Shown: positions 1 to 58,599 of the stretch, piece by piece | Position numbering within the stretch: position 1 is the stretch's first letter | How the letters are laid out: every line of letters begins with the position of its first letter | Assembly: GCA_905478665.1 (NCBI GenBank) | Contig: CAJQJL010000009.1 | Coordinates: 1 to 58,599 of the forward strand | DNA from: an uncultured Flavobacteriales bacterium | GTDB lineage: Bacteria > Bacteroidota > Bacteroidia > Flavobacteriales_D > Crocinitomicaceae | DNA length: 58,599 bases | Direction of reading: 5' to 3' | Translations under genes and position numbers: made by a program | Notes under the pieces: model-generated | The model's database searches: none | What the model was told of the DNA's origin: nothing | What the model saw: the letters and a program-made list of their open reading frames with translations, nothing else

Positions 1-108
1 GCAGCGTGGGAAGAAATTCAAACTGAATTGGCAAAGTTTGAACACGCAAATGGATTTTCAGGTCCCTGTGAACTTGTTGTAGGCGTTGGTCAAAAGCCTT
101 TGGGTTAA
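1..108 (+). CDS. C-terminal end of a probable SAM-dependent methyltransferase (partial)
   Basis: Frame 1 is open from the window edge to a TAA at 106-108 and encodes 35 residues. The ending W-E-E-I, then GF-x-GPCE, then VGVG-x-KP resembles the last strand of class I SAM-dependent methyltransferases. That identification rests on memory of similar C-termini, because the SAM-binding motifs lie outside the window. The gene continues upstream. It is convergent with the endonuclease gene ending at 288, and the 179 bases between hold no recognisable gene. Confidence 0.4.
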   Translation, partial: AAWEEIQTELAKFEHANGFSGPCELVVGVGQKPLG

Positions 109-287
109 AGGGGGGGTGAAACCTTAATCTTTAGGGTCTACTTAAACACGAGAGCATGTAAATGTTGATCGAATTACCATTTGGGTTAACAATTAGTATT
201 GTTCTATTTTTAGTATTCCACGCGTCAATTCATGATAGCTAACGCTCAAACTAAGGTCATTAGGATACTCGTTAATGTACACAGAAG

Positions 288-1478
288 CTATAACAAGAGG
301 TTGTATTTGCTACTTGGCGGAAACAATAAGTCTAAAGCCCCATCTTTAAGTTTAAAAATTGGTCCTTTTTCTTTTGCTCCTCCCGTTGGTGTTCTCTTTA
401 TCAAGTGATCTAAGGTTATTATTCCCTGCTCAATTAAAAGGTCAAATTGAGCGATTATCGGTTTTTTAGTGTGCTCAACCAACGTATACTGAAAATGTTC
501 AGTACCACCAATATCAAGACTTTCGGCTGACACCCAAAATGTCTCTTTGTGTTTTTGCAATAGTCGTTCGTGAAGCTTTTCTAACCTCCATACTGCAAAA
601 TCACTAATTGCAACATCGTCTGAGCTTTCAATCAATTGATTTATGTCGTGATCCAATCTCAATGATAAACCCTGAGAATTACTCTTCAATGCAGACACTG
701 TGCAGTATAGTTTGAAATCACTCTCTCTATGGTATCCAAATGCCTCGAGAATTTCTTTAGATGTTTTAAATTGACTTAAATCCCAATCAGGAACTTGCGC
801 AAACAACGATTTTCGATTACTCCTTGTGCTTCTGAAAGATTTGAGCTCAATTCCTTTATAGTCTGGTTGCTTTGATGAATTGATATCAATCCCTAAAGCC
901 GTCTCCAAAGTTCTTCCAACCGAAGTGTCGGCATCAACCATAGAAGGGATAGGGCCATTTTTGGCTATTCTAATTAATAAAGCTAATAATTCATCAGAAA
1001 TTTCATTTTCCTTTGCGTCAATCTCAAAAACAATTTCCTTCAATGGATTTGATTCTTTGGAATTGATTAACTCCTGAACAGGTAGTTGAGTTAGGTTTAT
1101 CGAATAAATTTTCTTGTTCTGGTATATTAGACCAATAATGTCGTTGGCATTCGTATGTGAATTCAATCCGTATATCCAAATTCTTGGATCACCTCCGTTA
1201 TTCTTTGCTTTTGGTCGATACAAAGATGTTGTTGTTTCTATCGATTCATTCGATAAAATTATCTCTGAATCAATTTGAACTCCATTTTCTTTGGCACCTT
1301 GCCCTTGTAATCCATAATCATGGGCATTTACATTTCTCAAATATCTCCGAACTGGACCTGTTGCGTCCATAATGCCCTTTTTTAAAGCCGTTGCAGTCGG
1401 TTCAATCAAGGTCAGGGATACTGAATGTTCAGTTAAAGCTTTTAGATTAGAAGTCTCAACGGAAGTTAAATTTCTCAT
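288..1478 (-). CDS. MvaI/BcnI-family type II restriction endonuclease
   Basis: The 396-residue protein carries the PD-(D/E)XK variant of the MvaI/BcnI family. P205-D206-YKGI-E211-L-K213 matches the D-x4-E-x-K arrangement known for MvaI. A conserved G-R-T-L-E-T-A-L-G-I helix (about 188-197) precedes it. The C-terminal stretch GGAKEKGPIFKLKDG, about 366-380, also fits the family. MvaI itself is about 246 residues, so roughly 180 N-terminal residues are extra; similar extensions (YRP, then GDPRIW) occur in larger family members. Known members cut within CCWGG or CCSGG, but specificity here cannot be read from sequence. It lies 72 bp behind the methyltransferase on the same strand, so the protective enzyme is made first. 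The ATG at 1478 is the first start after an in-frame stop at 1488-1490. Confidence 0.85.
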   Translation of the reverse strand: MRNLTSVETSNLKALTEHSVSLTLIEPTATALKKGIMDATGPVRRYLRNVNAHDYGLQGQGAKENGVQIDSEIILSNESIETTTSLYRPKAKNNGGDPRIWIYGLNSHTNANDIIGLIYQNKKIYSINLTQLPVQELINSKESNPLKEIVFEIDAKENEISDELLALLIRIAKNGPIPSMVDADTSVGRTLETALGIDINSSKQPDYKGIELKSFRSTRSNRKSLFAQVPDWDLSQFKTSKEILEAFGYHRESDFKLYCTVSALKSNSQGLSLRLDHDINQLIESSDDVAISDFAVWRLEKLHERLLQKHKETFWVSAESLDIGGTEHFQYTLVEHTKKPIIAQFDLLIEQGIITLDHLIKRTPTGGAKEKGPIFKLKDGALDLLFPPSSKYNLLL

Positions 1479-1550
1479 GGTTGATATTTAAAACACTGTT
1501 GAACAACCTCTTTTAATAATGGCTCAGCAAATTCAACGACTTCATATTCT

Positions 1551-3764
1551 CTATTTAATATTCTTTAGTATTTCGGAAGCCACAGCTCTTGCCATCAAAG
1601 GTGGCACCGCATTTCCAACAAGTGTATATTGCGGTACTTCCGTCTTTCTATTGTTCCCACCTGTTGATCTTTTTCCTTGAAAAACAAATGAATCATCGAA
1701 AGATTGAAGCCTTGCCATTTCACGAACCGTTAAGGCCCTAGGTGTATTGAAGTGAATATAATCATCTGCAATTGTCATGACTGTCGGACTTTGTCCATCA
1801 GCTTTAAGAACGTTGTAATTTCGCTTTTTTGAAGTTAGTCCACATTCCTCCAGTTTACATTGAGCTTTCTTATAGTCACCTTCTTGAAGAATAATATCAA
1901 GTCTTTTAATTACATCTTCACTTTGCTTGCTCGTTTTATGATTATGTAAAACATCAAACACCTTTTCATTCTTGTTTAAGGCTTCAGTACTCCTCACATA
2001 GAAAGGCTTAGTAGCATTTTGAAAGCGTCCATTTAGTCTACCTTCCCTACTCCATTCAGCAAATGTTTTTCCTGTTTTCTGGTTTGGCTTTCCGTCAATT
2101 GCTCGTTTGTCCAACAGGGCTTTCATTTTTTTAGCTGTTCCGTTATATTGTTTAGCAATGTCAACTTCCTCATAATGATGCGCTTCTTGGTCGTTTCCAA
2201 TAAAATCTAGATCGTACAAAGCTTCAAACACTGAAACCTTTTCATGCTCTTGAACTGTGCTCGGAATTTCTGAGATAAATTTCTGATCTTTTCTACACCC
2301 AATAAACAATACTCTTTCCCTGTTCTGAGGAACTCCGTAATTAGATGAGTTTGCAACAAATGGTTTTTCTATTTTATACAATCGTATTTCTTCGACTATG
2401 CATTGTAACTCTTTCACTTGCTGTTTATTGGTGAGGTTATTTACACTGTCCAATGTCTCATCAAAATTAGCTGTATATAGCTGAAGTGCACTAATAATAT
2501 CGTCGCACTCCTTTTGAAATTTGGTGTCAATTTCTAATCTATCAAAGGCATCCTTAATTTTTCGGATTATTTCTTCCGTATCAATTTCAGTGAGAAAATC
2601 GGTGAACGCATCCACGTAGAAATCATTATCAATATTACAGTAATCTTTCTCTTTGATAATATCTCTCTTCAACTTTTCCCATTGCTTATTTCTAATTAGA
2701 AGATTGAATCCATGACGCACCGTGGCAACCCGCTGATCCATCTTACTTGTCTGATAATCTACAATCTTTGGGGTTAGCAATCTAAACTTTGCTTCTACTG
2801 ACCTTATATAACTCTCCTTTGCCTCTTCTGCTTTTTGTTCATTGTATTGCTCTAATTCAATACGCTTAATTAAACAATCAATAATGAAACTATCTGCGCT
2901 ATTCGTTTTTTTCAACCCCTTTACGAAACTCGTTAACTTCGGAATCTCCTTCACATCAACGATTGAATTCATTTCCTTTAGAATGAGATCTTTGATTTTC
3001 CCCTTTTCTTTTGTCAAAATTCCTTTGACATTTTCCATTACAAAATACTTCGGCTGTAGCGTCTTTATTACTTCAAGGTAATGTGCGAAAAGGTCATCTT
3101 TCTTATCAAATTTCTTTCTTTTTCCTGCCAAACTAAAACTTTGACATGGAGGCCCTCCACAAACTACATCAACAGTCTTTCCTTTAATTTTTCCCAATAA
3201 ATTATCTAGAAAATCTGGTTCTGTAATATCCTGACATAAAAACTCTGCGTCAAGTCCGAGCTGATGATTATATCTAACTACATGCGTCAATTCACAATTT
3301 TCATTAATATCATTTGCCACTAAGAAATCGAAAAATTTGTCGTCTTCCTGAGCTTGCAAAAACCCTTCACTAAACCCTCCTGCTCCTGCAAAAAGATCAA
3401 TAAATGTGATGGGCTTTCCATAAAGAGACATTTGTTCACGCACAATATTCACATTCTGCGTTTCTTTGTATGAATTTACATAATCATTCAGCTTTGATTT
3501 TATCTCCTGATTAGTGTATGTTTTCTTTATTGGATCATTTAGTAACTCTTCTGCTCTCTCACGCAAGAAACCTAAATAATGGTTCTTTTCTGAACTTCTT
3601 TGGTCATAAGGCTTAATTGTTTGATTATCCTTATCAAAATCAGAAGTTCTTACCTTCTCCCCTGTTGAAACTTTAATTTGTTTCCCATTACTGTTGATTC
3701 GTAAATGGATTGGTGAACACCCCTTTTTATCTTCTTTATCAAGGTAGAAATTAATTGTAGCCAT
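1551..3764 (-). CDS. DNA (cytosine-5)-methyltransferase with N-terminal integrase Arm DNA-binding domain
   Basis: Residues 119-737 are a C5-cytosine methyltransferase. Visible motifs are I (FAGAGGF, 125-131), IV with the catalytic Cys in GGPPCQSFS (C207), VI (ENVKG, 244-248), VIII (QNRERV, 480-485), IX-like (RALTVREMARLQSF, 676-689) and X (YTLVGNAVPPLMARAVA, 713-729). About 230 charged residues (250-470) separate motifs VI and VIII, an unusually large insertion. Residues 1 to about 100 are not methyltransferase sequence. INFYLDK, then PIHLRINSNGKQI, then STGEKV match the Arm_DNA-bind_5 domain of Bacteroidota tyrosine recombinases. The core-binding and catalytic R-H-R-Y parts are absent. An internal ATG (M112, at 3431) would give a methyltransferase without the Arm domain. 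The gene pairs with the endonuclease at 288-1478 and presumably protects host DNA. Confidence 0.93.
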   Translation of the reverse strand: MATINFYLDKEDKKGCSPIHLRINSNGKQIKVSTGEKVRTSDFDKDNQTIKPYDQRSSEKNHYLGFLRERAEELLNDPIKKTYTNQEIKSKLNDYVNSYKETQNVNIVREQMSLYGKPITFIDLFAGAGGFSEGFLQAQEDDKFFDFLVANDINENCELTHVVRYNHQLGLDAEFLCQDITEPDFLDNLLGKIKGKTVDVVCGGPPCQSFSLAGKRKKFDKKDDLFAHYLEVIKTLQPKYFVMENVKGILTKEKGKIKDLILKEMNSIVDVKEIPKLTSFVKGLKKTNSADSFIIDCLIKRIELEQYNEQKAEEAKESYIRSVEAKFRLLTPKIVDYQTSKMDQRVATVRHGFNLLIRNKQWEKLKRDIIKEKDYCNIDNDFYVDAFTDFLTEIDTEEIIRKIKDAFDRLEIDTKFQKECDDIISALQLYTANFDETLDSVNNLTNKQQVKELQCIVEEIRLYKIEKPFVANSSNYGVPQNRERVLFIGCRKDQKFISEIPSTVQEHEKVSVFEALYDLDFIGNDQEAHHYEEVDIAKQYNGTAKKMKALLDKRAIDGKPNQKTGKTFAEWSREGRLNGRFQNATKPFYVRSTEALNKNEKVFDVLHNHKTSKQSEDVIKRLDIILQEGDYKKAQCKLEECGLTSKKRNYNVLKADGQSPTVMTIADDYIHFNTPRALTVREMARLQSFDDSFVFQGKRSTGGNNRKTEVPQYTLVGNAVPPLMARAVASEILKNIK

Positions 3765-3779
3765 ACATATTTATGTTTG

Positions 3780-3814
3780 CGGACGGTTTTACGGACACGG
3801 ACAAATTTACGGAC
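3780..3814. repeat. Four CGGAC direct repeats on the methyltransferase promoter
   Basis: CGGAC occurs at 3780-3784, 3792-3796, 3798-3802 and 3810-3814. Start-to-start spacings are 12, 6 and 12 bases. The surrounding bases repeat as well (TTTTAC/TTTAC before or after a unit). The cluster spans about three helical turns and covers the -7 box and early leader of the Arm-methyltransferase gene. It could be an arm-type binding site for that protein's own Arm domain; this is inference. Confidence 0.6.
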
Positions 3815-3832
3815 AGTTTTACTAAATTCCAA
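3802..3832 (-). promoter_or_regulatory. Probable promoter of the Arm-methyltransferase gene
   Basis: Read on the minus strand there is TTG (3832-3830), a 20-base spacer, then TAAATTTG (3809-3802). This fits the Bacteroidota promoter form with TTG near -33 and TAnnTTTG near -7. Transcription would begin near 3797, about 33 bases before the ATG at 3764. The -7 box lies inside the CGGAC repeat cluster. Confidence 0.5.
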
Positions 3833-4008
3833 CGAATGTTCATTTAAATTTGGGTATCCATTACTGTTCATTGATTATAAAAACACCCTCTCCCGACTTA
3901 TCAACTGACCCCTTCCGCGGCTCTCTAACCTTGTGCTTCAACACGTACCGAAACTTTCATCCAGACAATGGCACGGTATTCGATATTGACTTCCGCATTA
4001 GAAATTAA
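3826..4008 (+). pseudogene. Possible 3' remnant of a gene cut by the restriction-modification module
   Basis: A plus-strand frame open from 3826 to a TAA at 4006-4008 has no ATG. Its last 40 or so residues look protein-like (LCFNTYRNFHPDNG, then VFDIDFRIRN) and the DNA from about 3883 is richer in GC than the module to its left. This would fit the 3' end of a gene whose front was lost when the module arrived. I do not recognise the family, and a chance open frame is possible. The next gene starts 12 bases later. Confidence 0.3.
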
Positions 4009-4020
4009 AAGGCCAGTGAC

Positions 4021-4464
4021 ATGAAAAATATCGCCGTATTCATAATGATCTTCAGCATAGGAGGGATCTACGCACAATCATCATCAGAGATTGAGAAAAG
4101 GTATCAACGTTACGAGAACGGTGAACTTGTTGAAGACAACTATTACCTGGAACGTGACGGTCGGGCACTTGAAGGAACTGATTTTGAAATGCCAGAAATG
4201 AATTCTCGCATGAGCGAGAGGCAGGCAAGCTTGGAAAGAAAGATGGAGGAACGCATGTTGGACATGAACAAGCGAATGGAAGAAATGAAGCAGCGCTCTG
4301 CAAGAATGCAAGAGGATATGCACAAACGCATGAAACATGGAAACAGCCGCAAGAACCTCGAAGAGGAGCGCGAGCAACATGAGAAACCACAGCAACGAGT
4401 TCTCCCTGAAGAAAGCACACCAGCGCCACCAGCAAGCACAATGCCTGATCTAAAATATACCTAG
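4021..4464 (+). CDS. Secreted coiled-coil protein of unknown function
   Basis: The 147-residue product begins with a clear signal peptide ending at AQ (residues 1-19). Residues about 60-125 are rich in Met, Glu, Arg and Lys with heptad-like spacing (RMSERQ, then RKMEERM, then MNKRMEEMKQ), so a long coiled coil is likely. The last 20 residues are Pro/Ala-rich and disordered. No family is recognised. Long open frames on the opposite strand here are by-products of this biased composition. An exported envelope or scaffold protein is the most that can be said. Confidence 0.65.
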   Translation: MKNIAVFIMIFSIGGIYAQSSSEIEKRYQRYENGELVEDNYYLERDGRALEGTDFEMPEMNSRMSERQASLERKMEERMLDMNKRMEEMKQRSARMQEDMHKRMKHGNSRKNLEEEREQHEKPQQRVLPEESTPAPPASTMPDLKYT

Positions 4465-4556
4465 AAAGCGGCTTCAAACATGTGTATCCTTAAGATCGTT
4501 TTCGGTTTGTTAAACATCTTTTTTTAACACCTTTCGTGCGGATCGGACGCCCCCTT

Positions 4557-4588
4557 TTTGCTACAATCAACTGATTCCCTTATTTTTG
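4557..4588 (+). promoter_or_regulatory. Promoter of the CotH-like gene
   Basis: TTTG at 4557-4560, a 20-base spacer and TATTTTTG at 4581-4588 match the Bacteroidota TTTG/TAnnTTTG promoter with near-ideal spacing. Transcription would start around 4595, some 16 bases before the ATG at 4611. Confidence 0.6.
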
Positions 4589-4610
4589 CTCTGAATTCGA
4601 AAATTCATAG

Positions 4611-6872
4611 ATGCATAAACTAACCCACTACTCCATAGCGTTGTTGATCGCTTTTCTATTCTTTGGAAATACATCGCGCGCACAGAATCTCTTTGATATT
4701 GACACCATTCGCACCGTAGAAATCAATTTCTACGACGCAAACTGGGATGCTCTTTTGGATTCACTCGCCATGCTAAACGCAGGAACGGGTAGTGGAACAG
4801 AGCGCATTCTAGCCCAAGTAATTATAGATGGAAATCCTTTCGATAGCTGCGGCGTTCGCTACAAGGGAAACAGCTCTATGGATACGGCCAGCAACAAAAA
4901 CCCGTTTAACATTGACTTGAACTGGACAATTCCAGGACAACGTTATTTGGGAAAAAACAAGATCAAACTTGCCAATTGTTTCACAGACCCGAGCATGGTA
5001 CGTGAGGCTTTGACCTACGAACTTGCCAATAATTACATGGACTGTCCACACGGAAGTTTTGTGAAACTCTACATCAATGGTGGCTACCGAGGCATCTACA
5101 CCAACACTGAATCGGTGGACAACGAATTTCTAGACACCTACTACGGCTCAAGTTCGAACCCATTCTTTAAATGTGACCCTGTCTCTTTTGATTTGGCCGG
5201 CGGAAACTCCAACCTCGCCTACATTGCAGACACCATGGCCTACGATACATTGTACGATATGAAATCACTCTATGGGCTGGAAGAATTGCAAACACTTTGC
5301 TACAACTTAGAATTCAATACCGCAAACATTGAACAGTACCTGGATGTCGACCGAGCGCTTTGGTTTCTTGCTGTAAGTAGTGCCTACGTTCACAACGATG
5401 GATACTCAGCATTTGGACATAATTACTACGTCTACAAAATGAGCAATGGAAGATGGAGCATCGTTCTTTGGGATGTCAACATGTCTTTTGGTGGACTCTT
5501 GTGGAACGGAACAAATTGGTTGCCCTTAGGCATTACCGCCTTGCAACAACAAGATCCTTTTCTTCATGAAGGAAACCTCATAGCGAAGCCGCTTATCGGA
5601 AGGTTGTTGTCCATCCCGAAATACAAACGCATTTATACGGCTCACTTTCGCACAATTATGGAAGAAACGGTTGCCAACAACCTCTATTTGCAACGCGCAG
5701 AATACATGAATGCGTTAATTGATGGTGATGTTCAAAACGAACCGTTTCCAGAATATACTTACGCAGAGTTTACCGATAACATTTACAACGACGTTGGCGT
5801 TTGGACAGGGCTGCGACCAGGTTTGGAAAATTTAATGGCAGCACGCGGACCGTACCTCAACAGTTTGCCAGAATTTCAATTCGCGCAACCCGTTATTTCG
5901 AATATCAACCCAAGTGTTGCGGTGCCCCCTGCTTTTTCCTCGGTGAGTATCACGGCAGAAGTTTCAAATGCAACTACCGTAGTGCTCGGTTACAGAAACA
6001 GTCACTTTGATGTGTTTACCAAAGTTCAAATGTTTGATGATGGACTCAACAACGACGGAGCTGCTGGAGATGGCATTTATGGAGCGTCAGTCACGGTTGG
6101 TGGAACAGACATGGAATACTATGTATTTGCCGACAACGGAATTGCATCAAAATTCTCACCTGTAAGAGCCGAATATGAGTTCTACGTGCTTACACCCGAA
6201 AAAGGCCTCGTGATCAACGAACTGGACGCCATAAATGTATCTACCGCCATTGACCAAAACTTTGAATACGATGATTGGATTGAATTCTACAACAACTCCA
6301 CTACAGCAATTTCGTTGAACGGTTATCATCTTTCAGACAATGAAAACAACTTAACAAAGTGGGCATTTCCCGACACTACCATCGGAGCGGGTGAATACCT
6401 AATTGTTTGGGCAGATAACGACACGCTTCAAGCTGGTCTTCATGCGAACTTTGTCCTTTCCTCGCTTGGAGAGAGCCTATTCTTATCTGATAATTTTGGT
6501 TTCGTACTCGATGAAGTCATCTTTCCTGCACAGTTAGACAACATCACCTGGGGAAGGTATGGGAATGGATTGGGAAGCTTTATGTATTTGTATCCCACAT
6601 TCGCATGGACGAACACTACGCCTGTTGGACTTGAAGAACAAGCGATGGAATCACTCACAGTGTACCCAAATCCATCCTCTGGGATAACAACCATTCAGTT
6701 CTCTGGAATTGTTGAGACAACCCTTCGCATTACCGACATGACAGGTCACGTTGTTTTTGAGGATCGAATCATCAATTCAGACAGCTATAATTTTGACGCG
6801 AGTGCTTATAAAGCAGGTATGTATTTCATTATAACAGATACTGGAAACGTAATCAAGTTTGTAAAGAATTAA
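4611..6872 (+). CDS. Secreted CotH-kinase-like protein with lamin-tail domain and T9SS sorting tail
   Basis: The 753-residue protein starts with a signal peptide (cut after about residue 25). A CotH-type fold follows at about 83-400: RYKGNSS, later KIKLANCF and, near the end, W-x-IVLWDVNMSFGG, whose Asp fits the metal-binding position of CotH kinases. A lamin-tail domain is at about 531-650 (VINELDA, DWIEFYNN, LNGYHLSD). The last 72 residues (LTVYPNPSSG to the end) are a type A T9SS sorting domain, so the protein is exported and attached to the cell surface. CotH homologues phosphorylate secreted proteins; the substrate here is unknown. It has its own promoter at 4557-4588. Confidence 0.88.
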   Translation: MHKLTHYSIALLIAFLFFGNTSRAQNLFDIDTIRTVEINFYDANWDALLDSLAMLNAGTGSGTERILAQVIIDGNPFDSCGVRYKGNSSMDTASNKNPFNIDLNWTIPGQRYLGKNKIKLANCFTDPSMVREALTYELANNYMDCPHGSFVKLYINGGYRGIYTNTESVDNEFLDTYYGSSSNPFFKCDPVSFDLAGGNSNLAYIADTMAYDTLYDMKSLYGLEELQTLCYNLEFNTANIEQYLDVDRALWFLAVSSAYVHNDGYSAFGHNYYVYKMSNGRWSIVLWDVNMSFGGLLWNGTNWLPLGITALQQQDPFLHEGNLIAKPLIGRLLSIPKYKRIYTAHFRTIMEETVANNLYLQRAEYMNALIDGDVQNEPFPEYTYAEFTDNIYNDVGVWTGLRPGLENLMAARGPYLNSLPEFQFAQPVISNINPSVAVPPAFSSVSITAEVSNATTVVLGYRNSHFDVFTKVQMFDDGLNNDGAAGDGIYGASVTVGGTDMEYYVFADNGIASKFSPVRAEYEFYVLTPEKGLVINELDAINVSTAIDQNFEYDDWIEFYNNSTTAISLNGYHLSDNENNLTKWAFPDTTIGAGEYLIVWADNDTLQAGLHANFVLSSLGESLFLSDNFGFVLDEVIFPAQLDNITWGRYGNGLGSFMYLYPTFAWTNTTPVGLEEQAMESLTVYPNPSSGITTIQFSGIVETTLRITDMTGHVVFEDRIINSDSYNFDASAYKAGMYFIITDTGNVIKFVKN

Positions 6873-6924
6873 TTGTTTTTTGAATTGGAATCAACACACC
6901 CTGAAAAGAGTGCACGTTATAATT

Positions 6925-6940
6925 AATGACATAAGTCATT
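6925..6940. repeat. Short inverted repeat before the efflux operon
   Basis: AATGAC (6925-6930), a 4-base loop and GTCATT (6935-6940) form a 6-bp hairpin. It lies between the CotH-like gene and the adaptor gene, 23 bases before the TAGATTTG box. It could be a weak terminator or an operator for the efflux operon. Confidence 0.3.
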
Positions 6941-6962
6941 CCCTTTTATCAAGCTAAAGTGT

Positions 6963-6970
6963 AGATTTGG
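6963..6970 (+). promoter_or_regulatory. -7 box close to the efflux-operon start
   Basis: TAGATTTG matches TAnnTTTG and ends 3 bases before the ATG at 6974. No clear TTTG is found about 20 bases upstream. If used, the transcript would be nearly leaderless. Confidence 0.35.
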
Positions 6971-6973
6971 CAC

Positions 6974-8077
6974 ATGAAACCTGCCCTTATTAGAAAGCTC
7001 TGTTTACACAGTAGCCTTGTGGTTATATTGTTGTTTTCGGCTTGTTCTGAAGCTGAAGAGACGTACACCGTTGAAAAAAATGATCTCGTTGAGTCTGTCT
7101 ACTCAAGCGTTATTATTGAACCGCAATCCTTATACTTAGTCAATTCATCCAATTCAGGATACATTGATGAACTAAATGTTCGAACAGGAGATGATGTTGA
7201 ATTGGGACAAGTGATCTTCTCTGTGCGCGATGTACAGTCCAGCAGTTTGGCCAACAATGCCCGATTAGCGTATGAAATGGCTCAGCGCAATTACACAGGA
7301 GAGGTGAACCTTCTCGAAGATTTGAAGCTTGAGTTGGGTGATGCGCAATCAAAAAGAGCAAGTGATTCAACCAATTTTGAGCGCACCAAGAAACTTTACA
7401 ATGAAGGGCTTGTGACTTCGCTTGAATTCGAACAGTCGGAATTGACGTTTAAAGCTTCGAAAACTCGCTGCGGATTGATCACCAATAAAATTGCACGTTC
7501 AAAAAAGGATTTGAAAAATTCATTGTCTCAGGCACAAAACAACTACAACAGCAGCTTGTCGAGATCAGACGATGCCTTCGTTCGCAACCGCATAGCAGGA
7601 ACTGTTTACGATGTGTACAAGGAGCCTGGAGAGTTTGTCTCAATGCAGGAGCCCGTCGCTATGATTGGCTCTAAAGATGACTTTATCTTAAAGATGCGCA
7701 TTGATGAAGTCGATATTACGAAGGTGAAACTTGGTCAAAGCATCATTGTCTCCTTGGAAGCGTACAAAAAGAAAACATTCAAAGCGAAGATCACGCGAAT
7801 TTCTCCAAAAATGGATGCGCAAACACAAACATTTGAAATTGAAGGAGCCTTTATTGATGCACCCGAAAACCTGTTTATGGGATTGACGGGTGAAGGCAAT
7901 ATCATTATCCTTGAAAGCAAAGACGCCGTGGTTATTCCACTTGAATACTTAATGGATGGTAATTCTGTAAGAACAGAAGCAGGCACTATTCAGGTGAAGA
8001 CGGGGGCCAAAAGTTTAAGTCATGTTGAAATTATTTCTGGACTGAACGAAGGAGATGTTATTCTTAAACCTGAATAA
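6974..8077 (+). CDS. Efflux periplasmic adaptor lipoprotein (HlyD/MacA family)
   Basis: The 367-residue protein has a lipoprotein signal with lipobox LFSAC (Cys at 24). It then has the MacA-like plan: a biotinyl-lipoyl half (SGYIDELNVRTGDDVELGQ), a coiled-coil hairpin at about 90-195, the second lipoyl half (IAGTVYDVYKEPGEFV) and beta-barrel segments. It would bridge the inner-membrane permease to an outer-membrane channel; no TolC-like gene is in view. It opens a three-gene operon. Its stop overlaps the permease start in TAATG at 8075-8079. Confidence 0.88.
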   Translation: MKPALIRKLCLHSSLVVILLFSACSEAEETYTVEKNDLVESVYSSVIIEPQSLYLVNSSNSGYIDELNVRTGDDVELGQVIFSVRDVQSSSLANNARLAYEMAQRNYTGEVNLLEDLKLELGDAQSKRASDSTNFERTKKLYNEGLVTSLEFEQSELTFKASKTRCGLITNKIARSKKDLKNSLSQAQNNYNSSLSRSDDAFVRNRIAGTVYDVYKEPGEFVSMQEPVAMIGSKDDFILKMRIDEVDITKVKLGQSIIVSLEAYKKKTFKAKITRISPKMDAQTQTFEIEGAFIDAPENLFMGLTGEGNIIILESKDAVVIPLEYLMDGNSVRTEAGTIQVKTGAKSLSHVEIISGLNEGDVILKPE

Positions 8078-9336
8078 TGAAACTCTCCGTCATATTATCC
8101 ATTTCTAGAACCCATTTATTGTCTCGAAAGAAACAAACAATTATTGCTGCGCTCGGGGTTACATTCGGCATTGGTGCCTACATCATTATGATGAGCTTTA
8201 TGACTGGACTAAATGGTTTATTAGACGGTTTGGTGTTGAACCGAACACCCCACATTCACCTCTATGATGAGATAAAACTTAGTGAAGACCAACCCTTGGA
8301 TCTGGACGAAACTTACACGGATCATTTCAAGATCGTGCATTCGGTAAAACCCACGACTAGTCAGCGAAAGATTCATAACGCTTCGGCACTGTTGGCTTAT
8401 TTGAATGAACAATCGTATGTAAGAGGAGCAACCGCAATTGTTAAGGCTCAAGCGTTTTATATGGCTGGAACTTCTCGCTTAACGGGATCTATATTGGGCG
8501 TTGATGTGATGAAGGAAGCCGAACTTTATAACCTGAATGATTATATCGTTGAAGGAGAAGTCAAAGATTTGGCGACAAACGACAACGGGATTTTAATTGG
8601 GATTGGTGTTGCTAAAATTCTTTCGCTCCAAGTTGGAGACATCGTGCAAGTTTCAACAGCTTTGGGGGATGTCTTTCCGCTAAAAATCGTCGGGTTTTAT
8701 CAAAGTGGCCTTGCCGATATTGATAAGATTCAAAGCTACGTGAACATCAAGACGGCTCAACGACTTATGGGTCAGCCAATTGACTACATCACGGACATCA
8801 ATGTGAAATTGTACGACATGGAGTTGGCTCCCGAAATAAGCAAAGATCTTAAAGCAAAGTATGATTTAACCATCGTTGATATTCAAACGGCAAACGCTCA
8901 ATTTGAAACGGGATCATACATACGAAACTTAATCTCTTACGCCGTTTCCATTACCTTGTTAATCGTTGCGGGATTTGGCATTTACAACATTCTTAACATG
9001 CTTATTTATGAGAAGATGAATGATATCGCCATTTTAAAAGCAACGGGGTTCTCAGGTAAAGACGTCCAACGGATTTTCATTAGTCAAGCCATCATTATTG
9101 GTTTTATAGGTGGAGTGTTGGGCTTGATTGTCGGTTATTTCGCGTCCCTATTGATCAGCCATCAACCCTTTGAAACAGCAGCGTTGCCAACAGTAACGAA
9201 AATGCCGGTGAATTTCTCACCTTCTTTTTACATAATCGGAATTGTCTTTGCGATGATTTCTACATTTTTTGCGGGCTATTTCCCTTCCAAGAAAGCACAG
9301 CGAATAGACCCTGTCGAAATAATTAGAGGACAATAA
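8077..9336 (+). CDS. ABC transporter permease (MacB/FtsX family)
   Basis: The 419-residue protein has one N-terminal membrane span (about 20-42), a large periplasmic domain (about 50-280) and three C-terminal spans (about 285-310, 335-360, 385-405). The last three form the FtsX-like permease domain with a typical NILNMLIYEKMNDIAILKA segment. It overlaps the adaptor gene by one base and the ATPase gene starts one base after its stop. Together the three genes form a MacAB-like exporter. The alternative is lipoprotein release (LolCDE), but the adaptor favours efflux. Confidence 0.88.
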   Translation: MKLSVILSISRTHLLSRKKQTIIAALGVTFGIGAYIIMMSFMTGLNGLLDGLVLNRTPHIHLYDEIKLSEDQPLDLDETYTDHFKIVHSVKPTTSQRKIHNASALLAYLNEQSYVRGATAIVKAQAFYMAGTSRLTGSILGVDVMKEAELYNLNDYIVEGEVKDLATNDNGILIGIGVAKILSLQVGDIVQVSTALGDVFPLKIVGFYQSGLADIDKIQSYVNIKTAQRLMGQPIDYITDINVKLYDMELAPEISKDLKAKYDLTIVDIQTANAQFETGSYIRNLISYAVSITLLIVAGFGIYNILNMLIYEKMNDIAILKATGFSGKDVQRIFISQAIIIGFIGGVLGLIVGYFASLLISHQPFETAALPTVTKMPVNFSPSFYIIGIVFAMISTFFAGYFPSKKAQRIDPVEIIRGQ

Positions 9337-9337
9337 T

Positions 9338-10012
9338 ATGAGCAAAGCACTTCAAGCAATCAATATCAATAAGCACTTCAGGAAACCTGTCGACTTTCAC
9401 GTTTTGAAGGATATTTCGTTAGATATAGATCAGGGTGAATTTGTTTCCATCATGGGGAAATCAGGATGTGGAAAATCTACCTTATTGTATATCCTTTCTA
9501 CCATGGACACGGATTATGAAGGAGAGCTTTATTTGAACGATAAATTAATTACTGGACAAACAAGTGATCAACTTGCCCGAATTCGAAACGAAAAAATCGG
9601 CTTTGTCTTTCAGTTTCATTATTTGCTTGCTGAATTTACGGTGTTGGAAAATGTGATGCTGCCTGCAAAGAAATTGGGAAGAAAGAGCAAAGAGGAAATC
9701 GAACATGACGCGATGACCAAACTAAAACTCTTGGGAATTGACGAACAAGCACTTAAATTATCCAGTCGAATCTCTGGTGGGCAAAAACAACGTGTTGCCA
9801 TTGCGCGCTCATTAATCAACGACCCTGTAATTATTATGGGAGATGAGCCAACAGGAAACCTCGACAGTAAAAACGCCGATAACGTGTTCGATATTTTCAA
9901 AGATTTAACACGAGACAATGGTCTATCCTTACTCGTCGTAACGCACGATCAAGATTTCGCAGATCGGACGGACCGCATTATCACAATGGGTGATGGCAAG
10001 ATATTAAGTTGA
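9338..10012 (+). CDS. ABC transporter ATP-binding protein (LolD/MacB type)
   Basis: The 224-residue ATPase has Walker A GKSGCGKST (40-48), signature ISGGQ (145-149), Walker B IIMGDE (165-170) and a switch His at 203 (VTHD). It lacks membrane segments. As the third gene of the adaptor-permease-ATPase operon it powers that exporter. The substrate cannot be deduced; MacB relatives move toxins, peptides or antibiotics across the envelope. Confidence 0.92.
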   Translation: MSKALQAININKHFRKPVDFHVLKDISLDIDQGEFVSIMGKSGCGKSTLLYILSTMDTDYEGELYLNDKLITGQTSDQLARIRNEKIGFVFQFHYLLAEFTVLENVMLPAKKLGRKSKEEIEHDAMTKLKLLGIDEQALKLSSRISGGQKQRVAIARSLINDPVIIMGDEPTGNLDSKNADNVFDIFKDLTRDNGLSLLVVTHDQDFADRTDRIITMGDGKILS

Positions 10013-10046
10013 ATTAATTAGCTTTACTCGGTACAATTCGGAAGTC

Positions 10047-10901
10047 ATGAGCTACTACAAAGAATCAGGAAAGTTTAATATCCTATACACACTTCTTGTG
10101 TTGGCATTGGTTATCCCAGCCATTGGTGGGCTTGCATATGGCTACTCTATCTTAACACACCTGAACCCATTCATTTACATCAACTTCTTTTTAACCATCG
10201 GATTCATGGGTGCCATTGTTGGGGGAACATACCTCGTTGTACTTGGAGGACAAATTCGCAACTTCAAACTTGTCTTGCTAATCGCCATCCTTCTTTCCGC
10301 ATTCGGTTTATACGCAGTCTGGGTAGGATACGTAGCCTACCTTTTTGATGAATCATTCGCGTTTGCTGCAGAGAACCTTCAGTGGGGAATTGAACGGCTT
10401 TCCAATCAAACATTTACCATTGGCAGAGGAGCAAGCGGTCCAGAGATGACGGGAATCTGGCTGTATCTTTTTTGGGGTATTGAAGCTGGTGTAATCCTTC
10501 TCGTACCAATCATCGGTGTGTACAAGTTCATTAAAAACGCGACTCTTTATTGCGAAGAATGCCAACGTTGGGCAAAGGGCGAGTACAAAATCCGTAAAAA
10601 GTCGGACAAAGCAATTACAAAGGACGATCTAGAAACGCTGTTACAAGGCAAAGGTCTGGATGAAATAATGGAATTGGAGAATGTCGCAGCGAACTACACC
10701 AATTACTACGAGTTTACATTTACCTCCTGTGAAAAGTGCTGTTCACGTTTTTACCTCAGCTTAGAACACGTAAGCAATACAATCGATTCAAAAGGAAAAG
10801 AAGAAGAAAACCGTATTGGCATCCTTCCCTTTTATGAACTCGATGCGCGCTTAGTTCCTGAAAACGTGCGTGCGTCTGTAGAGCTTAGTAAACAGCATTA
10901 G
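10047..10901 (+). CDS. Four-span membrane protein with cytosolic Cys-pair domain
   Basis: The 284-residue protein has hydrophobic segments at about 9-33, 40-64, 70-95 and 130-157. A soluble C-terminal half follows with YCEECQRW (about 164-171) and SCEKCCSRF (about 230-238). The two CxxC pairs could form a zinc ribbon. No family is recognised. It begins 34 bases after the efflux operon on the same strand and may be co-transcribed. It ends 8 bases from a convergent gene. Confidence 0.6.
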   Translation: MSYYKESGKFNILYTLLVLALVIPAIGGLAYGYSILTHLNPFIYINFFLTIGFMGAIVGGTYLVVLGGQIRNFKLVLLIAILLSAFGLYAVWVGYVAYLFDESFAFAAENLQWGIERLSNQTFTIGRGASGPEMTGIWLYLFWGIEAGVILLVPIIGVYKFIKNATLYCEECQRWAKGEYKIRKKSDKAITKDDLETLLQGKGLDEIMELENVAANYTNYYEFTFTSCEKCCSRFYLSLEHVSNTIDSKGKEEENRIGILPFYELDARLVPENVRASVELSKQH

Positions 10902-10909
10902 CTCATCCC

Positions 10910-11653
10910 CTATTCAGCCCTGAACACTTTTTCTGTAGTACCATCGCTGTAGACATAGATCAAGAAAGTGTTGGGTTTGTCTTTACTTGCCCTACCGAAA
11001 GTGTCGAAAATTTGAAGAAGTTTCTTTTTTGGTAGATCCAAATCATCACTCAGGCTAGCAGTTGATTGGCAAATACCAGCCGACCCGAAACTATTAAAGT
11101 TCAGGTTACCAACCACCGAACTGAAGTTGGAAACGCAGATGATGAATCTATCTCCAGCTGAAACACTAATTGGCGATTCAAAATTACCTTGATCTGCTCC
11201 TAAAGGTAAATTCCCGGGGCTTGCCATACCTGTAAGTCCAGAAGATGCGTAGTTCATATTACAGGCCAACGGAGCCAAACTGTCTAAAGATATATTCTGA
11301 CATGCAGTCGAATCATAAGGCCATAATATCCAATCAAAAAAGCCGCTATTTCCAGCTACTGAAAACTGAAACTCAAGAAATCCGCTGCTTTCGATAGTAA
11401 TAACAAACCATTGTGGGTTCAGTTCTCCTGATCCCAGACAACCTGCATTGCCAGGGTTAGGATTCGTCGAAGGATTAGAAATTCCCCCAAAAGAGGGGAT
11501 AGTGGGAACCGTAGGGGCACCTGTGCTTAATGGAATTTGATCCGAATTACACAAAGAAACAGCATACGAACAGTCAATCGAGGAAGTTCCTCCCTGTGAA
11601 TATCCATTTCTTACTACTAAAAGAATAAACAAAAAAAGTAGCAGTAGCCTCAT
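10910..11653 (-). CDS. Small secreted surface protein with a T9SS-like C-terminus
   Basis: The 247-residue protein has a signal peptide (about 1-19). A Pro/Ser/Gly-rich domain follows with paired Cys (SIDCSYAVSLC, later NAGCLGSG and ACNMNY), a layout seen in Bacteroidota surface proteins. The final 40 residues (KKLLQIFDTFGRASKD, then LIYVYSDGTTEKVFR) resemble the shorter variant of the T9SS sorting domain. A role in the surface layer or adhesion is inference. It is transcribed alone and divergent from the sigma operon. Confidence 0.6.
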   Translation of the reverse strand: MRLLLLFLFILLVVRNGYSQGGTSSIDCSYAVSLCNSDQIPLSTGAPTVPTIPSFGGISNPSTNPNPGNAGCLGSGELNPQWFVITIESSGFLEFQFSVAGNSGFFDWILWPYDSTACQNISLDSLAPLACNMNYASSGLTGMASPGNLPLGADQGNFESPISVSAGDRFIICVSNFSSVVGNLNFNSFGSAGICQSTASLSDDLDLPKKKLLQIFDTFGRASKDKPNTFLIYVYSDGTTEKVFRAE

Positions 11654-11846
11654 AATTGATGGTTTTCAATATAAACGCAAATAATGAGTGTCAAGTTGGA
11701 AAGTACATGAATATCTGGTCTTTACACTTTATAAAAGAGTATAAACACCCCTCTATTAGTCTAGATTTCCTATTTTTTTTATCTTTTTCTGTAACCTCAC
11801 CTCCATCCCACAGGTCTAAGCTTCTATAAACGATAAAACAATAATT

Positions 11847-12170
11847 ATGATGGCAGTAGAAATTTTAGTCCCAATGTCAGTATTCCTTTGCATCTTCGGA
11901 GTACTTTATGTGTTCTTAACGACACGTAACAAAGAACGACTCGCAATGATTGAAAAAGGAGCAGACCCCAGTATCTTTGCACAACGACGAACACGTGGAG
12001 GAATTAAACTTGGGCTTCTCGCGATCGGTGTCGCAATGGGTATCTTAGTGGGACAAATGTTGATGCATTTTACATCCATGGATGAAGAGCCAGCAGTAAT
12101 GTCAATGATCTTCCTTTTCGCAGGATCAGGACTGGTAGTTGAACATTTCCTCGCAAAAAAGGACGTATAG
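11847..12170 (+). CDS. DUF6249-like small membrane protein
   Basis: The 107-residue protein has three hydrophobic segments and the characteristic centre KERLAMIEKGADPSIFA linking spans 1 and 2. This form is common in Bacteroidota directly upstream of ECF sigma genes. The sigma gene starts 3 bases after its stop, so the two are almost certainly co-transcribed. Its function is unknown, and an input or housekeeping role for the sigma system is inference. A second in-frame ATG lies at 11850. Confidence 0.65.
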   Translation: MMAVEILVPMSVFLCIFGVLYVFLTTRNKERLAMIEKGADPSIFAQRRTRGGIKLGLLAIGVAMGILVGQMLMHFTSMDEEPAVMSMIFLFAGSGLVVEHFLAKKDV

Positions 12171-12173
12171 CAG

Positions 12174-12743
12174 ATGGTCGAAATCGACGATAAAATATAC
12201 ATTCAGCAAGTATTGGACGGAAAAACTTCGTCCTTTACGTGTTTGGTAGACAAGTACAAAGACATGGTCTTTACAGTCTGCTATCGTATCTTGCGACAAC
12301 GTGAAGATGCTGAAGATGCTGCGCAAGTGTCCTTTATAAAAGCATTCAACAATTTACATGCATTCAAAGGAGAATCGAAGTACTCGACATGGTTGTATAC
12401 CATTGCCTATAGAACGGCGATTTCCAAGTCACAAATAAAAAAAGTGGATACGGTCAATGAAGACTTTCACATTGACATTGCCACAGACAACTCATTTCCA
12501 CAATTGGAAGCCTTAAAGAGTCAAGAACAAGAGTTTTATGTTAAGAAAGCCATTGAAGAACTGCCAGAAATAGACGGCGTTATCATCACTCTTTTCTATC
12601 TTGACGAAAGTAGCATTCAGGAAATTGTAGAAATTACAGGGTTGAGCGAATCGAATGTAAAAGTGAAATTGCACAGAGCGCGAAAACAGTTAAAGGTAAA
12701 TTTGGAGGGGCTGCTCCACCAAGAAATGAAATCTATCATCTAA
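12174..12743 (+). CDS. RNA polymerase ECF-type sigma-70 factor
   Basis: The 189-residue protein shows sigma region 2 (DMVFTVCYRILRQREDAEDAAQ, here shortened by function: DAEDAAQ, then FKGESKYSTWLYTIAYR). It also has region 4 (LPEIDGVIITLFYLDE, then ETGLSESNVKVKLHRARK as ITGLSESNVKVKLHRARK). It lacks extra domains, as expected for ECF sigmas. Its stop overlaps the next gene's start in TAATG (12741-12745), the coupling usual between sigma and anti-sigma genes. Confidence 0.9.
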   Translation: MVEIDDKIYIQQVLDGKTSSFTCLVDKYKDMVFTVCYRILRQREDAEDAAQVSFIKAFNNLHAFKGESKYSTWLYTIAYRTAISKSQIKKVDTVNEDFHIDIATDNSFPQLEALKSQEQEFYVKKAIEELPEIDGVIITLFYLDESSIQEIVEITGLSESNVKVKLHRARKQLKVNLEGLLHQEMKSII

Positions 12744-13198
12744 TGGAGAAGAAAGACAAAGATATATTGAAGAAAGGATTGGAGGAGACCTCATTTGATT
12801 TCACTGCGAAGGTGATGAATCAACTAGATGCTGAAGAAACGGCGCTGTCCACAATTCTCTCCAAGCATGGAGCAATGGAAACATCTCAAGATTTCACTCT
12901 TCAGCTGATGAGTCAGCTGGAAGGTAAATCAGCTAAAGTGGAATACACTCCCGTGATCTCTAAAGCGGCATGGATAGGAATTGCTGCCATGGTAATCGGT
13001 ATGGTTGTTCTCATCTTTGCCTTTGGCGCCGATGGGAGCTCCAAATATGCTGTTGGTGATAATTTGAAGCAATTATCGACGAGCGTAGGATCCTTTTTCA
13101 CGCAAGGATCTACATTTATGTACCTCTTATTGGCTGCACTGGTCTTCTCTATTGCGTTGATCGTAGAGCAACGGGTGTCGCACAAAGAATCTAATTAG
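12743..13198 (+). CDS. Candidate anti-sigma membrane protein
   Basis: The 151-residue protein has a cytosolic N-terminus followed by two membrane spans (about 74-93 and 119-140). The N-terminus carries an internal repeat: SFDFTAKVMNQL (about 17-28) and SQDFTLQLMSQL (about 49-60). It lacks the His-Cys zinc anti-sigma signature. Its coupling to the sigma gene suggests that it holds the sigma factor at the membrane; this is inference from position. It overlaps the convergent gene at 13195 by 4 bases. Confidence 0.55.
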   Translation: MEKKDKDILKKGLEETSFDFTAKVMNQLDAEETALSTILSKHGAMETSQDFTLQLMSQLEGKSAKVEYTPVISKAAWIGIAAMVIGMVVLIFAFGADGSSKYAVGDNLKQLSTSVGSFFTQGSTFMYLLLAALVFSIALIVEQRVSHKESN

Positions 13199-13956
13199 AC
13201 CTCATCTCTAAACGTAACACACACTTCACTCAAGAACAATTCAGCTTCGGTAGTAGATCTTCCATTCGCAACCAAGGTGGCGCCCTCCCAATCGGAGTGC
13301 CACTTCCCTTCACTTAGTCCATCAAACGCTTTTGTTACAACAGCCTCACCACCTTTGTATCCTGAAGCGTAAAAATACAGCTCATCAATCATAGTGTCGG
13401 GAATTGCCAATCCTGCGCCAATAAACAGGTTCTTTTCCGCACTAAGTTCTGTATAGATTCCAAGGTCAAAGTGATGTGGCCAAACGCGAATCTCAGAAGT
13501 CAAATTGTTCGTAGCTAGAAACTTCTCGAAAACACCTTGAGCAAGAGAAAGTGCTTCGCTCAAAACCGTCGATTCCGAAGTGATAGGTTGTCCAAACGCA
13601 AAATCATCGGTGATTACTTCATACGGCAATTCATAGTGAAATGCGTAAGTGTACTCTTTCCCGACTACGTTTTCTCGAGCCTCGTTCACAATCCAGTTCA
13701 ATAGCTCCGCGTGGGTCTTATTTTCCAATGTTACATTTGCGACAAGCTCACCATTGTTTAACCACTCCAAGGAAAAAGGATTGAAACTAAGCGCTAATTG
13801 CGACTTCTTCGTTCCAAATTTTCTTGATACTAAACGCTGATTGTCTGTGTCCCACGCCAAATTCGTATGACTGTCATCTGCTTGCTTTTCAACAAAACTA
13901 ATTCCAGCTGCTGCCAGGTATTGCGCTCCTAGATGAATTTCATTTATTGCTTTCAT
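13195..13956 (-). CDS. Conserved cytosolic protein of unknown function
   Basis: The 253-residue protein has no signal peptide or membrane span. It contains a VWPHHFDLG motif and a late GYKGGEAVVTKAF segment. I do not recognise a named family; the pattern suggests a globular enzyme-like or binding fold. It lies 39 bases downstream of the TMTC-like gene at 13996 on the same strand and may be in its operon. Confidence 0.6.
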   Translation of the reverse strand: MKAINEIHLGAQYLAAAGISFVEKQADDSHTNLAWDTDNQRLVSRKFGTKKSQLALSFNPFSLEWLNNGELVANVTLENKTHAELLNWIVNEARENVVGKEYTYAFHYELPYEVITDDFAFGQPITSESTVLSEALSLAQGVFEKFLATNNLTSEIRVWPHHFDLGIYTELSAEKNLFIGAGLAIPDTMIDELYFYASGYKGGEAVVTKAFDGLSEGKWHSDWEGATLVANGRSTTEAELFLSEVCVTFRDEV

Positions 13957-13995
13957 GCTAGATAAGTCGTTGGAAAGCCTCTTTTCTTACACCTG

Positions 13996-15669
13996 CTACT
14001 CCATGGACTTTCGAATCGCTACAATATGTTCCGTCGCTCGGATGTAATTTGGATCCAATTCAAGCACTTTCTCGAAGTACTTAATGGCCTCGTCGTTATT
14101 CTTTTCCAACTCGTAACAATACCCCACCCCAAACAATGAAGCGACATTCTCCGGATTTAATTCTAGCGTTTTCTGATAATACTCCGCAGCCTTATCATAT
14201 TCCTTTTTCTCGTTGAAATAAAGCGTCGCCATATTGTTCCATGAGGTGTAGTAATCAGGATATACCTTTAGTGATTGCTCAAAATAATAAAGACTTTCAT
14301 CCGTAAGTTTCTCCCTTACTTCTGGTCGCTTCTCCTTTCTTACCTCCAAGAAAAGCTCGGTGGCAAGCATTGAATTCAACTTTGCAGACTCCCCACCGTA
14401 TTTAACATCATGTCTGAGCAAGGTAAGCGTGTCTTTCCAATTGGCATTTCTAACAATAATACGTCCTGCTGAAACAACTAGCAAAGCTGCCAAGCTTCCA
14501 TAAAAAACAGGTTTCCAGTTCATTTCTAGTTTTCCTGTCGGGTCTAGTTTTGTTTTGAAGACTTTAACCAATAGATAGGCTACCACAATGCAGAATCCAA
14601 GTGACGGTAAGTAAACAAATCGCTCTGCTATTATACCAACGGCTGGCCTAAGCAAGTTCGCGAACATTGATATGGTAATGAAGAAATACAATACACCAAA
14701 GACCCAAATCGCTTTTGTTTTGATCTTATAAAGTGTAAAGAGTCCTAGTGGCAATAATAGTGTCGACACCCAGAACAAAGGATTTCCCCAACCAACAATC
14801 GGCACATAGTTATACCCGTAATAACAGATCAATGTCTTTGGGAAAAACAACAATTTGAGGTAATAAGCAACTGAAAAGAAGGCCATTGGTAGTTTGTCTA
14901 CAAACCCTTTATCACTGGTATAAAGAGGGTTTTCAAAAAACATTGGAACCCGCGAAACGTCTTGTTCACCCAATACACTTGCAGCATTGTATTTCACCAG
15001 AAATAATGATATCGCAACCCCTCCCATTACCCAAAGTAGGTTCTTCAATTTTACATCCGTGAAAAACCACAACGCCAACGGAATAACAACCAAAAAAGTC
15101 ATAGATGTTGGCTTGGACAGCAATGAAAGCCACAGGAACAATGCTCCTACTAATAATGTTAGGATGCGTTTTGTATCCACATATTTTACGAAACGGGCCA
15201 GCGATAAGATTGCAAACAAAAAGCACAACAACTCATCCCGAGACTTCACATTATTGACGACCTCTGAATGGATCGGGTGAATCAAAAAGATAAAAACAGT
15301 GAGCGCCGCAAGGATCCAATGATAGTCCTTAAACAAGCGAAGCAGTAGCTTGAACAAAACCATGCAAGTCAGGGCATAAAGCAAGATGTTAATCAAGTGA
15401 CTCATCTTTGGCTTTGCTTTGAACAACTGATATTCAATGGCAAATGACGTGATGGTTACTGGTCGATAACTATGCGTCTGGTTATCCTTTTGCACATATG
15501 GCGAGGCAAATATTTCACCTATGCCACGCGTGCCTTTTTCGATCAATGGGTTGCCATCAATTACATAATTATCATCCAAAGAATACTTATTCCCCAATGT
15601 ACTTCCGTACAAGATGAACGAGAGCACAAGAATTGCTAGATAGCTTAATCGAATTTGCTTCTTCGGCAT
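13996..15669 (-). CDS. TMTC-like multi-spanning protein with C-terminal TPR repeats
   Basis: The 557-residue protein has about ten membrane spans followed by TPR units (about 465-555; AAEYYQKTLELNPENVASL, then AIKYFEKVLELDPNYI). The first loop holds YSLDDNYVIDGNPL, and after the third span comes HPIHSEVVNNVKSRDELL. Both match the luminal Asp-Asp and H-P-x-H-T-E-x-V-x-x-V-x-x-R-x-x-L signatures of TMTC O-mannosyltransferases (a GT-C fold). A lipid-linked-sugar transferase acting on exported proteins is therefore plausible; acceptor and sugar are unknown. It is paralogous to 18154-20226. Confidence 0.72.
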   Translation of the reverse strand: MPKKQIRLSYLAILVLSFILYGSTLGNKYSLDDNYVIDGNPLIEKGTRGIGEIFASPYVQKDNQTHSYRPVTITSFAIEYQLFKAKPKMSHLINILLYALTCMVLFKLLLRLFKDYHWILAALTVFIFLIHPIHSEVVNNVKSRDELLCFLFAILSLARFVKYVDTKRILTLLVGALFLWLSLLSKPTSMTFLVVIPLALWFFTDVKLKNLLWVMGGVAISLFLVKYNAASVLGEQDVSRVPMFFENPLYTSDKGFVDKLPMAFFSVAYYLKLLFFPKTLICYYGYNYVPIVGWGNPLFWVSTLLLPLGLFTLYKIKTKAIWVFGVLYFFITISMFANLLRPAVGIIAERFVYLPSLGFCIVVAYLLVKVFKTKLDPTGKLEMNWKPVFYGSLAALLVVSAGRIIVRNANWKDTLTLLRHDVKYGGESAKLNSMLATELFLEVRKEKRPEVREKLTDESLYYFEQSLKVYPDYYTSWNNMATLYFNEKKEYDKAAEYYQKTLELNPENVASLFGVGYCYELEKNNDEAIKYFEKVLELDPNYIRATEHIVAIRKSME

Positions 15670-15833
15670 GACAGTGTAAATGTGGCAGCAAATTACTAAC
15701 TAAACTTGAAGAAATCGAAGAAGATCGTGAGAAATTCTAGATCAAGTTACCCACTTATCCTCTGAACACCTCTTCAATTCAGATTTCAGGACCTTCAAGC
15801 AATAAATTCACCATGGTAACTAAAAGATTTTTC

Positions 15834-15841
15834 TACTTTTG
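15834..15841 (+). promoter_or_regulatory. -7 box upstream of the MsbA-like gene
   Basis: TACTTTTG matches TAnnTTTG and lies 68 bases before the ATG at 15910. No convincing TTTG is found about 20 bases upstream of it, so the assignment is tentative. Confidence 0.35.
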
Positions 15842-15909
15842 ACCTGTACACTTCTCATTGTTCTCGATGCAACTAAAAATGAGCTAACGAAGGAGTCAAC
15901 AATTGCATT

Positions 15910-17646
15910 ATGGCAAAAAAAACAACAAACTTTAAGACAGTATTTAAAACCCTCTTGTGGCCTCGAAAAACTGCGCTATTAATTGGTTTATTCCTAATTA
16001 TCATAAGTCGGCTCTCGGGAATGGTTCTTCCAGTCTCCCTGAAATTCTTTGTCGACGATGTCATTCCGGACAAGAATATGAATCTCTTTTGGTTGATTCT
16101 ATTGTTGGTGGTTGTCGCAATAACGATTCAATCCATCACATCGTTCATACTAACGCGTCTACTTGGTATTGAAGCCCACCGTATTATTGCCGAACTTAGA
16201 GTGGAAGTGCAAAAGAAAGTGTTGGGTTTACCTGTTAGTTTTTTCGATAAAAATAAATCAGGAGCACTTGTCCAACGTATTATGGATGACGTAGACGGGG
16301 TAAAAAACATCGTTGGAACGGGATTGGTTCAACTTATTGGAGGCTTATTGACCTCAGCTATTGCCTTGGGAGTTCTCATTTATATTAGCCCGTTGCTCAC
16401 ACTATACGTGCTTGCTCCCGTTATATTAATTGGTCTCATTTTCCTAAAGGCGTTTAGCTATATTCGTCCACTCTTTAAACAGCGCAGAGAGGTAAACGCT
16501 GCAGTGCAGGGACGCCTAGTTGAGACCCTAGGAGGCATTCGAATTATTAAGGGCTATAATGCTGAAAAGCAAGAACTCAAAGTGTTCAATGAAGGCGTCT
16601 TTAAGATTTTTAAATTCGTAAAAAAGAGCATGACTGCGCAGGCGCTTGTTAGGAGTAGCACAACTTTTATTTTAGGAATTACTTCGGCGGGAATTATGGG
16701 GTTTGGCGGTTCCATGATTATGGACACCAACCTTACTATCGGTGAGTTTATGACTTTCACCGTGCTTTTAGGTTATTTGATTGCTCCGCTTGTTCAAATG
16801 AGTAATATTGGGACTCAACTCACAGATGCATTTACAGGTCTAGACAGAATTGAAGAACTTATGGCCATGGCTCCTGAGGAAGACATGAATCGCCAAAAGG
16901 TGGAGTTAAATGATCTAAACGGACACCTGGTTTTCAACGAAGTTTCCTTTAAGTACGAAGAAGGCGAAGATGTTCTCAAGCATATGAGTTTTGAGGCCAA
17001 ACCTGGAACAGTTACCGCCCTCGTAGGATCTTCTGGTGCGGGAAAAAGTACAATTGCTGGACTTGTTGCCACGCACCTAAGACCGGGTGAAGGTGTCATT
17101 ACCATTGATGGACACGACCTGAGCGAGGTTACGCTTAACAGCTATAGAAATCAACTGGGACTCGTACTGCAAGATGATTTTCTTTTTGAAGGATCGATTC
17201 GTGAAAACATTCTATTCCCAAGACCCGACTCGAGCGAAGAAGAACTGGAACAAGCAGTGCAAGCCGCCCATGTGAATGAATTTACAGATCGGTTTGAAAA
17301 TGGACTCGACACCATAGTTGGTGAGCGTGGCGTTAAATTATCTGGTGGACAGCGGCAACGTGTATCGATCGCGCGTGCCGTTCTTGCGAAACCGAAAATC
17401 CTGATTTTAGACGAAGCGACATCAAGTCTTGATGTTGAAAGCGAAGTCCTGATTCAAAAATCATTAGAGAACTTAATCAGTGGAAGAACAACAATCGTGA
17501 TTGCACACAGATTAAGCACCATTCGACAGGCAGACCAAATTCTTGTAGTTGAAAACGGTGAAATTATTGAACGGGGGTCTCACGAAGACTTGATAGAAAA
17601 AAAAGGGCGTTACCACGAACTCTTTACCCTTCAGGCAAGAATGTAA
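15910..17646 (+). CDS. ABC exporter, membrane domain fused to ATPase (MsbA-like)
   Basis: The 578-residue half-transporter has six membrane spans (about 15-310) then an ATPase domain. The ATPase has Walker A GSSGAGKST (373-381), signature LSGGQ (477-481), Walker B ILILDE (497-502) and a final His in IAHRLS. Homodimers of this type flip lipids or export drugs and peptides. It stands alone on the plus strand between the two TMTC-like genes. A link to the glycan pathway is suggested only by position. Confidence 0.9.
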   Translation: MAKKTTNFKTVFKTLLWPRKTALLIGLFLIIISRLSGMVLPVSLKFFVDDVIPDKNMNLFWLILLLVVVAITIQSITSFILTRLLGIEAHRIIAELRVEVQKKVLGLPVSFFDKNKSGALVQRIMDDVDGVKNIVGTGLVQLIGGLLTSAIALGVLIYISPLLTLYVLAPVILIGLIFLKAFSYIRPLFKQRREVNAAVQGRLVETLGGIRIIKGYNAEKQELKVFNEGVFKIFKFVKKSMTAQALVRSSTTFILGITSAGIMGFGGSMIMDTNLTIGEFMTFTVLLGYLIAPLVQMSNIGTQLTDAFTGLDRIEELMAMAPEEDMNRQKVELNDLNGHLVFNEVSFKYEEGEDVLKHMSFEAKPGTVTALVGSSGAGKSTIAGLVATHLRPGEGVITIDGHDLSEVTLNSYRNQLGLVLQDDFLFEGSIRENILFPRPDSSEEELEQAVQAAHVNEFTDRFENGLDTIVGERGVKLSGGQRQRVSIARAVLAKPKILILDEATSSLDVESEVLIQKSLENLISGRTTIVIAHRLSTIRQADQILVVENGEIIERGSHEDLIEKKGRYHELFTLQARM

Positions 17647-17671
17647 ATCAGCTTATTAAAAGAAGGGGTTT

Positions 17672-18049
17672 TTAGTTTCCTGACAGGTAATGCAAGATTT
17701 CTTTCTGCACACCAGCTACGGAAATATACTTGAATCCGTTGTGCATGAAGTAAGTCATCACAATCTTTTTAGGCGTTCCCGACTCAACGTGTAATGTCCA
17801 CACATCATTTGTGATCAACACATTAGAAAGCTCATCTTTAGCCTCTAGTGCTTGACGAATGTTTTCTTTTTCTGCCGAGCTCAAACTGTTAGAAACAGTG
17901 AATGTAATGTCTCCGCTATTATCTGCATTCTTCACAATTCCAGTCGCTGGGTCATCAATAACGATCATTAGATCGCCCGAATACTGTGCGATTGCACTTT
18001 GAACAGTGAAAAGCAAAATGAATGATGTTAAGACTGATAATTTTTTCAT
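17672..18049 (-). CDS. Small exported protein of unknown function
   Basis: The 125-residue protein has a signal peptide ending at AQ (residue 22). A single compact domain follows with DDPATGIVKNADNSGDITF near the start and KKIVMTYFMHNGFKYISV later. No family is recognised. It lies 104 bases downstream of the gene at 18154 on the same strand and ends 25 bases from the convergent exporter gene. Confidence 0.6.
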   Translation of the reverse strand: MKKLSVLTSFILLFTVQSAIAQYSGDLMIVIDDPATGIVKNADNSGDITFTVSNSLSSAEKENIRQALEAKDELSNVLITNDVWTLHVESGTPKKIVMTYFMHNGFKYISVAGVQKEILHYLSGN

Positions 18050-18153
18050 GTTGATTGATTTATACCGTGAAATTCGTAGTTTTTATTGATTTCTCCTAAT
18101 CTTGCTAATTCATCCTATTGACGCATAGACGTACTATATGGATGCCTCTGTCC

Positions 18154-20226
18154 CTAATTTTCCAATGACTCAACGTATTTTTTAAGCTTTTCGTTCTCTG
18201 GATCCAGAGCCAATGCCTCCTTAAATGACCTCAACGCATTTTCTTTTTGGTTGAACGACGTATAGATGTTCCCATAGAAAAGTTTGATCTCCAAGTCATT
18301 TGGAAAACGTTGATCCAAATCATTAAGGATAAGCAGTGCTCCCGCAAAATCTTGCTTTTGCATTAATCCCTGCACATTGATTTTTCCATAATACGGTGAT
18401 TCATCAAACTTCATCAATGCAGTCATCAATGCTTTTGCCTTTTCAGAATCTTTTTGAGCAAGACGTTTCCACATCTCCGTTAATTTTAATCGGCGCTGAC
18501 CAATATCTGGATAAACACACTCGCTAAATTTCCAGAGTTGCTCCCACTTCTCTTCGTTCATCGCGATACGCATTCCAGTTAACCCCATCGCACTATTGCC
18601 CTCTTCACACAACTTCATGCTCAATTCCAGTGATTGACCCACCTCGCCCTGTCGTTCCAAAAGGGTAATAATATGCGGTTCTATGCTCACAGAATCCAAA
18701 ATTTCCATTTCTACCAACTCCCACCAACGTTGTTCCGTACTGTCTGGGGCAGCATACAACAGGTAAGTATCCATCCATGCAATGTTGTACAGCGCTACTG
18801 CATGCTTATCATATGTCTCCAATGCCTTTACGAAATAACTCCGCGCCAACTCCACCTTCTTTAAGTCACTAACGACTTGTACATTCCTTTTCTCAGTAAC
18901 ACCTTTGTTGTACTGAACACTTCCCATAATCATGTTCATCTTCAAAGATCTAGGATACGTTTCCAAATCCGCTTTCATCAATGACTCAAGATCATACCAA
19001 TCTGAATTTCGTTGAATTGTTTTTGCACTCCAAAAAAGTGTTACAGCTCCAAGGCACGCAACAGAAACATATATTCCCGTTTTCGATTTGGCACTTTTCA
19101 GCTTAATGAAAAGATGATAAATCGCTGCGCCCAAGATTAGGGAAAACCCCATTGAAGCTAAGAATGTTAAACGCTCACCAACAACTCCTGGTGTTATCAC
19201 CACCAAATTAAGAAATGGGAAAAGGCAACCTGTCATAAACACCATCGCGAAAAATGAAAACTTGTATTTTCGTTTCTTGAAATAGAGAATTAGAAGCCCG
19301 AGGCCTAGCGCTACGTACAAGGCAAATCCCACCATATAAATGGGTTGCGTCTTCAGAAAGTCAATTGAATCCAATCCATAATACGCCGCAAAGCTGCCAA
19401 CTGAGAACATACCCGTGACATAAAATCCAAGTGAGTTTGTTGCTACCATCAGGCGTTCTGCTCCTGTGTGATCACCATACAATGGATTTTCTACAAAATC
19501 GTGTACCGTTTTCTTCGCTCCTAAATCAATGAAAGAACCCAATGAGCGCTCAAATATAAAAAGGGAGATGAAGACACCGCAAACAATCAACAAACGCTTT
19601 TTGTTCAAGTTTGCTGTAATCCAAAGTCCTATCGGCGCAATTGCAATGAGTGGCAATGTACTTTGCTTTGAGAAAACAGAAAGTAAAAAGAACAGCGTAG
19701 CTAAAACAATAGGTAATACTCCTCCGTCTTTGTAAAATTTCCATGTCTGAATCAGAAACAGTAATCCGAAAAAGGAGCTGAGTAATTCATCCCTGTTCTT
19801 TACGCTATTGACGACTTCTGTATGAATTGGCAAGAATAAAAACACTACCGTTATCGCAGCAGCCACCCACCAACCTATCTTTAGTGACTTTGTCAACCAA
19901 AAGAAGAGCAAATAACACACTAACGAATAGAATAAAACATTGATAAAATGACTCACTACGGGGTTTTGCCCAAAAGCTGCCTGCTCCAATTCAAATACTG
20001 CAGACGTCACTGGACGATATCCGTAATTCAATTGACCAAAGCTTACATAAGAAGTTGTGAAACTTTCTTGAAGCCCCTCAACCAAGCCCACATCACCTTT
20101 GTCCTGAAAGGCCCACGCATCATCTAAGTTATACCCATTCTGCAATGTGTTTCCGTAAAGAATAAAACACAAAAGTGTAATTATTAGAAATACAGTTTTG
20201 TTGGTGTAGCGTGGTTGATTCTCCAT
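18154..20226 (-). CDS. TMTC-like multi-spanning protein with long C-terminal TPR region
   Basis: The 690-residue paralogue of 13996-15669 has about ten spans in residues 1-400, then helical repeats ending in a clear TPR unit (ALRSFKEALALDPENEKL). It keeps the first-loop YNLDDAWAF and the LPIHTEVVNSVKNRDELL signature. The soluble part is about 150 residues longer and the middle repeats are degenerate. A GT-C sugar transferase acting outside the inner membrane is the best guess. The gene at 20238 lies 11 bases upstream on the same strand. Confidence 0.72.
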   Translation of the reverse strand: MENQPRYTNKTVFLIITLLCFILYGNTLQNGYNLDDAWAFQDKGDVGLVEGLQESFTTSYVSFGQLNYGYRPVTSAVFELEQAAFGQNPVVSHFINVLFYSLVCYLLFFWLTKSLKIGWWVAAAITVVFLFLPIHTEVVNSVKNRDELLSSFFGLLFLIQTWKFYKDGGVLPIVLATLFFLLSVFSKQSTLPLIAIAPIGLWITANLNKKRLLIVCGVFISLFIFERSLGSFIDLGAKKTVHDFVENPLYGDHTGAERLMVATNSLGFYVTGMFSVGSFAAYYGLDSIDFLKTQPIYMVGFALYVALGLGLLILYFKKRKYKFSFFAMVFMTGCLFPFLNLVVITPGVVGERLTFLASMGFSLILGAAIYHLFIKLKSAKSKTGIYVSVACLGAVTLFWSAKTIQRNSDWYDLESLMKADLETYPRSLKMNMIMGSVQYNKGVTEKRNVQVVSDLKKVELARSYFVKALETYDKHAVALYNIAWMDTYLLYAAPDSTEQRWWELVEMEILDSVSIEPHIITLLERQGEVGQSLELSMKLCEEGNSAMGLTGMRIAMNEEKWEQLWKFSECVYPDIGQRRLKLTEMWKRLAQKDSEKAKALMTALMKFDESPYYGKINVQGLMQKQDFAGALLILNDLDQRFPNDLEIKLFYGNIYTSFNQKENALRSFKEALALDPENEKLKKYVESLEN

Positions 20227-20237
20227 TGGTGCTGAAA

Positions 20238-21158
20238 TTAATCCATCTCGCAGATGTGTAACATCTTTTTGTCCAAAAACTCATCGGTCGGCTCAACGCC
20301 ATCTCCGACGGCAACTAATGCGTACATACGTTGTTTCTTCCTGTGATGCTTTGGAAGTTTATCGCCAACTCCATAAATTACCTTCTGTTTCTTCTTTGTT
20401 GAGACCAATGATGGTTCAATTATTTTGTCTCCGTCGTATCGCTTTTCAATCCGCTTCGTCCAGTCAATTGACGTTATGTCTTCAATCGTCATATCGTCAT
20501 CACATGCATCCGTTACATCTACCAAAATCAAGTCCATTTCACCACCGATAATGTACCAGATTTCATCGTAATCATCTTTATTATTCTTCTTTGGTCTGGA
20601 AACGGTAATGCGATCTCTTTCTCCTTCTCTTTCAATGTCATAACGCTTGCACTCAAACTTCTTATAGCTTGTAAACACTGGTGGGATTGTAGCTCCAATG
20701 ATATATTCGTTTGTTTTGCTGTCCGTTATCTCAATAAAAACTGAATCATTGTAGGGGTTGTAGAAATTAACCATCCGCTCTGTCAGTTCTGGAGAAACAA
20801 CTTCCTCTGTTGTTGTCGTCGTCGAATAGTCTAGCTCAGTATAGTTGAATTCACCTGGTCCTTTATTAATTTGCCAGATTCCCAACCCGATAAAGCCAAG
20901 TCCCCAGAATAATACTGGAATCCAAAAGAAGTCGTGTCCTTTTTTCAGAAGCACTTCTCCTGTATCAGGGTCAGGCTTGCCGCCGCCCCAAACTGCAACT
21001 CCCTGAAGGGTAAGCACAATTCCCGCCCAGAGCATTGTCCATCCAATAAACAAACTATTGCCAAGCGTTGTGTCTTCAATCCAATAGCTCACAATCCATC
21101 CGCTGATGAATAGAAATATGGGAACCGTTATACCAGATCCTCTCCAAACAAATACCAT
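20238..21158 (-). CDS. Membrane-anchored protein of unknown function
   Basis: The 306-residue protein has three N-terminal hydrophobic segments (about 9-25, 32-52 and 72-93). A soluble domain of about 190 residues follows, with charged blocks such as RYDIEREGERDRITV and KRIEKRYDGDKII. No family is recognised. It is 11 bases upstream of the TMTC-like gene on the same strand, so co-transcription is likely. Confidence 0.6.
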   Translation of the reverse strand: MVFVWRGSGITVPIFLFISGWIVSYWIEDTTLGNSLFIGWTMLWAGIVLTLQGVAVWGGGKPDPDTGEVLLKKGHDFFWIPVLFWGLGFIGLGIWQINKGPGEFNYTELDYSTTTTTEEVVSPELTERMVNFYNPYNDSVFIEITDSKTNEYIIGATIPPVFTSYKKFECKRYDIEREGERDRITVSRPKKNNKDDYDEIWYIIGGEMDLILVDVTDACDDDMTIEDITSIDWTKRIEKRYDGDKIIEPSLVSTKKKQKVIYGVGDKLPKHHRKKQRMYALVAVGDGVEPTDEFLDKKMLHICEMD

Positions 21159-21259
21159 AATGCCCTTTTTAAATGTAGTTTAGGTTAGCACTAAAATAAA
21201 CAGATATTTCAACCCTGCTCTGAAGAATCATTTTTTTTGTCCTCAATCAACTTAAAAGA

Positions 21260-22858
21260 CTAGAGCTTGTATATCGCTATTCCCTCAAACTCTCCTATCT
21301 TCTGGGTAAGAAAAGGTTGTAAAAAGTCTTGTTCCAAGATTTCTGGTTGAGATATAAACAAGTATTTGGCTCCTCTGTCAATCAGGTATTGAATTTCTTC
21401 TTTTGTGGAATAATGATTAAAGTTCGTCCACCCTTTTTGCCCCATGAGGTACAATGAGATATTAAAGGAGTCGTCTGGCAGGGAAACAACGCGATCTTCT
21501 TTTTGAATTCCCAACTTTCTCATATAAGGCTGCATCCGCTCAAAGCGATACCAATTATTCTCGCAGTCATAGCTGTTCGCCCACGCCATGTGCTTAACAA
21601 AGTCTTGATCACCCACAGCCAAAAACAGGTGGTGCTCATCCTTGACGAGGGTCTTGAGCTGCATAACTTGTAGGCAATACAGAAAATTAAAGCCTAAAAA
21701 GACCACGGCCATTATTTTGGCAATTCTACCTTCCAAAAGAGAAGGATAATTGGTTTTCATATACCACACAAAGGGAACGATGATTCCAACAAAAAGGATC
21801 AAAAGCGCAACATAGTAGTAGTCATGATTCCCTAAAAGTGGAGCCCAAAGGATGAAGTAGAAAAAGGCTCCTGCAATGATTCCCAAATTGGATAAATAAA
21901 CGAAAAGCGGAATCTTCTTCCACAGAAGAAGGTTTATGATACCCGTGAACAAAAGCAAAAAAAGCATTGGCCGACTGAAAAACACATGACTCGTGAACTT
22001 TTTCATTCCTTCAACAAGCCCAATTACGTCTTCCCAAGACATATGCCATATCGGCCAGATGTCATTAAACGTATATTTGAATCCATGGGCATCATTGAAC
22101 TTGCTGGCATAGAAATACCAAGAAAAAATGGTGATAATCGCTAGTGCAAAGCCAAGCCATTCAAACTTTAATCCATGATAGATTTTTTTGTTCCCGAGAG
22201 TCTTAACTGAAAATGTTTCAAGCAGTAAAATTCCGCCTAGAAAAATAAAGGCAATCAAACTGGAGACTTTTATGAGTCCAGCCAAAGCAAAAAACAGCAT
22301 GGAGAGGTAAAAAAAGCGCAACGCTTGTTTATGGTGATACTTCACGAAAAAGTAAAGCGCAATAAGGATAAAACTAAATGCTGGCCCGTCTGTTAAAAAG
22401 CTGATTCCATAGTATGCATAAACTGGGGACGTAAATAGCAAAAGAGCCAATATCGTCGCCCAAAAGTTATCCTTCAGCACAATTTTCAAGGACTTGTAAA
22501 AAGCAAATACTCCACCAAAAAGAATGATGAGATAAAACAGCCTATAGGTGAAGTGCGATTTTCCAAACCACTTCCACAAATTCCCAATTGAATAGTAGAG
22601 GACGGGGAATTCACCTGCTGAATATCCACTCTGATTGTCGTCACCTAATTGAATATGCATTTCAGGAGTACCAAAAGCTGCCCCGTTGGCATAATTTTCA
22701 GTCATGGAAAGGCAATCTGTTTGACGCCACAAGTGAACATTGAGAGGTCCTTTGTCCAGAACAGTATCGTAGTAAAATGCCGCAAACACTGCGAACAAGA
22801 GCACAAACATTAAATCACTCTTAAAAAATCTTGCTTTTGTCATGACCAATTTCGACAT
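21260..22858 (-). CDS. GT39/PMT-like integral membrane glycosyltransferase
   Basis: The product has about twelve membrane spans. The first periplasmic loop, LNVHLWRQTDCLSM, resembles the R-x-T-D/E loop of ArnT/PMT-type enzymes. These transfer sugars from polyprenyl carriers at the periplasmic face. The usual second acidic motif is not obvious. The longest frame opens with TTG at 22870. I chose the ATG at 22858 (532 residues); another ATG is at 22843. It closes a 9-kb stretch with two other GT-C-like proteins. Confidence 0.65.
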   Translation of the reverse strand: MSKLVMTKARFFKSDLMFVLLFAVFAAFYYDTVLDKGPLNVHLWRQTDCLSMTENYANGAAFGTPEMHIQLGDDNQSGYSAGEFPVLYYSIGNLWKWFGKSHFTYRLFYLIILFGGVFAFYKSLKIVLKDNFWATILALLLFTSPVYAYYGISFLTDGPAFSFILIALYFFVKYHHKQALRFFYLSMLFFALAGLIKVSSLIAFIFLGGILLLETFSVKTLGNKKIYHGLKFEWLGFALAIITIFSWYFYASKFNDAHGFKYTFNDIWPIWHMSWEDVIGLVEGMKKFTSHVFFSRPMLFLLLFTGIINLLLWKKIPLFVYLSNLGIIAGAFFYFILWAPLLGNHDYYYVALLILFVGIIVPFVWYMKTNYPSLLEGRIAKIMAVVFLGFNFLYCLQVMQLKTLVKDEHHLFLAVGDQDFVKHMAWANSYDCENNWYRFERMQPYMRKLGIQKEDRVVSLPDDSFNISLYLMGQKGWTNFNHYSTKEEIQYLIDRGAKYLFISQPEILEQDFLQPFLTQKIGEFEGIAIYKL

Positions 22859-22953
22859 ATAAGGCTGCAAAATAGAACAAAATTTCCTTTCTAGTTAGAC
22901 TAAGCTATTTTGGCTTTTAGGATCAATGCTTTAACTATTTGACACAATATTTA

Positions 22954-22961
22954 TAAATTTG
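22954..22961 (+). promoter_or_regulatory. -7 box adjacent to the first DUF2141 gene
   Basis: TAAATTTG ends 5 bases before the ATG at 22967. The related TTAATTTG at 23475-23482 lies 5 bases before the second DUF2141 gene. Both suggest nearly leaderless transcripts. Confidence 0.35.
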
Positions 22962-22966
22962 GGATT

Positions 22967-23437
22967 ATGAGTAGAGCTGTTATCCTGCAAAAATTCCTTT
23001 TTGTTTTTTGCCTTTTGGTATCGGCTTCGTTCAGTAAGCACTCAAAACTTACTCCAGTAAAAAGTGCAACCTTCAGCATTACTATAAAGATTACGAATGT
23101 TCGCAACACCAAGGGGCGCATACAACTTCAAATCTATCGAAATCAAGAAAGCTTTTCGAAAGAAGTTCCTTGGAAAATAACGTATATCTCGAAGAAAAAA
23201 ATGGTGGGCAATTCCATTACTCACACAATATCGGGATTTGGTTCTGGCGTTTATGGTTTAGCTCTGCTAGACGATGAAAACAACAACACAAAAATGGATT
23301 ATGGTTGGGTGCTACCTAAAGAAGGGTTCGGCTTTTCAGATTACTATCACACAGCATGGAGCAAGCCAAAATTCAACAGTTTTAAATTTTATCTCAAGGC
23401 AAATAAAAGGGTGACCATGCGCGTTCGTTACGCATAA
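22967..23437 (+). CDS. DUF2141 secreted protein (copy 1)
   Basis: The 156-residue protein has a signal peptide (about 1-23) and a DUF2141 domain. The beta strand ITIKITNVRNTKGRIQLQIY opens it and GVYGLALLDDENNN, then PKEGFGFSDYY are the conserved core. The family is exported and of unknown function; the Asp/Asn-rich DDENNN loop could bind metal. The next gene is a close paralogue 50 bases downstream. Confidence 0.82.
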   Translation: MSRAVILQKFLFVFCLLVSASFSKHSKLTPVKSATFSITIKITNVRNTKGRIQLQIYRNQESFSKEVPWKITYISKKKMVGNSITHTISGFGSGVYGLALLDDENNNTKMDYGWVLPKEGFGFSDYYHTAWSKPKFNSFKFYLKANKRVTMRVRYA

Positions 23438-23487
23438 TGTCGTGCTTTCCTGTTTTTTCTTTGAACGATAATTATTAATTTGCACCT

Positions 23488-23961
23488 ATGAATCTGCAGA
23501 ATAGCATCCTGAAAAAGACAAGTCTACTTTGCGTTTTGGCAATCTTTTGGTTTGCCAGCTCTTCGATTTCAAAGAAGGCTACTCCCGCAAATACGTATTC
23601 AATCACGGTTACCATTAAAAATATCCGCAACAAGAGCGGACGTATTCAACTGCATATTTACCGTAATCAGGAAGGTTATTCTCAAAGGAAAGGCTGGAAA
23701 TCTGTTCTTTTATACAAGAACAAAATGGTTGGAGGAACTTTAAAATATACGTTCACGGGAATTCCAGCAGGAGTTTATGGCTTGGCACTTCTCGATGATG
23801 AAAACAAAAACACCGTAATGGATTTCGGATGGCTCTTGCCTAAAGAAGGATACGGGTTCGGCGACTATTACCATACAAAATGGAGCACTCCACATTTTAA
23901 TGATTTCAAATTCTACTTGAAGGCAAACAAATCACTTCTGATGAAAGTTCGCTACATGTAA
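23488..23961 (+). CDS. DUF2141 secreted protein (copy 2)
   Basis: The 157-residue protein aligns end to end with the preceding gene by eye, sharing TIKNIRNKSGRIQLHIYRNQ, GVYGLALLDDENKN and YYHTKWS. A tandem duplication is clear. It has its own signal peptide and the same fold. The epimerase gene follows after 14 bases, so copy 2 may be transcribed with it. Confidence 0.82.
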   Translation: MNLQNSILKKTSLLCVLAIFWFASSSISKKATPANTYSITVTIKNIRNKSGRIQLHIYRNQEGYSQRKGWKSVLLYKNKMVGGTLKYTFTGIPAGVYGLALLDDENKNTVMDFGWLLPKEGYGFGDYYHTKWSTPHFNDFKFYLKANKSLLMKVRYM

Positions 23962-23975
23962 CCTGATAATTCCTT

Positions 23976-25007
23976 ATGAACGACAAAAAAATTCTAATCA
24001 CTGGTGCCACTGGTGCCATAGGTGGTGAAGCCTTGAAGCAATTATACGACAAACAAGAAGCTTCGAGCATTTCGGTTTTCGTAAGGCCCTCGAAAAAAGC
24101 GAAAAAATTAGTGCGAACGTACCCTGGGGTGCAAGTGTTCTACGGATCTATCACGGATTCTGAGGCCGTAGCCAAGGCTTGTACTAACCAAGATTATGTC
24201 ATTCATTTAGCAGCCATTATTCCACCATTGGCAGATGACAAGCCAGAGATGGCAAGAGCCGTGAATGTGGAAGGAACGCGAAATGTTGTAAAGGGGATGG
24301 AAGCCAATGCTCCCAACGCCTTTTTACTCTACAGTTCTTCCGTTGCAATTTATGGCGACCGCAACAAAAACCCTGACATCAAAACTACGGATGAACTAAA
24401 ACCAAGTGTTGGTGATGATTACGGTCAAACTAAAGTTGAAGCCGAGAAGATAATTCGTGAAAGCAAGATCAATTGGACAATTTATCGGCTTTCAGCCATC
24501 ATGGGAATTGGAAACCACAAGGTTTCGAAGCTAATGTTCCACATGCCACTTGAAACAGTAATGGAGATTGCCACAGTGCGTGATACGGCTCGAGCATTCG
24601 TAAATTCAATTGGAAAAGAAGCTCAATTGGAAAAGAAAACATTCAACCTTGGCGGTGGAGAAACATGTAGAATTACATACATAGACTTCATGACGCGTGC
24701 ATTTGATCTTTACGGTATGGGTAAAATAGATTTTCCAAAGTATGCTTTCGCCAAAATCAACTTTCATTGTGGAAACTATGTTGATGGACACTTACTTGAA
24801 GAAATCGTTCATTTTAGACAAGATACAATTGACACCTATTTCGAACGTTTCGGAAAAGCTGTTCCTGGAATTCAACGCTTTTTCACAAAGTTGGTCAACA
24901 AACCCGTGAAAATGTACCTCACGAAACTTTCAGAACCCTTAATTGCTCATAAAAAGCAAGACAAAGAAATGATCGCTCGGTTTTTTGGAAGTGAATACGA
25001 TGCTTAA
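23976..25007 (+). CDS. NAD-dependent epimerase/dehydratase (extended SDR)
   Basis: The 343-residue enzyme starts with the Rossmann motif ITGATGAIGG (about 7-16). The extended SDR active site is present: YSSSVAIYG, then Y-G-Q-T-K (about 147-151). Typical relatives act on nucleotide sugars, or on steroid-like or flavonoid-like substrates. The C-terminal region, rich in Phe and Lys (RFFTKLVNKPVKMYLTKL), resembles 3-beta-HSD-like members. The substrate is not evident. It overlaps the convergent metal-barrel gene by 4 bases. Confidence 0.8.
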   Translation: MNDKKILITGATGAIGGEALKQLYDKQEASSISVFVRPSKKAKKLVRTYPGVQVFYGSITDSEAVAKACTNQDYVIHLAAIIPPLADDKPEMARAVNVEGTRNVVKGMEANAPNAFLLYSSSVAIYGDRNKNPDIKTTDELKPSVGDDYGQTKVEAEKIIRESKINWTIYRLSAIMGIGNHKVSKLMFHMPLETVMEIATVRDTARAFVNSIGKEAQLEKKTFNLGGGETCRITYIDFMTRAFDLYGMGKIDFPKYAFAKINFHCGNYVDGHLLEEIVHFRQDTIDTYFERFGKAVPGIQRFFTKLVNKPVKMYLTKLSEPLIAHKKQDKEMIARFFGSEYDA

Positions 25008-26383
25008 GGTCGCTCATACTTACAGCAAGAATGCAGTTTTTTATAGGCTTTATCTGTCGCTCTAAATTCTTCCGTGTCATGCCCAACTTTGGCCAAGGCC
25101 TTTTTCATGTCTTCCACTGAGACAATCTCAGGATCAAAGGATACTAAGAGTTGTTGAGATTCAATGTTCCAATCAGCCGAGTTTATACCCCTTAAGCCCA
25201 TCATTGTTTTTTGAATCCGCTTCTTGCACATTTCACACTGACCCCAAACCTTAAAACCTATTGTTTCTCCTCCTTTAAAAACCAAAGGCTCTGAATTCGT
25301 CTCAAGCGCCTTCGAGGGCACAACTTCCTTCTTTTTCTTCAACGCGAAACGGTAAGACAATCCCGCTGTAAACTGATACTGTGAAGCTATTTGTGTCCCT
25401 CTCAAATATTGATACATAGGAATATCGGCCAAGGCAAATAGCGAAACTCCACCTTTAAACGCGTAACTAATTTGCGGCACAAATGAAACTTTCATACTCC
25501 CTGTTGAGGCTGTATCTATGCTATACAATGAAAGCGCATTGATCTCATTGTGAACGTTCATTTTTCCAATCCATTCACCTTGTATTTGTCCAGTTAGCCC
25601 CAGTTTTTTGAAAACGGTGGTTCCTGCGAATAAACCGAGACTCGCATAGTCTCCGAACTTTAATCCTAGTGAATTCCACCCACGCCTTACATACAATGCA
25701 CTCGCAAATAAACGGAGCTTTCGGTGAGGATAGCTTTTAAAAAAGAAAGCATAGGCCATTAAGTCGTGTGATCCATTGGTCGTTTGAACGGTCGGCGGTG
25801 ATGTTTGCCAGATCTCCAACGAGTCAATTGTTGGCGGGCTATTCTCTACGTTCAAAAAATAAGAATGCCCTACGAAATTCGAATCTGTGTGTGATCCTAT
25901 GGGAATCTTCCACCCTAAACCAAGGGTCAATTCTGTTCGGTTAACTCCTTTTAACTTGTTATAGACACTGTAACGCGGGAAGATAATGAGGTCTCCCATT
26001 CCACTGGATTTCACTTTCTTCTGTTCAATTTCCATAAGTCCTACTGCGTAAGTCGTGTCTGGAAATTCTGTAATCGTTCTATTTGCATAATAACCCGCCG
26101 CAACAGAAAGCGTAAACTTATCTGTAAGACCGTAATCTGCTTTTAAGAAGACATAATTGCTTGAAAGATTATCGAAAAATGATGCTGTATCACTGTCACG
26201 CGTTTTAAACTTGTTCGATCTAGAATACTGGTATGAACTCAGAATCTCCATTTGCCCCTCTTCAAGAACACCTGTAGATGCTCCACCCGCCAGAGGATTT
26301 CCTCCGCCTCCTGAACAACAACCCTGACCATTAGCCAATTGCACAGAAAAAAATACAAGCGAAGAAATGAGAAAAATGCGCAT
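25004..26383 (-). CDS. Outer-membrane barrel protein with C-terminal heavy-metal-associated domain
   Basis: I chose the ATG at 26383; the longest frame starts at a TTG 6 bases earlier. The 459-residue protein has a signal peptide (1-20) and then GCCSGGGG with Cys at 22-23. About 340 residues of alternating strands follow, typical of an outer-membrane barrel. Residues about 374-440 are an HMA domain with the metal site GQCEMC (C383, C386), followed by AKVGHDTEEF. The tail ends in HSCCKY (C453, C454). A role in copper or other soft-metal handling at the outer membrane is inferred. The CATC thiol-protein gene lies 18 bases upstream in the same operon. Confidence 0.78.
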   Translation of the reverse strand: MRIFLISSLVFFSVQLANGQGCCSGGGGNPLAGGASTGVLEEGQMEILSSYQYSRSNKFKTRDSDTASFFDNLSSNYVFLKADYGLTDKFTLSVAAGYYANRTITEFPDTTYAVGLMEIEQKKVKSSGMGDLIIFPRYSVYNKLKGVNRTELTLGLGWKIPIGSHTDSNFVGHSYFLNVENSPPTIDSLEIWQTSPPTVQTTNGSHDLMAYAFFFKSYPHRKLRLFASALYVRRGWNSLGLKFGDYASLGLFAGTTVFKKLGLTGQIQGEWIGKMNVHNEINALSLYSIDTASTGSMKVSFVPQISYAFKGGVSLFALADIPMYQYLRGTQIASQYQFTAGLSYRFALKKKKEVVPSKALETNSEPLVFKGGETIGFKVWGQCEMCKKRIQKTMMGLRGINSADWNIESQQLLVSFDPEIVSVEDMKKALAKVGHDTEEFRATDKAYKKLHSCCKYERP

Positions 26384-26401
26384 GTCCAACTCTGGATTTT
26401 A

Positions 26402-27199
26402 TCAGTTGATTACCTGAAATTTTATAACCTCTGCTTCGTCCTTACTTACGATCTTCAAAAGATAAACACCTCCCTTCAAGTCTTTGACATCAACTAGCAC
26501 ATTTCCTTCAAGAACTTTTGATTTCTCAACATCCATTCGCTTCAAAATTGCACCGTTTAGGTCTAGCACTTCAAGCGAAACGTTTTCAGCAGTTGCCATA
26601 TTGAAAGACACAATTATTTGAGAGTTTGCTGGATTAGGATAACACGATAAATCAAATTTGGATTTGTTCAACTCATCATTTCCTAACTGACAAGAAGCTG
26701 CGATATCGGACAAAGCCTGATTGACCGCGTCTGTCACACCAGCACCAGTTGGCGAATCATTCCTGTTATAGTATACCTTGTGATCTGTACAACCCACAAC
26801 AACAACTTTTGGCATTCCCGTAGTTCCATAGTCAAACATACTAAGCTCAGCAGAAGAAAAAATGGTTGCGTTAGTAATACCATTTGTTGAGCACCAACCT
26901 TGAATAGAGTTGCAATCCGTATTTGCAAAGTCATCTGTCAACCAGTATTCCACGACACCAGGATCGCTAATGGCAAAGTTGAGCACCGCATTGTGCACAT
27001 CCAAAAGAGGAGAGGCACAAGTAGCACAAGGCATGGTCCAACCGATTACAATAATCTTTCCAGCATCCATCTCGGCAAACAAGTCATGTGTAACACCGTT
27101 ACAGTCAACGGGCGATGCCGCTGTTGCATTTGTTTGCGCCAGAGAATTGCCAGAAACCAATAATGCGAGAATGAGTAAGCTTTTCTTTATAGTCTTCAT
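26402..27199 (-). CDS. Secreted thioredoxin-like CxxC protein with T9SS sorting tail
   Basis: The 265-residue protein has a signal peptide (1-21) and a thioredoxin-like region with WTMPCATC (C58, C61). Further Cys are at CNS and GWCS. The last 70 or so residues (FDLSCYPNPANSQIIV to the end) are a T9SS type A sorting tail, so it reaches the cell surface. The unusual position of CATC after GKIIVIGW is like redoxin folds. It is first in an operon with the HMA barrel protein, suggesting oxidation or metal transfer to that partner. Confidence 0.78.
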   Translation of the reverse strand: MKTIKKSLLILALLVSGNSLAQTNATAASPVDCNGVTHDLFAEMDAGKIIVIGWTMPCATCASPLLDVHNAVLNFAISDPGVVEYWLTDDFANTDCNSIQGWCSTNGITNATIFSSAELSMFDYGTTGMPKVVVVGCTDHKVYYNRNDSPTGAGVTDAVNQALSDIAASCQLGNDELNKSKFDLSCYPNPANSQIIVSFNMATAENVSLEVLDLNGAILKRMDVEKSKVLEGNVLVDVKDLKGGVYLLKIVSKDEAEVIKFQVIN

Positions 27200-27216
27200 G
27201 GTTTTAGTCTTTTACT

Positions 27217-27224
27217 CAAACTTA
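27217..27224 (-). promoter_or_regulatory. -7 box for the thiol/HMA-barrel operon
   Basis: On the minus strand this reads TAAGTTTG, 17 bases before the ATG at 27199. A TTTCG about 22 bases upstream is a poor match to the -33 element. Confidence 0.35.
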
Positions 27225-27473
27225 CCGCTTTTTCTTGGTATGCGTCGAAACTGGATTAAATAATCGCTACAATGATGCAATGTCTGTCCCTGATAGGATT
27301 GCAAGGTTTCTGGTGCGGAATCTATGTCCTAATCATTTGTTAAATAGTTCTTAACAAGCCGTTTATGGCACGGCTGTTGCCTAGAGGTAGAAAACACCGA
27401 AACTACGAAGTCGCTACTATTGAAAGTGCGGTGTACTTATTGAAAATTGATAGATTTACAGAAAACTAACACT

Positions 27474-28700
27474 ATGAAGAGATTACTACTCGTTAACTTT
27501 TTTTTATTCAGCCTAACAATTGGCCTCGGTCAAAACATCAACGACAACAAGGTTTCTTTCGGTTATATTCAATTGCCCCTTATTATCATTGATGATGCAT
27601 ACAACAACTATGAAGTGCGTGTTTCTCACACATATAGGGCTGCCAATGAAGATAGTTTAATTCTTTTTCAAGCTCGCCAAGATGCGGCCATGCAGTTGTT
27701 CGAACGAAATAGAGTTCGTTATCAGCAATCACGTGATTCATTACAAAGGGTTTACCTAATACAACTTGCAACATGGGAGAAGCAAGTAAATGCAGGTGCG
27801 GTTACTGGAACAGGGCAACCGCTTCCTAAGCCTAATCCACCATTATTTCCTGAACCACCAATGTATCCCAATGTAAAACAACCACGTCTTCACACAGACT
27901 ATGCTGATGCTACAGTTCAAAACAGTGTAAAGATTGAAGGGTTTGAACAAGGCACAGGAGAGGTAATTCTTTCTGTTGACATTCAACCAATGCGCAACAT
28001 CCGAATCATTGAGAAAAAAAAGGGAACTGGAGCTTCCACGAAATACCAATATACATGTGAGTATATGTTACCCATCGAAATTAAAATTGAAACACCAACA
28101 CAAGGAATTCTTGTACAAAAAGTTGTGCTTGATGGTATAAGAACGTATAAAATGAAAGAACATAAAAGTCGGTATGATCATGAACTATATATGTTGGATC
28201 AAGGCGATCAATTCTTCCTTGATTTGGAACGCTATGCCCGTCAGCAAGCAATTAAAGAGGCCAACAACTATGTCAATGATCAGGTAGGGTATGTAACACG
28301 CAAAAGAAATACAGAAATTTACTCTGTAAAGAAGTTCAAGAACTATGAGTATTCAGACGTGACGAATGCTTATTCTGCAACTGTGCAAGCACTGAACTTA
28401 ATTAAAAATGACAGAGATTGTTCTGGAGCACAGGAAAAATTGGAAGCAGCGGTGGCTTTGTGGAATGAAATTATGCTTGAAAGCAACACTTACGATAATA
28501 AGGCACGCATCAACGACAAGATCACCGCGATGATTCAATGCAACATTGCCGAAATTCAATTATGGCAAACTAAGTTCAGTGAGGCAAACACTCTTTTAAA
28601 TCTTGTTATAAATGCAGGAGTTATGAAAGCAAAGTCACACGCTAAAAAAATGAAGCCTTTTTACGAAAACCGTGAGAAGCGATGGAATGTAAATTTTTAG
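27474..28700 (+). CDS. Exported protein with C-terminal helical repeats, unknown function
   Basis: The ATG at 27474 gives a clear signal peptide ending at GQ; the longer frame starts at TTG 27447 and is unlikely. The 408-residue protein has a Pro-rich linker (about 110-135, PLPKPNPPLFPEPPMYP). A beta-rich middle follows, then a helical C-terminus resembling TPR (residues about 295-400). No named family is recognised. It has its own upstream region of 274 bases and ends before a strong hairpin. Confidence 0.65.
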   Translation: MKRLLLVNFFLFSLTIGLGQNINDNKVSFGYIQLPLIIIDDAYNNYEVRVSHTYRAANEDSLILFQARQDAAMQLFERNRVRYQQSRDSLQRVYLIQLATWEKQVNAGAVTGTGQPLPKPNPPLFPEPPMYPNVKQPRLHTDYADATVQNSVKIEGFEQGTGEVILSVDIQPMRNIRIIEKKKGTGASTKYQYTCEYMLPIEIKIETPTQGILVQKVVLDGIRTYKMKEHKSRYDHELYMLDQGDQFFLDLERYARQQAIKEANNYVNDQVGYVTRKRNTEIYSVKKFKNYEYSDVTNAYSATVQALNLIKNDRDCSGAQEKLEAAVALWNEIMLESNTYDNKARINDKITAMIQCNIAEIQLWQTKFSEANTLLNLVINAGVMKAKSHAKKMKPFYENREKRWNVNF

Positions 28701-28720
28701 TTTATCCTTATCATAAAGTG

Positions 28721-28758
28721 AGAAAGGGCGCATTTGAATTATCGAATGCGCCCTTTCT
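28721..28758 (+). terminator. Strong hairpin terminator
   Basis: AGAAAGGGCGCATT (28721-28734) pairs perfectly with AATGCGCCCTTTCT (28745-28758) across a 10-base loop. The following bases are pyrimidine-rich but lack a long T run. It stands 20 bases after the gene ending at 28700. Confidence 0.7.
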
Positions 28759-28918
28759 ACTTTCTAAAACTAAAACTTATGTTGCACCTAAACTATTGCC
28801 CCATTTTATTAAAGGATCCCTGCTCGTTTGCACTGGATTTTATCCTTTAACATGATAATTCATACCCTTCATATGAAAGCGTATCTACAAACGCTTGGTA
28901 ATCCTTACCTTTCAATAC

Positions 28919-28941
28919 AAATGTAGGGGTAGGCTACATTT
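28919..28941. promoter_or_regulatory. Inverted-repeat operator candidate upstream of the AraC gene
   Basis: AAATGTAG (28919-28926) and CTACATTT (28934-28941) form a perfect 8-bp inverted repeat around a 7-base centre. It lies 44 bases before the AraC-type gene at 28986. Autoregulation by that regulator is plausible. It has no T run, so it is unlikely to be a terminator. Confidence 0.4.
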
Positions 28942-28985
28942 AAAAATTGTAAAAATGTAAACCAACAGTCGATTCGCATAAAAAA

Positions 28986-29813
28986 ATGAATCTTTCTGAA
29001 GAAAAATCAAAAGCGGAACTCTCTGCATTTATTGAAAGCTATTGGCGGTTTGAAGCCAACGCATTAGACAGTCTCGTTTTCTTCCCTGACGGAACATTCA
29101 ATATCTTTTTTGCCACTGATCAGTTTGTTTTAAAAAATGACATGACCATTCATGCGCCTGGAGTATATATGGTTCCTATCTCATCTCGTCCTATTGAGAT
29201 CTTCTCCCAAAGTGAAATGTGCGGCATCCGGTTTAAGGCATTTTCACTGCACAATTTGTTTTCAAAAAACATCTCGCAATTGGGATTAATCAACAATATG
29301 GAAACACTTTACGCAAAGGAACATGCCTTAAAGGGGTTCCGAAACATGTTCAAAGGAAAAAAGGATCCCGAAGAAATTACATCTCTGCTAGAAGTCGTTG
29401 CATTTGAATTACTAAACAAAAACTTTCATGTAAACCAGCACCTAAGAGATAAGGTGAATTACATTCTCGATTTAAAGGGTCAAATTCGAATTTCAGACAT
29501 GGCTGATGAATTCGGTCTTTCACGTCAGGGGCTACACAAGCATTTTAAACAAAACTTACTCATTTCACCAAAGGAGCTTTCTGCCATTTGGCAGTTGAAT
29601 CATTTTTTTACGCTTTCCAGTGAAAGCGACGACTCATTAACTGGCAAGGCAATAGACGCAGGCTACTACGACCAAGCCCATTTTATTCATAGCTTTAAGC
29701 AGAAATATGGGGTGACACCCTCACATTTCATGCGTGCAAATTCAGGTTTATTCACCTACGCAAAAGAGAACATGGCTCGCCGTTTTAATAATTACTATGA
29801 CCCAGAAGTTTGA
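28986..29813 (+). CDS. AraC-family transcriptional regulator
   Basis: The 275-residue protein has an N-terminal DUF6597-like sensing domain (SYWRFEA, then FFPDGTFNIFF). A C-terminal AraC double helix-turn-helix is at about 165-258, with DMADEFGLSRQGLHKHFK and AGYYDQAHFIHSFKQKYG. The effector is unknown. The acetyltransferase gene follows after 3 bases, so the two are co-transcribed, and a perfect inverted repeat upstream could be its operator. Confidence 0.88.
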   Translation: MNLSEEKSKAELSAFIESYWRFEANALDSLVFFPDGTFNIFFATDQFVLKNDMTIHAPGVYMVPISSRPIEIFSQSEMCGIRFKAFSLHNLFSKNISQLGLINNMETLYAKEHALKGFRNMFKGKKDPEEITSLLEVVAFELLNKNFHVNQHLRDKVNYILDLKGQIRISDMADEFGLSRQGLHKHFKQNLLISPKELSAIWQLNHFFTLSSESDDSLTGKAIDAGYYDQAHFIHSFKQKYGVTPSHFMRANSGLFTYAKENMARRFNNYYDPEV

Positions 29814-29816
29814 TTC

Positions 29817-30365
29817 ATGAAATCTAAAGCTCCAGCAGAAGAATATTATACAGTCCAGTCTGAACGACTGACCTTTCGTTCTTTCACCGAATCGGACATT
29901 CAATTGTGGGCACCCTTTTTTGTGGATAATCCCACAGAGCGATTTCTTGGCCCCATAGATTCGAAGGTTTCCAAAGAGGAAAAAGCGAACAATTGGATCA
30001 GTAGACAAATCGATCGTCAAAATAACGGGGAGTTTGGTCAGCTTGCGGTAATTCTGAAAGAAACCAACGTCCTTATTGGCGTAGGAGGCATTATTCAACG
30101 AGAACTTGAGGGAGAAAAAGAATTTGAAATCACTTACTCTTTCCTTCCAGAAATGTGGGGAAATGGTTATGCCACGGAGTTGGCGACATTCTTTAAAAAT
30201 TATGCCTTTAAGGAACTTGAACCTTCTTCTGTCATTTCCATCATTCACAAGGAAAATGAGGCCTCTATGAATGTAGCACGCAAAAATGGAATGGAGATTT
30301 CTTCGGAAACCATCTTCATGGAAATGCCTGTCTATATTTTCAGGGTTGAGAACTCCACTTTCTAG
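29817..30365 (+). CDS. GNAT-family N-acetyltransferase (RimJ/RimL-like)
   Basis: The 182-residue protein opens with RLTFRSFTESDIQLW and has the acetyl-CoA fold features of the RimJ/RimL group (GGIIQRELEGEKEFEI, then GNGYATEL near residue 120). Typical substrates are protein N-termini, amino acids or antibiotics; the acceptor is unknown. It is coupled to the AraC gene and overlaps the convergent gene at 30362 by 4 bases. Confidence 0.82.
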   Translation: MKSKAPAEEYYTVQSERLTFRSFTESDIQLWAPFFVDNPTERFLGPIDSKVSKEEKANNWISRQIDRQNNGEFGQLAVILKETNVLIGVGGIIQRELEGEKEFEITYSFLPEMWGNGYATELATFFKNYAFKELEPSSVISIIHKENEASMNVARKNGMEISSETIFMEMPVYIFRVENSTF

Positions 30366-31285
30366 TTCACCTTGAAGACATAGTCCATATTGTATGTGCG
30401 GACAAAAAGCTGATCTTCTTTTTTAATAATCCAATCCGGGCCCGTTTTTACAAGGAGCTTTTGGGCTATTTTACCATTGCTTTTATTGAGCACGTACATA
30501 TAATCTTTCTCAGCGGTGAACCCATATCCACAAACGATCATGTCGTCGAAAACCAGAAAGTTGTTGGTGTTACACACAAGCGGTTTCGTTCGCCAAAGAA
30601 CAGCGTATGAATTCAAATCAATAGCCGTAATGTACGCGTTCATGCCTTTGGAACTTTCCGCATAAGTATGGTGCCCGTGTGAAACATAAAGAATATCACC
30701 CTCAACTTCTACCCACCAGATACTTTGATCGATAAACATCCTGTCCTCCTCTACGTAGTCAGGACTGAGCATGTAGCTTTGGAAGTCCAAAACATGAAGT
30801 ACCTGCTCCATCTTTTTATCGGTGATTATTAAGTAACGCCCTTCTGAAAAATTGCGCCCATACACGAAGAAGTTGTACTGAACAGAATGCATTGCCCGAA
30901 TCAGCATTTCTCCCTGATAGCTGAGCGGCGTTTTGTCTGGGACATTGCCTTTTACTCCACGAAAAGAATTTGGAACATCATAAGTTGGGAGGCTAAGGTC
31001 GTTTTCTCGAAACCACTTTTCATCATCCGTGATATCGTTTGAACTAGAACTAATTATTGAAATTTTATGCGAAACACTTTCCGACCCTTCCTTCGTGTTT
31101 CCACTAAACTCTGGCGTGGGCATTACATAGACTTCTTTTTCTACGCTCAATTCCTCTGCAGACTTCCACGTGCCATCGTTAAACAATAAAACAACATCTC
31201 CGTTTTCTGTAATCGCTTCAATTTGACTTATTCCAAAGAAACTAGAGAGGGTCAACATTGCCGTTAGCGTCAGCGCATTTTTCAT
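30362..31285 (-). CDS. Exported beta-propeller-like protein
   Basis: The 307-residue protein has a signal peptide (about 1-20) and the short motif AITENGDVVLLFNDGTW, which recurs at the start of Bacteroidota exported proteins. From about residue 125 it has repeated strands (YLIITDKKMEQVLHVLDFQ, YVLNKSNGKIAQKL) like the blades of a PQQ or WD propeller. Its function is unknown. It lies 96 bases downstream of the YceI gene, with a terminator in between, so it is probably separately transcribed. Confidence 0.6.
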   Translation of the reverse strand: MKNALTLTAMLTLSSFFGISQIEAITENGDVVLLFNDGTWKSAEELSVEKEVYVMPTPEFSGNTKEGSESVSHKISIISSSSNDITDDEKWFRENDLSLPTYDVPNSFRGVKGNVPDKTPLSYQGEMLIRAMHSVQYNFFVYGRNFSEGRYLIITDKKMEQVLHVLDFQSYMLSPDYVEEDRMFIDQSIWWVEVEGDILYVSHGHHTYAESSKGMNAYITAIDLNSYAVLWRTKPLVCNTNNFLVFDDMIVCGYGFTAEKDYMYVLNKSNGKIAQKLLVKTGPDWIIKKEDQLFVRTYNMDYVFKVN

Positions 31286-31318
31286 GGTAATACCTTTTCT
31301 TTAAAGTTATCAGCTTTT

Positions 31319-31354
31319 ATAAAAAAAACAAAGCCGCTTCCTTGGGAGCGACTT
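31319..31354 (-). terminator. Rho-independent terminator after the YceI gene
   Basis: On the minus strand an 8-bp stem (31354-31347 with 31338-31331, one G-U pair) is followed by a T-rich run to 31319. It lies 28 bases after the stop of the YceI gene. Confidence 0.75.
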
Positions 31355-31381
31355 CACTTTTTATTCTGGTTATAAATATTC

Positions 31382-31891
31382 TTATCCTACTGGAATCTTT
31401 ACGATGATAATCACCTTGCTTTTTTCCCTGGCTTTTTTTACCGCAACACCATAGTCTTCCGAAAAAATGGTTGTTTTAAAACGCAAGACACCGTCTTTTT
31501 CTGAAACTGCAAATGTTACATCTTTCGTGGTTTCTTTAATGGTTAATTTTCCATTTGCCTTGTATCCATCTCCATCTTTAGTGATTTCACCACTTACAAA
31601 TTTCATCGTTGGGAATTTAGCCGCATCGAAAAAGTCTGCAGATTGAAGGTGCTTATCTCTGGTTTTATTTTTTGTGGTTAAGGTAGTAACATCAGCTGTT
31701 CCTGTAACAGTAGACGCACCTAAGTTCGACGGGTCAATGTTCACCTTTGCGGTCACACCCGAAAGCGATCCTTTGGTGTCCTCACTGACATAGTGAAAGT
31801 AAACTGAGGCATCTGAAACGTTTAAATTGAAGTTTTGTCCGAAGGATGTCATTGACACTGCGACGAACAAGATTGCGATTAATTTTTTCAT
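31382..31891 (-). CDS. YceI-family periplasmic lipid-binding protein
   Basis: The 169-residue protein has a signal peptide (1-19) and a lipocalin-like YceI domain. Family features seen are DVTTLTTKNKTRDKHLQS, then FFDAAKFPTMKFVSGEI. YceI proteins bind isoprenoid lipids such as polyprenyl quinones in the periplasm. It is single-gene, followed by a terminator, and divergent from the basic peptide gene at 32024. Confidence 0.9.
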   Translation of the reverse strand: MKKLIAILFVAVSMTSFGQNFNLNVSDASVYFHYVSEDTKGSLSGVTAKVNIDPSNLGASTVTGTADVTTLTTKNKTRDKHLQSADFFDAAKFPTMKFVSGEITKDGDGYKANGKLTIKETTKDVTFAVSEKDGVLRFKTTIFSEDYGVAVKKAREKSKVIIIVKIPVG

Positions 31892-32023
31892 TTTTTTTTG
31901 TATTGGTTCTTGGAATACAATAACAGCAATTCTTATTAAAAATTCTATTTATTCCACTTTTATTTTAGTGTGAGGCAATTTTCTTTTAGTTTTGGAGTTC
32001 TAAAGTTTATAAATCAAACTGTT

Positions 32024-32239
32024 ATGAAATTTATTATCTCCACATTTATTCTGTTGTTGTCATTTACCTCGTTGGCAAACTCAGAATCAATTTCGTCTGT
32101 TGAAAGCAAAAAGGATGCCACTATCATTGGTTTAATCGATTATGATCGTGGAAAGAAAAAGAACCGCAGAAACAAGCGAATTAACAAGAAAAGAAAGCGC
32201 AAGTGTGGTCAATTCGGTCGTAAGGCATACGCTGGATAA
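32024..32239 (+). CDS. Small exported protein with a highly basic C-terminus
   Basis: The ATG at 32024 yields a 71-residue product; the longer frame starts 54 bases earlier and its extra residues are not signal-like. Residues 1-20 form a signal peptide. The mature part ends in a Lys/Arg-rich stretch (GKKKNRRNKRINKKRKRK) and a single Cys. This is unusual for an exported protein. An antimicrobial or nucleic-acid-binding role is a possibility only. A strong terminator follows. Confidence 0.6.
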   Translation: MKFIISTFILLLSFTSLANSESISSVESKKDATIIGLIDYDRGKKKNRRNKRINKKRKRKCGQFGRKAYAG

Positions 32240-32262
32240 GATCCATTTTTAAATCATTTACT

Positions 32263-32295
32263 ACGTTCTGTCCAACATGGGCAGAACGTTTTTTA
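32263..32295 (+). terminator. Rho-independent terminator after the basic peptide gene
   Basis: ACGTTCTGTCC (32263-32273) pairs with GGGCAGAACGT (32279-32289) in an 11-bp stem with one G-U pair and a 5-base loop. A run of T follows to 32295. Confidence 0.82.
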
Positions 32296-32359
32296 TGCCC
32301 TAATATTCATGTTTGTAATGCCTACTTTTTACTTAACTTAGTCTTCCTTTAAATCACGT

Positions 32360-33721
32360 ATGGCTAAGATAAAATCTGCTTTTTTTTGTCAGAATTGTGG
32401 ACACGAAACACCCAAGTGGCTCGGTAAGTGTCCCTCATGCAATGAATGGAACACCTTCGTGGAAGAGCTTATTGAAAAACAAGTGCCTCAAGTTGTTGCC
32501 TTTTCAAAATCAGGTAAAACAGCCAAGCCGCAAGCCCTTGATGATATTCAACAACAGGAACATCAACGAATTCAACTAGGCGATAGTGAATTGAATCGCG
32601 TACTCGGTGGCGGACTTGTTTATGGATCACTCATTCTTTTTGGAGGAGAACCAGGCATCGGAAAGTCAACGTTGTTGCTACAGTTGGCCATTACGACACT
32701 GAAACTAAAAGTGCTTTATGTTTCGGGAGAAGAAAGTGACCAGCAAATAAAAATGCGCTCAGAGCGCATTGGTGTTACGAATAAGAATTGTTTCGTGCTT
32801 ACCGAAACAAACGTTCAGAATATTTTCAAGCAAGCTGAAGAAATTCAACCCGAATTGTTGGTTATCGATTCGATTCAAACCCTTTATTCTTCGCAAATAG
32901 AAAGTTCGCCAGGAAGTATTTCTCAGGTGCGTGAATGTACGGCACAATTACTTCGCTATGCCAAAACATCGAATGTTCCTGTATTCCTTATTGGTCATAT
33001 TACAAAAGAAGGTTCACTCGCAGGACCAAAGGTTTTGGAACACATGGTAGACACTGTTCTTCAATTTGAAGGAGACCGCAACCACGTCTATCGCTTGTTA
33101 CGCTGCATCAAAAATCGTTTTGGAAGCACCAATGAACTTGGAATCTATGAAATGTTGGGCTCTGGACTTCGCCAGGTAGAAAACCCGTCTGAAATACTGA
33201 TTACAAATACCGATGGCACACTAAGTGGAATTTCCATTGCGGCAACGCTTGAAGGAATGCGCCCAATGCTTATTGAAGTTCAGGCCTTAGTTAGCACGGC
33301 AGCTTACGGAACACCTCAACGATCGTCCACAGGGTTTGATAGCAAACGGTTAAATATGCTGTTGGCCGTGATGGAAAAACGATGCGGCTTTAAGTTAGGC
33401 GCAAAAGATGTCTTTCTGAATATCGCAGGAGGAATAAAAGTAGATGACCCGGCAATTGATCTTGCCGTTGTCGCTGCGGTATTGTCTTCTAACGCAGATA
33501 TTGCGATTAATACGAATATCGCTCTTTCGGCTGAAGTTGGACTATCAGGAGAAGTGAGACCTGTGAACCGCATAGATCAACGGATTTATGAGGCCGAAAA
33601 ACTAGGCTTTGAAAAAATCATTATCTCTAAGTATAACAAGGGGGTCGAGCAGAAGAATTTTAAAATTGAGCTCGTGCAGTGCGGTAAAATTACTGAAGTT
33701 GTGAAGGCGCTTTTTGCTTAG
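32360..33721 (+). CDS. radA: DNA repair protein RadA
   Basis: The 453-residue protein has all RadA hallmarks: a zinc finger (C10, C13, C24, C27), the RecA-like Walker A GGEPGIGKST, the KNRFG motif typical of RadA and a C-terminal Lon-protease-like domain. It promotes branch migration during recombination at stalled forks. It lies alone on the plus strand ahead of the GCS2-CBS gene, 148 bases away. Confidence 0.97.
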   Translation: MAKIKSAFFCQNCGHETPKWLGKCPSCNEWNTFVEELIEKQVPQVVAFSKSGKTAKPQALDDIQQQEHQRIQLGDSELNRVLGGGLVYGSLILFGGEPGIGKSTLLLQLAITTLKLKVLYVSGEESDQQIKMRSERIGVTNKNCFVLTETNVQNIFKQAEEIQPELLVIDSIQTLYSSQIESSPGSISQVRECTAQLLRYAKTSNVPVFLIGHITKEGSLAGPKVLEHMVDTVLQFEGDRNHVYRLLRCIKNRFGSTNELGIYEMLGSGLRQVENPSEILITNTDGTLSGISIAATLEGMRPMLIEVQALVSTAAYGTPQRSSTGFDSKRLNMLLAVMEKRCGFKLGAKDVFLNIAGGIKVDDPAIDLAVVAAVLSSNADIAINTNIALSAEVGLSGEVRPVNRIDQRIYEAEKLGFEKIIISKYNKGVEQKNFKIELVQCGKITEVVKALFA

Positions 33722-33869
33722 TTCAACTATCTACTCCGTCAAACTTGATTAAACGACCAATCTCATCCTGATTCATAAGTAATCTCATTTTTATACTCTT
33801 GCCTTTTTCTTAATTTAGGGAAACAGCGGTTTTGTGCTTTCGTGCAAGGCTCATAACAAACTATTCAAA

Positions 33870-35738
33870 ATGGGAGATCATACTATCGGCTCAGTATCAA
33901 GTAGTGAGTTGCGTTCATCATTTATACGTCATTTATTAAATGATGTAGAGGCACTGGAGCTAATGCTGGAAAAAGGCTTGTTCGAAACAGGAATTACGCG
34001 AATTGGCTCGGAGCAAGAGTTCTGTCTTGTCACTAAAAACTGGCGACCATCGCACATTGCAGAGGATATTCTGGCTGCAATTGATGATCCACATTTCACA
34101 ACAGAACTTGCGCGGTATAATCTGGAAATCAATCAAGATCCTTTTGAGCTTGTTGGCAACTGTTTCACCAAAGTTGAAACCCAGCTGCGCAATTTATTGA
34201 GCAAAGCTGAACAGGTGGCCAAAAAATATGACAATCAACTCGTTCTAACGGGAATTCTTCCTACCATAAGCAAGCATGAGTTGACACTTGACTACATGAC
34301 GGGCAGCCCTCGGTATGCTGAATTGAATAAAATGATGCGCGAATTACGCGGTAGCGACTTCGAGCTATACCTCCGTGGAGTTGATGAATTATCCGTTAAA
34401 CATGATTCAGTTTTATTTGAAGCATGCAATACGAGTTTTCAGATGCACCTGCAGATAGATCCCGATGATTTTAACGCTAGTTACAATTGGTCGCAGGCCA
34501 TCTCGGGGCCAATTCTCGGTGTCTGTGCAAACTCTCCTCTCTTATTGGGTCGTGAGCTTTGGAGTGAAACACGAATTGCGTTATTTCAACAAAGTATCGA
34601 CACACGAAATAGCAGTTATGCTCTTCGAAATCAGAAAGCGCGCGTTACCTTCGGAGATTCCTGGGGCAAAGGTTCTATTGCCGATGTATTTAAAAACGAT
34701 ATCGCCCAATTCAAAATTCTGCTGGCAAAAGAAATTCAATCCAATTCTTTGCAAGAACTAGCAGAAGGAAAAATTCCTAAACTCGCTGCCCTTCAATTGC
34801 ACAACGGGACAATCTACAGGTGGAATCGTCCGTGTTATGGCATCGGGGGAAATAAGCCCCATTTACGTATTGAAAATCGCTACATCCCAGCCGGACCTTC
34901 AATCATCGATGAAATGGCGAATTTTGCGCTTTGGGTTGGCATCATGAAGGGTAGACCTGCCATATTTGATGATATGTCATCTCAAATGGATTTCAAGGAC
35001 GCAAAGTCGAATTTCATTAAAGCGGCACGTACTGGAAAAGAATCGGTCTTAAACTGGGTAGACGGACCAATATCCGTTCGCGACTTAATGATCAAAGAAC
35101 TACTGCCAATGGCATACAACGGCCTAAATTCTGTCGGAGTAGACAAAGAAGACAGCGAGCGCCTATTGAAAATAATTGAGCAACGAACCGTTTCATTCAC
35201 TGGAGCGCAATGGAAGGTTAGAAACTATCGTAAGCTGAGATCGCTCACGAAACAAGACAAAGCTTTAAGGGCCTTAACAAAAACAATCCATGAAAATCAA
35301 CAGTCCAACCTTCCTGTTCATGAGTGGCCAGAGATAAAAGTTGAGCCCTCAACCCACAAAACCGCACGGAAAATTGGACATATCATGTCTACTCAGTTGT
35401 TCACAGTTAATGAGCACGATCTCTCAGCGCTAGCAACCCACATAATGAAATGGAAGGGCGTTCACCACGTACCCGTTGAAAACAACGCAGGGGAATTTTG
35501 TGGACTACTTACTTGGACGCACATGAAAAAGTACTTGGATGATGAAAATCACAACCCAAAAAGCCTTGTCAATGAAATTATGGTGAGTTCTGTATCCACC
35601 GTGGAGCCCAACACCGATATTGATGAAGCTATCTCCATCATGAAAGAGAATGGCTACGGTTGTCTCCCTGTGATTCAAGACAAGCAGCTTATTGGTATCG
35701 TTACCATTCCAGACATAATCCCTTTCGATAATGCATAA
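33870..35738 (+). CDS. GCS2-type glutamate-amine ligase-like protein with two CBS domains
   Basis: The ATG at 33870 is preferred over a GTG at 33834. Residues about 35-470 form a glutamate-cysteine-ligase type 2 fold, with RIGSEQEFCLV (Glu for metal) near the front and HNGTIYRWNRPCYG farther on. Residues about 505-560 and 570-620 are two CBS domains that usually sense adenine nucleotides (IMSTQLFTVNEHD, then IMVSSVSTVEPNTDID). The combination implies a nucleotide-regulated ligase or transferase. The next gene overlaps by 8 bases and encodes an aspartoacylase-like enzyme. Confidence 0.8.
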   Translation: MGDHTIGSVSSSELRSSFIRHLLNDVEALELMLEKGLFETGITRIGSEQEFCLVTKNWRPSHIAEDILAAIDDPHFTTELARYNLEINQDPFELVGNCFTKVETQLRNLLSKAEQVAKKYDNQLVLTGILPTISKHELTLDYMTGSPRYAELNKMMRELRGSDFELYLRGVDELSVKHDSVLFEACNTSFQMHLQIDPDDFNASYNWSQAISGPILGVCANSPLLLGRELWSETRIALFQQSIDTRNSSYALRNQKARVTFGDSWGKGSIADVFKNDIAQFKILLAKEIQSNSLQELAEGKIPKLAALQLHNGTIYRWNRPCYGIGGNKPHLRIENRYIPAGPSIIDEMANFALWVGIMKGRPAIFDDMSSQMDFKDAKSNFIKAARTGKESVLNWVDGPISVRDLMIKELLPMAYNGLNSVGVDKEDSERLLKIIEQRTVSFTGAQWKVRNYRKLRSLTKQDKALRALTKTIHENQQSNLPVHEWPEIKVEPSTHKTARKIGHIMSTQLFTVNEHDLSALATHIMKWKGVHHVPVENNAGEFCGLLTWTHMKKYLDDENHNPKSLVNEIMVSSVSTVEPNTDIDEAISIMKENGYGCLPVIQDKQLIGIVTIPDIIPFDNA

Positions 35739-36930
35739 AATATACAGTAAAGCCTTAAACGAGCACATTACCGTTGGTCGAGTTATCGATGAAATCAAAG
35801 GAAGCCAGCCTGGTCCAAACCTGATCTTCACGGGAGGAATTCACGGAAATGAGCCTTCTGGTGTGTTTGCGCTTCATCGGGTTATGCGAGAAATTAGGGG
35901 TCAAGGCATTGCAATCAGCGGTTCCATTCATGCAATCAGTGGTAATCTCTGGGCGCTCGAACGAGGTGAACGATTTCACGAGCAAGACCTCAATCGCTTA
36001 TGGAAAGGAACGACCCTCGAAAAACTGATGGACGGCACATTGACCAAGGAAAACCACGATATTTCCGAACAAATGGAAATTCATGGACTTATTGAAAACA
36101 TACTTAACACCGAAGAAGGACCGTTTTATTTTATGGACTTGCACACTACTTCCAGCGAGACAATTCCTTTTTTAACTGTCAATGATAGTTTGTTGAACCG
36201 CAAATTCACCGAACAATACCCCGTACCGATGATTTTGGGAATTGAAGAATACCTTGACGGACCTCTTCTAAGCCATATTAATGATTTGGGGTACATCGCC
36301 TTTGGCTATGAGGCAGGACAGCACGACGAACTATCCTCTATCGAAAACCATGTCGCATTTATTTACCTCTCCCTCGTGTTCAGCGGGGCAGTGAAAAAAG
36401 AAGATATAGACTTCCATCACTATTTTAATACCCTTGCAAAGACCACTGTAGATTCGCGTGGCATTTTTGAAATTTATTACCGTCATGAAATCAAAGAGGG
36501 AGAAGCGTTTACTATGCATCCTGGCTATTGCAACTTCCAGTGGGTTAAGAAAGGGCAACCACTTGCTGTTAGCAACGGCGTTGAAATACGCGCAACTAAA
36601 AAGGGACGCGTTTTCATGCCGCTCTATCAGAGTCAGGGGAATGATGGTTTCTTCGCTGTTCGTAAAATTTCGCCCATCTTTCTGCGAATTTCAGCCGTTC
36701 TTAGGAGGGTTCACGCTGACCGACTTTTGACGTGGCTACCAGGAATTAATTGGGCTTCAGAAAAAAGAGATGCATTAATTGTGAACCGAAGAATTGCACG
36801 CTTAATGGCCAAACAATTTTTCCATTTAATGGGGTACCGAAGCAAACGTGTAGACAAAACACATCTCATTGTCAAAAACAGAGAAGCCAGTTCACGAACC
36901 AGTGAATATGTAACCGTCCCGTGGAAATAA
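35731..36930 (+). CDS. AstE/aspartoacylase-family zinc carboxypeptidase-like hydrolase
   Basis: The 399-residue protein has the M14-like zinc site: H38 and E41 in GGIHGNEPSG, and H138 in MDLHTTS. It also has the DLNRLWKG motif (Arg89 for substrate) and the catalytic Glu194 in FGYEAGQ. Relatives remove acyl groups from N-acyl amino acids. An extra C-terminal stretch of about 80 basic residues is unlike the short members. Its ATG lies within the end of the GCS2-CBS gene (8-base overlap), so the two act together, likely as maker and remover of an amide bond (inference). Confidence 0.85.
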   Translation: MHKIYSKALNEHITVGRVIDEIKGSQPGPNLIFTGGIHGNEPSGVFALHRVMREIRGQGIAISGSIHAISGNLWALERGERFHEQDLNRLWKGTTLEKLMDGTLTKENHDISEQMEIHGLIENILNTEEGPFYFMDLHTTSSETIPFLTVNDSLLNRKFTEQYPVPMILGIEEYLDGPLLSHINDLGYIAFGYEAGQHDELSSIENHVAFIYLSLVFSGAVKKEDIDFHHYFNTLAKTTVDSRGIFEIYYRHEIKEGEAFTMHPGYCNFQWVKKGQPLAVSNGVEIRATKKGRVFMPLYQSQGNDGFFAVRKISPIFLRISAVLRRVHADRLLTWLPGINWASEKRDALIVNRRIARLMAKQFFHLMGYRSKRVDKTHLIVKNREASSRTSEYVTVPWK

Positions 36931-36971
36931 GTGCAGCGAATCATTGTTTTCAGTATTTGTTTCAACTTATG

Positions 36972-36979
36972 TACATTTG
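36972..36979 (+). promoter_or_regulatory. -7 box for the outer-membrane barrel gene
   Basis: TACATTTG matches TAnnTTTG and is 18 bases before the ATG at 36998. The nearest upstream TTTG (36956-36959) is only 12 bases away, too close for the usual spacing. Confidence 0.38.
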
Positions 36980-36997
36980 CAATCTAAAAAGACTAGC

Positions 36998-37777
36998 ATG
37001 TTGCGACCACTCTTAATCATTATTACCGTAATTTTTTATTCTCAGCTTAACGCTCAAAAGTTGTTCATCGGTCCAGAAATTGGTATGAACCTCATCCAAG
37101 TTGAAGAACAGGAAATGGGGAATGACTTTCAACCAGCATGGTATGGTGGCGGTGCAGTAGACTACAAATTCAACGATTGGCTTTCATTGAGAACTGGTGT
37201 TTATTTTTCTCAATCACGTCATGCTTATAGTTCTCAAGACACCAGTGTTATTGACTTATTGGGAGGATTTATCGATTCTTCGATTGCCATTCCTGGTATT
37301 GATTTGAACACATATACCTCTATAAACGGACGACAATCGCAATACTACATACAGATTCCTGTTCAAGCCAACTTCTCATGGAAAAACATTCAACTCTTTC
37401 TGGGTGGTTACGCTGGAATTATGGTGGGTTCTAAACAAAAAGAATCAACAATAGAGCGCACCCCCCTTGTAGAGAACTTAGATCTTGGGGCCCTTGGAAT
37501 CCCTGATTTTATCACCTCTTTTCTCCCTCCCGCTTATGATGAAAGTTTTTCAGAGTCTACGGATTCAGAAGGTCTTAGAGCCTTTGATTATGGTTTAAAA
37601 GCAGGATTGGGCTATCAAATGGATCAATTTGGTGTTCAGGCTTCATACAGTTTCGGAATTCCTGATTACCGTGTAGACAGTGGTGATGAAGACATTCGTA
37701 GAAACCAGTTTTTTCAATTCAGCATTCGTTACATGTTGCCTATTGGAGGAAAGTTAGGGAGCAGTAGCATTCATTAA
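36998..37777 (+). CDS. Outer-membrane beta-barrel protein (PorT/OmpW-like porin family)
   Basis: The ATG at 36998 gives a signal peptide ending at AQ; the longer frame from 36944 adds residues that do not fit. The 259-residue mature part has alternating strands (GPEIGMNLIQV, WLSLRTGVYFS) and ends in FFQFSIRYMLPIGG, like eight-stranded Bacteroidota barrels. Its role is unknown. It overlaps the convergent UbiA-like gene by 4 bases. Confidence 0.75.
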   Translation: MLRPLLIIITVIFYSQLNAQKLFIGPEIGMNLIQVEEQEMGNDFQPAWYGGGAVDYKFNDWLSLRTGVYFSQSRHAYSSQDTSVIDLLGGFIDSSIAIPGIDLNTYTSINGRQSQYYIQIPVQANFSWKNIQLFLGGYAGIMVGSKQKESTIERTPLVENLDLGALGIPDFITSFLPPAYDESFSESTDSEGLRAFDYGLKAGLGYQMDQFGVQASYSFGIPDYRVDSGDEDIRRNQFFQFSIRYMLPIGGKLGSSSIH

Positions 37778-38556
37778 GCTACTAGAAAATAGCTGAAGCC
37801 TAGGAGCGCAATAGCCCCGTCGATCAAGCCCGCATAATAAACATCCGAGCGTTTTTCATTCATAAAAATGATTAGTGCAAACTGCGTAAGTACGCTTAAA
37901 TAAAACAAGCCGTTCGACCATAAACGTTGATCGATGTAAAGCATCATTAGAGAAAAGACCAAAATCAAAAAAAGTGATAACATGCGAGACGCATTCACAC
38001 CTATGATCTGAGGAATCGTTTTCTGACTGGGCAAATCGTACTTTAAATCGCGGACATCAAATGGAATGGTGATCCCCAATACGTAACAGTAATGTGCGAC
38101 GCCCACCCAAAGCAAGGACGTGTCAGCCCCTTCATTTAGTGCTGGAAAAACGATTAATATTAAGGACCATGAAATCGCGATTAAGTGAATTTTAATATAG
38201 GGAATTTCACGCATGTTTTTCCCTGCAATTTTTATGACGTAAAAGGCTGATATTAGCCCCGCAACACCCAAAAGAATAAATGACATCAGGTCAAATCGCT
38301 CAATGCTGACCAATACTCCTAAGGACGCGATCGAAAAAAACACAACCAATAGAAACAAACTCCTCTCATTTCGTTTTACCCATTGCAACCACGGTGTTTT
38401 GTTCACTTGTTCAGCCTTAAACAGGCGCTGACCATTGTAAACAGCCATCGTTGAGAAAAACGCAAAAAGCCCGTAAAGCAGCCATTTTTCAATGCCAATG
38501 GAGAACGCAAAACCAGCACATAAAACCCCCGTGGAAAATGCCACAACAATGTTCAA
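37774..38556 (-). CDS. UbiA-like prenyltransferase family membrane protein
   Basis: The 260-residue protein has about eight membrane spans and the second Asp motif PFDVRDLKYD of UbiA enzymes. The first motif, normally N/D-x-x-x-D, is reduced to YNGQRLF, so activity is uncertain. The only canonical start is TTG at 38556. The frame stays open upstream to a stop at 38599-38601 and includes KILRHIVYLNIVVAF-like sequence, so a non-ATG start farther up is possible. It is last in the minus-strand envelope run, 38 bases behind the GT9 gene. Confidence 0.68.
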   Translation of the reverse strand: MNIVVAFSTGVLCAGFAFSIGIEKWLLYGLFAFFSTMAVYNGQRLFKAEQVNKTPWLQWVKRNERSLFLLVVFFSIASLGVLVSIERFDLMSFILLGVAGLISAFYVIKIAGKNMREIPYIKIHLIAISWSLILIVFPALNEGADTSLLWVGVAHYCYVLGITIPFDVRDLKYDLPSQKTIPQIIGVNASRMLSLFLILVFSLMMLYIDQRLWSNGLFYLSVLTQFALIIFMNEKRSDVYYAGLIDGAIALLGFSYFLVA

Positions 38557-38594
38557 ATAGACAATATGTCTGAGTATTTTTTCGATAGAGGAAA

Positions 38595-39602
38595 TTACTC
38601 AATTTTATCCAGCACAGAAGCGACTGAAATTTCCGTAATGCAATCACAGTCTTTTTTTTCTGCACATTTCGGACAGTCCTCATTGAATACGAGGATTGAA
38701 ACATTCTTTCCCAAAGTTTTCCATCTTCCTGGATGAATCGGTCTTTTTGGTGAAAACAAACCTATTGCTCCAATTCCCACATACCCCGCAATATGCAACG
38801 GTCCTGTTGAGCAGGCAACTAAATTCTTAGCGGATGAAATAAAAACCATCAACTGTTCAAGGTTTAATTTGCCTGTAGTATCAATTATCGATTTATGCTC
38901 TGGGATTTCCGCTCTGAACAGATCCCCTTCCTGATGGGTTCCTGTAAACGCAACCGTATTTCCTCTTTCTACAAGCGTTTTTGCCAATTCTATGTACTTG
39001 TCAACGGGCCATTCTTTCGCGCTTCCCTGTGATTTAGGATGCAAAATAACGAGCTCCTTAAGATCTTTCAACTCCGTTGGCAACTCAACTTTGGGTGCTT
39101 TAAAAAAGTGTGTTGTCGCCTCCAACTCATTCAGTTCTGGAAGTTTCTCCAAACCGAATGGTCTCAATAATTCATGGTTCAATTGTGCTTCATGAAGCGT
39201 TGAGTTTTTTCGGGTAAAATTCACGCGGTGCGAACATGTTACCAAATGATACGCTCGATGAGAAGTCCCCACGCGAACAGGAATTTTCGCCTTTTTTGCC
39301 AATGCAGCGATATCTTTGTTTGGAAACACATGAATAATGGCATCTGCCTCAATGGCTCTAAAACGTTGTATTTTTTCCGTCTTCGGAACTTCCATATATT
39401 CATTCCAGTCAATAAACGAATCTACTTTTTCGTAGGCCTCTACGATTGACTTTGTATATCCTTTTCCTAAAAAAATAATCTCCACAGATGGAAACGCGGC
39501 CTTTAGCCAAGCACAAATAGGTAGGGTAAGCATCACATCGCCAATACTGTCCGTTCTGCTAATTAGTACTTTTTTATTGTTTAAATCAATTGCTTTTGAC
39601 AC
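38595..39602 (-). CDS. Glycosyltransferase family 9 (heptosyltransferase-like)
   Basis: The 335-residue protein has the GT9 plan: SRTDSIGDVMLTLPIC at the start, and the donor site HPKSQGSAKEWPVDKYIEL followed later by ACSTGPLHIAGYVG. The C-terminus has paired Cys (CPKCAEKKDCDC). Such enzymes add heptose or similar sugars to lipopolysaccharide core. The start codon is GTG. It overlaps the GT2 gene by 17 bases, so both are translated together. Confidence 0.88.
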   Translation of the reverse strand: MSKAIDLNNKKVLISRTDSIGDVMLTLPICAWLKAAFPSVEIIFLGKGYTKSIVEAYEKVDSFIDWNEYMEVPKTEKIQRFRAIEADAIIHVFPNKDIAALAKKAKIPVRVGTSHRAYHLVTCSHRVNFTRKNSTLHEAQLNHELLRPFGLEKLPELNELEATTHFFKAPKVELPTELKDLKELVILHPKSQGSAKEWPVDKYIELAKTLVERGNTVAFTGTHQEGDLFRAEIPEHKSIIDTTGKLNLEQLMVFISSAKNLVACSTGPLHIAGYVGIGAIGLFSPKRPIHPGRWKTLGKNVSILVFNEDCPKCAEKKDCDCITEISVASVLDKIE

Positions 39603-40344
39603 TGTTCAGCCTCCTTAACTCTTTGTATTTAAAAACATTCGATTGTGCACTGATCCATGCAATTTTGAACCCCATGACACCATCAAGAAAGCCTCGTTTA
39701 ATGATATACATTGAAACAAACCTCCCCAGCGCACTAATATAAGGCTTTAAGGCAGACGCCTTCTTTCCTTTATCATGCATTTTTTGCGCTGTTAATGCAG
39801 AATACTTGTCAGCTCGAGAACGATGTCCTTCAAAGGAGTAGTATGAATAATGCTCCAGATGTCCTTTGAGTTGAACCACTTCCAAATTTACTGGATAAAC
39901 CAACTCCTCATGTACGATTTCACCATCCCAATTACTTCCTTTTTTGGGAAACAATCGCACCTTAATGTCTGGGTACCAACCCGAATGTTTAATCCACTTT
40001 CCACAATAATTGGTCATTCTGTTTACACTATAGACTTCAGGGTCGTTGAGCTTTTTTAGTTCGAGAATGGATTGCTTTAATTCTTCATCCAGGGCCTCAT
40101 CTGCATCAATAGACAGAATATAATCGAACTGTGCGAGACTGTTCAAATAGTTTTTGGAAGGCGAATATCCTTCCCATTCTCGCTTTTCAAATCGGACACC
40201 TAGCCCTTTGCAAATTTCTTCTGTGTTGTCCGTAGAAAAAGAATCCAGAACGATGATCTCGTCAGCAACATCCTGCAAAGAACGAATACATCGTTCAATG
40301 TTTCGCTCTTCATTAAGCGTTATGATTGTCGCCGATATTTTCAT
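39586..40344 (-). CDS. Glycosyltransferase family 2 (LPS-core type)
   Basis: The ATG at 40344 overlaps the DUF4837 stop in ATGA and is preferred to the longer frame from 40401. The 252-residue protein starts with SATIITLNEERNIERCI and holds DEIIVLDSFSTDNT and the metal site SIDADEAL. This matches WaaE/KdtX-like enzymes of lipopolysaccharide core synthesis. Its neighbour is a GT9 enzyme, so a joint role in core-sugar addition is likely. Confidence 0.88.
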   Translation of the reverse strand: MKISATIITLNEERNIERCIRSLQDVADEIIVLDSFSTDNTEEICKGLGVRFEKREWEGYSPSKNYLNSLAQFDYILSIDADEALDEELKQSILELKKLNDPEVYSVNRMTNYCGKWIKHSGWYPDIKVRLFPKKGSNWDGEIVHEELVYPVNLEVVQLKGHLEHYSYYSFEGHRSRADKYSALTAQKMHDKGKKASALKPYISALGRFVSMYIIKRGFLDGVMGFKIAWISAQSNVFKYKELRRLNSVKSN

Positions 40345-41420
40345 TCTACCAATTGTACACTGCGCAAGACAGCCTCCACCTCCCTTAGTGGGTGTGTCCA
40401 ACTAGTTGTTGGTGGGGCATCTACATAACCGCTGATGCATACCAATTTGTTTGTCTTTGGGTTGACAAAATGAAACGCCCAAAAAGCACCTCCAGTTCCG
40501 TGTCTCGGTAAGCCCGTAAACATGAACATTCCGCGCATATCGAAGCCTTTGATCTTTTTATCTGCTGTGAATGCCACATTTCCTTCAGGATAAACGAACT
40601 CATTGTATTGGGTCCCCATATACATCCCTTCAATTTCATGCTCAACATTGTACTTTAACATTGTGTCTCGTGCTCTCAACAAGCGTTCTAAGTCAAACTG
40701 AGAAGAGTCTAGAAAGTCGTACTGATAAACCATTATTCCTGAGAAGATACTTCCCACATCTTGTGTTCCCGATCCAACAAACTCAATCGGTCTGGATGCC
40801 GGTTGAAACTCAATACGGTAAAAGTTTTGCTTTCGCGTTACAGCGGCAGAACCTGTCGGCAAGACAATATCAATACCAAAATTCTCTCTTACCTGCTGTC
40901 TGGCAGCACTTTTTTTATTCTTGTCAAAATTATGCATGAGCCGTCTCCACGACATGTCATCAAATTCATCATGCACTTCATCTAGGCCTTCTTTACATGT
41001 TTCCAGTACTTGATTAAAATCTTTTCCTGTTATTTCTACGACCAACTGGCCATTTGCCCAAACATCCTTCTTCTTCACAATACTTCCGTGCTCTCCCGTA
41101 TAGTTCGGGTCAATTTCAATAAATAATGTGTTTCTGTATCGCTTAACACCTTGCGTGAAGTGATTTGGTGTCTTATGAATCAACTCAAAGGTTGCAACAT
41201 CAGGCAAATAAGGCATAATCCATTGCCTTAAATTGGTGTCTAAATAGTGTTTGATGTCTGAATTCCAGATTCCTGGTTCGCAAACGACAAGGATTTCTCC
41301 AACCTTTCCTGTTACGTGAAGACCATTGCTTCCAAGTGTCTCTCTTCCTGAGTCACAACTGGAAATAGATGAGAAAATTAAAGTGATGAGGATTACCGCA
41401 GAAGTTATTCTAAGTGCCAT
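40341..41420 (-). CDS. DUF4837 lipoprotein
   Basis: The 359-residue protein has a lipoprotein signal (SSISSC, Cys near 22) and a DUF4837 domain, a Bacteroidota-restricted family of unknown function (LVVCEPGIWNSD, later GMFMFTGLPRHGTGGAFWA). It sits between the lytic transglycosylase and the glycosyltransferases, which suggests an envelope role. Its stop overlaps the GT2 start in ATGA. Confidence 0.85.
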   Translation of the reverse strand: MALRITSAVILITLIFSSISSCDSGRETLGSNGLHVTGKVGEILVVCEPGIWNSDIKHYLDTNLRQWIMPYLPDVATFELIHKTPNHFTQGVKRYRNTLFIEIDPNYTGEHGSIVKKKDVWANGQLVVEITGKDFNQVLETCKEGLDEVHDEFDDMSWRRLMHNFDKNKKSAARQQVRENFGIDIVLPTGSAAVTRKQNFYRIEFQPASRPIEFVGSGTQDVGSIFSGIMVYQYDFLDSSQFDLERLLRARDTMLKYNVEHEIEGMYMGTQYNEFVYPEGNVAFTADKKIKGFDMRGMFMFTGLPRHGTGGAFWAFHFVNPKTNKLVCISGYVDAPPTTSWTHPLREVEAVLRSVQLVE

Positions 41421-41465
41421 AGTTTATTCTTTTGTTCCTCTCTGTAACAAAAACCGCGCTAAAAA

Positions 41466-42935
41466 TTATTTTATTCTTATTCGCTGCCCAATACTAAGTC
41501 GGCTAATGTTGATTCCTGGGTTCAATCGCTTCAATTGTGATTGTGCCATTCTGTGTCTCTGCGCGATTTTCCCAAAGGTGTCTCCAGAGCGAACAGTGTA
41601 GTATTTTTTAGTTGTTCCAGAACTTTGCGCAGGTGTGCTCGTCGTTGACGCTCCCTTTTTTACTTTCAACCGTTGACCGATGTATATTTTGGTCGATCTC
41701 AAGCCATTAATTCGCTGGATTTCTGCCACACTCGTTCCGTAACGCGATGCAATCGTTCCCAGTGTTTCTCCTTTTGCAACTTTGTGATACTGGTACGTCC
41801 CTGTAGCCGGAGGTGGTGTAGTATTTGTGTTTTGCGACGGCGTGTGTTGTGTAGGTGTTTGTGTCTTTACATAAAGATCAAACTCTAAGGCATACAAGCT
41901 ATCCTCTTGTGATACGAGGTCGCCAATAATCGTCAACGGCAATGATATGCATTGAGGTGGATCTGACTTAGGAATGTACGACTTTTTATAAATCGGATTG
42001 AGTCTTTGAATTTCCTCCAACTCCATGGAAAGAAGTTTTGCCATTGTTTCCATGTGTACACCTTTGCTTAAACACATCGTATCTAACTGTGGGTAGCGAA
42101 TTGACGCCTCCATTGGTATTATATTGTGCTCTGCATGATAGGTAAGTAAGTACGCTGCTGCGATGAAATTTGGCACATAACCTTGTGTTTCCCGCGGCAA
42201 AAAGGGACGAACTTCCCAGTAAGTGAGTTTATTTCCTGATCTTCTGATTGCTTTATTAACGTTTCCAGGACCAGCATTATAGGCCGCAAGCGCTAAGTTC
42301 CAGTCATTGTAGATTCCATAAAGTTTCCCTAAGTACTGGCACGCTGCTTCTGTTGCAAGCTCAGGATCCATGCGCTCATCAATGTACGAGTTCTCTTGTA
42401 GACCAAACATTCTACCTGTTCTGTACATGAATTGCCAAAGTCCAAGTGCTCCGGCACGCGACTTTACCTGTGGACGCAATCCGCTTTCAATTACCGCCAA
42501 GTACTTCAATTCTATTGGGAGGTTGTGTGCTGCTAGCTTCTCCTCAAACATATCAAAATAAAGCTTCGAACGACCTAGTACAACACGTGCAAACCCTCTT
42601 CTTTTGTTTACAAAGAATCGGATCGTTGACAAGGTTGTTTCATTGCAATCCAAATGAAATGGGCTCATTTCATTCATCACGTTAAGTCGTTCACAATATA
42701 TCGAATCCGAAAATTCAGGAATTTGGTCTTGTTCGTAGTTCAACGCTGCGATAATGGAGTCGTAATTTCCTTCAGGTGAGTACTCGGCGTAAAACATGTC
42801 TAGACTCTGCTCAATTGTCTTGATCATTGCCTCTCCTTTCAAACTATCTTTCGCTGTCCAGCCGTAACCCGCTGAATGCTGTCCAAACACAGATCCTGAC
42901 ACAAAAATCAGTATGCAAACCGCTATTTCTCTCAT
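41466..42935 (-). CDS. Membrane-associated lytic murein transglycosylase with two LysM domains (MltD-like)
   Basis: The 489-residue protein has a signal peptide (1-19). An SLT lysozyme-like domain is at about 125-250, with catalytic Glu150 in AVIESGL and the GALGLWQFM and AYNAGPGNV motifs. It ends with two LysM domains (about 375-420 and 445-489). It cleaves peptidoglycan to leave 1,6-anhydro-MurNAc. Its start overlaps the gatA stop in ATGA. Confidence 0.93.
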   Translation of the reverse strand: MREIAVCILIFVSGSVFGQHSAGYGWTAKDSLKGEAMIKTIEQSLDMFYAEYSPEGNYDSIIAALNYEQDQIPEFSDSIYCERLNVMNEMSPFHLDCNETTLSTIRFFVNKRRGFARVVLGRSKLYFDMFEEKLAAHNLPIELKYLAVIESGLRPQVKSRAGALGLWQFMYRTGRMFGLQENSYIDERMDPELATEAACQYLGKLYGIYNDWNLALAAYNAGPGNVNKAIRRSGNKLTYWEVRPFLPRETQGYVPNFIAAAYLLTYHAEHNIIPMEASIRYPQLDTMCLSKGVHMETMAKLLSMELEEIQRLNPIYKKSYIPKSDPPQCISLPLTIIGDLVSQEDSLYALEFDLYVKTQTPTQHTPSQNTNTTPPPATGTYQYHKVAKGETLGTIASRYGTSVAEIQRINGLRSTKIYIGQRLKVKKGASTTSTPAQSSGTTKKYYTVRSGDTFGKIAQRHRMAQSQLKRLNPGINISRLSIGQRIRIK

Positions 42936-44350
42936 GAGCTCTCCACTATTTTTTCCAGTATTCTGGAAAAATTCAACATCTCTTTTTCTTTAAAATGATC
43001 TCCGATCACCTGTATTCCGAACGGAAGTCCATTGCTATGTTCCCCAACTGGTAGTGATATTGCTGGATTTCCTGAAAGGTTTGCATGTACAGTATAAATA
43101 TCCTGTAAATACATTGCAATCGGATCGCTGACAGCGTCAAGTTCAAAGGCTGTTGTTGGCGTCGTCGGTAATAGGATCATATCGAAATTCTCGAAAATTT
43201 CGTTTGTTTTATCCTGTAAAACACGTCGTACCCGCTGTCCTTTTGTATAGTAAGCATCATAATAGCCGTGAGACAAAACAAACGTTCCTGCCATTATTCT
43301 TCGCTGTACTTCAATCCCAAAGCCTTCACTTCGAGATTTCTTATATGTTTCTTCAACTCCTTCTGCAGAATCACTTCGGTGACCATAATGGACTCCGTCG
43401 AATCGCGCAAGGTTGGATGATGCTTCTGCTGTTGTAAGTACATAATACGCTGGTACCATGTAATCCAAATAGGGAAAAGATACTGTTTCAACCTGATGCC
43501 CTGAAGCTATTAGCTTTTTCATCGTGTCTTCCAGTGTCCTCTTAATTTCAGGGTCAATACCATCCATTTCAAGGCTTTCTGCAATTACAGCCACCTTGTA
43601 TTTTTTCTCTTCACCAAGTGCCGTGTAATTGTCGACTTCTTGTGTTGATGCCGTAGCATCATAATCATCCGACCCAGCCATTACCTCAAGAAGCAAAGCT
43701 GAATCCTCCAATGAATTGGTAAACGGTCCTATTTGATCGAAAGAAGAAGCATAAGCGATTAACCCATGTCTACTGATTCTTCCATACGTAGGTTTCAAGC
43801 CATATGTGCCTGTGAAACTTGCTGGTTGACGTATTGATCCACCAGTATCACTTCCCAAAGCCGCAGTACATAACCCCGCTGCAACCGCTGCGGAAGATCC
43901 TCCTGAAGATCCACCAGGAACCATTTTTGTGTTCCTTGGATTCAAGACAGGTCCGAAAGCCGAATTTTCGTTGGAGCTACCCATTGCAAATTCGTCGCAA
44001 TTGAGTCGCCCAATAATTACAGCATCTTCTGCCAATAAACGCTCGACAGCTGTTCCTGTAAACAGTGATTCAAACCCCTCTAAAATTTTGGATGACGCAG
44101 ACACTTTATGGCCTCTATAGCACATGTTGTCCTTGAGTCCGATAACCATTCCAGCTAATTTGCCAGCGGTTCCATCTTTGATTTTTTGATCTACGATTAC
44201 AGCTTGTTCTCTTGCTGAATCTTCAAATACCTCGAGAAAGGCATTCAAATTTTTATTATCGTTTATTGCCGTCAAGTACCTTTCCAGGATACTTACTACG
44301 GTATCGCCTGAAGAAATTGCTTCCTTTACTTCAGCATACGTGCGCAACAT
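42932..44350 (-). CDS. gatA: Glutamyl-tRNA(Gln) amidotransferase subunit A
   Basis: The 472-residue amidase has the amidase-signature triad Lys73, cis-Ser148 and Ser172 (GLKDNM, PGGSSGG, SDTGGSIRQP). These positions are offset by six from staphylococcal GatA. It converts Glu-tRNA(Gln) to Gln-tRNA(Gln) with GatB and GatC, which are not in this window. It begins 12 bases after tatA and is coupled to the transglycosylase gene. Confidence 0.95.
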   Translation of the reverse strand: MLRTYAEVKEAISSGDTVVSILERYLTAINDNKNLNAFLEVFEDSAREQAVIVDQKIKDGTAGKLAGMVIGLKDNMCYRGHKVSASSKILEGFESLFTGTAVERLLAEDAVIIGRLNCDEFAMGSSNENSAFGPVLNPRNTKMVPGGSSGGSSAAVAAGLCTAALGSDTGGSIRQPASFTGTYGLKPTYGRISRHGLIAYASSFDQIGPFTNSLEDSALLLEVMAGSDDYDATASTQEVDNYTALGEEKKYKVAVIAESLEMDGIDPEIKRTLEDTMKKLIASGHQVETVSFPYLDYMVPAYYVLTTAEASSNLARFDGVHYGHRSDSAEGVEETYKKSRSEGFGIEVQRRIMAGTFVLSHGYYDAYYTKGQRVRRVLQDKTNEIFENFDMILLPTTPTTAFELDAVSDPIAMYLQDIYTVHANLSGNPAISLPVGEHSNGLPFGIQVIGDHFKEKEMLNFSRILEKIVESS

Positions 44351-44362
44351 TCGTCGACCAAT

Positions 44363-44548
44363 TTATGATTTCTTTTCTTCGTCTGAAGATGCTTTTTCAT
44401 CTTCTGGCTTCCCTGATGCTTCTTTAAACTCTTTCACACCTTTTCCAAGCCCCTTCATTAATTCTGGGATTTTCTTTCCACCAAAGAGAAGAAGTGCCAC
44501 CACTAAGATTGCTATTACTTGCCAAGGACCAAAAACTCCTAGTATCAT
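44363..44548 (-). CDS. tatA: Sec-independent translocase protein TatA/E
   Basis: The 61-residue protein has one N-terminal membrane span, the FGGKKIPEL motif, an amphipathic helix ([14 protein letters not shown]) and an acidic tail. It forms the Tat pore that moves folded proteins. TatC is not in the window. A TAAATTTG box lies 5 bases before its ATG, and gatA follows 12 bases downstream. Confidence 0.93.
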
Positions 44549-44553
44549 CTTTT

Positions 44554-44561
44554 CAAATTTA
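44554..44561 (-). promoter_or_regulatory. -7 box adjacent to the tatA start
   Basis: On the minus strand TAAATTTG ends 5 bases before the ATG at 44548. With this spacing the transcript would be nearly leaderless. It would drive tatA-gatA and the envelope genes behind them. Confidence 0.38.
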
Positions 44562-44636
44562 ATGTTGTAACAAAGTTAACAATAAGACCCGAAGACTACA
44601 GGCGAAGAGAATTAAAAGATGTTAATGTATCAAAGA

Positions 44637-47375
44637 TTATAACTTTCTTGCTACCTCAACTTCTTCATATGCCTCGACGATATCTCCAACCTTAATGTCG
44701 TTGTATTTCTCAATATTCAAACCACACTCATAGTTGTTTTTCACTTCTTTCACATCATCTTTGAAACGTTTCAAAGAACCTAATGTTCCTGTGTGTACTA
44801 CGATTCCATCTCTAATCACACGGATTTTAGACGATCGTTTGATTAACCCATCAACAACGAAACAACCTGCAATTGTTCCAACCTTAGAGATATCAAATGT
44901 CTCTCTAATCTCAGCTGAACCAATGATTTTCTCCTCAATATCTGGAGAAAGCATTCCTTCCATTGCTGCCTTGATTTCATCAATTGCTTTATAAATCACT
45001 GAATAAAGGCGAATATCAATTTGCTCTTGTTCTGCCAATCTACGCGATCCAACTGAAGGTCGAACCTGGAATCCAAGAATAATTGCATCAGATGCCGATG
45101 CCAAGTTGACATCTGCTTCAGAAATTGCACCAACTCCTTTATGAACAATATTCACCTGAATTTCTTCCGTAGAAAGTCTTAACAAAGAATCTGAAAGTGC
45201 CTCGATAGAACCATCAACATCTCCTTTAACAATCAAGTTCAACTCCTTAAAGTCACCAATTGCCAATCGACGTCCAATTTCATCAAGTGTAATATGTTTC
45301 GTTGTACGTAATCCTTGCTCACGATACAGCTGTTCTCTTTTTGTTGCAATTGCTTTCGCTTCACGCTCATCTTCCATGACGTGGAACTTGTCTCCTGCAG
45401 ATGGCGCACCGTTAATTCCTAAAACGGAAACGGGTATCGATGGCCCTGCTTGTTTCAAGTTTACACCATGCTCATCTTGCATTGCCTTAATCTTACCCTG
45501 ATTTTTTCCTACCAGAATAAAATCACCAATATTCAAGGTTCCTGTCTCAACCAACATATTTGTGACATACCCCTTTCCGACGTCTAGCGATGATTCAATC
45601 ACTGTTCCTGTTGCCAATCGGTTTGGATTAGCCTTCAACTCAAGCAACTCTGCTTCTAGCAAGATTTTTTCTAAAAGCTCATCAATGTTTAAGTTTTTCT
45701 TTGCTGAAATCTCTTGACATTGGTACTTACCACCCCAGTCTTCAACCAGAATGTTCATCTGTGACAATTGTTCCTTAATCTTATCTGGGTTAGCACCAGG
45801 TGTGTCAATCTTATTGATCGCAAATACCATTGGCACCTCTGCCGCCTGAGCGTGAGAAATAGCCTCTTTTGTTTGTGGCATCACATCGTCATCCGCCGCA
45901 ATAATAATTACTGCAACATCCGTTACCTGTGCACCACGCGCACGCATTGCCGTAAAGGCCTCGTGACCTGGCGTATCCAAGAATGTCATTTTACGACCAT
46001 CCTTAAGCGTTACGCTGTATGCTCCAATGTGCTGTGTAATTCCACCAGCCTCACCATCGACAACGTTGGCATCTGCACTACGAATTCTATCCAGTAATGA
46101 TGTCTTACCGTGATCGACGTGACCCATTACAGTGATAATCGGTGAACGAGCAACTAAATCCTCTTCTTTGTCAACAATCTCTGGAATTGCCTCCTGAACC
46201 TCAGCACTAACGAATTCTGCTTCGTAACCAAAGTCTTCAGCAATTATTTGAATTGTCTCTGCATCCAATCGCTGATTGATTGAAGCAAAAATACCTAAAG
46301 ACATACATGCTGAAATAACTTCCGTAGAACTCACGTTCATCATTGTCGCCAATTCAGAAACAGTAACAAACTCCGTTAGTTTCAACACTTTGTCATCATA
46401 CGCAGCTAGAATTTCTTCCGCTTCTCGCTTCTGAGCGACAGTATCACGTTTAGCTCTTCTGTTTTTCGCTCCTTTTGACTTTCCTCCTTTATTTGAAAGA
46501 CGTGCAAGTGTCTCCTTAATTTCTTTTTGGATATCCTTCTCAGTAATCTCAGGCTTATCTACACGACCACCTTTCTTAAATGGCTTTCCTTTTCCTGCTT
46601 GATTTTGACCTCCTGGACTCTGACCTGGTTGTTTAGAAACATCAACCTTACGAACACGCTTACGCTTTCTTCGTTCTCCTGCACTTGATGACTTCTCCTT
46701 CTCAACAGGAAGTACCATTTTCCCAACAACGTTTGGTCCAGCAAGTTTTTTGCGCTCAACACGAATTGTTTCCGTCTCTTCCTTCTTCGGTGCAGCAGCC
46801 TTCTCTTCTTCCTTCTTTGACTCAGCCTTTTCCTCTGTCTTCGTCTCAGCAGCCCTCTCTACAGGCTTTTCCTCAACGTCTTTTTTATCCTCTTTTGACC
46901 CCGATTCAACGGCTTTTGCCTCTTCTTTTTGCTCCTGTGTTTTCTTATCTGGTCGTGTTTTGGTATTAATCGAATCTAAGTCGATTTTTCCAACTACTTG
47001 AACCTTCACACCCGATGCTTCTTTCTCTTCTTCCTTCGCCTCTGGCGCTGGAGTAGGAGTAGGAGCAGGCGTAGGCGCTGGTTCTGGAGCAGCCTCTTTT
47101 ACTGGCTCAACAGCCTCTGTTGCAGGCTCTTCTTTTTTGTCTCTTAATGAAATCGTTTCTCTTTTTTCTTGAGTAACGGTTGCCATTTTGGACTTTTCTT
47201 TCAAGTTCTGATCCGCAGCAAATTCAGTCCGCAGCAAATCATATTGCTCCGGTGTCAGCTTCGTGTTCGGGCTAGCATCAATGGATATCTCGTTGCTTTC
47301 TAGAAACTCAACAAGCGTCGACATACCTACATTCAACTCTCCGGCTGCTTTTCCTAATCTAATTGGTTTGGCCAT
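44637..47375 (-). CDS. infB: Translation initiation factor IF-2
   Basis: The 912-residue protein has a long, charged, Lys/Glu/Pro-rich N-terminus (about 1-320), a core N-domain, and a GTPase with GHVDHGKTS near 418-426 followed by DTPGHEAF and NKID. Domains for initiator tRNA binding follow. It delivers fMet-tRNA to the ribosome. It is third in the rimP-nusA-infB operon, 91 bases after nusA, with a hairpin in the gap. Confidence 0.97.
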
Positions 47376-47407
47376 AAAACTATGCGTCCTTATTTACTTT
47401 AAAACAT

Positions 47408-47428
47408 CCTTTTCGTACCTCGAAAAGG
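47408..47428 (-). other. Hairpin between nusA and infB
   Basis: CCTTTTCG (47408-47415) and CGAAAAGG (47421-47428) pair perfectly around a 5-base loop. Transcribed from the minus strand, it is followed by a short TGTTTT. It could be a weak terminator, or a processing site between nusA and infB. Confidence 0.45.
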
Positions 47429-47466
47429 TCTATTTTCGGTGTCTAATATACTGTTTTGTTACCGAT

Positions 47467-48702
47467 TTACTCAAACTCAGCCTTTAGAATTTTAAAGACC
47501 TCGGCGATCGTTTCGTCTTCTAAATCTGTTCGTTTGACCAAATCTTCTAAGCCGATATCAAGAACCGATTTTGCTGTGTCACATCCTACAGCTTTTAATT
47601 CGTCCAAAATCCAGCTGTCGATTTCATCTGCAAATTCTTCCAAATCTACATCTTCGATATCTACTTCTCCTTCTCTGTATACATCTAGTTCGTATCCTGT
47701 TAAACGACCACCCAACTTAATGTTGTGACCTCCACGACCGATTGCCAAAGAAACTTGATCTGGCTTCAAGAACACCTTCGCTCTTCCTGCTTCTTCATCG
47801 ATTTCGATAGATGAAATTTTAGCAGGAGACAATGCTCTTTGAATGAATAATTGCGGATTGCTTGTGTAATTAATTACATCAATATTCTCATTTCTAAGCT
47901 CACGAACAATTCCGTGAATTCTAGATCCTTTCATTCCCACACAAGCTCCAACTGGGTCAACTCTATCATCGTAAGACTCAACAGCAACCTTTGCTCTTTC
48001 CCCTGGTTCACGAACGATACGCTTAATTGTAATCAAGCCGTCGAACACTTCAGGAACCTCCAATTCGAACAAACGCTCTAGGAATTCTGGTGCAGTACGC
48101 GACAAGATAATTACAGGTGTACTATTACGCATATCTACCTTCGCAACAACAGCTCTGATTGATTCTCCCTTCTTGAAGTAGTCTGATGGTATTTGCTCTG
48201 ACTTTGGAAGGATCAATTCATTTCCTTCATCATCCAATACCATGATTTCTTTCTTCCAAACTTGATAAACCTCTCCAGTAATGATATCGCCGATACGCTC
48301 CTTGTACATTTTGTAAAGGTGATCTTTCTCTAATTCCATAATTCTGGAAATTAGATTCTGGCGTAATGACAATACGTTTCTTCTTCCGAAATCAGCAAAG
48401 CGGAATTCTTCCGTTACTTCTTCCCCTATTTCAAAATCAGGTTCAATCTTAATCGCATCTGAATAAGCGATTTCTATATTTGGATCTTCTACCTCTCCGT
48501 CGTCAACAATTTCCTTATTTAAGAAAATCTGAACGTCTCCTTTATCAATATTTACAATTACATCAATGTGTTCATCTGTGTTGAACTTCTTCTTCAACAT
48601 TGCACGAAAAACATCCTCCAATACATGCTGCATTGTTTGCTTATCAATGTTCTTCAGTTCCTTAAACTCCGAAAACGAGTCAACTAATTCTAAATTATCC
48701 AT
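47467..48702 (-). CDS. nusA: Transcription termination/antitermination factor NusA
   Basis: The ATG at 48702 is chosen; the longest frame starts two codons earlier at TTG. The 411-residue protein has the N-terminal RNA polymerase-binding domain, an S1 domain, two KH domains (GACVGMKGSRIHGIV, then SLAIGRGGHNIKL) and a short acidic C-terminal repeat (IDSWILDELKAVGCD). It modulates pausing, termination and antitermination. It starts 6 bases after rimP. Confidence 0.96.
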   Translation of the reverse strand: MDNLELVDSFSEFKELKNIDKQTMQHVLEDVFRAMLKKKFNTDEHIDVIVNIDKGDVQIFLNKEIVDDGEVEDPNIEIAYSDAIKIEPDFEIGEEVTEEFRFADFGRRNVLSLRQNLISRIMELEKDHLYKMYKERIGDIITGEVYQVWKKEIMVLDDEGNELILPKSEQIPSDYFKKGESIRAVVAKVDMRNSTPVIILSRTAPEFLERLFELEVPEVFDGLITIKRIVREPGERAKVAVESYDDRVDPVGACVGMKGSRIHGIVRELRNENIDVINYTSNPQLFIQRALSPAKISSIEIDEEAGRAKVFLKPDQVSLAIGRGGHNIKLGGRLTGYELDVYREGEVDIEDVDLEEFADEIDSWILDELKAVGCDTAKSVLDIGLEDLVKRTDLEDETIAEVFKILKAEFE

Positions 48703-48708
48703 ATTCAA

Positions 48709-49185
48709 TTACTTAAATGAAATAACAATTTTTGTTTCCTTTATTTTGTCCATCGTCAACACATGGTCTTCAATGATGGTTTCCTTTTTCTTTCTGCCTT
48801 CAATTCGCTCCTTTCGCGATGTTTGAACGACAATTTGCTCTTCTGTTGCATCAATCATTTCACCTTCAATTGACCCTCCTTCGTGAAGCTTTACTTTCAC
48901 ATTTCGGCCAATGTTCTTCTTGTACTGTGGAAAGACTCGTAATCCTTTGTCTAACCCTGCCGAAGAAACGCTTAACTCAAAGTCATCTTTTTCACGGTCT
49001 AGGTTGTGCTCCACATTTCTTGATACACGAATGCAATCGTCTACCGAAACATTTCCTTCGTACTTATCCAACTCCACCTTAATTACGTTTGCTGGAGAGA
49101 TGTTCAACTCAACAATGAAAAGCCCGTTGTCGAGTTCTTCTATTCGTTCGTTGATCAATCCTGTAACTAATTTTTTACTAATCAT
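48709..49185 (-). CDS. rimP: Ribosome maturation factor RimP
   Basis: The 158-residue protein shows the RimP plan, with NVEHNLDREKDDFELSVSSAGLD and a C-terminal Sm-like barrel (KVKLHEGGSIEGEMIDA). It helps mature the 30S subunit. It heads the operon rimP-nusA-infB. The promoter and a terminator-like hairpin lie immediately upstream. Confidence 0.93.
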   Translation of the reverse strand: MISKKLVTGLINERIEELDNGLFIVELNISPANVIKVELDKYEGNVSVDDCIRVSRNVEHNLDREKDDFELSVSSAGLDKGLRVFPQYKKNIGRNVKVKLHEGGSIEGEMIDATEEQIVVQTSRKERIEGRKKKETIIEDHVLTMDKIKETKIVISFK

Positions 49186-49192
49186 TGGTGAT

Positions 49193-49217
49193 AAAAAGAG
49201 GGGACTTCCGTCCCCTC
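49193..49217 (-). terminator. Terminator-like hairpin in the rimP leader (possible attenuator)
   Basis: On the minus strand GAGGGGAC (49217-49210), loop GGAA (49209-49206) and GTCCCCTC (49205-49198) form a perfect 8-bp stem closed by a GNRA loop. TTTTT (49197-49193) follows, just 7 bases before the rimP ATG. The gene upstream of rimP is divergent, so nothing else needs terminating here. Confidence 0.65.
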
Positions 49218-49247
49218 ATTTGTTAGTATCTTTCGTTATGTACGATG

Positions 49248-49280
49248 CAAATATAGCTATTTCTTTTAATTCCCACCAAA
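49248..49280 (-). promoter_or_regulatory. Promoter of the rimP-nusA-infB operon
   Basis: Read on the minus strand, TTTG (49280-49277), a 21-base spacer and TATATTTG (49255-49248) match the Bacteroidota promoter. Transcription would begin near 49241, giving a leader of about 55 bases that contains the hairpin at 49193-49217. Confidence 0.6.
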
Positions 49281-49373
49281 TTCTTCGTTGAAGTATTTAA
49301 TTTCAGTATTTAGGGAAAAATAAATATCCAAGCGGGTTTTCTATTTGCCAAATAGTTTTTCGACCTTTGCCGA

Positions 49374-49940
49374 ATGCTTATTGAACTCGATGATAAAGTC
49401 GTATCGACACAAATTTTTGAACGCAAATTTGTTTGTGATCTAAACGCTTGCAAAGGTGCTTGTTGTATAGAGGGCGATGCTGGTGCCCCGTTAACAATTG
49501 AAGAGGTTTCCATTCTTGAAGAGGATCTTGAAGCAATCAAACCCTATATGCGAGAAGAAGGGATTCGGGCCGTTGAAAACCAGGGTGTTTTCTACATGGA
49601 TCAGGACAACGAACCCGTAACGACTTTAGTGAACGGTGCAGAGTGTGCTTTTGTTTATTTTGATGAAAAGGGGATCACGAAATGTTCTATCGAGCAAGCA
49701 CACATTGATGGAAAAACTGATTTTAAAAAACCAGTATCATGCCACCTTTACCCCATTCGTGTAAAAAAATTCGAACAATTCACAGCACTGAATTATAGTC
49801 AATGGGACATTTGCGCACCCGCCTGTGCTTGTGGAGAGAAGCTCGATGTACCTGTGTTCCGCTTTTTGAAGGAGCCAATTATTCGTGCGTTTGGCGAAGA
49901 CTTTTTTAAAGAGTTGGAAGCTGTACAAAAAGAACTCTAA
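49374..49940 (+). CDS. DUF3109 Cys-rich protein
   Basis: The 188-residue protein has the YkgJ-like Cys arrangement: CDLNACKGACC near residue 22, a middle Cys before SIEQAHIDGKTDFKKPVSCHLYP, and CAPACACGEK near 145. Such clusters usually bind zinc or an iron-sulfur cofactor. The family is conserved and of unknown function. It is divergent from rimP. Confidence 0.85.
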   Translation: MLIELDDKVVSTQIFERKFVCDLNACKGACCIEGDAGAPLTIEEVSILEEDLEAIKPYMREEGIRAVENQGVFYMDQDNEPVTTLVNGAECAFVYFDEKGITKCSIEQAHIDGKTDFKKPVSCHLYPIRVKKFEQFTALNYSQWDICAPACACGEKLDVPVFRFLKEPIIRAFGEDFFKELEAVQKEL

Positions 49941-50180
49941 GAAGGCTAGCGCGCCAATTCGTTTCCGCAACAACCTACAAAAGTAAAAGCCTTCTGAAAA
50001 GGCGTAGGCAATAATACCCAGAGTAGTGCTTGTACCAATTTTGGTTATTTATTATTCACGCATAACTGTTTGCCTATCGGTTGCTTGTCGAAAACACAGA
50101 AAACTGAGTGTCCTAGCCTAAATACGATTCATTTCAACAAAAATTCTCTACTTTCGCGTTCAACCATACTTATTTAGCTT

Positions 50181-51506
50181 ATGAAAACACTAATTACTGC
50201 TGCACTCATGTGTTCTGCGGCCGCCTTTGGGCAAACCGAGCAATCATCAAAACAAGGCTTTGTACGATTAAATTCGGAAATGTCCTACAAATTAATGGAG
50301 CCGAATCAAAACCTCCGAAAAGTTCTAATTCTGGCAGAAGAATTTAAAAAAGACACAACAACAAAAGCAAGCCTTACTATTGGTACTTCGCTTATCGCTT
50401 TGGCGGATTATCAAGCCTCAAATACGGATTCTAAGTTTGCCTATCTAATGCGGCATCCAACCTCGTCGAATCAGATTGGAAAAGAAGTCAGTGAATTGGT
50501 GCTTCACTCCTTTCAGCTTTCAACAACAGGAAGGGTCACAAACTGGCTTGGGGTTCATGCTGAAATCTTGTACAACCCTGAACAAAGCTTCGGAACTGGA
50601 ATCATAACGGATTTAAAGCGAAATCAACTACAGCTACGCAAAGGGTTCGTTTACTTCGGCGACTTAAATAAGTTCCCCGTATATGGTGCTATTGGAAAAA
50701 TGGATGCCCCTTTTGGACAAATGGGGTCCGTTAGTCCATTTACTAATTCAACGATATGGCATGCCTTTGGCGGACTTGGATACGGCGCACAGGCTAGTTT
50801 TAAAAAGTGGGGACTCCACGTTACTGCAATGGCGATACAAGGTGGAAGTCAGTTTAGAGGACTTAGCACTCCTGTCGGTGATTCAACAAATGTACCATCA
50901 ATCGTCAATAATTTCGTTGGAGATATCAACTATACGCTAAATGCTGGAGAAAACTTCTCCATTATGTTAGGAGGAAGTTATATGCATGGAAGCACGTATG
51001 CTCATTCGTTTCCTGTTATGCATTTTGATCCAACCAAGGATAACAACCCCGCATACACAGCTTACGGAAAAGTGGAACTCTACGACCGTATTATTGTTAA
51101 GGGCGGATATGCACAAACGTTGCAAGTATGGCCTGGAACGCACAATCCATCACCACCATTGGACATTTATGCCGCGTCCAAAGTTTCCTCGATAGATGTC
51201 GGTGGAAAATATAGTTTTAAGCAAAAGAAAAACATGGGTTATGCAATCTCTGGTGAATTTTCGAATTTCACGGCTGGCCCCAAGGGTTCGCCATGGGAGC
51301 GTCAAAATCAATACATTCTTGGCTTTTCAGCGATGTATAAAAGATCTTCCAAACTTTTCCTTGAGCTCTTTCGCACAGATGGATATGTTCCGCTTAACTT
51401 TATTAGTGGTAGTGATCCCAATGCTCCGTTCCCAGCTGGAACAACTCACAGTGAGCGAGGAGTTATCACTTATGGAATCGTTTTGGGCGCGCAGATAACG
51501 CTTTAA
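50181..51506 (+). CDS. Porin-like outer-membrane protein (possible DUF3573/LbtU type)
   Basis: The 441-residue protein has a signal peptide ending at GQ (about 17), a short helical stretch, then many alternating strands ending in an amphipathic segment (GIVLGAQITL). Elements such as LGVHAEILYNPE and VYFGDLNKFPVYGAIGKMDAPFG resemble DUF3573/LbtU siderophore porins. That match is tentative. It is a single gene, convergent with miaE. Confidence 0.65.
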   Translation: MKTLITAALMCSAAAFGQTEQSSKQGFVRLNSEMSYKLMEPNQNLRKVLILAEEFKKDTTTKASLTIGTSLIALADYQASNTDSKFAYLMRHPTSSNQIGKEVSELVLHSFQLSTTGRVTNWLGVHAEILYNPEQSFGTGIITDLKRNQLQLRKGFVYFGDLNKFPVYGAIGKMDAPFGQMGSVSPFTNSTIWHAFGGLGYGAQASFKKWGLHVTAMAIQGGSQFRGLSTPVGDSTNVPSIVNNFVGDINYTLNAGENFSIMLGGSYMHGSTYAHSFPVMHFDPTKDNNPAYTAYGKVELYDRIIVKGGYAQTLQVWPGTHNPSPPLDIYAASKVSSIDVGGKYSFKQKKNMGYAISGEFSNFTAGPKGSPWERQNQYILGFSAMYKRSSKLFLELFRTDGYVPLNFISGSDPNAPFPAGTTHSERGVITYGIVLGAQITL

Positions 51507-51545
51507 TAGCGCACAAACATTGAATGACTTTTTTACAACGGTGCA

Positions 51546-52127
51546 CTAACCATGCACCGTTTCTTCTTTCCCATAGTTTTGAATGACTTGCGTCTCATAT
51601 TCAATCCATTCTTTCCAACGATTATCAACATCCGTTTTCTCGCTGTATTTTCTGGCATATTTCAAAAACATGGTATAATGACCTGCTTCACTCACCATTA
51701 ATTCATGGTAGAATTCGGCCAGCTCTTCATCCTTTACATTTTCCGAAAGGACTTTAAACCGTTCACAGCTTCGCGCTTCAATCATTGCTGAAAACAGCAG
51801 TCGGTCAACTAATGCTTCGTTTCTGCTGCCTCCTTTCTTCATGAATTTGTACAGCTCATTTACATAGCTGTCTTTACGCTCTCTGCCCAATTGGTATCCA
51901 CGCTTTTTAATGATTTCGTGTACGCGTTCAAAGTGTTCCAACTCTTCCTTGGCCAATGCAAGCATGTCTGTTACCAATTCTTCGCGCTCGGAATTGTTTA
52001 CCACCATGTAAATCGCATTGGATGCTGCTTTTTGCTCACACCATGCATGATCGGTTAGCACTTCTGGGATGTTCGTTTCTACAAGATTTACCCATCGAGG
52101 GTCTGTGGCGAGCTTTAATCCGAGCAT
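51546..52127 (-). CDS. miaE: tRNA-(ms2io6A)-hydroxylase MiaE
   Basis: The ATG at 52127 (193 residues, MLGLKLATDPRW) matches the family start; the longer frame opens with TTG. A ferritin-like diiron site is seen in EELEHFERVH, EARSCERF and SEAGHYTMF. MiaE hydroxylates the isopentenyl group of 2-methylthio-i6A at tRNA position 37. It is divergent from a DUF1456 gene. Confidence 0.9.
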   Translation of the reverse strand: MLGLKLATDPRWVNLVETNIPEVLTDHAWCEQKAASNAIYMVVNNSEREELVTDMLALAKEELEHFERVHEIIKKRGYQLGRERKDSYVNELYKFMKKGGSRNEALVDRLLFSAMIEARSCERFKVLSENVKDEELAEFYHELMVSEAGHYTMFLKYARKYSEKTDVDNRWKEWIEYETQVIQNYGKEETVHG

Positions 52128-52148
52128 TGTTTTCTGTTTATGATAGGG

Positions 52149-52156
52149 CAAAGATA
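52149..52156 (-). promoter_or_regulatory. -7 box for miaE
   Basis: On the minus strand this reads TATCTTTG and lies 21 bases before the miaE ATG at 52127. No clear -33 element is visible. Confidence 0.38.
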
Positions 52157-52192
52157 TGGCAATTGCTTAAATTGCGCCATAAAACGAGAAAA

Positions 52193-52462
52193 ATGGCCTT
52201 GACCAATAACGACATATTAAAGAAATTAAGAGTAGCATTGAAACTACGTGATGACGATATTGTAGAAATCTGTGCTCTGGTTGATTTCAAAGTTTCGAAA
52301 GGGGAAATTGGCAACTTTTGCAGAAAAGAAGATCATCCAAAGTATGTGGAATTACAGGATCAGATTCTCCGTAACTTCCTGAATGGGCTAGTCATCTACA
52401 AGCGTGGACCACGGGAAGATAAAAGACCAAATGCAAATAAAGATATTTCAGGAAACGACTAG
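52193..52462 (+). CDS. DUF1456 (YehS-like) protein
   Basis: The ATG at 52193 gives 89 residues; the longer frame from 51956 reads through miaE antisense. The protein has a single DUF1456 repeat (NNDILKKLRVALKLRDDD, then EIGNFCRKEDHPKY). E. coli YehS has two such units. Its function is unknown. It is 59 bases upstream of the helicase gene on the same strand. Confidence 0.75.
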   Translation: MALTNNDILKKLRVALKLRDDDIVEICALVDFKVSKGEIGNFCRKEDHPKYVELQDQILRNFLNGLVIYKRGPREDKRPNANKDISGND

Positions 52463-52490
52463 GTTTTCGCTTTTCACTTCATCTTTAGCG

Positions 52491-52498
52491 TACCTTTG
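52491..52498 (+). promoter_or_regulatory. -7 box for the DEAD-box helicase gene
   Basis: TACCTTTG lies 23 bases before the TTG start at 52522. A TTTTC at 52464-52468 is a weak -33 candidate. Confidence 0.4.
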
Positions 52499-52521
52499 CG
52501 CCAATTATTAAACACTTTGTT

Positions 52522-53643
52522 TTGAAAAATTTCGAGGATTTGGGAATTAGTAGTGGCTTCATTAAAGGGCTGGCTGAACTCAACATTATTACACCGACTG
52601 ACATTCAACAGAAGGTAATTCCACTCTTGTTGGAAGATTCTGTCCATATTGTTGCACAGGCTCAAACAGGAACGGGAAAGACTGCTGCTTTTGGGTTGCC
52701 ACTTCTGGAACAGGTTGACTCAAACCTAGATAAAGTGCAAGGTTTAATCCTTTGTCCAACGCGCGAGTTGGGACAACAAGTGGCTAAGCAACTCTTTAAA
52801 TTCACAAAATATTCAGCCAAAATTTTCACGGAAGCCGTTTACGGTGGTGAACAAATTGACAAACAAATTGCTTCTCTTCAACGTCCAACGCATATTGTTG
52901 TTGCGACACCAGGAAGGTTAATTGACCTCCTAAACAGAAAAGCCGTTGACCTTAGCGCAGTTAAAACCGTTATTCTCGACGAGGCAGATGAAATGCTGAG
53001 CATGGGGTTCAAAAAAGAACTGGATGAAATCTTAGGTTTCTTACCTGAAGTCGAAAATAAGTGGCTTTTCTCAGCGACTATTCCTCCGGGAATCAAGGAA
53101 ATCGTTGATCGTCATTTATCCAAAGATGCTATTCGCGTTGAGGTTAGCAGAGACAATATAGTCAACAAGAAAATTAACCATCAATACCTCGTTTGTGAGG
53201 ACAACGAAAAGTTGTTTATGCTCATGGAGTTTTTGAAGTCCGAGCATAAAAATAGAGGTGTTATTTTTTGTAAAACAAAAGCTGCCACTCAGAAGTTGGC
53301 CAAGCAATTGATCGCTAAAAACATTGCTACAGATGCCATTCACGGAGATCTTCTTCAAAAAGAACGCGACAAAGTGATGCGCGCTTTCAAGAATAAAACC
53401 TTACAAGTTTTGGTAGCCACAGATGTTGCTGCGCGTGGTATTGACATCGAGGGGCTCTCTTATGTTGCCCATTATCAACTTCCCGAAAGTGATGAGTACT
53501 ACACACACAGAAGTGGTAGAACCGCTCGTGCTGGTAAAGAAGGTGTTTCTATGTGTTTTGTGAACACGAAAGAAGTAAAGAAACTCAGAAACTACGAACG
53601 CACCTTGGGAATCAGTTTTCGTCAGGTAAGGGAAGTTAAGTAG
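52522..53643 (+). CDS. DEAD-box ATP-dependent RNA helicase
   Basis: The 373-residue protein has the Q motif region (GLAELNIITPTDIQ), Walker A AQTGTGKT, DEAD (ILDEADEM), SAT (FSATIP) and HRSGRTARAG. It lacks the long basic tail of many family members. It would unwind RNA in ribosome assembly or decay. The start is TTG (KNFEDLG follows) with no ATG near. It overlaps the convergent J-domain gene by 8 bases. Confidence 0.93.
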   Translation: MKNFEDLGISSGFIKGLAELNIITPTDIQQKVIPLLLEDSVHIVAQAQTGTGKTAAFGLPLLEQVDSNLDKVQGLILCPTRELGQQVAKQLFKFTKYSAKIFTEAVYGGEQIDKQIASLQRPTHIVVATPGRLIDLLNRKAVDLSAVKTVILDEADEMLSMGFKKELDEILGFLPEVENKWLFSATIPPGIKEIVDRHLSKDAIRVEVSRDNIVNKKINHQYLVCEDNEKLFMLMEFLKSEHKNRGVIFCKTKAATQKLAKQLIAKNIATDAIHGDLLQKERDKVMRAFKNKTLQVLVATDVAARGIDIEGLSYVAHYQLPESDEYYTHRSGRTARAGKEGVSMCFVNTKEVKKLRNYERTLGISFRQVREVK

Positions 53644-54436
53644 TTGCCCTTTCAGATAAGTACTCGTAGGCTTCTTGAATCTTCACAAATTTTTCTTTCG
53701 CCATTTTTTGTTGTGCATCAGATGCATTTGCAAAAACATCTGGATGGTGAACTTTAGCTAAGCTTCGATACGCTTTCTTTATTTCGGCAAGTGTGCTTTT
53801 TGCAGAAACCCCCAGAATGCTGCCATAGTACTCTATTTTTGGGCGACTCTTCTTGCGGGTTGTTTCTCCTTTCTTGGTTTTTTTATTCGCGTAGTAAGAC
53901 TCGTAAATTGCGATTATTCGTTCCAAGTTTTGGCTCGAAAGCCCGAGCTTTGAATTCATCAACTGCAGAAAAGCCAACTCCTTTTTTGTGAGTGTTCCTT
54001 TGATCAGTGCAAGCCCCGTTAGGAAATAGATCACCTGTGCTTTTTCCCCCTCGTCTTTTAAGTGCATATTCAACCATACACACACGGTGTCAATCTGAAT
54101 GGGGTACTTCATCGAAAAAAGCAGGGAGTCTCCAAAATTGTAATTAGAGAACTTGAAATAACGATTAAAGTAGTTGTTTATGAACTGTGTTTTTCCCTTC
54201 GTTTTACCGTAATCGAAGAGCACTAAAATGGCACCCAAAGCCAAATACGCTTCCAGAAGATTGTCTTGATTGAATTTGATTTTGGATGGAAAAATGCCTT
54301 TACGCCAAGTTGGTCCATGGCGGGTTTTGTATGCAAAAATACCTACCCCAATCGCAATAGGCGTAAAAATAAGCAGAGCAACAACGTAGGTTGGAACACC
54401 TTCCATTGGTTGCAAATAAGCGAGGGGTATTCGCAT
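53636..54436 (-). CDS. Membrane-anchored TerB/DnaJ-domain protein (DjlA-like)
   Basis: The 266-residue protein has one N-terminal span (about 15-34) and a helical TerB-like middle (about 80-200). The C-terminal J domain (about 203-266) holds the HPD motif in KVHHPDVF. The layout matches DjlA-type co-chaperones that activate DnaK near the membrane. An alternative start is the ATG at 54406. Confidence 0.8.
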   Translation of the reverse strand: MRIPLAYLQPMEGVPTYVVALLIFTPIAIGVGIFAYKTRHGPTWRKGIFPSKIKFNQDNLLEAYLALGAILVLFDYGKTKGKTQFINNYFNRYFKFSNYNFGDSLLFSMKYPIQIDTVCVWLNMHLKDEGEKAQVIYFLTGLALIKGTLTKKELAFLQLMNSKLGLSSQNLERIIAIYESYYANKKTKKGETTRKKSRPKIEYYGSILGVSAKSTLAEIKKAYRSLAKVHHPDVFANASDAQQKMAKEKFVKIQEAYEYLSERATT

Positions 54437-54517
54437 CTTCCCAATACAATTTATATCATTAATGTACTAACAAAATACCCAATTGCGGATTAGTAACAGA
54501 AAATGTGCAGCAATGAA

Positions 54518-54556
54518 AAGCCCTTCATCCCGATAGCTATCTGGACTGAAGGGCTT
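54518..54556 (-). terminator. Terminator with long interrupted stem
   Basis: AAGCCCTTCA (54518-54527) pairs with TGAAGGGCTT (54547-54556). The loop itself contains the perfect palindrome GATAGCTATC (54532-54541), so the stem continues with small bulges. Read on the minus strand it is followed by TTTTC, and it is 20 bases after the lipoprotein stop at 54576. Confidence 0.65.
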
Positions 54557-54575
54557 CTAAATGTTTATTGTTTTC

Positions 54576-55124
54576 CTAATTCTGGCGATGAACGCCTATT
54601 GGAAATGACGATTTTTTGAATTTTTCGTTGTGGTCCAACTCCCCCATGCTGAGCGTAGTTTCTTTTTCAGAATTGGTGATTTGCCATTCGTTATAACCTG
54701 CATATTCTCCTCCAGGAAAATTCTCATACCCATCTGGAAATCTTTTGGTAAAGAAATCACGTAACTTGCTATTTAGAGCTTGAAAGCCCGCCTCATTTTC
54801 GTCCAAATCTTTTAAAAGGATGTCAATTCCTGTAATGACACCATCTTTAAGTTGGCAGTCTATACCAAAGTGAGCGCCATCATCTCCATAGTCAATTGAA
54901 AGTGATCCATAAGAGACATCCGCATCGACTTGAAAGACACCTTTATTTTCTGATTCAATTTTCGCCAATGTTGAAGACCATTCGTCTCCTAATGAAATCC
55001 CAGCAATCGCGCCTTCATTTTGAGCGAGAATACTGTAAACTTGATCGTGATCCATTTTCACCGCATTTCCTCCACAGGAAGCCAAGAAAATTAGAATAAC
55101 GGGTAATGCAATTAATTTGTACAT
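54576..55124 (-). CDS. Small lipoprotein of unknown function
   Basis: The 182-residue protein has a lipobox LASC (Cys17) and an acidic mature part with strands such as GSLSIDYGDDGAHFGIDC. No family is recognised. It has its own -7 box upstream (55150-55157) and a terminator downstream, so it is a single-gene unit. Confidence 0.65.
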   Translation of the reverse strand: MYKLIALPVILIFLASCGGNAVKMDHDQVYSILAQNEGAIAGISLGDEWSSTLAKIESENKGVFQVDADVSYGSLSIDYGDDGAHFGIDCQLKDGVITGIDILLKDLDENEAGFQALNSKLRDFFTKRFPDGYENFPGGEYAGYNEWQITNSEKETTLSMGELDHNEKFKKSSFPIGVHRQN

Positions 55125-55149
55125 AGGTAGTGGTTTTTAGTTGTTTAGA

Positions 55150-55157
55150 CAAAGTTA
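55150..55157 (-). promoter_or_regulatory. -7 box for the small lipoprotein gene
   Basis: On the minus strand this reads TAACTTTG, 25 bases before the ATG at 55124. No clear -33 element is visible. Confidence 0.38.
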
Positions 55158-55211
55158 TTAAGGACACCACGAATATTTTATGACCTAGGTTTTGTTTTAA
55201 GGTGATTAACT

Positions 55212-55243
55212 AAAAATCCCCGCTAGAATTAGCAGGGATTTTT
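55212..55243 (-). terminator. Terminator after nrdA
   Basis: AAAAATCCCCGCTA (55212-55225) and TAGCAGGGATTTTT (55230-55243) pair with one mismatch around a 4-base loop. Both strands carry a T-run end; nrdA on the minus strand is the obvious user. Confidence 0.75.
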
Positions 55244-55318
55244 TTCTTGTGATTAATTATTACGGCACAATTATTAATCAAAACAAGGTGTTGCTTCAGG
55301 CTTCGCTCAATCAACTAC

Positions 55319-55346
55319 AGTATGCCGAGCGCGACCGAAGTATGCC
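55319..55346. repeat. AGTATGCC direct repeat just after nrdA
   Basis: AGTATGCC occurs at 55319-55326 and 55339-55346, 20 bases apart. The bases between and upstream (GGCTTCGCTC, GAGCGCGACCGAAG) also form a partial inverted repeat. It might be a single copy of an intergenic repeat family. Confidence 0.35.
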
Positions 55347-55347
55347 T

Positions 55348-57711
55348 TTAACTTCCGCAAGCCTCGCAGTCGTCTCCATTTTCAATGGAACACGCTAACG
55401 CTTCTTGCTCTTCAATTGACTTCGCTGTTACTTTTGGCTCCGTCATTGTAGATTTGTCAATTGTGAATTTAATTGCGTCAGTTGCTGCTTTCGTTCTTAG
55501 GTAATACATTCCTGTCTTCAATCCTTTCTCCCATCCGTAGAAGTGCATTGACGTCAACTTCCCGAAGTTTGCATTCTCCATAAAAATGTTCAATGATTGA
55601 GACTGGCAAATGTATGCTCCTCTATCTGCAGCTTGATCTACAATTGCTTTTTGAGAAATCTCCCATGCAGTCTTGTATAAATCTTTCAATTTTTGTGGAA
55701 CTTCATCAATATTCTGAACAGATCCATTTGTCACCATGATCTTCTGACGCATTTCTTTGTTCCACAATCCTTCTTTTACCAAATCTTTCAAAAGGTGCTT
55801 GTTTACGATGATGAACTCACCAGACAATACTCTTCGTGTGTAAACATTTGATGTGTAAGGCTCGAAACATTCGTTGTTTCCAAGAATCTGTGCTGTAGAA
55901 GCCGTTGGCATTGGAGCAAGTAACAATGAGTTACGTACGCCGTGCTCTTTCACTTCTTCTTTCAACACATCCCACTCCCATCTGTCTGATGGAGTAACAT
56001 CCCACATATCGAATTGGAATACTCCTTCAGAAACTGGAGAACCTTCAATTGATTCGTATGGTCCATCTACTTTCGCCAAATCTTTTGATGCTGTCATCGA
56101 CGCATAATAGATTGTTTCGAAAATTTCTCTATTCAATGCTCTTGCTTCCTCAGACTCAAATGGGAAACCTAACATGATGAATGTATCTGCCAAGCCTTGA
56201 ACCCCTAGTCCGATTGGACGGTGACGCATGTTTGAGTTACGCGCTTCCTCTACTGGATAGTAGTTTCCATCGATGATTTTGTTCAAGTTTAACGTCGCTT
56301 GATACGTTACCTCGAATAATTTATCGTGATCAAATACCCCCTCATCAGTAATGTACTTTGGCAATGCCAATGACGCCAAGTTACAAACTGCTACTTCATC
56401 TGGAGCTGTATACTCAATGATTTCAGTACATAAGTTCGATGACTTGATTGTACCAAGATTCTGTTGGTTTGACTTAGCATTTGCTGCGTCTTTGTACAAC
56501 ATATATGGCGTTCCTGTCTCAATTTGAGATTCAAGAATCTTAAACCACAACTCCTGTGCTTTAATCGTCTTTCTTCCCTTTCCTTCTGTTTCGTACTTGG
56601 TATATAACGCTTCAAATTCTTCACTGTGTGTATCAGAAAGACCTGGACATTCGTGTGGACACATCAAGGTCCAATCTCCATTTTCTTTCACACGCTTCAT
56701 GAACAAATCTGGAATCCACAATGCATAGAATAAATCACGTGCTCTTTGCTCCTCTTTTCCATGATTCTTTTTCATGTCCAAGAAATCAAAAACATCTGCA
56801 TGCCAAGGCTCAAGGTACATTGCAAAAGATCCTTTACGTTTTCCTCCACCTTGATCAACGTAACGTGCAGTATCGTTGAATACTCTCAACATTGGAACAA
56901 TTCCATTGGATGCTCCGTTTGTTCCTTTAATGTATGATCCTGTAGCACGGATATTGTGCATAGCCAAACCTATTCCACCTGCAGATTGAGAAATTTGTGC
57001 ACATTGCTTTAACGTGTCGTAAATACCTGTAATGCTGTCTTCCTTCATTGTTAACAAGAAGCACGATGACATTTGCGGCTTAGGCGTTCCTGAGTTGAAT
57101 AACGTTGGTGTTGCATGTGTGAACCAACCTTCCGACATCAAGTTGTATGTTTTTATTGCTGAGTCGATATCGTTTTTGTGGATCCCTACTGATACACGCA
57201 TCAACATTTGTTGAGGGCGTTCAGCAATTTCTCCGTTCAATTTCATTAGGTATGATCTCGTCAACGTTTTAAAACCAAAATAATCGTATCTGAAATCTCT
57301 GTCGTAAATAATGCTTGAATCCAAACGGTCTTTGTTCTCCATGATGATTTCGAACACATCGTCTGCAACCAATGAAGCGTTCTCACCTGTTTTTGGGTCG
57401 ATGTAATGGTGCATATCCGTCATTACATCAGAGAATGTCTTCTTTGTCTCCTTGTGCAAGTTAGAAACCGCAATACGCGATGCCAACAATGCATAATCTG
57501 GATGATCAATTGTTTTTGCAGCAGCAACTTCAGCAGCAAGGTTGTCTAACTGTGTTGTTGTTACTCCATCAAATAGCCCTTCAATAACTTTCATTGCTAC
57601 CGCTTCTGGCGATACCAATGGATCTAGTCCGTAACACATCTTAACGATGCGCGCTGTGATCTTATCGAACTTCACAGCCTCTTTTCTTCCGTCTCTCTTT
57701 ACAACATACAT
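55348..57711 (-). CDS. nrdA: Ribonucleoside-diphosphate reductase, alpha subunit (class Ia)
   Basis: The 787-residue protein has an N-terminal ATP cone (1 to about 95). Active-site residues are C217, N426, C428, E430 and C443, the YY pair in GMYYLRT, and the C-terminal redox pair C782/C785 (CEACGS). These numbers almost coincide with human RRM1, so it is of the eukaryote-like class Ia type. It reduces ribonucleotides for DNA synthesis with the beta subunit encoded 68 bases upstream. Confidence 0.97.
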
Positions 57712-57779
57712 GGGCGATTGGTATTATTTTGGTTTTTTATTCTGGTTGTCCCTGAGTGGTTACAGGGTAATTTTGTCTA

Positions 57780-58599
57780 CTAAAAATCTTCGTCTAAACT
57801 GAATGTTTGATTAGAATCATTGTTCATCACTCCAGCTTTTTGGTATTCTCCAACTCTCTTTTCAAAGAAGTTTGTCTTTCCTTGAAGGTTGATCATATCC
57901 ATAAAATCAAATGGATTTGTTGCGTTGTACACTTTATCATTCCCCAATTCAACTAACAAACGATCTGCAACAAACTCAATGTATTGTGACATCAAATCCG
58001 CATTCATTCCAATCAACTTCACTGGCAATGACTCAAGAATAAATTCTTTCTCGATATCCACTGCAACGGTAATAATTTCTTGTACTTCCTCTTTCGGCAA
58101 CTTGTTTACAAGGTGATCATTGTACAACAATACAGCGAACTCCATGTGCATTCCTTCATCACGCGAGATTAACTCGTTTGAGAATGTCAATCCTGGCATC
58201 AAGCCTCTTTTCTTTAACCAGAAAATGGAACAAAATGAACCTGAGAAGAAAATTCCTTCTACTGCAGCAAAGGCAACTAAGCGTTGTGCGAAGTTCCCGT
58301 TATCTATCCAATTCAAAGCCCAGTCGGCTTTTTTCTTTACTGGTGGAAATGTTTCTAAGGCATTGAACAAGTAGTCTTTTTCTTTGTCGTCTTTTATGTA
58401 CGTATCAATCAACAAAGAATACGTTTCCGAGTGAATATTTTCCATCATGATTTGGAAACCATAGAAAAACTTCGCCTCTGTGTATTGAACTTCTTTTACG
58501 AAGTTCTCAGCTAAGTTTTCATTCACAATTCCATCAGATGCAGCAAAAAAGGCGAGAATATGTTTAATGAAAAAACGTTCATCATCACTTAGCTTTTCA
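57780..58599 (-). CDS. nrdB: Ribonucleoside-diphosphate reductase, beta subunit (5' end beyond the window)
   Basis: The frame stays open to the window edge, so the N-terminus is missing; the GTG at 58526 is internal. The diiron and radical site is visible: Asp in FFAASDG, the E-N-I-H-S-E-T-Y segment with the radical Tyr, and later RDEGMH. The sequence is close to mouse R2 in this region. It generates the tyrosyl radical used by NrdA. Confidence 0.96.

Follow-up and report, generated by a model that had tools for sequence, protein, structure and literature searches.

What is the DNA-binding domain of a recombinase doing at the front of a cytosine methyltransferase? The question is raised by a gene in a 58,599-nt contig of an uncultured Flavobacteriales bacterium, the whole of which is called the window below. 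We consider it likely that the protein is a self-regulating type II methyltransferase, whose Arm domain would bind an array of short repeats on its own promoter and repress the operon. The coding features of the locus are as follows.

1551..3764, minus strand: Arm-domain C5-methyltransferase, 737 aa (open reading frame and Pfam).
3504..3740, minus strand: Arm-DNA-bind_5 domain, about residues 9–87 (Pfam PF17293).
1557..3410, minus strand: C5-methyltransferase region, about residues 119–736, with the GGPPCQSFS and ENV motifs (Pfam and alignment).
2370..2963, minus strand: insertion of ~200 residues (about 268–465) that splits two PF00145 stretches and has no Pfam match (Pfam).
288..1478, minus strand: MvaI/BcnI-family restriction endonuclease, 396 aa, 72 nt downstream of the methyltransferase (PF15515, E = 4e-69).

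The preliminary description of this stretch had read the first 100 or so residues of the protein as an Arm domain, with the recombinase core missing and a full C5-methyltransferase behind it, and the Pfam searches bore this out. PF17293 matched residues 1–111 with an E-value of 4.1e-8 and 34.1 bits (34.2 in a repeat scan) and the whole 737-aa protein with an E-value of 1.6e-6 and 29.0 bits, both above the curated cut-off of 22.6 bits. The DNA_methylase family PF00145 matched in two stretches (E = 6e-54), the first covering residues 119–267, and TIGR00675 matched with an E-value of 9e-47. Residues P206, C207 and Q208 as well as E244, N245 and V246 are invariant in 21 fusion sequences; with these PCQ and ENV motifs and the PF00145 and TIGR00675 matches, the fusion is a C5-cytosine DNA methyltransferase. 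Pfam found no recombinase core-binding or catalytic domain in the 737 residues at E-values up to 1, and the protein does not qualify as a tyrosine recombinase. The ~200-residue insertion was also seen in the nine aligned sequences inspected, and an Arm-less plasmid relative (L082, 436 aa) is ~200 aa shorter across that stretch. Among solved structures, the Arm part searched alone matched none, and the Arm profile gave weak matches only, the best (E = 0.046) to a zinc-finger chimera. As methylase and endonuclease (PF15515 at 288–1478) are encoded together, the locus classes as a type II restriction-modification system.

The fusion might have been confined to this one genome and explained by an assembly join, a doubt raised when it was first described. 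We observed the same full-length fusion in 8 of 99 related genomes, in 9 of 399 genomes of the order (plus one cut by the contig start), in 11 of 395 genomes of the class and in 5 of 395 genomes across the phylum; the four sets overlap, and each includes the window's own genome. Together with a copy in Roseivirga seohaensis these make 22 full-length loci, all in Bacteroidota, and the doubt can be laid aside. The sequences of L073 and L074 do not differ anywhere in their 5.2-kb locus, which reduces the number of distinct sequences to 21; L074 was left out of the alignments, the tree and the column counts while still being one of the 22 loci, and the truncated L023 was left out. The other distinct fusions are 56–77% identical to that of the window. 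The genomes that share the stretch of L073 and L074 (G819 and G987) are assigned to separate genera and families, which points to either very recent transfer or contamination. L008 and L017 also come from different families and are near neighbours in the fusion tree, and therefore the module moves between hosts.

Outside these loci the searches were largely negative. Close relatives without the Arm domain were absent at E-values of 1e-60 (395 genomes), 1e-40 (399) and 1e-30 (395), apart from the partial matches L080 and L081. The viral contigs searched contained neither the fusion nor the TGTCCGT array described below, and the phages searched gave no Arm match. Among plasmid records 473 matched the methyltransferase, none over 80% of its length, and the plasmids searched had neither an Arm match nor the array. 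As for other Arm fusions, the long reading frames of L113 and L114 begin, by eye, like unrelated genes, and by eye no other domain is visible in the available sequence of 11 short-ORF Arm loci (L115–L125); the short frames of L116, L117, L119 and L125 reach the contig end, and a recombinase-like frame stands behind those of L121, L122 and L124.

An in-frame ATG at Met112 had been thought to permit a second form of the protein without the Arm domain. The methionine is indeed present in the window's protein. Among the 21 distinct fusions, however, it is kept at column 112 in only 2; 6 have a methionine at column 107 and one at column 114, giving nine in all, and the remaining 12 have none within columns 101–122. 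The short form is therefore not a feature of the family, and an alternative start was rejected on these counts.

In the stretch before the start codon the following features were found.

3779..3815, minus strand: operator-like array of four direct repeats at offsets 0, 12, 18 and 30 (sequence comparison).
3815–3809, 3803–3797 and 3797–3791, minus strand: array repeats TGTCCGT; 3785–3779, minus strand: array repeat CGTCCGC.
3802..3809, minus strand: predicted −7 promoter box TAAATTTG, which lies between repeats 1 and 2 and overlaps both (consensus from the excerpted texts of PMC6847099 and PMC9723704).
3830..3832, minus strand: possible −33 element TTG, with a 20-nt spacer to the −7 box.

TGTCCGT direct repeats precede the start codon in 21 of the 22 loci, with the four-site layout in 20. 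L018 has the first two repeats only, and L076 keeps the Arm domain and has no array in the 129 nt upstream before the contig end. Within the 20 loci the third repeat carries A at its fourth base in 8, and the fourth repeat most often begins with C (12). The four-site score was 25–28 of 28 in these 20 loci, against a maximum of 20 in 4400 dinucleotide shuffles; the scores of L018 (17) and L076 (16) do not exceed those of their own shuffles. Mean pairwise identity (190 pairs) was 87% over the array and 35% over the preceding 50 nt.

That the array is conserved and its flanks are not bears on the idea, put forward in the preliminary description, that the Arm domain is a relic of the insertion that brought the module; in a variant of it, the array would be an attachment site for movement of the module. 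A decaying relic would fit a module that passes between host families, as with the tree neighbours L008 and L017, and in this same best-conditioned pair (dS 0.62) the Arm part does change faster, with a dN of 0.043 against 0.019 for the methyltransferase part and a dN/dS of 0.069 against 0.035. The protein, however, has no integrase core. Of 12 pairs, 5 allowed dN/dS of the Arm part to be computed, with values of 0.019–0.107; four of these have a high dS (1.7–3.1), near saturation, and one a dS well below. Moreover, the 21 fusions agree without exception at 17 of their first 114 alignment columns. Relative to the methyltransferase part, the Arm part evolves at most about two times faster, far more slowly than a relic would; although dS is high in most of the dN/dS pairs, we read the Arm part as in use and under purifying selection. 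We regard a relic or an attachment site as very improbable.

How rare is the array elsewhere? Among the 99 genomes scanned, all eight with the fusion have TGTCCGT-N5-TGTCCG upstream of the methyltransferase, and 7 of the 91 genomes lacking the fusion have it at some other place (Fisher p = 4e-8). One fusion genome, G067, has a second pair, inside another gene. Of the eight pair sites away from a methyltransferase, seven lie inside reading frames and one (L039) between them, and no GGPPCQ/A-type methyltransferase motif was seen in the frames around these eight. The window's 3.9-Mb genome holds one exact pair, and its matches with up to three mismatches number 242, against 287 for a reversed control, giving no excess. 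These counts speak against another earlier suggestion, that the Arm domain targets methylation to certain places in the genome. Arm domains do bind accessory DNA sites in integrases, according to the excerpt of PMC8138268; with a single exact pair and near matches below the control, such guidance seems extremely unlikely.

The array follows the methyltransferase rather than its neighbours. Directly after the methyltransferase, 17 of the 22 loci have a gene related to the window's endonuclease, as judged from its N-terminal sequence, and Pfam confirmed MvaI_BcnI in the copies scanned (the window's, L009, L016 and L018). In G127 two genes lie between methyltransferase and endonuclease, and in G524 the endonuclease is further downstream. 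L010 and L077 have in its place a 193-aa protein and a GmrSD_N (DUF262)-like gene (by Pfam in L010, by eye in L077), and L078 has, by eye, a convergent gene of another kind, like one beside the truncated L023. L010, L077 and L078 all retain the array. No TGTCCG pair occurs in the partial Arm-less matches L080 and L081 or in the plasmid relative L082. Six of the 13 genomes with an MvaI/BcnI match have it without the fusion, and no 12-bp TGTCCG pair was found in the available DNA of these six loci, a weak control because a contig end lies at or close to the beginning of those in G627 and G686. Taken together, the changed partners and the missing pair indicate that the array goes with the Arm-methyltransferase and not with the endonuclease. 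In L009 (G067:C20:7279-7944) a stop interrupts the endonuclease frame, and methyltransferase and array are intact.

Several observations concern the partner genes themselves. Genes beside the methyltransferase in L128 (G127), L127 (G038) and L077 resemble DUF262/GmrSD_N proteins; by Pfam this match has an E-value of 1.7e-22 in L010 and of 7e-5, below the cut-off, in L017. About 165 residues of the window's endonuclease (288–1478) precede the MvaI_BcnI domain without a Pfam match, and by eye G686 has a comparable N-terminal part, there next to another C5-methyltransferase (L159). CCGG is strongly under-represented in the window (1–58599), with 16 found and 65 expected, and CCWGG mildly so (0.60); across loci of other genomes totalling 260 kb, the value for CCGG is 0.88. 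Its depletion is uneven in four other fusion loci, and therefore CCGG was rejected as a candidate and no recognition site is claimed.

The position of the array relative to the predicted promoter points to its probable function. In the excerpts of PMC6847099 and PMC9723704, the −7 element of Bacteroidota promoters is given as TTTG/TANNTTTG. We placed the −7 box at −12 to −5 following these excerpts, which puts the predicted transcript start near 3797 and the window's four repeats at −18 to −12, −6 to +1, +1 to +7 and +13 to +19. TAnnTTTG lies between repeats 1 and 2, their edges included, in 20 of 21 loci, the exception being L009 with TAAAATTG, and 12 of the 21 (11 of 20 distinct) have a TTG separated from the box by 19 or 20 nt. 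The third position of the box is G in 5 of 20 loci, and G is almost absent there from the Flavobacterium johnsoniae promoters covered by the excerpt of PMC6847099. On sequence grounds alone, then, an operator-like array overlaps the fusion's own predicted promoter, as in dual-function repressors; the N-terminal helix-turn-helix of such repressors is not found by Pfam, and an Arm domain takes its place. Between the methyltransferase and the window's endonuclease, the 72-nt gap is long enough to hold a second promoter.

Within the array, sites 1–2 and sites 3–4 form two pairs, the members of each being 12 bp apart. The 6-bp shift between the two pairs amounts to roughly half a helical turn, so that molecules bound to them may sit on opposite faces of the DNA. 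Two such 12-bp pairs resemble two operators, and C proteins activate at low dose and repress at high dose, as given in the excerpt of PMC12707154. The Arm domain could then bind the array mainly as an activator or a dose-dependent switch, for instance with sites 1–2 activating and 3–4 repressing. We think this unlikely: all four sites cover the predicted −7 box, the start and the leader in the manner of a repressor, and none lies upstream of the promoter.

Do recombinases with the same domain have similar arrays? A profile of the 21 fusion N-termini found Arm domains in other reading frames, mostly of about 400–480 aa, with E-values down to 1.5e-12 in a 432-aa frame (L092) and 3.1e-14 in a 118-aa frame (L091). 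Arm and Phage_integrase domains were both present in all eight such frames scanned with Pfam. The 118-aa frame of L091, 1483-1839(−), has the Arm domain alone, with a tRNA-Lys gene in the same locus, and is perhaps an integrase remnant. From 107 Arm frames without a methyltransferase, the 94 with at least 150 aa and at least 120 nt upstream were tested. A perfect 9-base direct repeat of period 11 (nine cases) or 12 (21 cases) lies within 150 nt upstream in 30 of the 94, against 3 of 1880 shuffles and none of 58 other genes in the same loci; the other perfect periods within 7–30 were 13, 20, 21 and 27 (one each) and 22 (two). At 8 of 9 matches the counts were 48 of 94 integrases, 24 of 1880 shuffles and 2 of 58 other genes, which leaves 46 of the 94 with no 11–12-bp repeat even at this level.

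The repeat sequences differ from one integrase to another, and similarity of the Arm domains tracks similarity of the repeats (rho 0.17, with 1 of 2000 permutations as high). The integrases are not independent, 20 of the 1128 compared pairs being more than 60% identical, and the link is also seen among pairs below 60%. These upstream 11–12-bp repeats may be arm-type sites that can be read from sequence. GTCC-type repeats like those of the methyltransferase occur as ATTTGTCCCCT in L109 and AATCCGTCCCCC in L111; as a motif common to Arm integrases TGTCCGT was rejected, no array being present at the 23 integrase loci checked. Likeness of the repeats to TTGTCCGTA goes only weakly with likeness of the Arm domains among the 48 integrases (rho 0.24, p = 0.10). 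Integrase repeats overlap a TAnnTTTG box in 4 of 48 cases, no excess over the 8.5% of random spans, and such a box lies up to 40 nt downstream or up to 10 nt upstream of the repeats in 13 of 48. In L109, L111, L190, L203, L214 and L197, period 11/12 repeats stand shortly before a TATATTTG box. The 12-bp tandem layout is therefore common to both groups, and the motif and its promoter position are the methyltransferase's own.

One could still suppose that a host-encoded protein binds the array and that the Arm domain has some other role, for the integrase repeats in related hosts differ from TGTCCGT and binding by the Arm domain is itself predicted from sequence. A host regulator sits poorly, however, with an exact pair that occurs once in the window's genome, lies at the methyltransferase in all eight fusion genomes and is kept across host families and partner genes. 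The methyltransferase is the only shared gene seen in the available flanks, and direct repeats of period 12 are the very layout found upstream of Arm integrases. We judge a host protein to be quite improbable.

Self-repression by the methyltransferase remains the reading we prefer. It builds on what is directly observed, namely the fusion and its conservation, the array and its co-occurrence with the fusion, the overlap with the promoter consensus and the integrase-like repeat layout. The Arm domain would bind the four TGTCCGT repeats, which cover the predicted promoter from about −18 to +19, and methyltransferase that has accumulated would block RNA polymerase there. Methylase and endonuclease probably share one transcript, and the operon would be strongly expressed in a newly entered cell and later held low. 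The earlier suggestion that the Arm domain binds the gene's own promoter, replacing a separate control protein, gains strong support from the promoter array and the integrase repeat layout. Several points count against self-repression: L076 without an array, L018 with two repeats, the 23 integrase loci without a TGTCCGT array, the weak link of integrase repeat likeness to Arm likeness, the 46 of 94 integrases without an 11–12-bp repeat, integrase repeats that overlap the −7 box no more than random spans do, the G in 5 of 20 boxes, and the room for a second promoter ahead of the endonuclease.

How would a repressor and its operator come together? Conceivably, and we put this forward tentatively, many Arm integrases of Bacteroidota read their own upstream 11–12-bp repeats, and the methyltransferase acquired an integrase gene's entire 5′ end, promoter with arm-type repeats and Arm-coding segment, in one step; repressor and operator would therefore have arrived together. 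If many Arm integrases do read such repeats, the Arm domain would be a transcription-regulator module in its own right. The results further suggest that for many Bacteroidota integrases the upstream repeats reveal where the arm sites lie, and the array can serve at once as a candidate site to which an Arm domain of the PF17293 family would bind. If self-repression holds, a DNA-targeting domain of recombinases would have been recruited as the transcriptional repressor of a restriction-modification system. Neither an Arm DNA-binding domain together with methyltransferase and restriction-modification, nor 'Arm-DNA-bind' together with 'methyltransferase', was found in the openly licensed papers searched, which is weak evidence of absence.

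Regulators joined to restriction enzymes have precedents. Endonuclease-regulator fusions reportedly have a helix-turn-helix controller fused to the endonuclease. Methyltransferases with an N-terminal helix-turn-helix over the promoter repress their own gene, as described in the excerpts of PMC3874152 and PMC12707154. The EcoRII, SsoII, Ecl18kI, ScrFI and MspI methyltransferases likewise carry an additional DNA-binding domain at the N-terminus, and their operator covers their own promoter; they use a helix-turn-helix (excerpt of PMC3874152), whereas the fusion uses an Arm domain and a 12/6/12 direct-repeat array. The Ecl18kI genes diverge, in the same excerpt, while methylase and endonuclease of the window stand in tandem, and M.EcoRII represses only with its sites methylated (PMC12707154, in part). 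C (controller) proteins exert autogenous control of restriction-modification operons (same partial source), as we propose for the fusion, but each is a separate helix-turn-helix protein, and the proposed regulator of the fusion is part of the methyltransferase. Tyrosine recombinases of the IntCTnDOT type share the Arm family (PF17293) and, in about half of the tested genes, tandem direct repeats upstream; in the fusion the methyltransferase replaces their core-binding and catalytic domains. A parallel on the integrase side is KplE1 IntS, which represses its own promoter, overlapping its arm-type sites (PMC2951348, in part); it is an E. coli prophage integrase, also under TorI control, and has no methyltransferase. 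Self-repressing methyltransferase systems are already known, and it is the borrowed Arm domain and the operator architecture that appear to be new.
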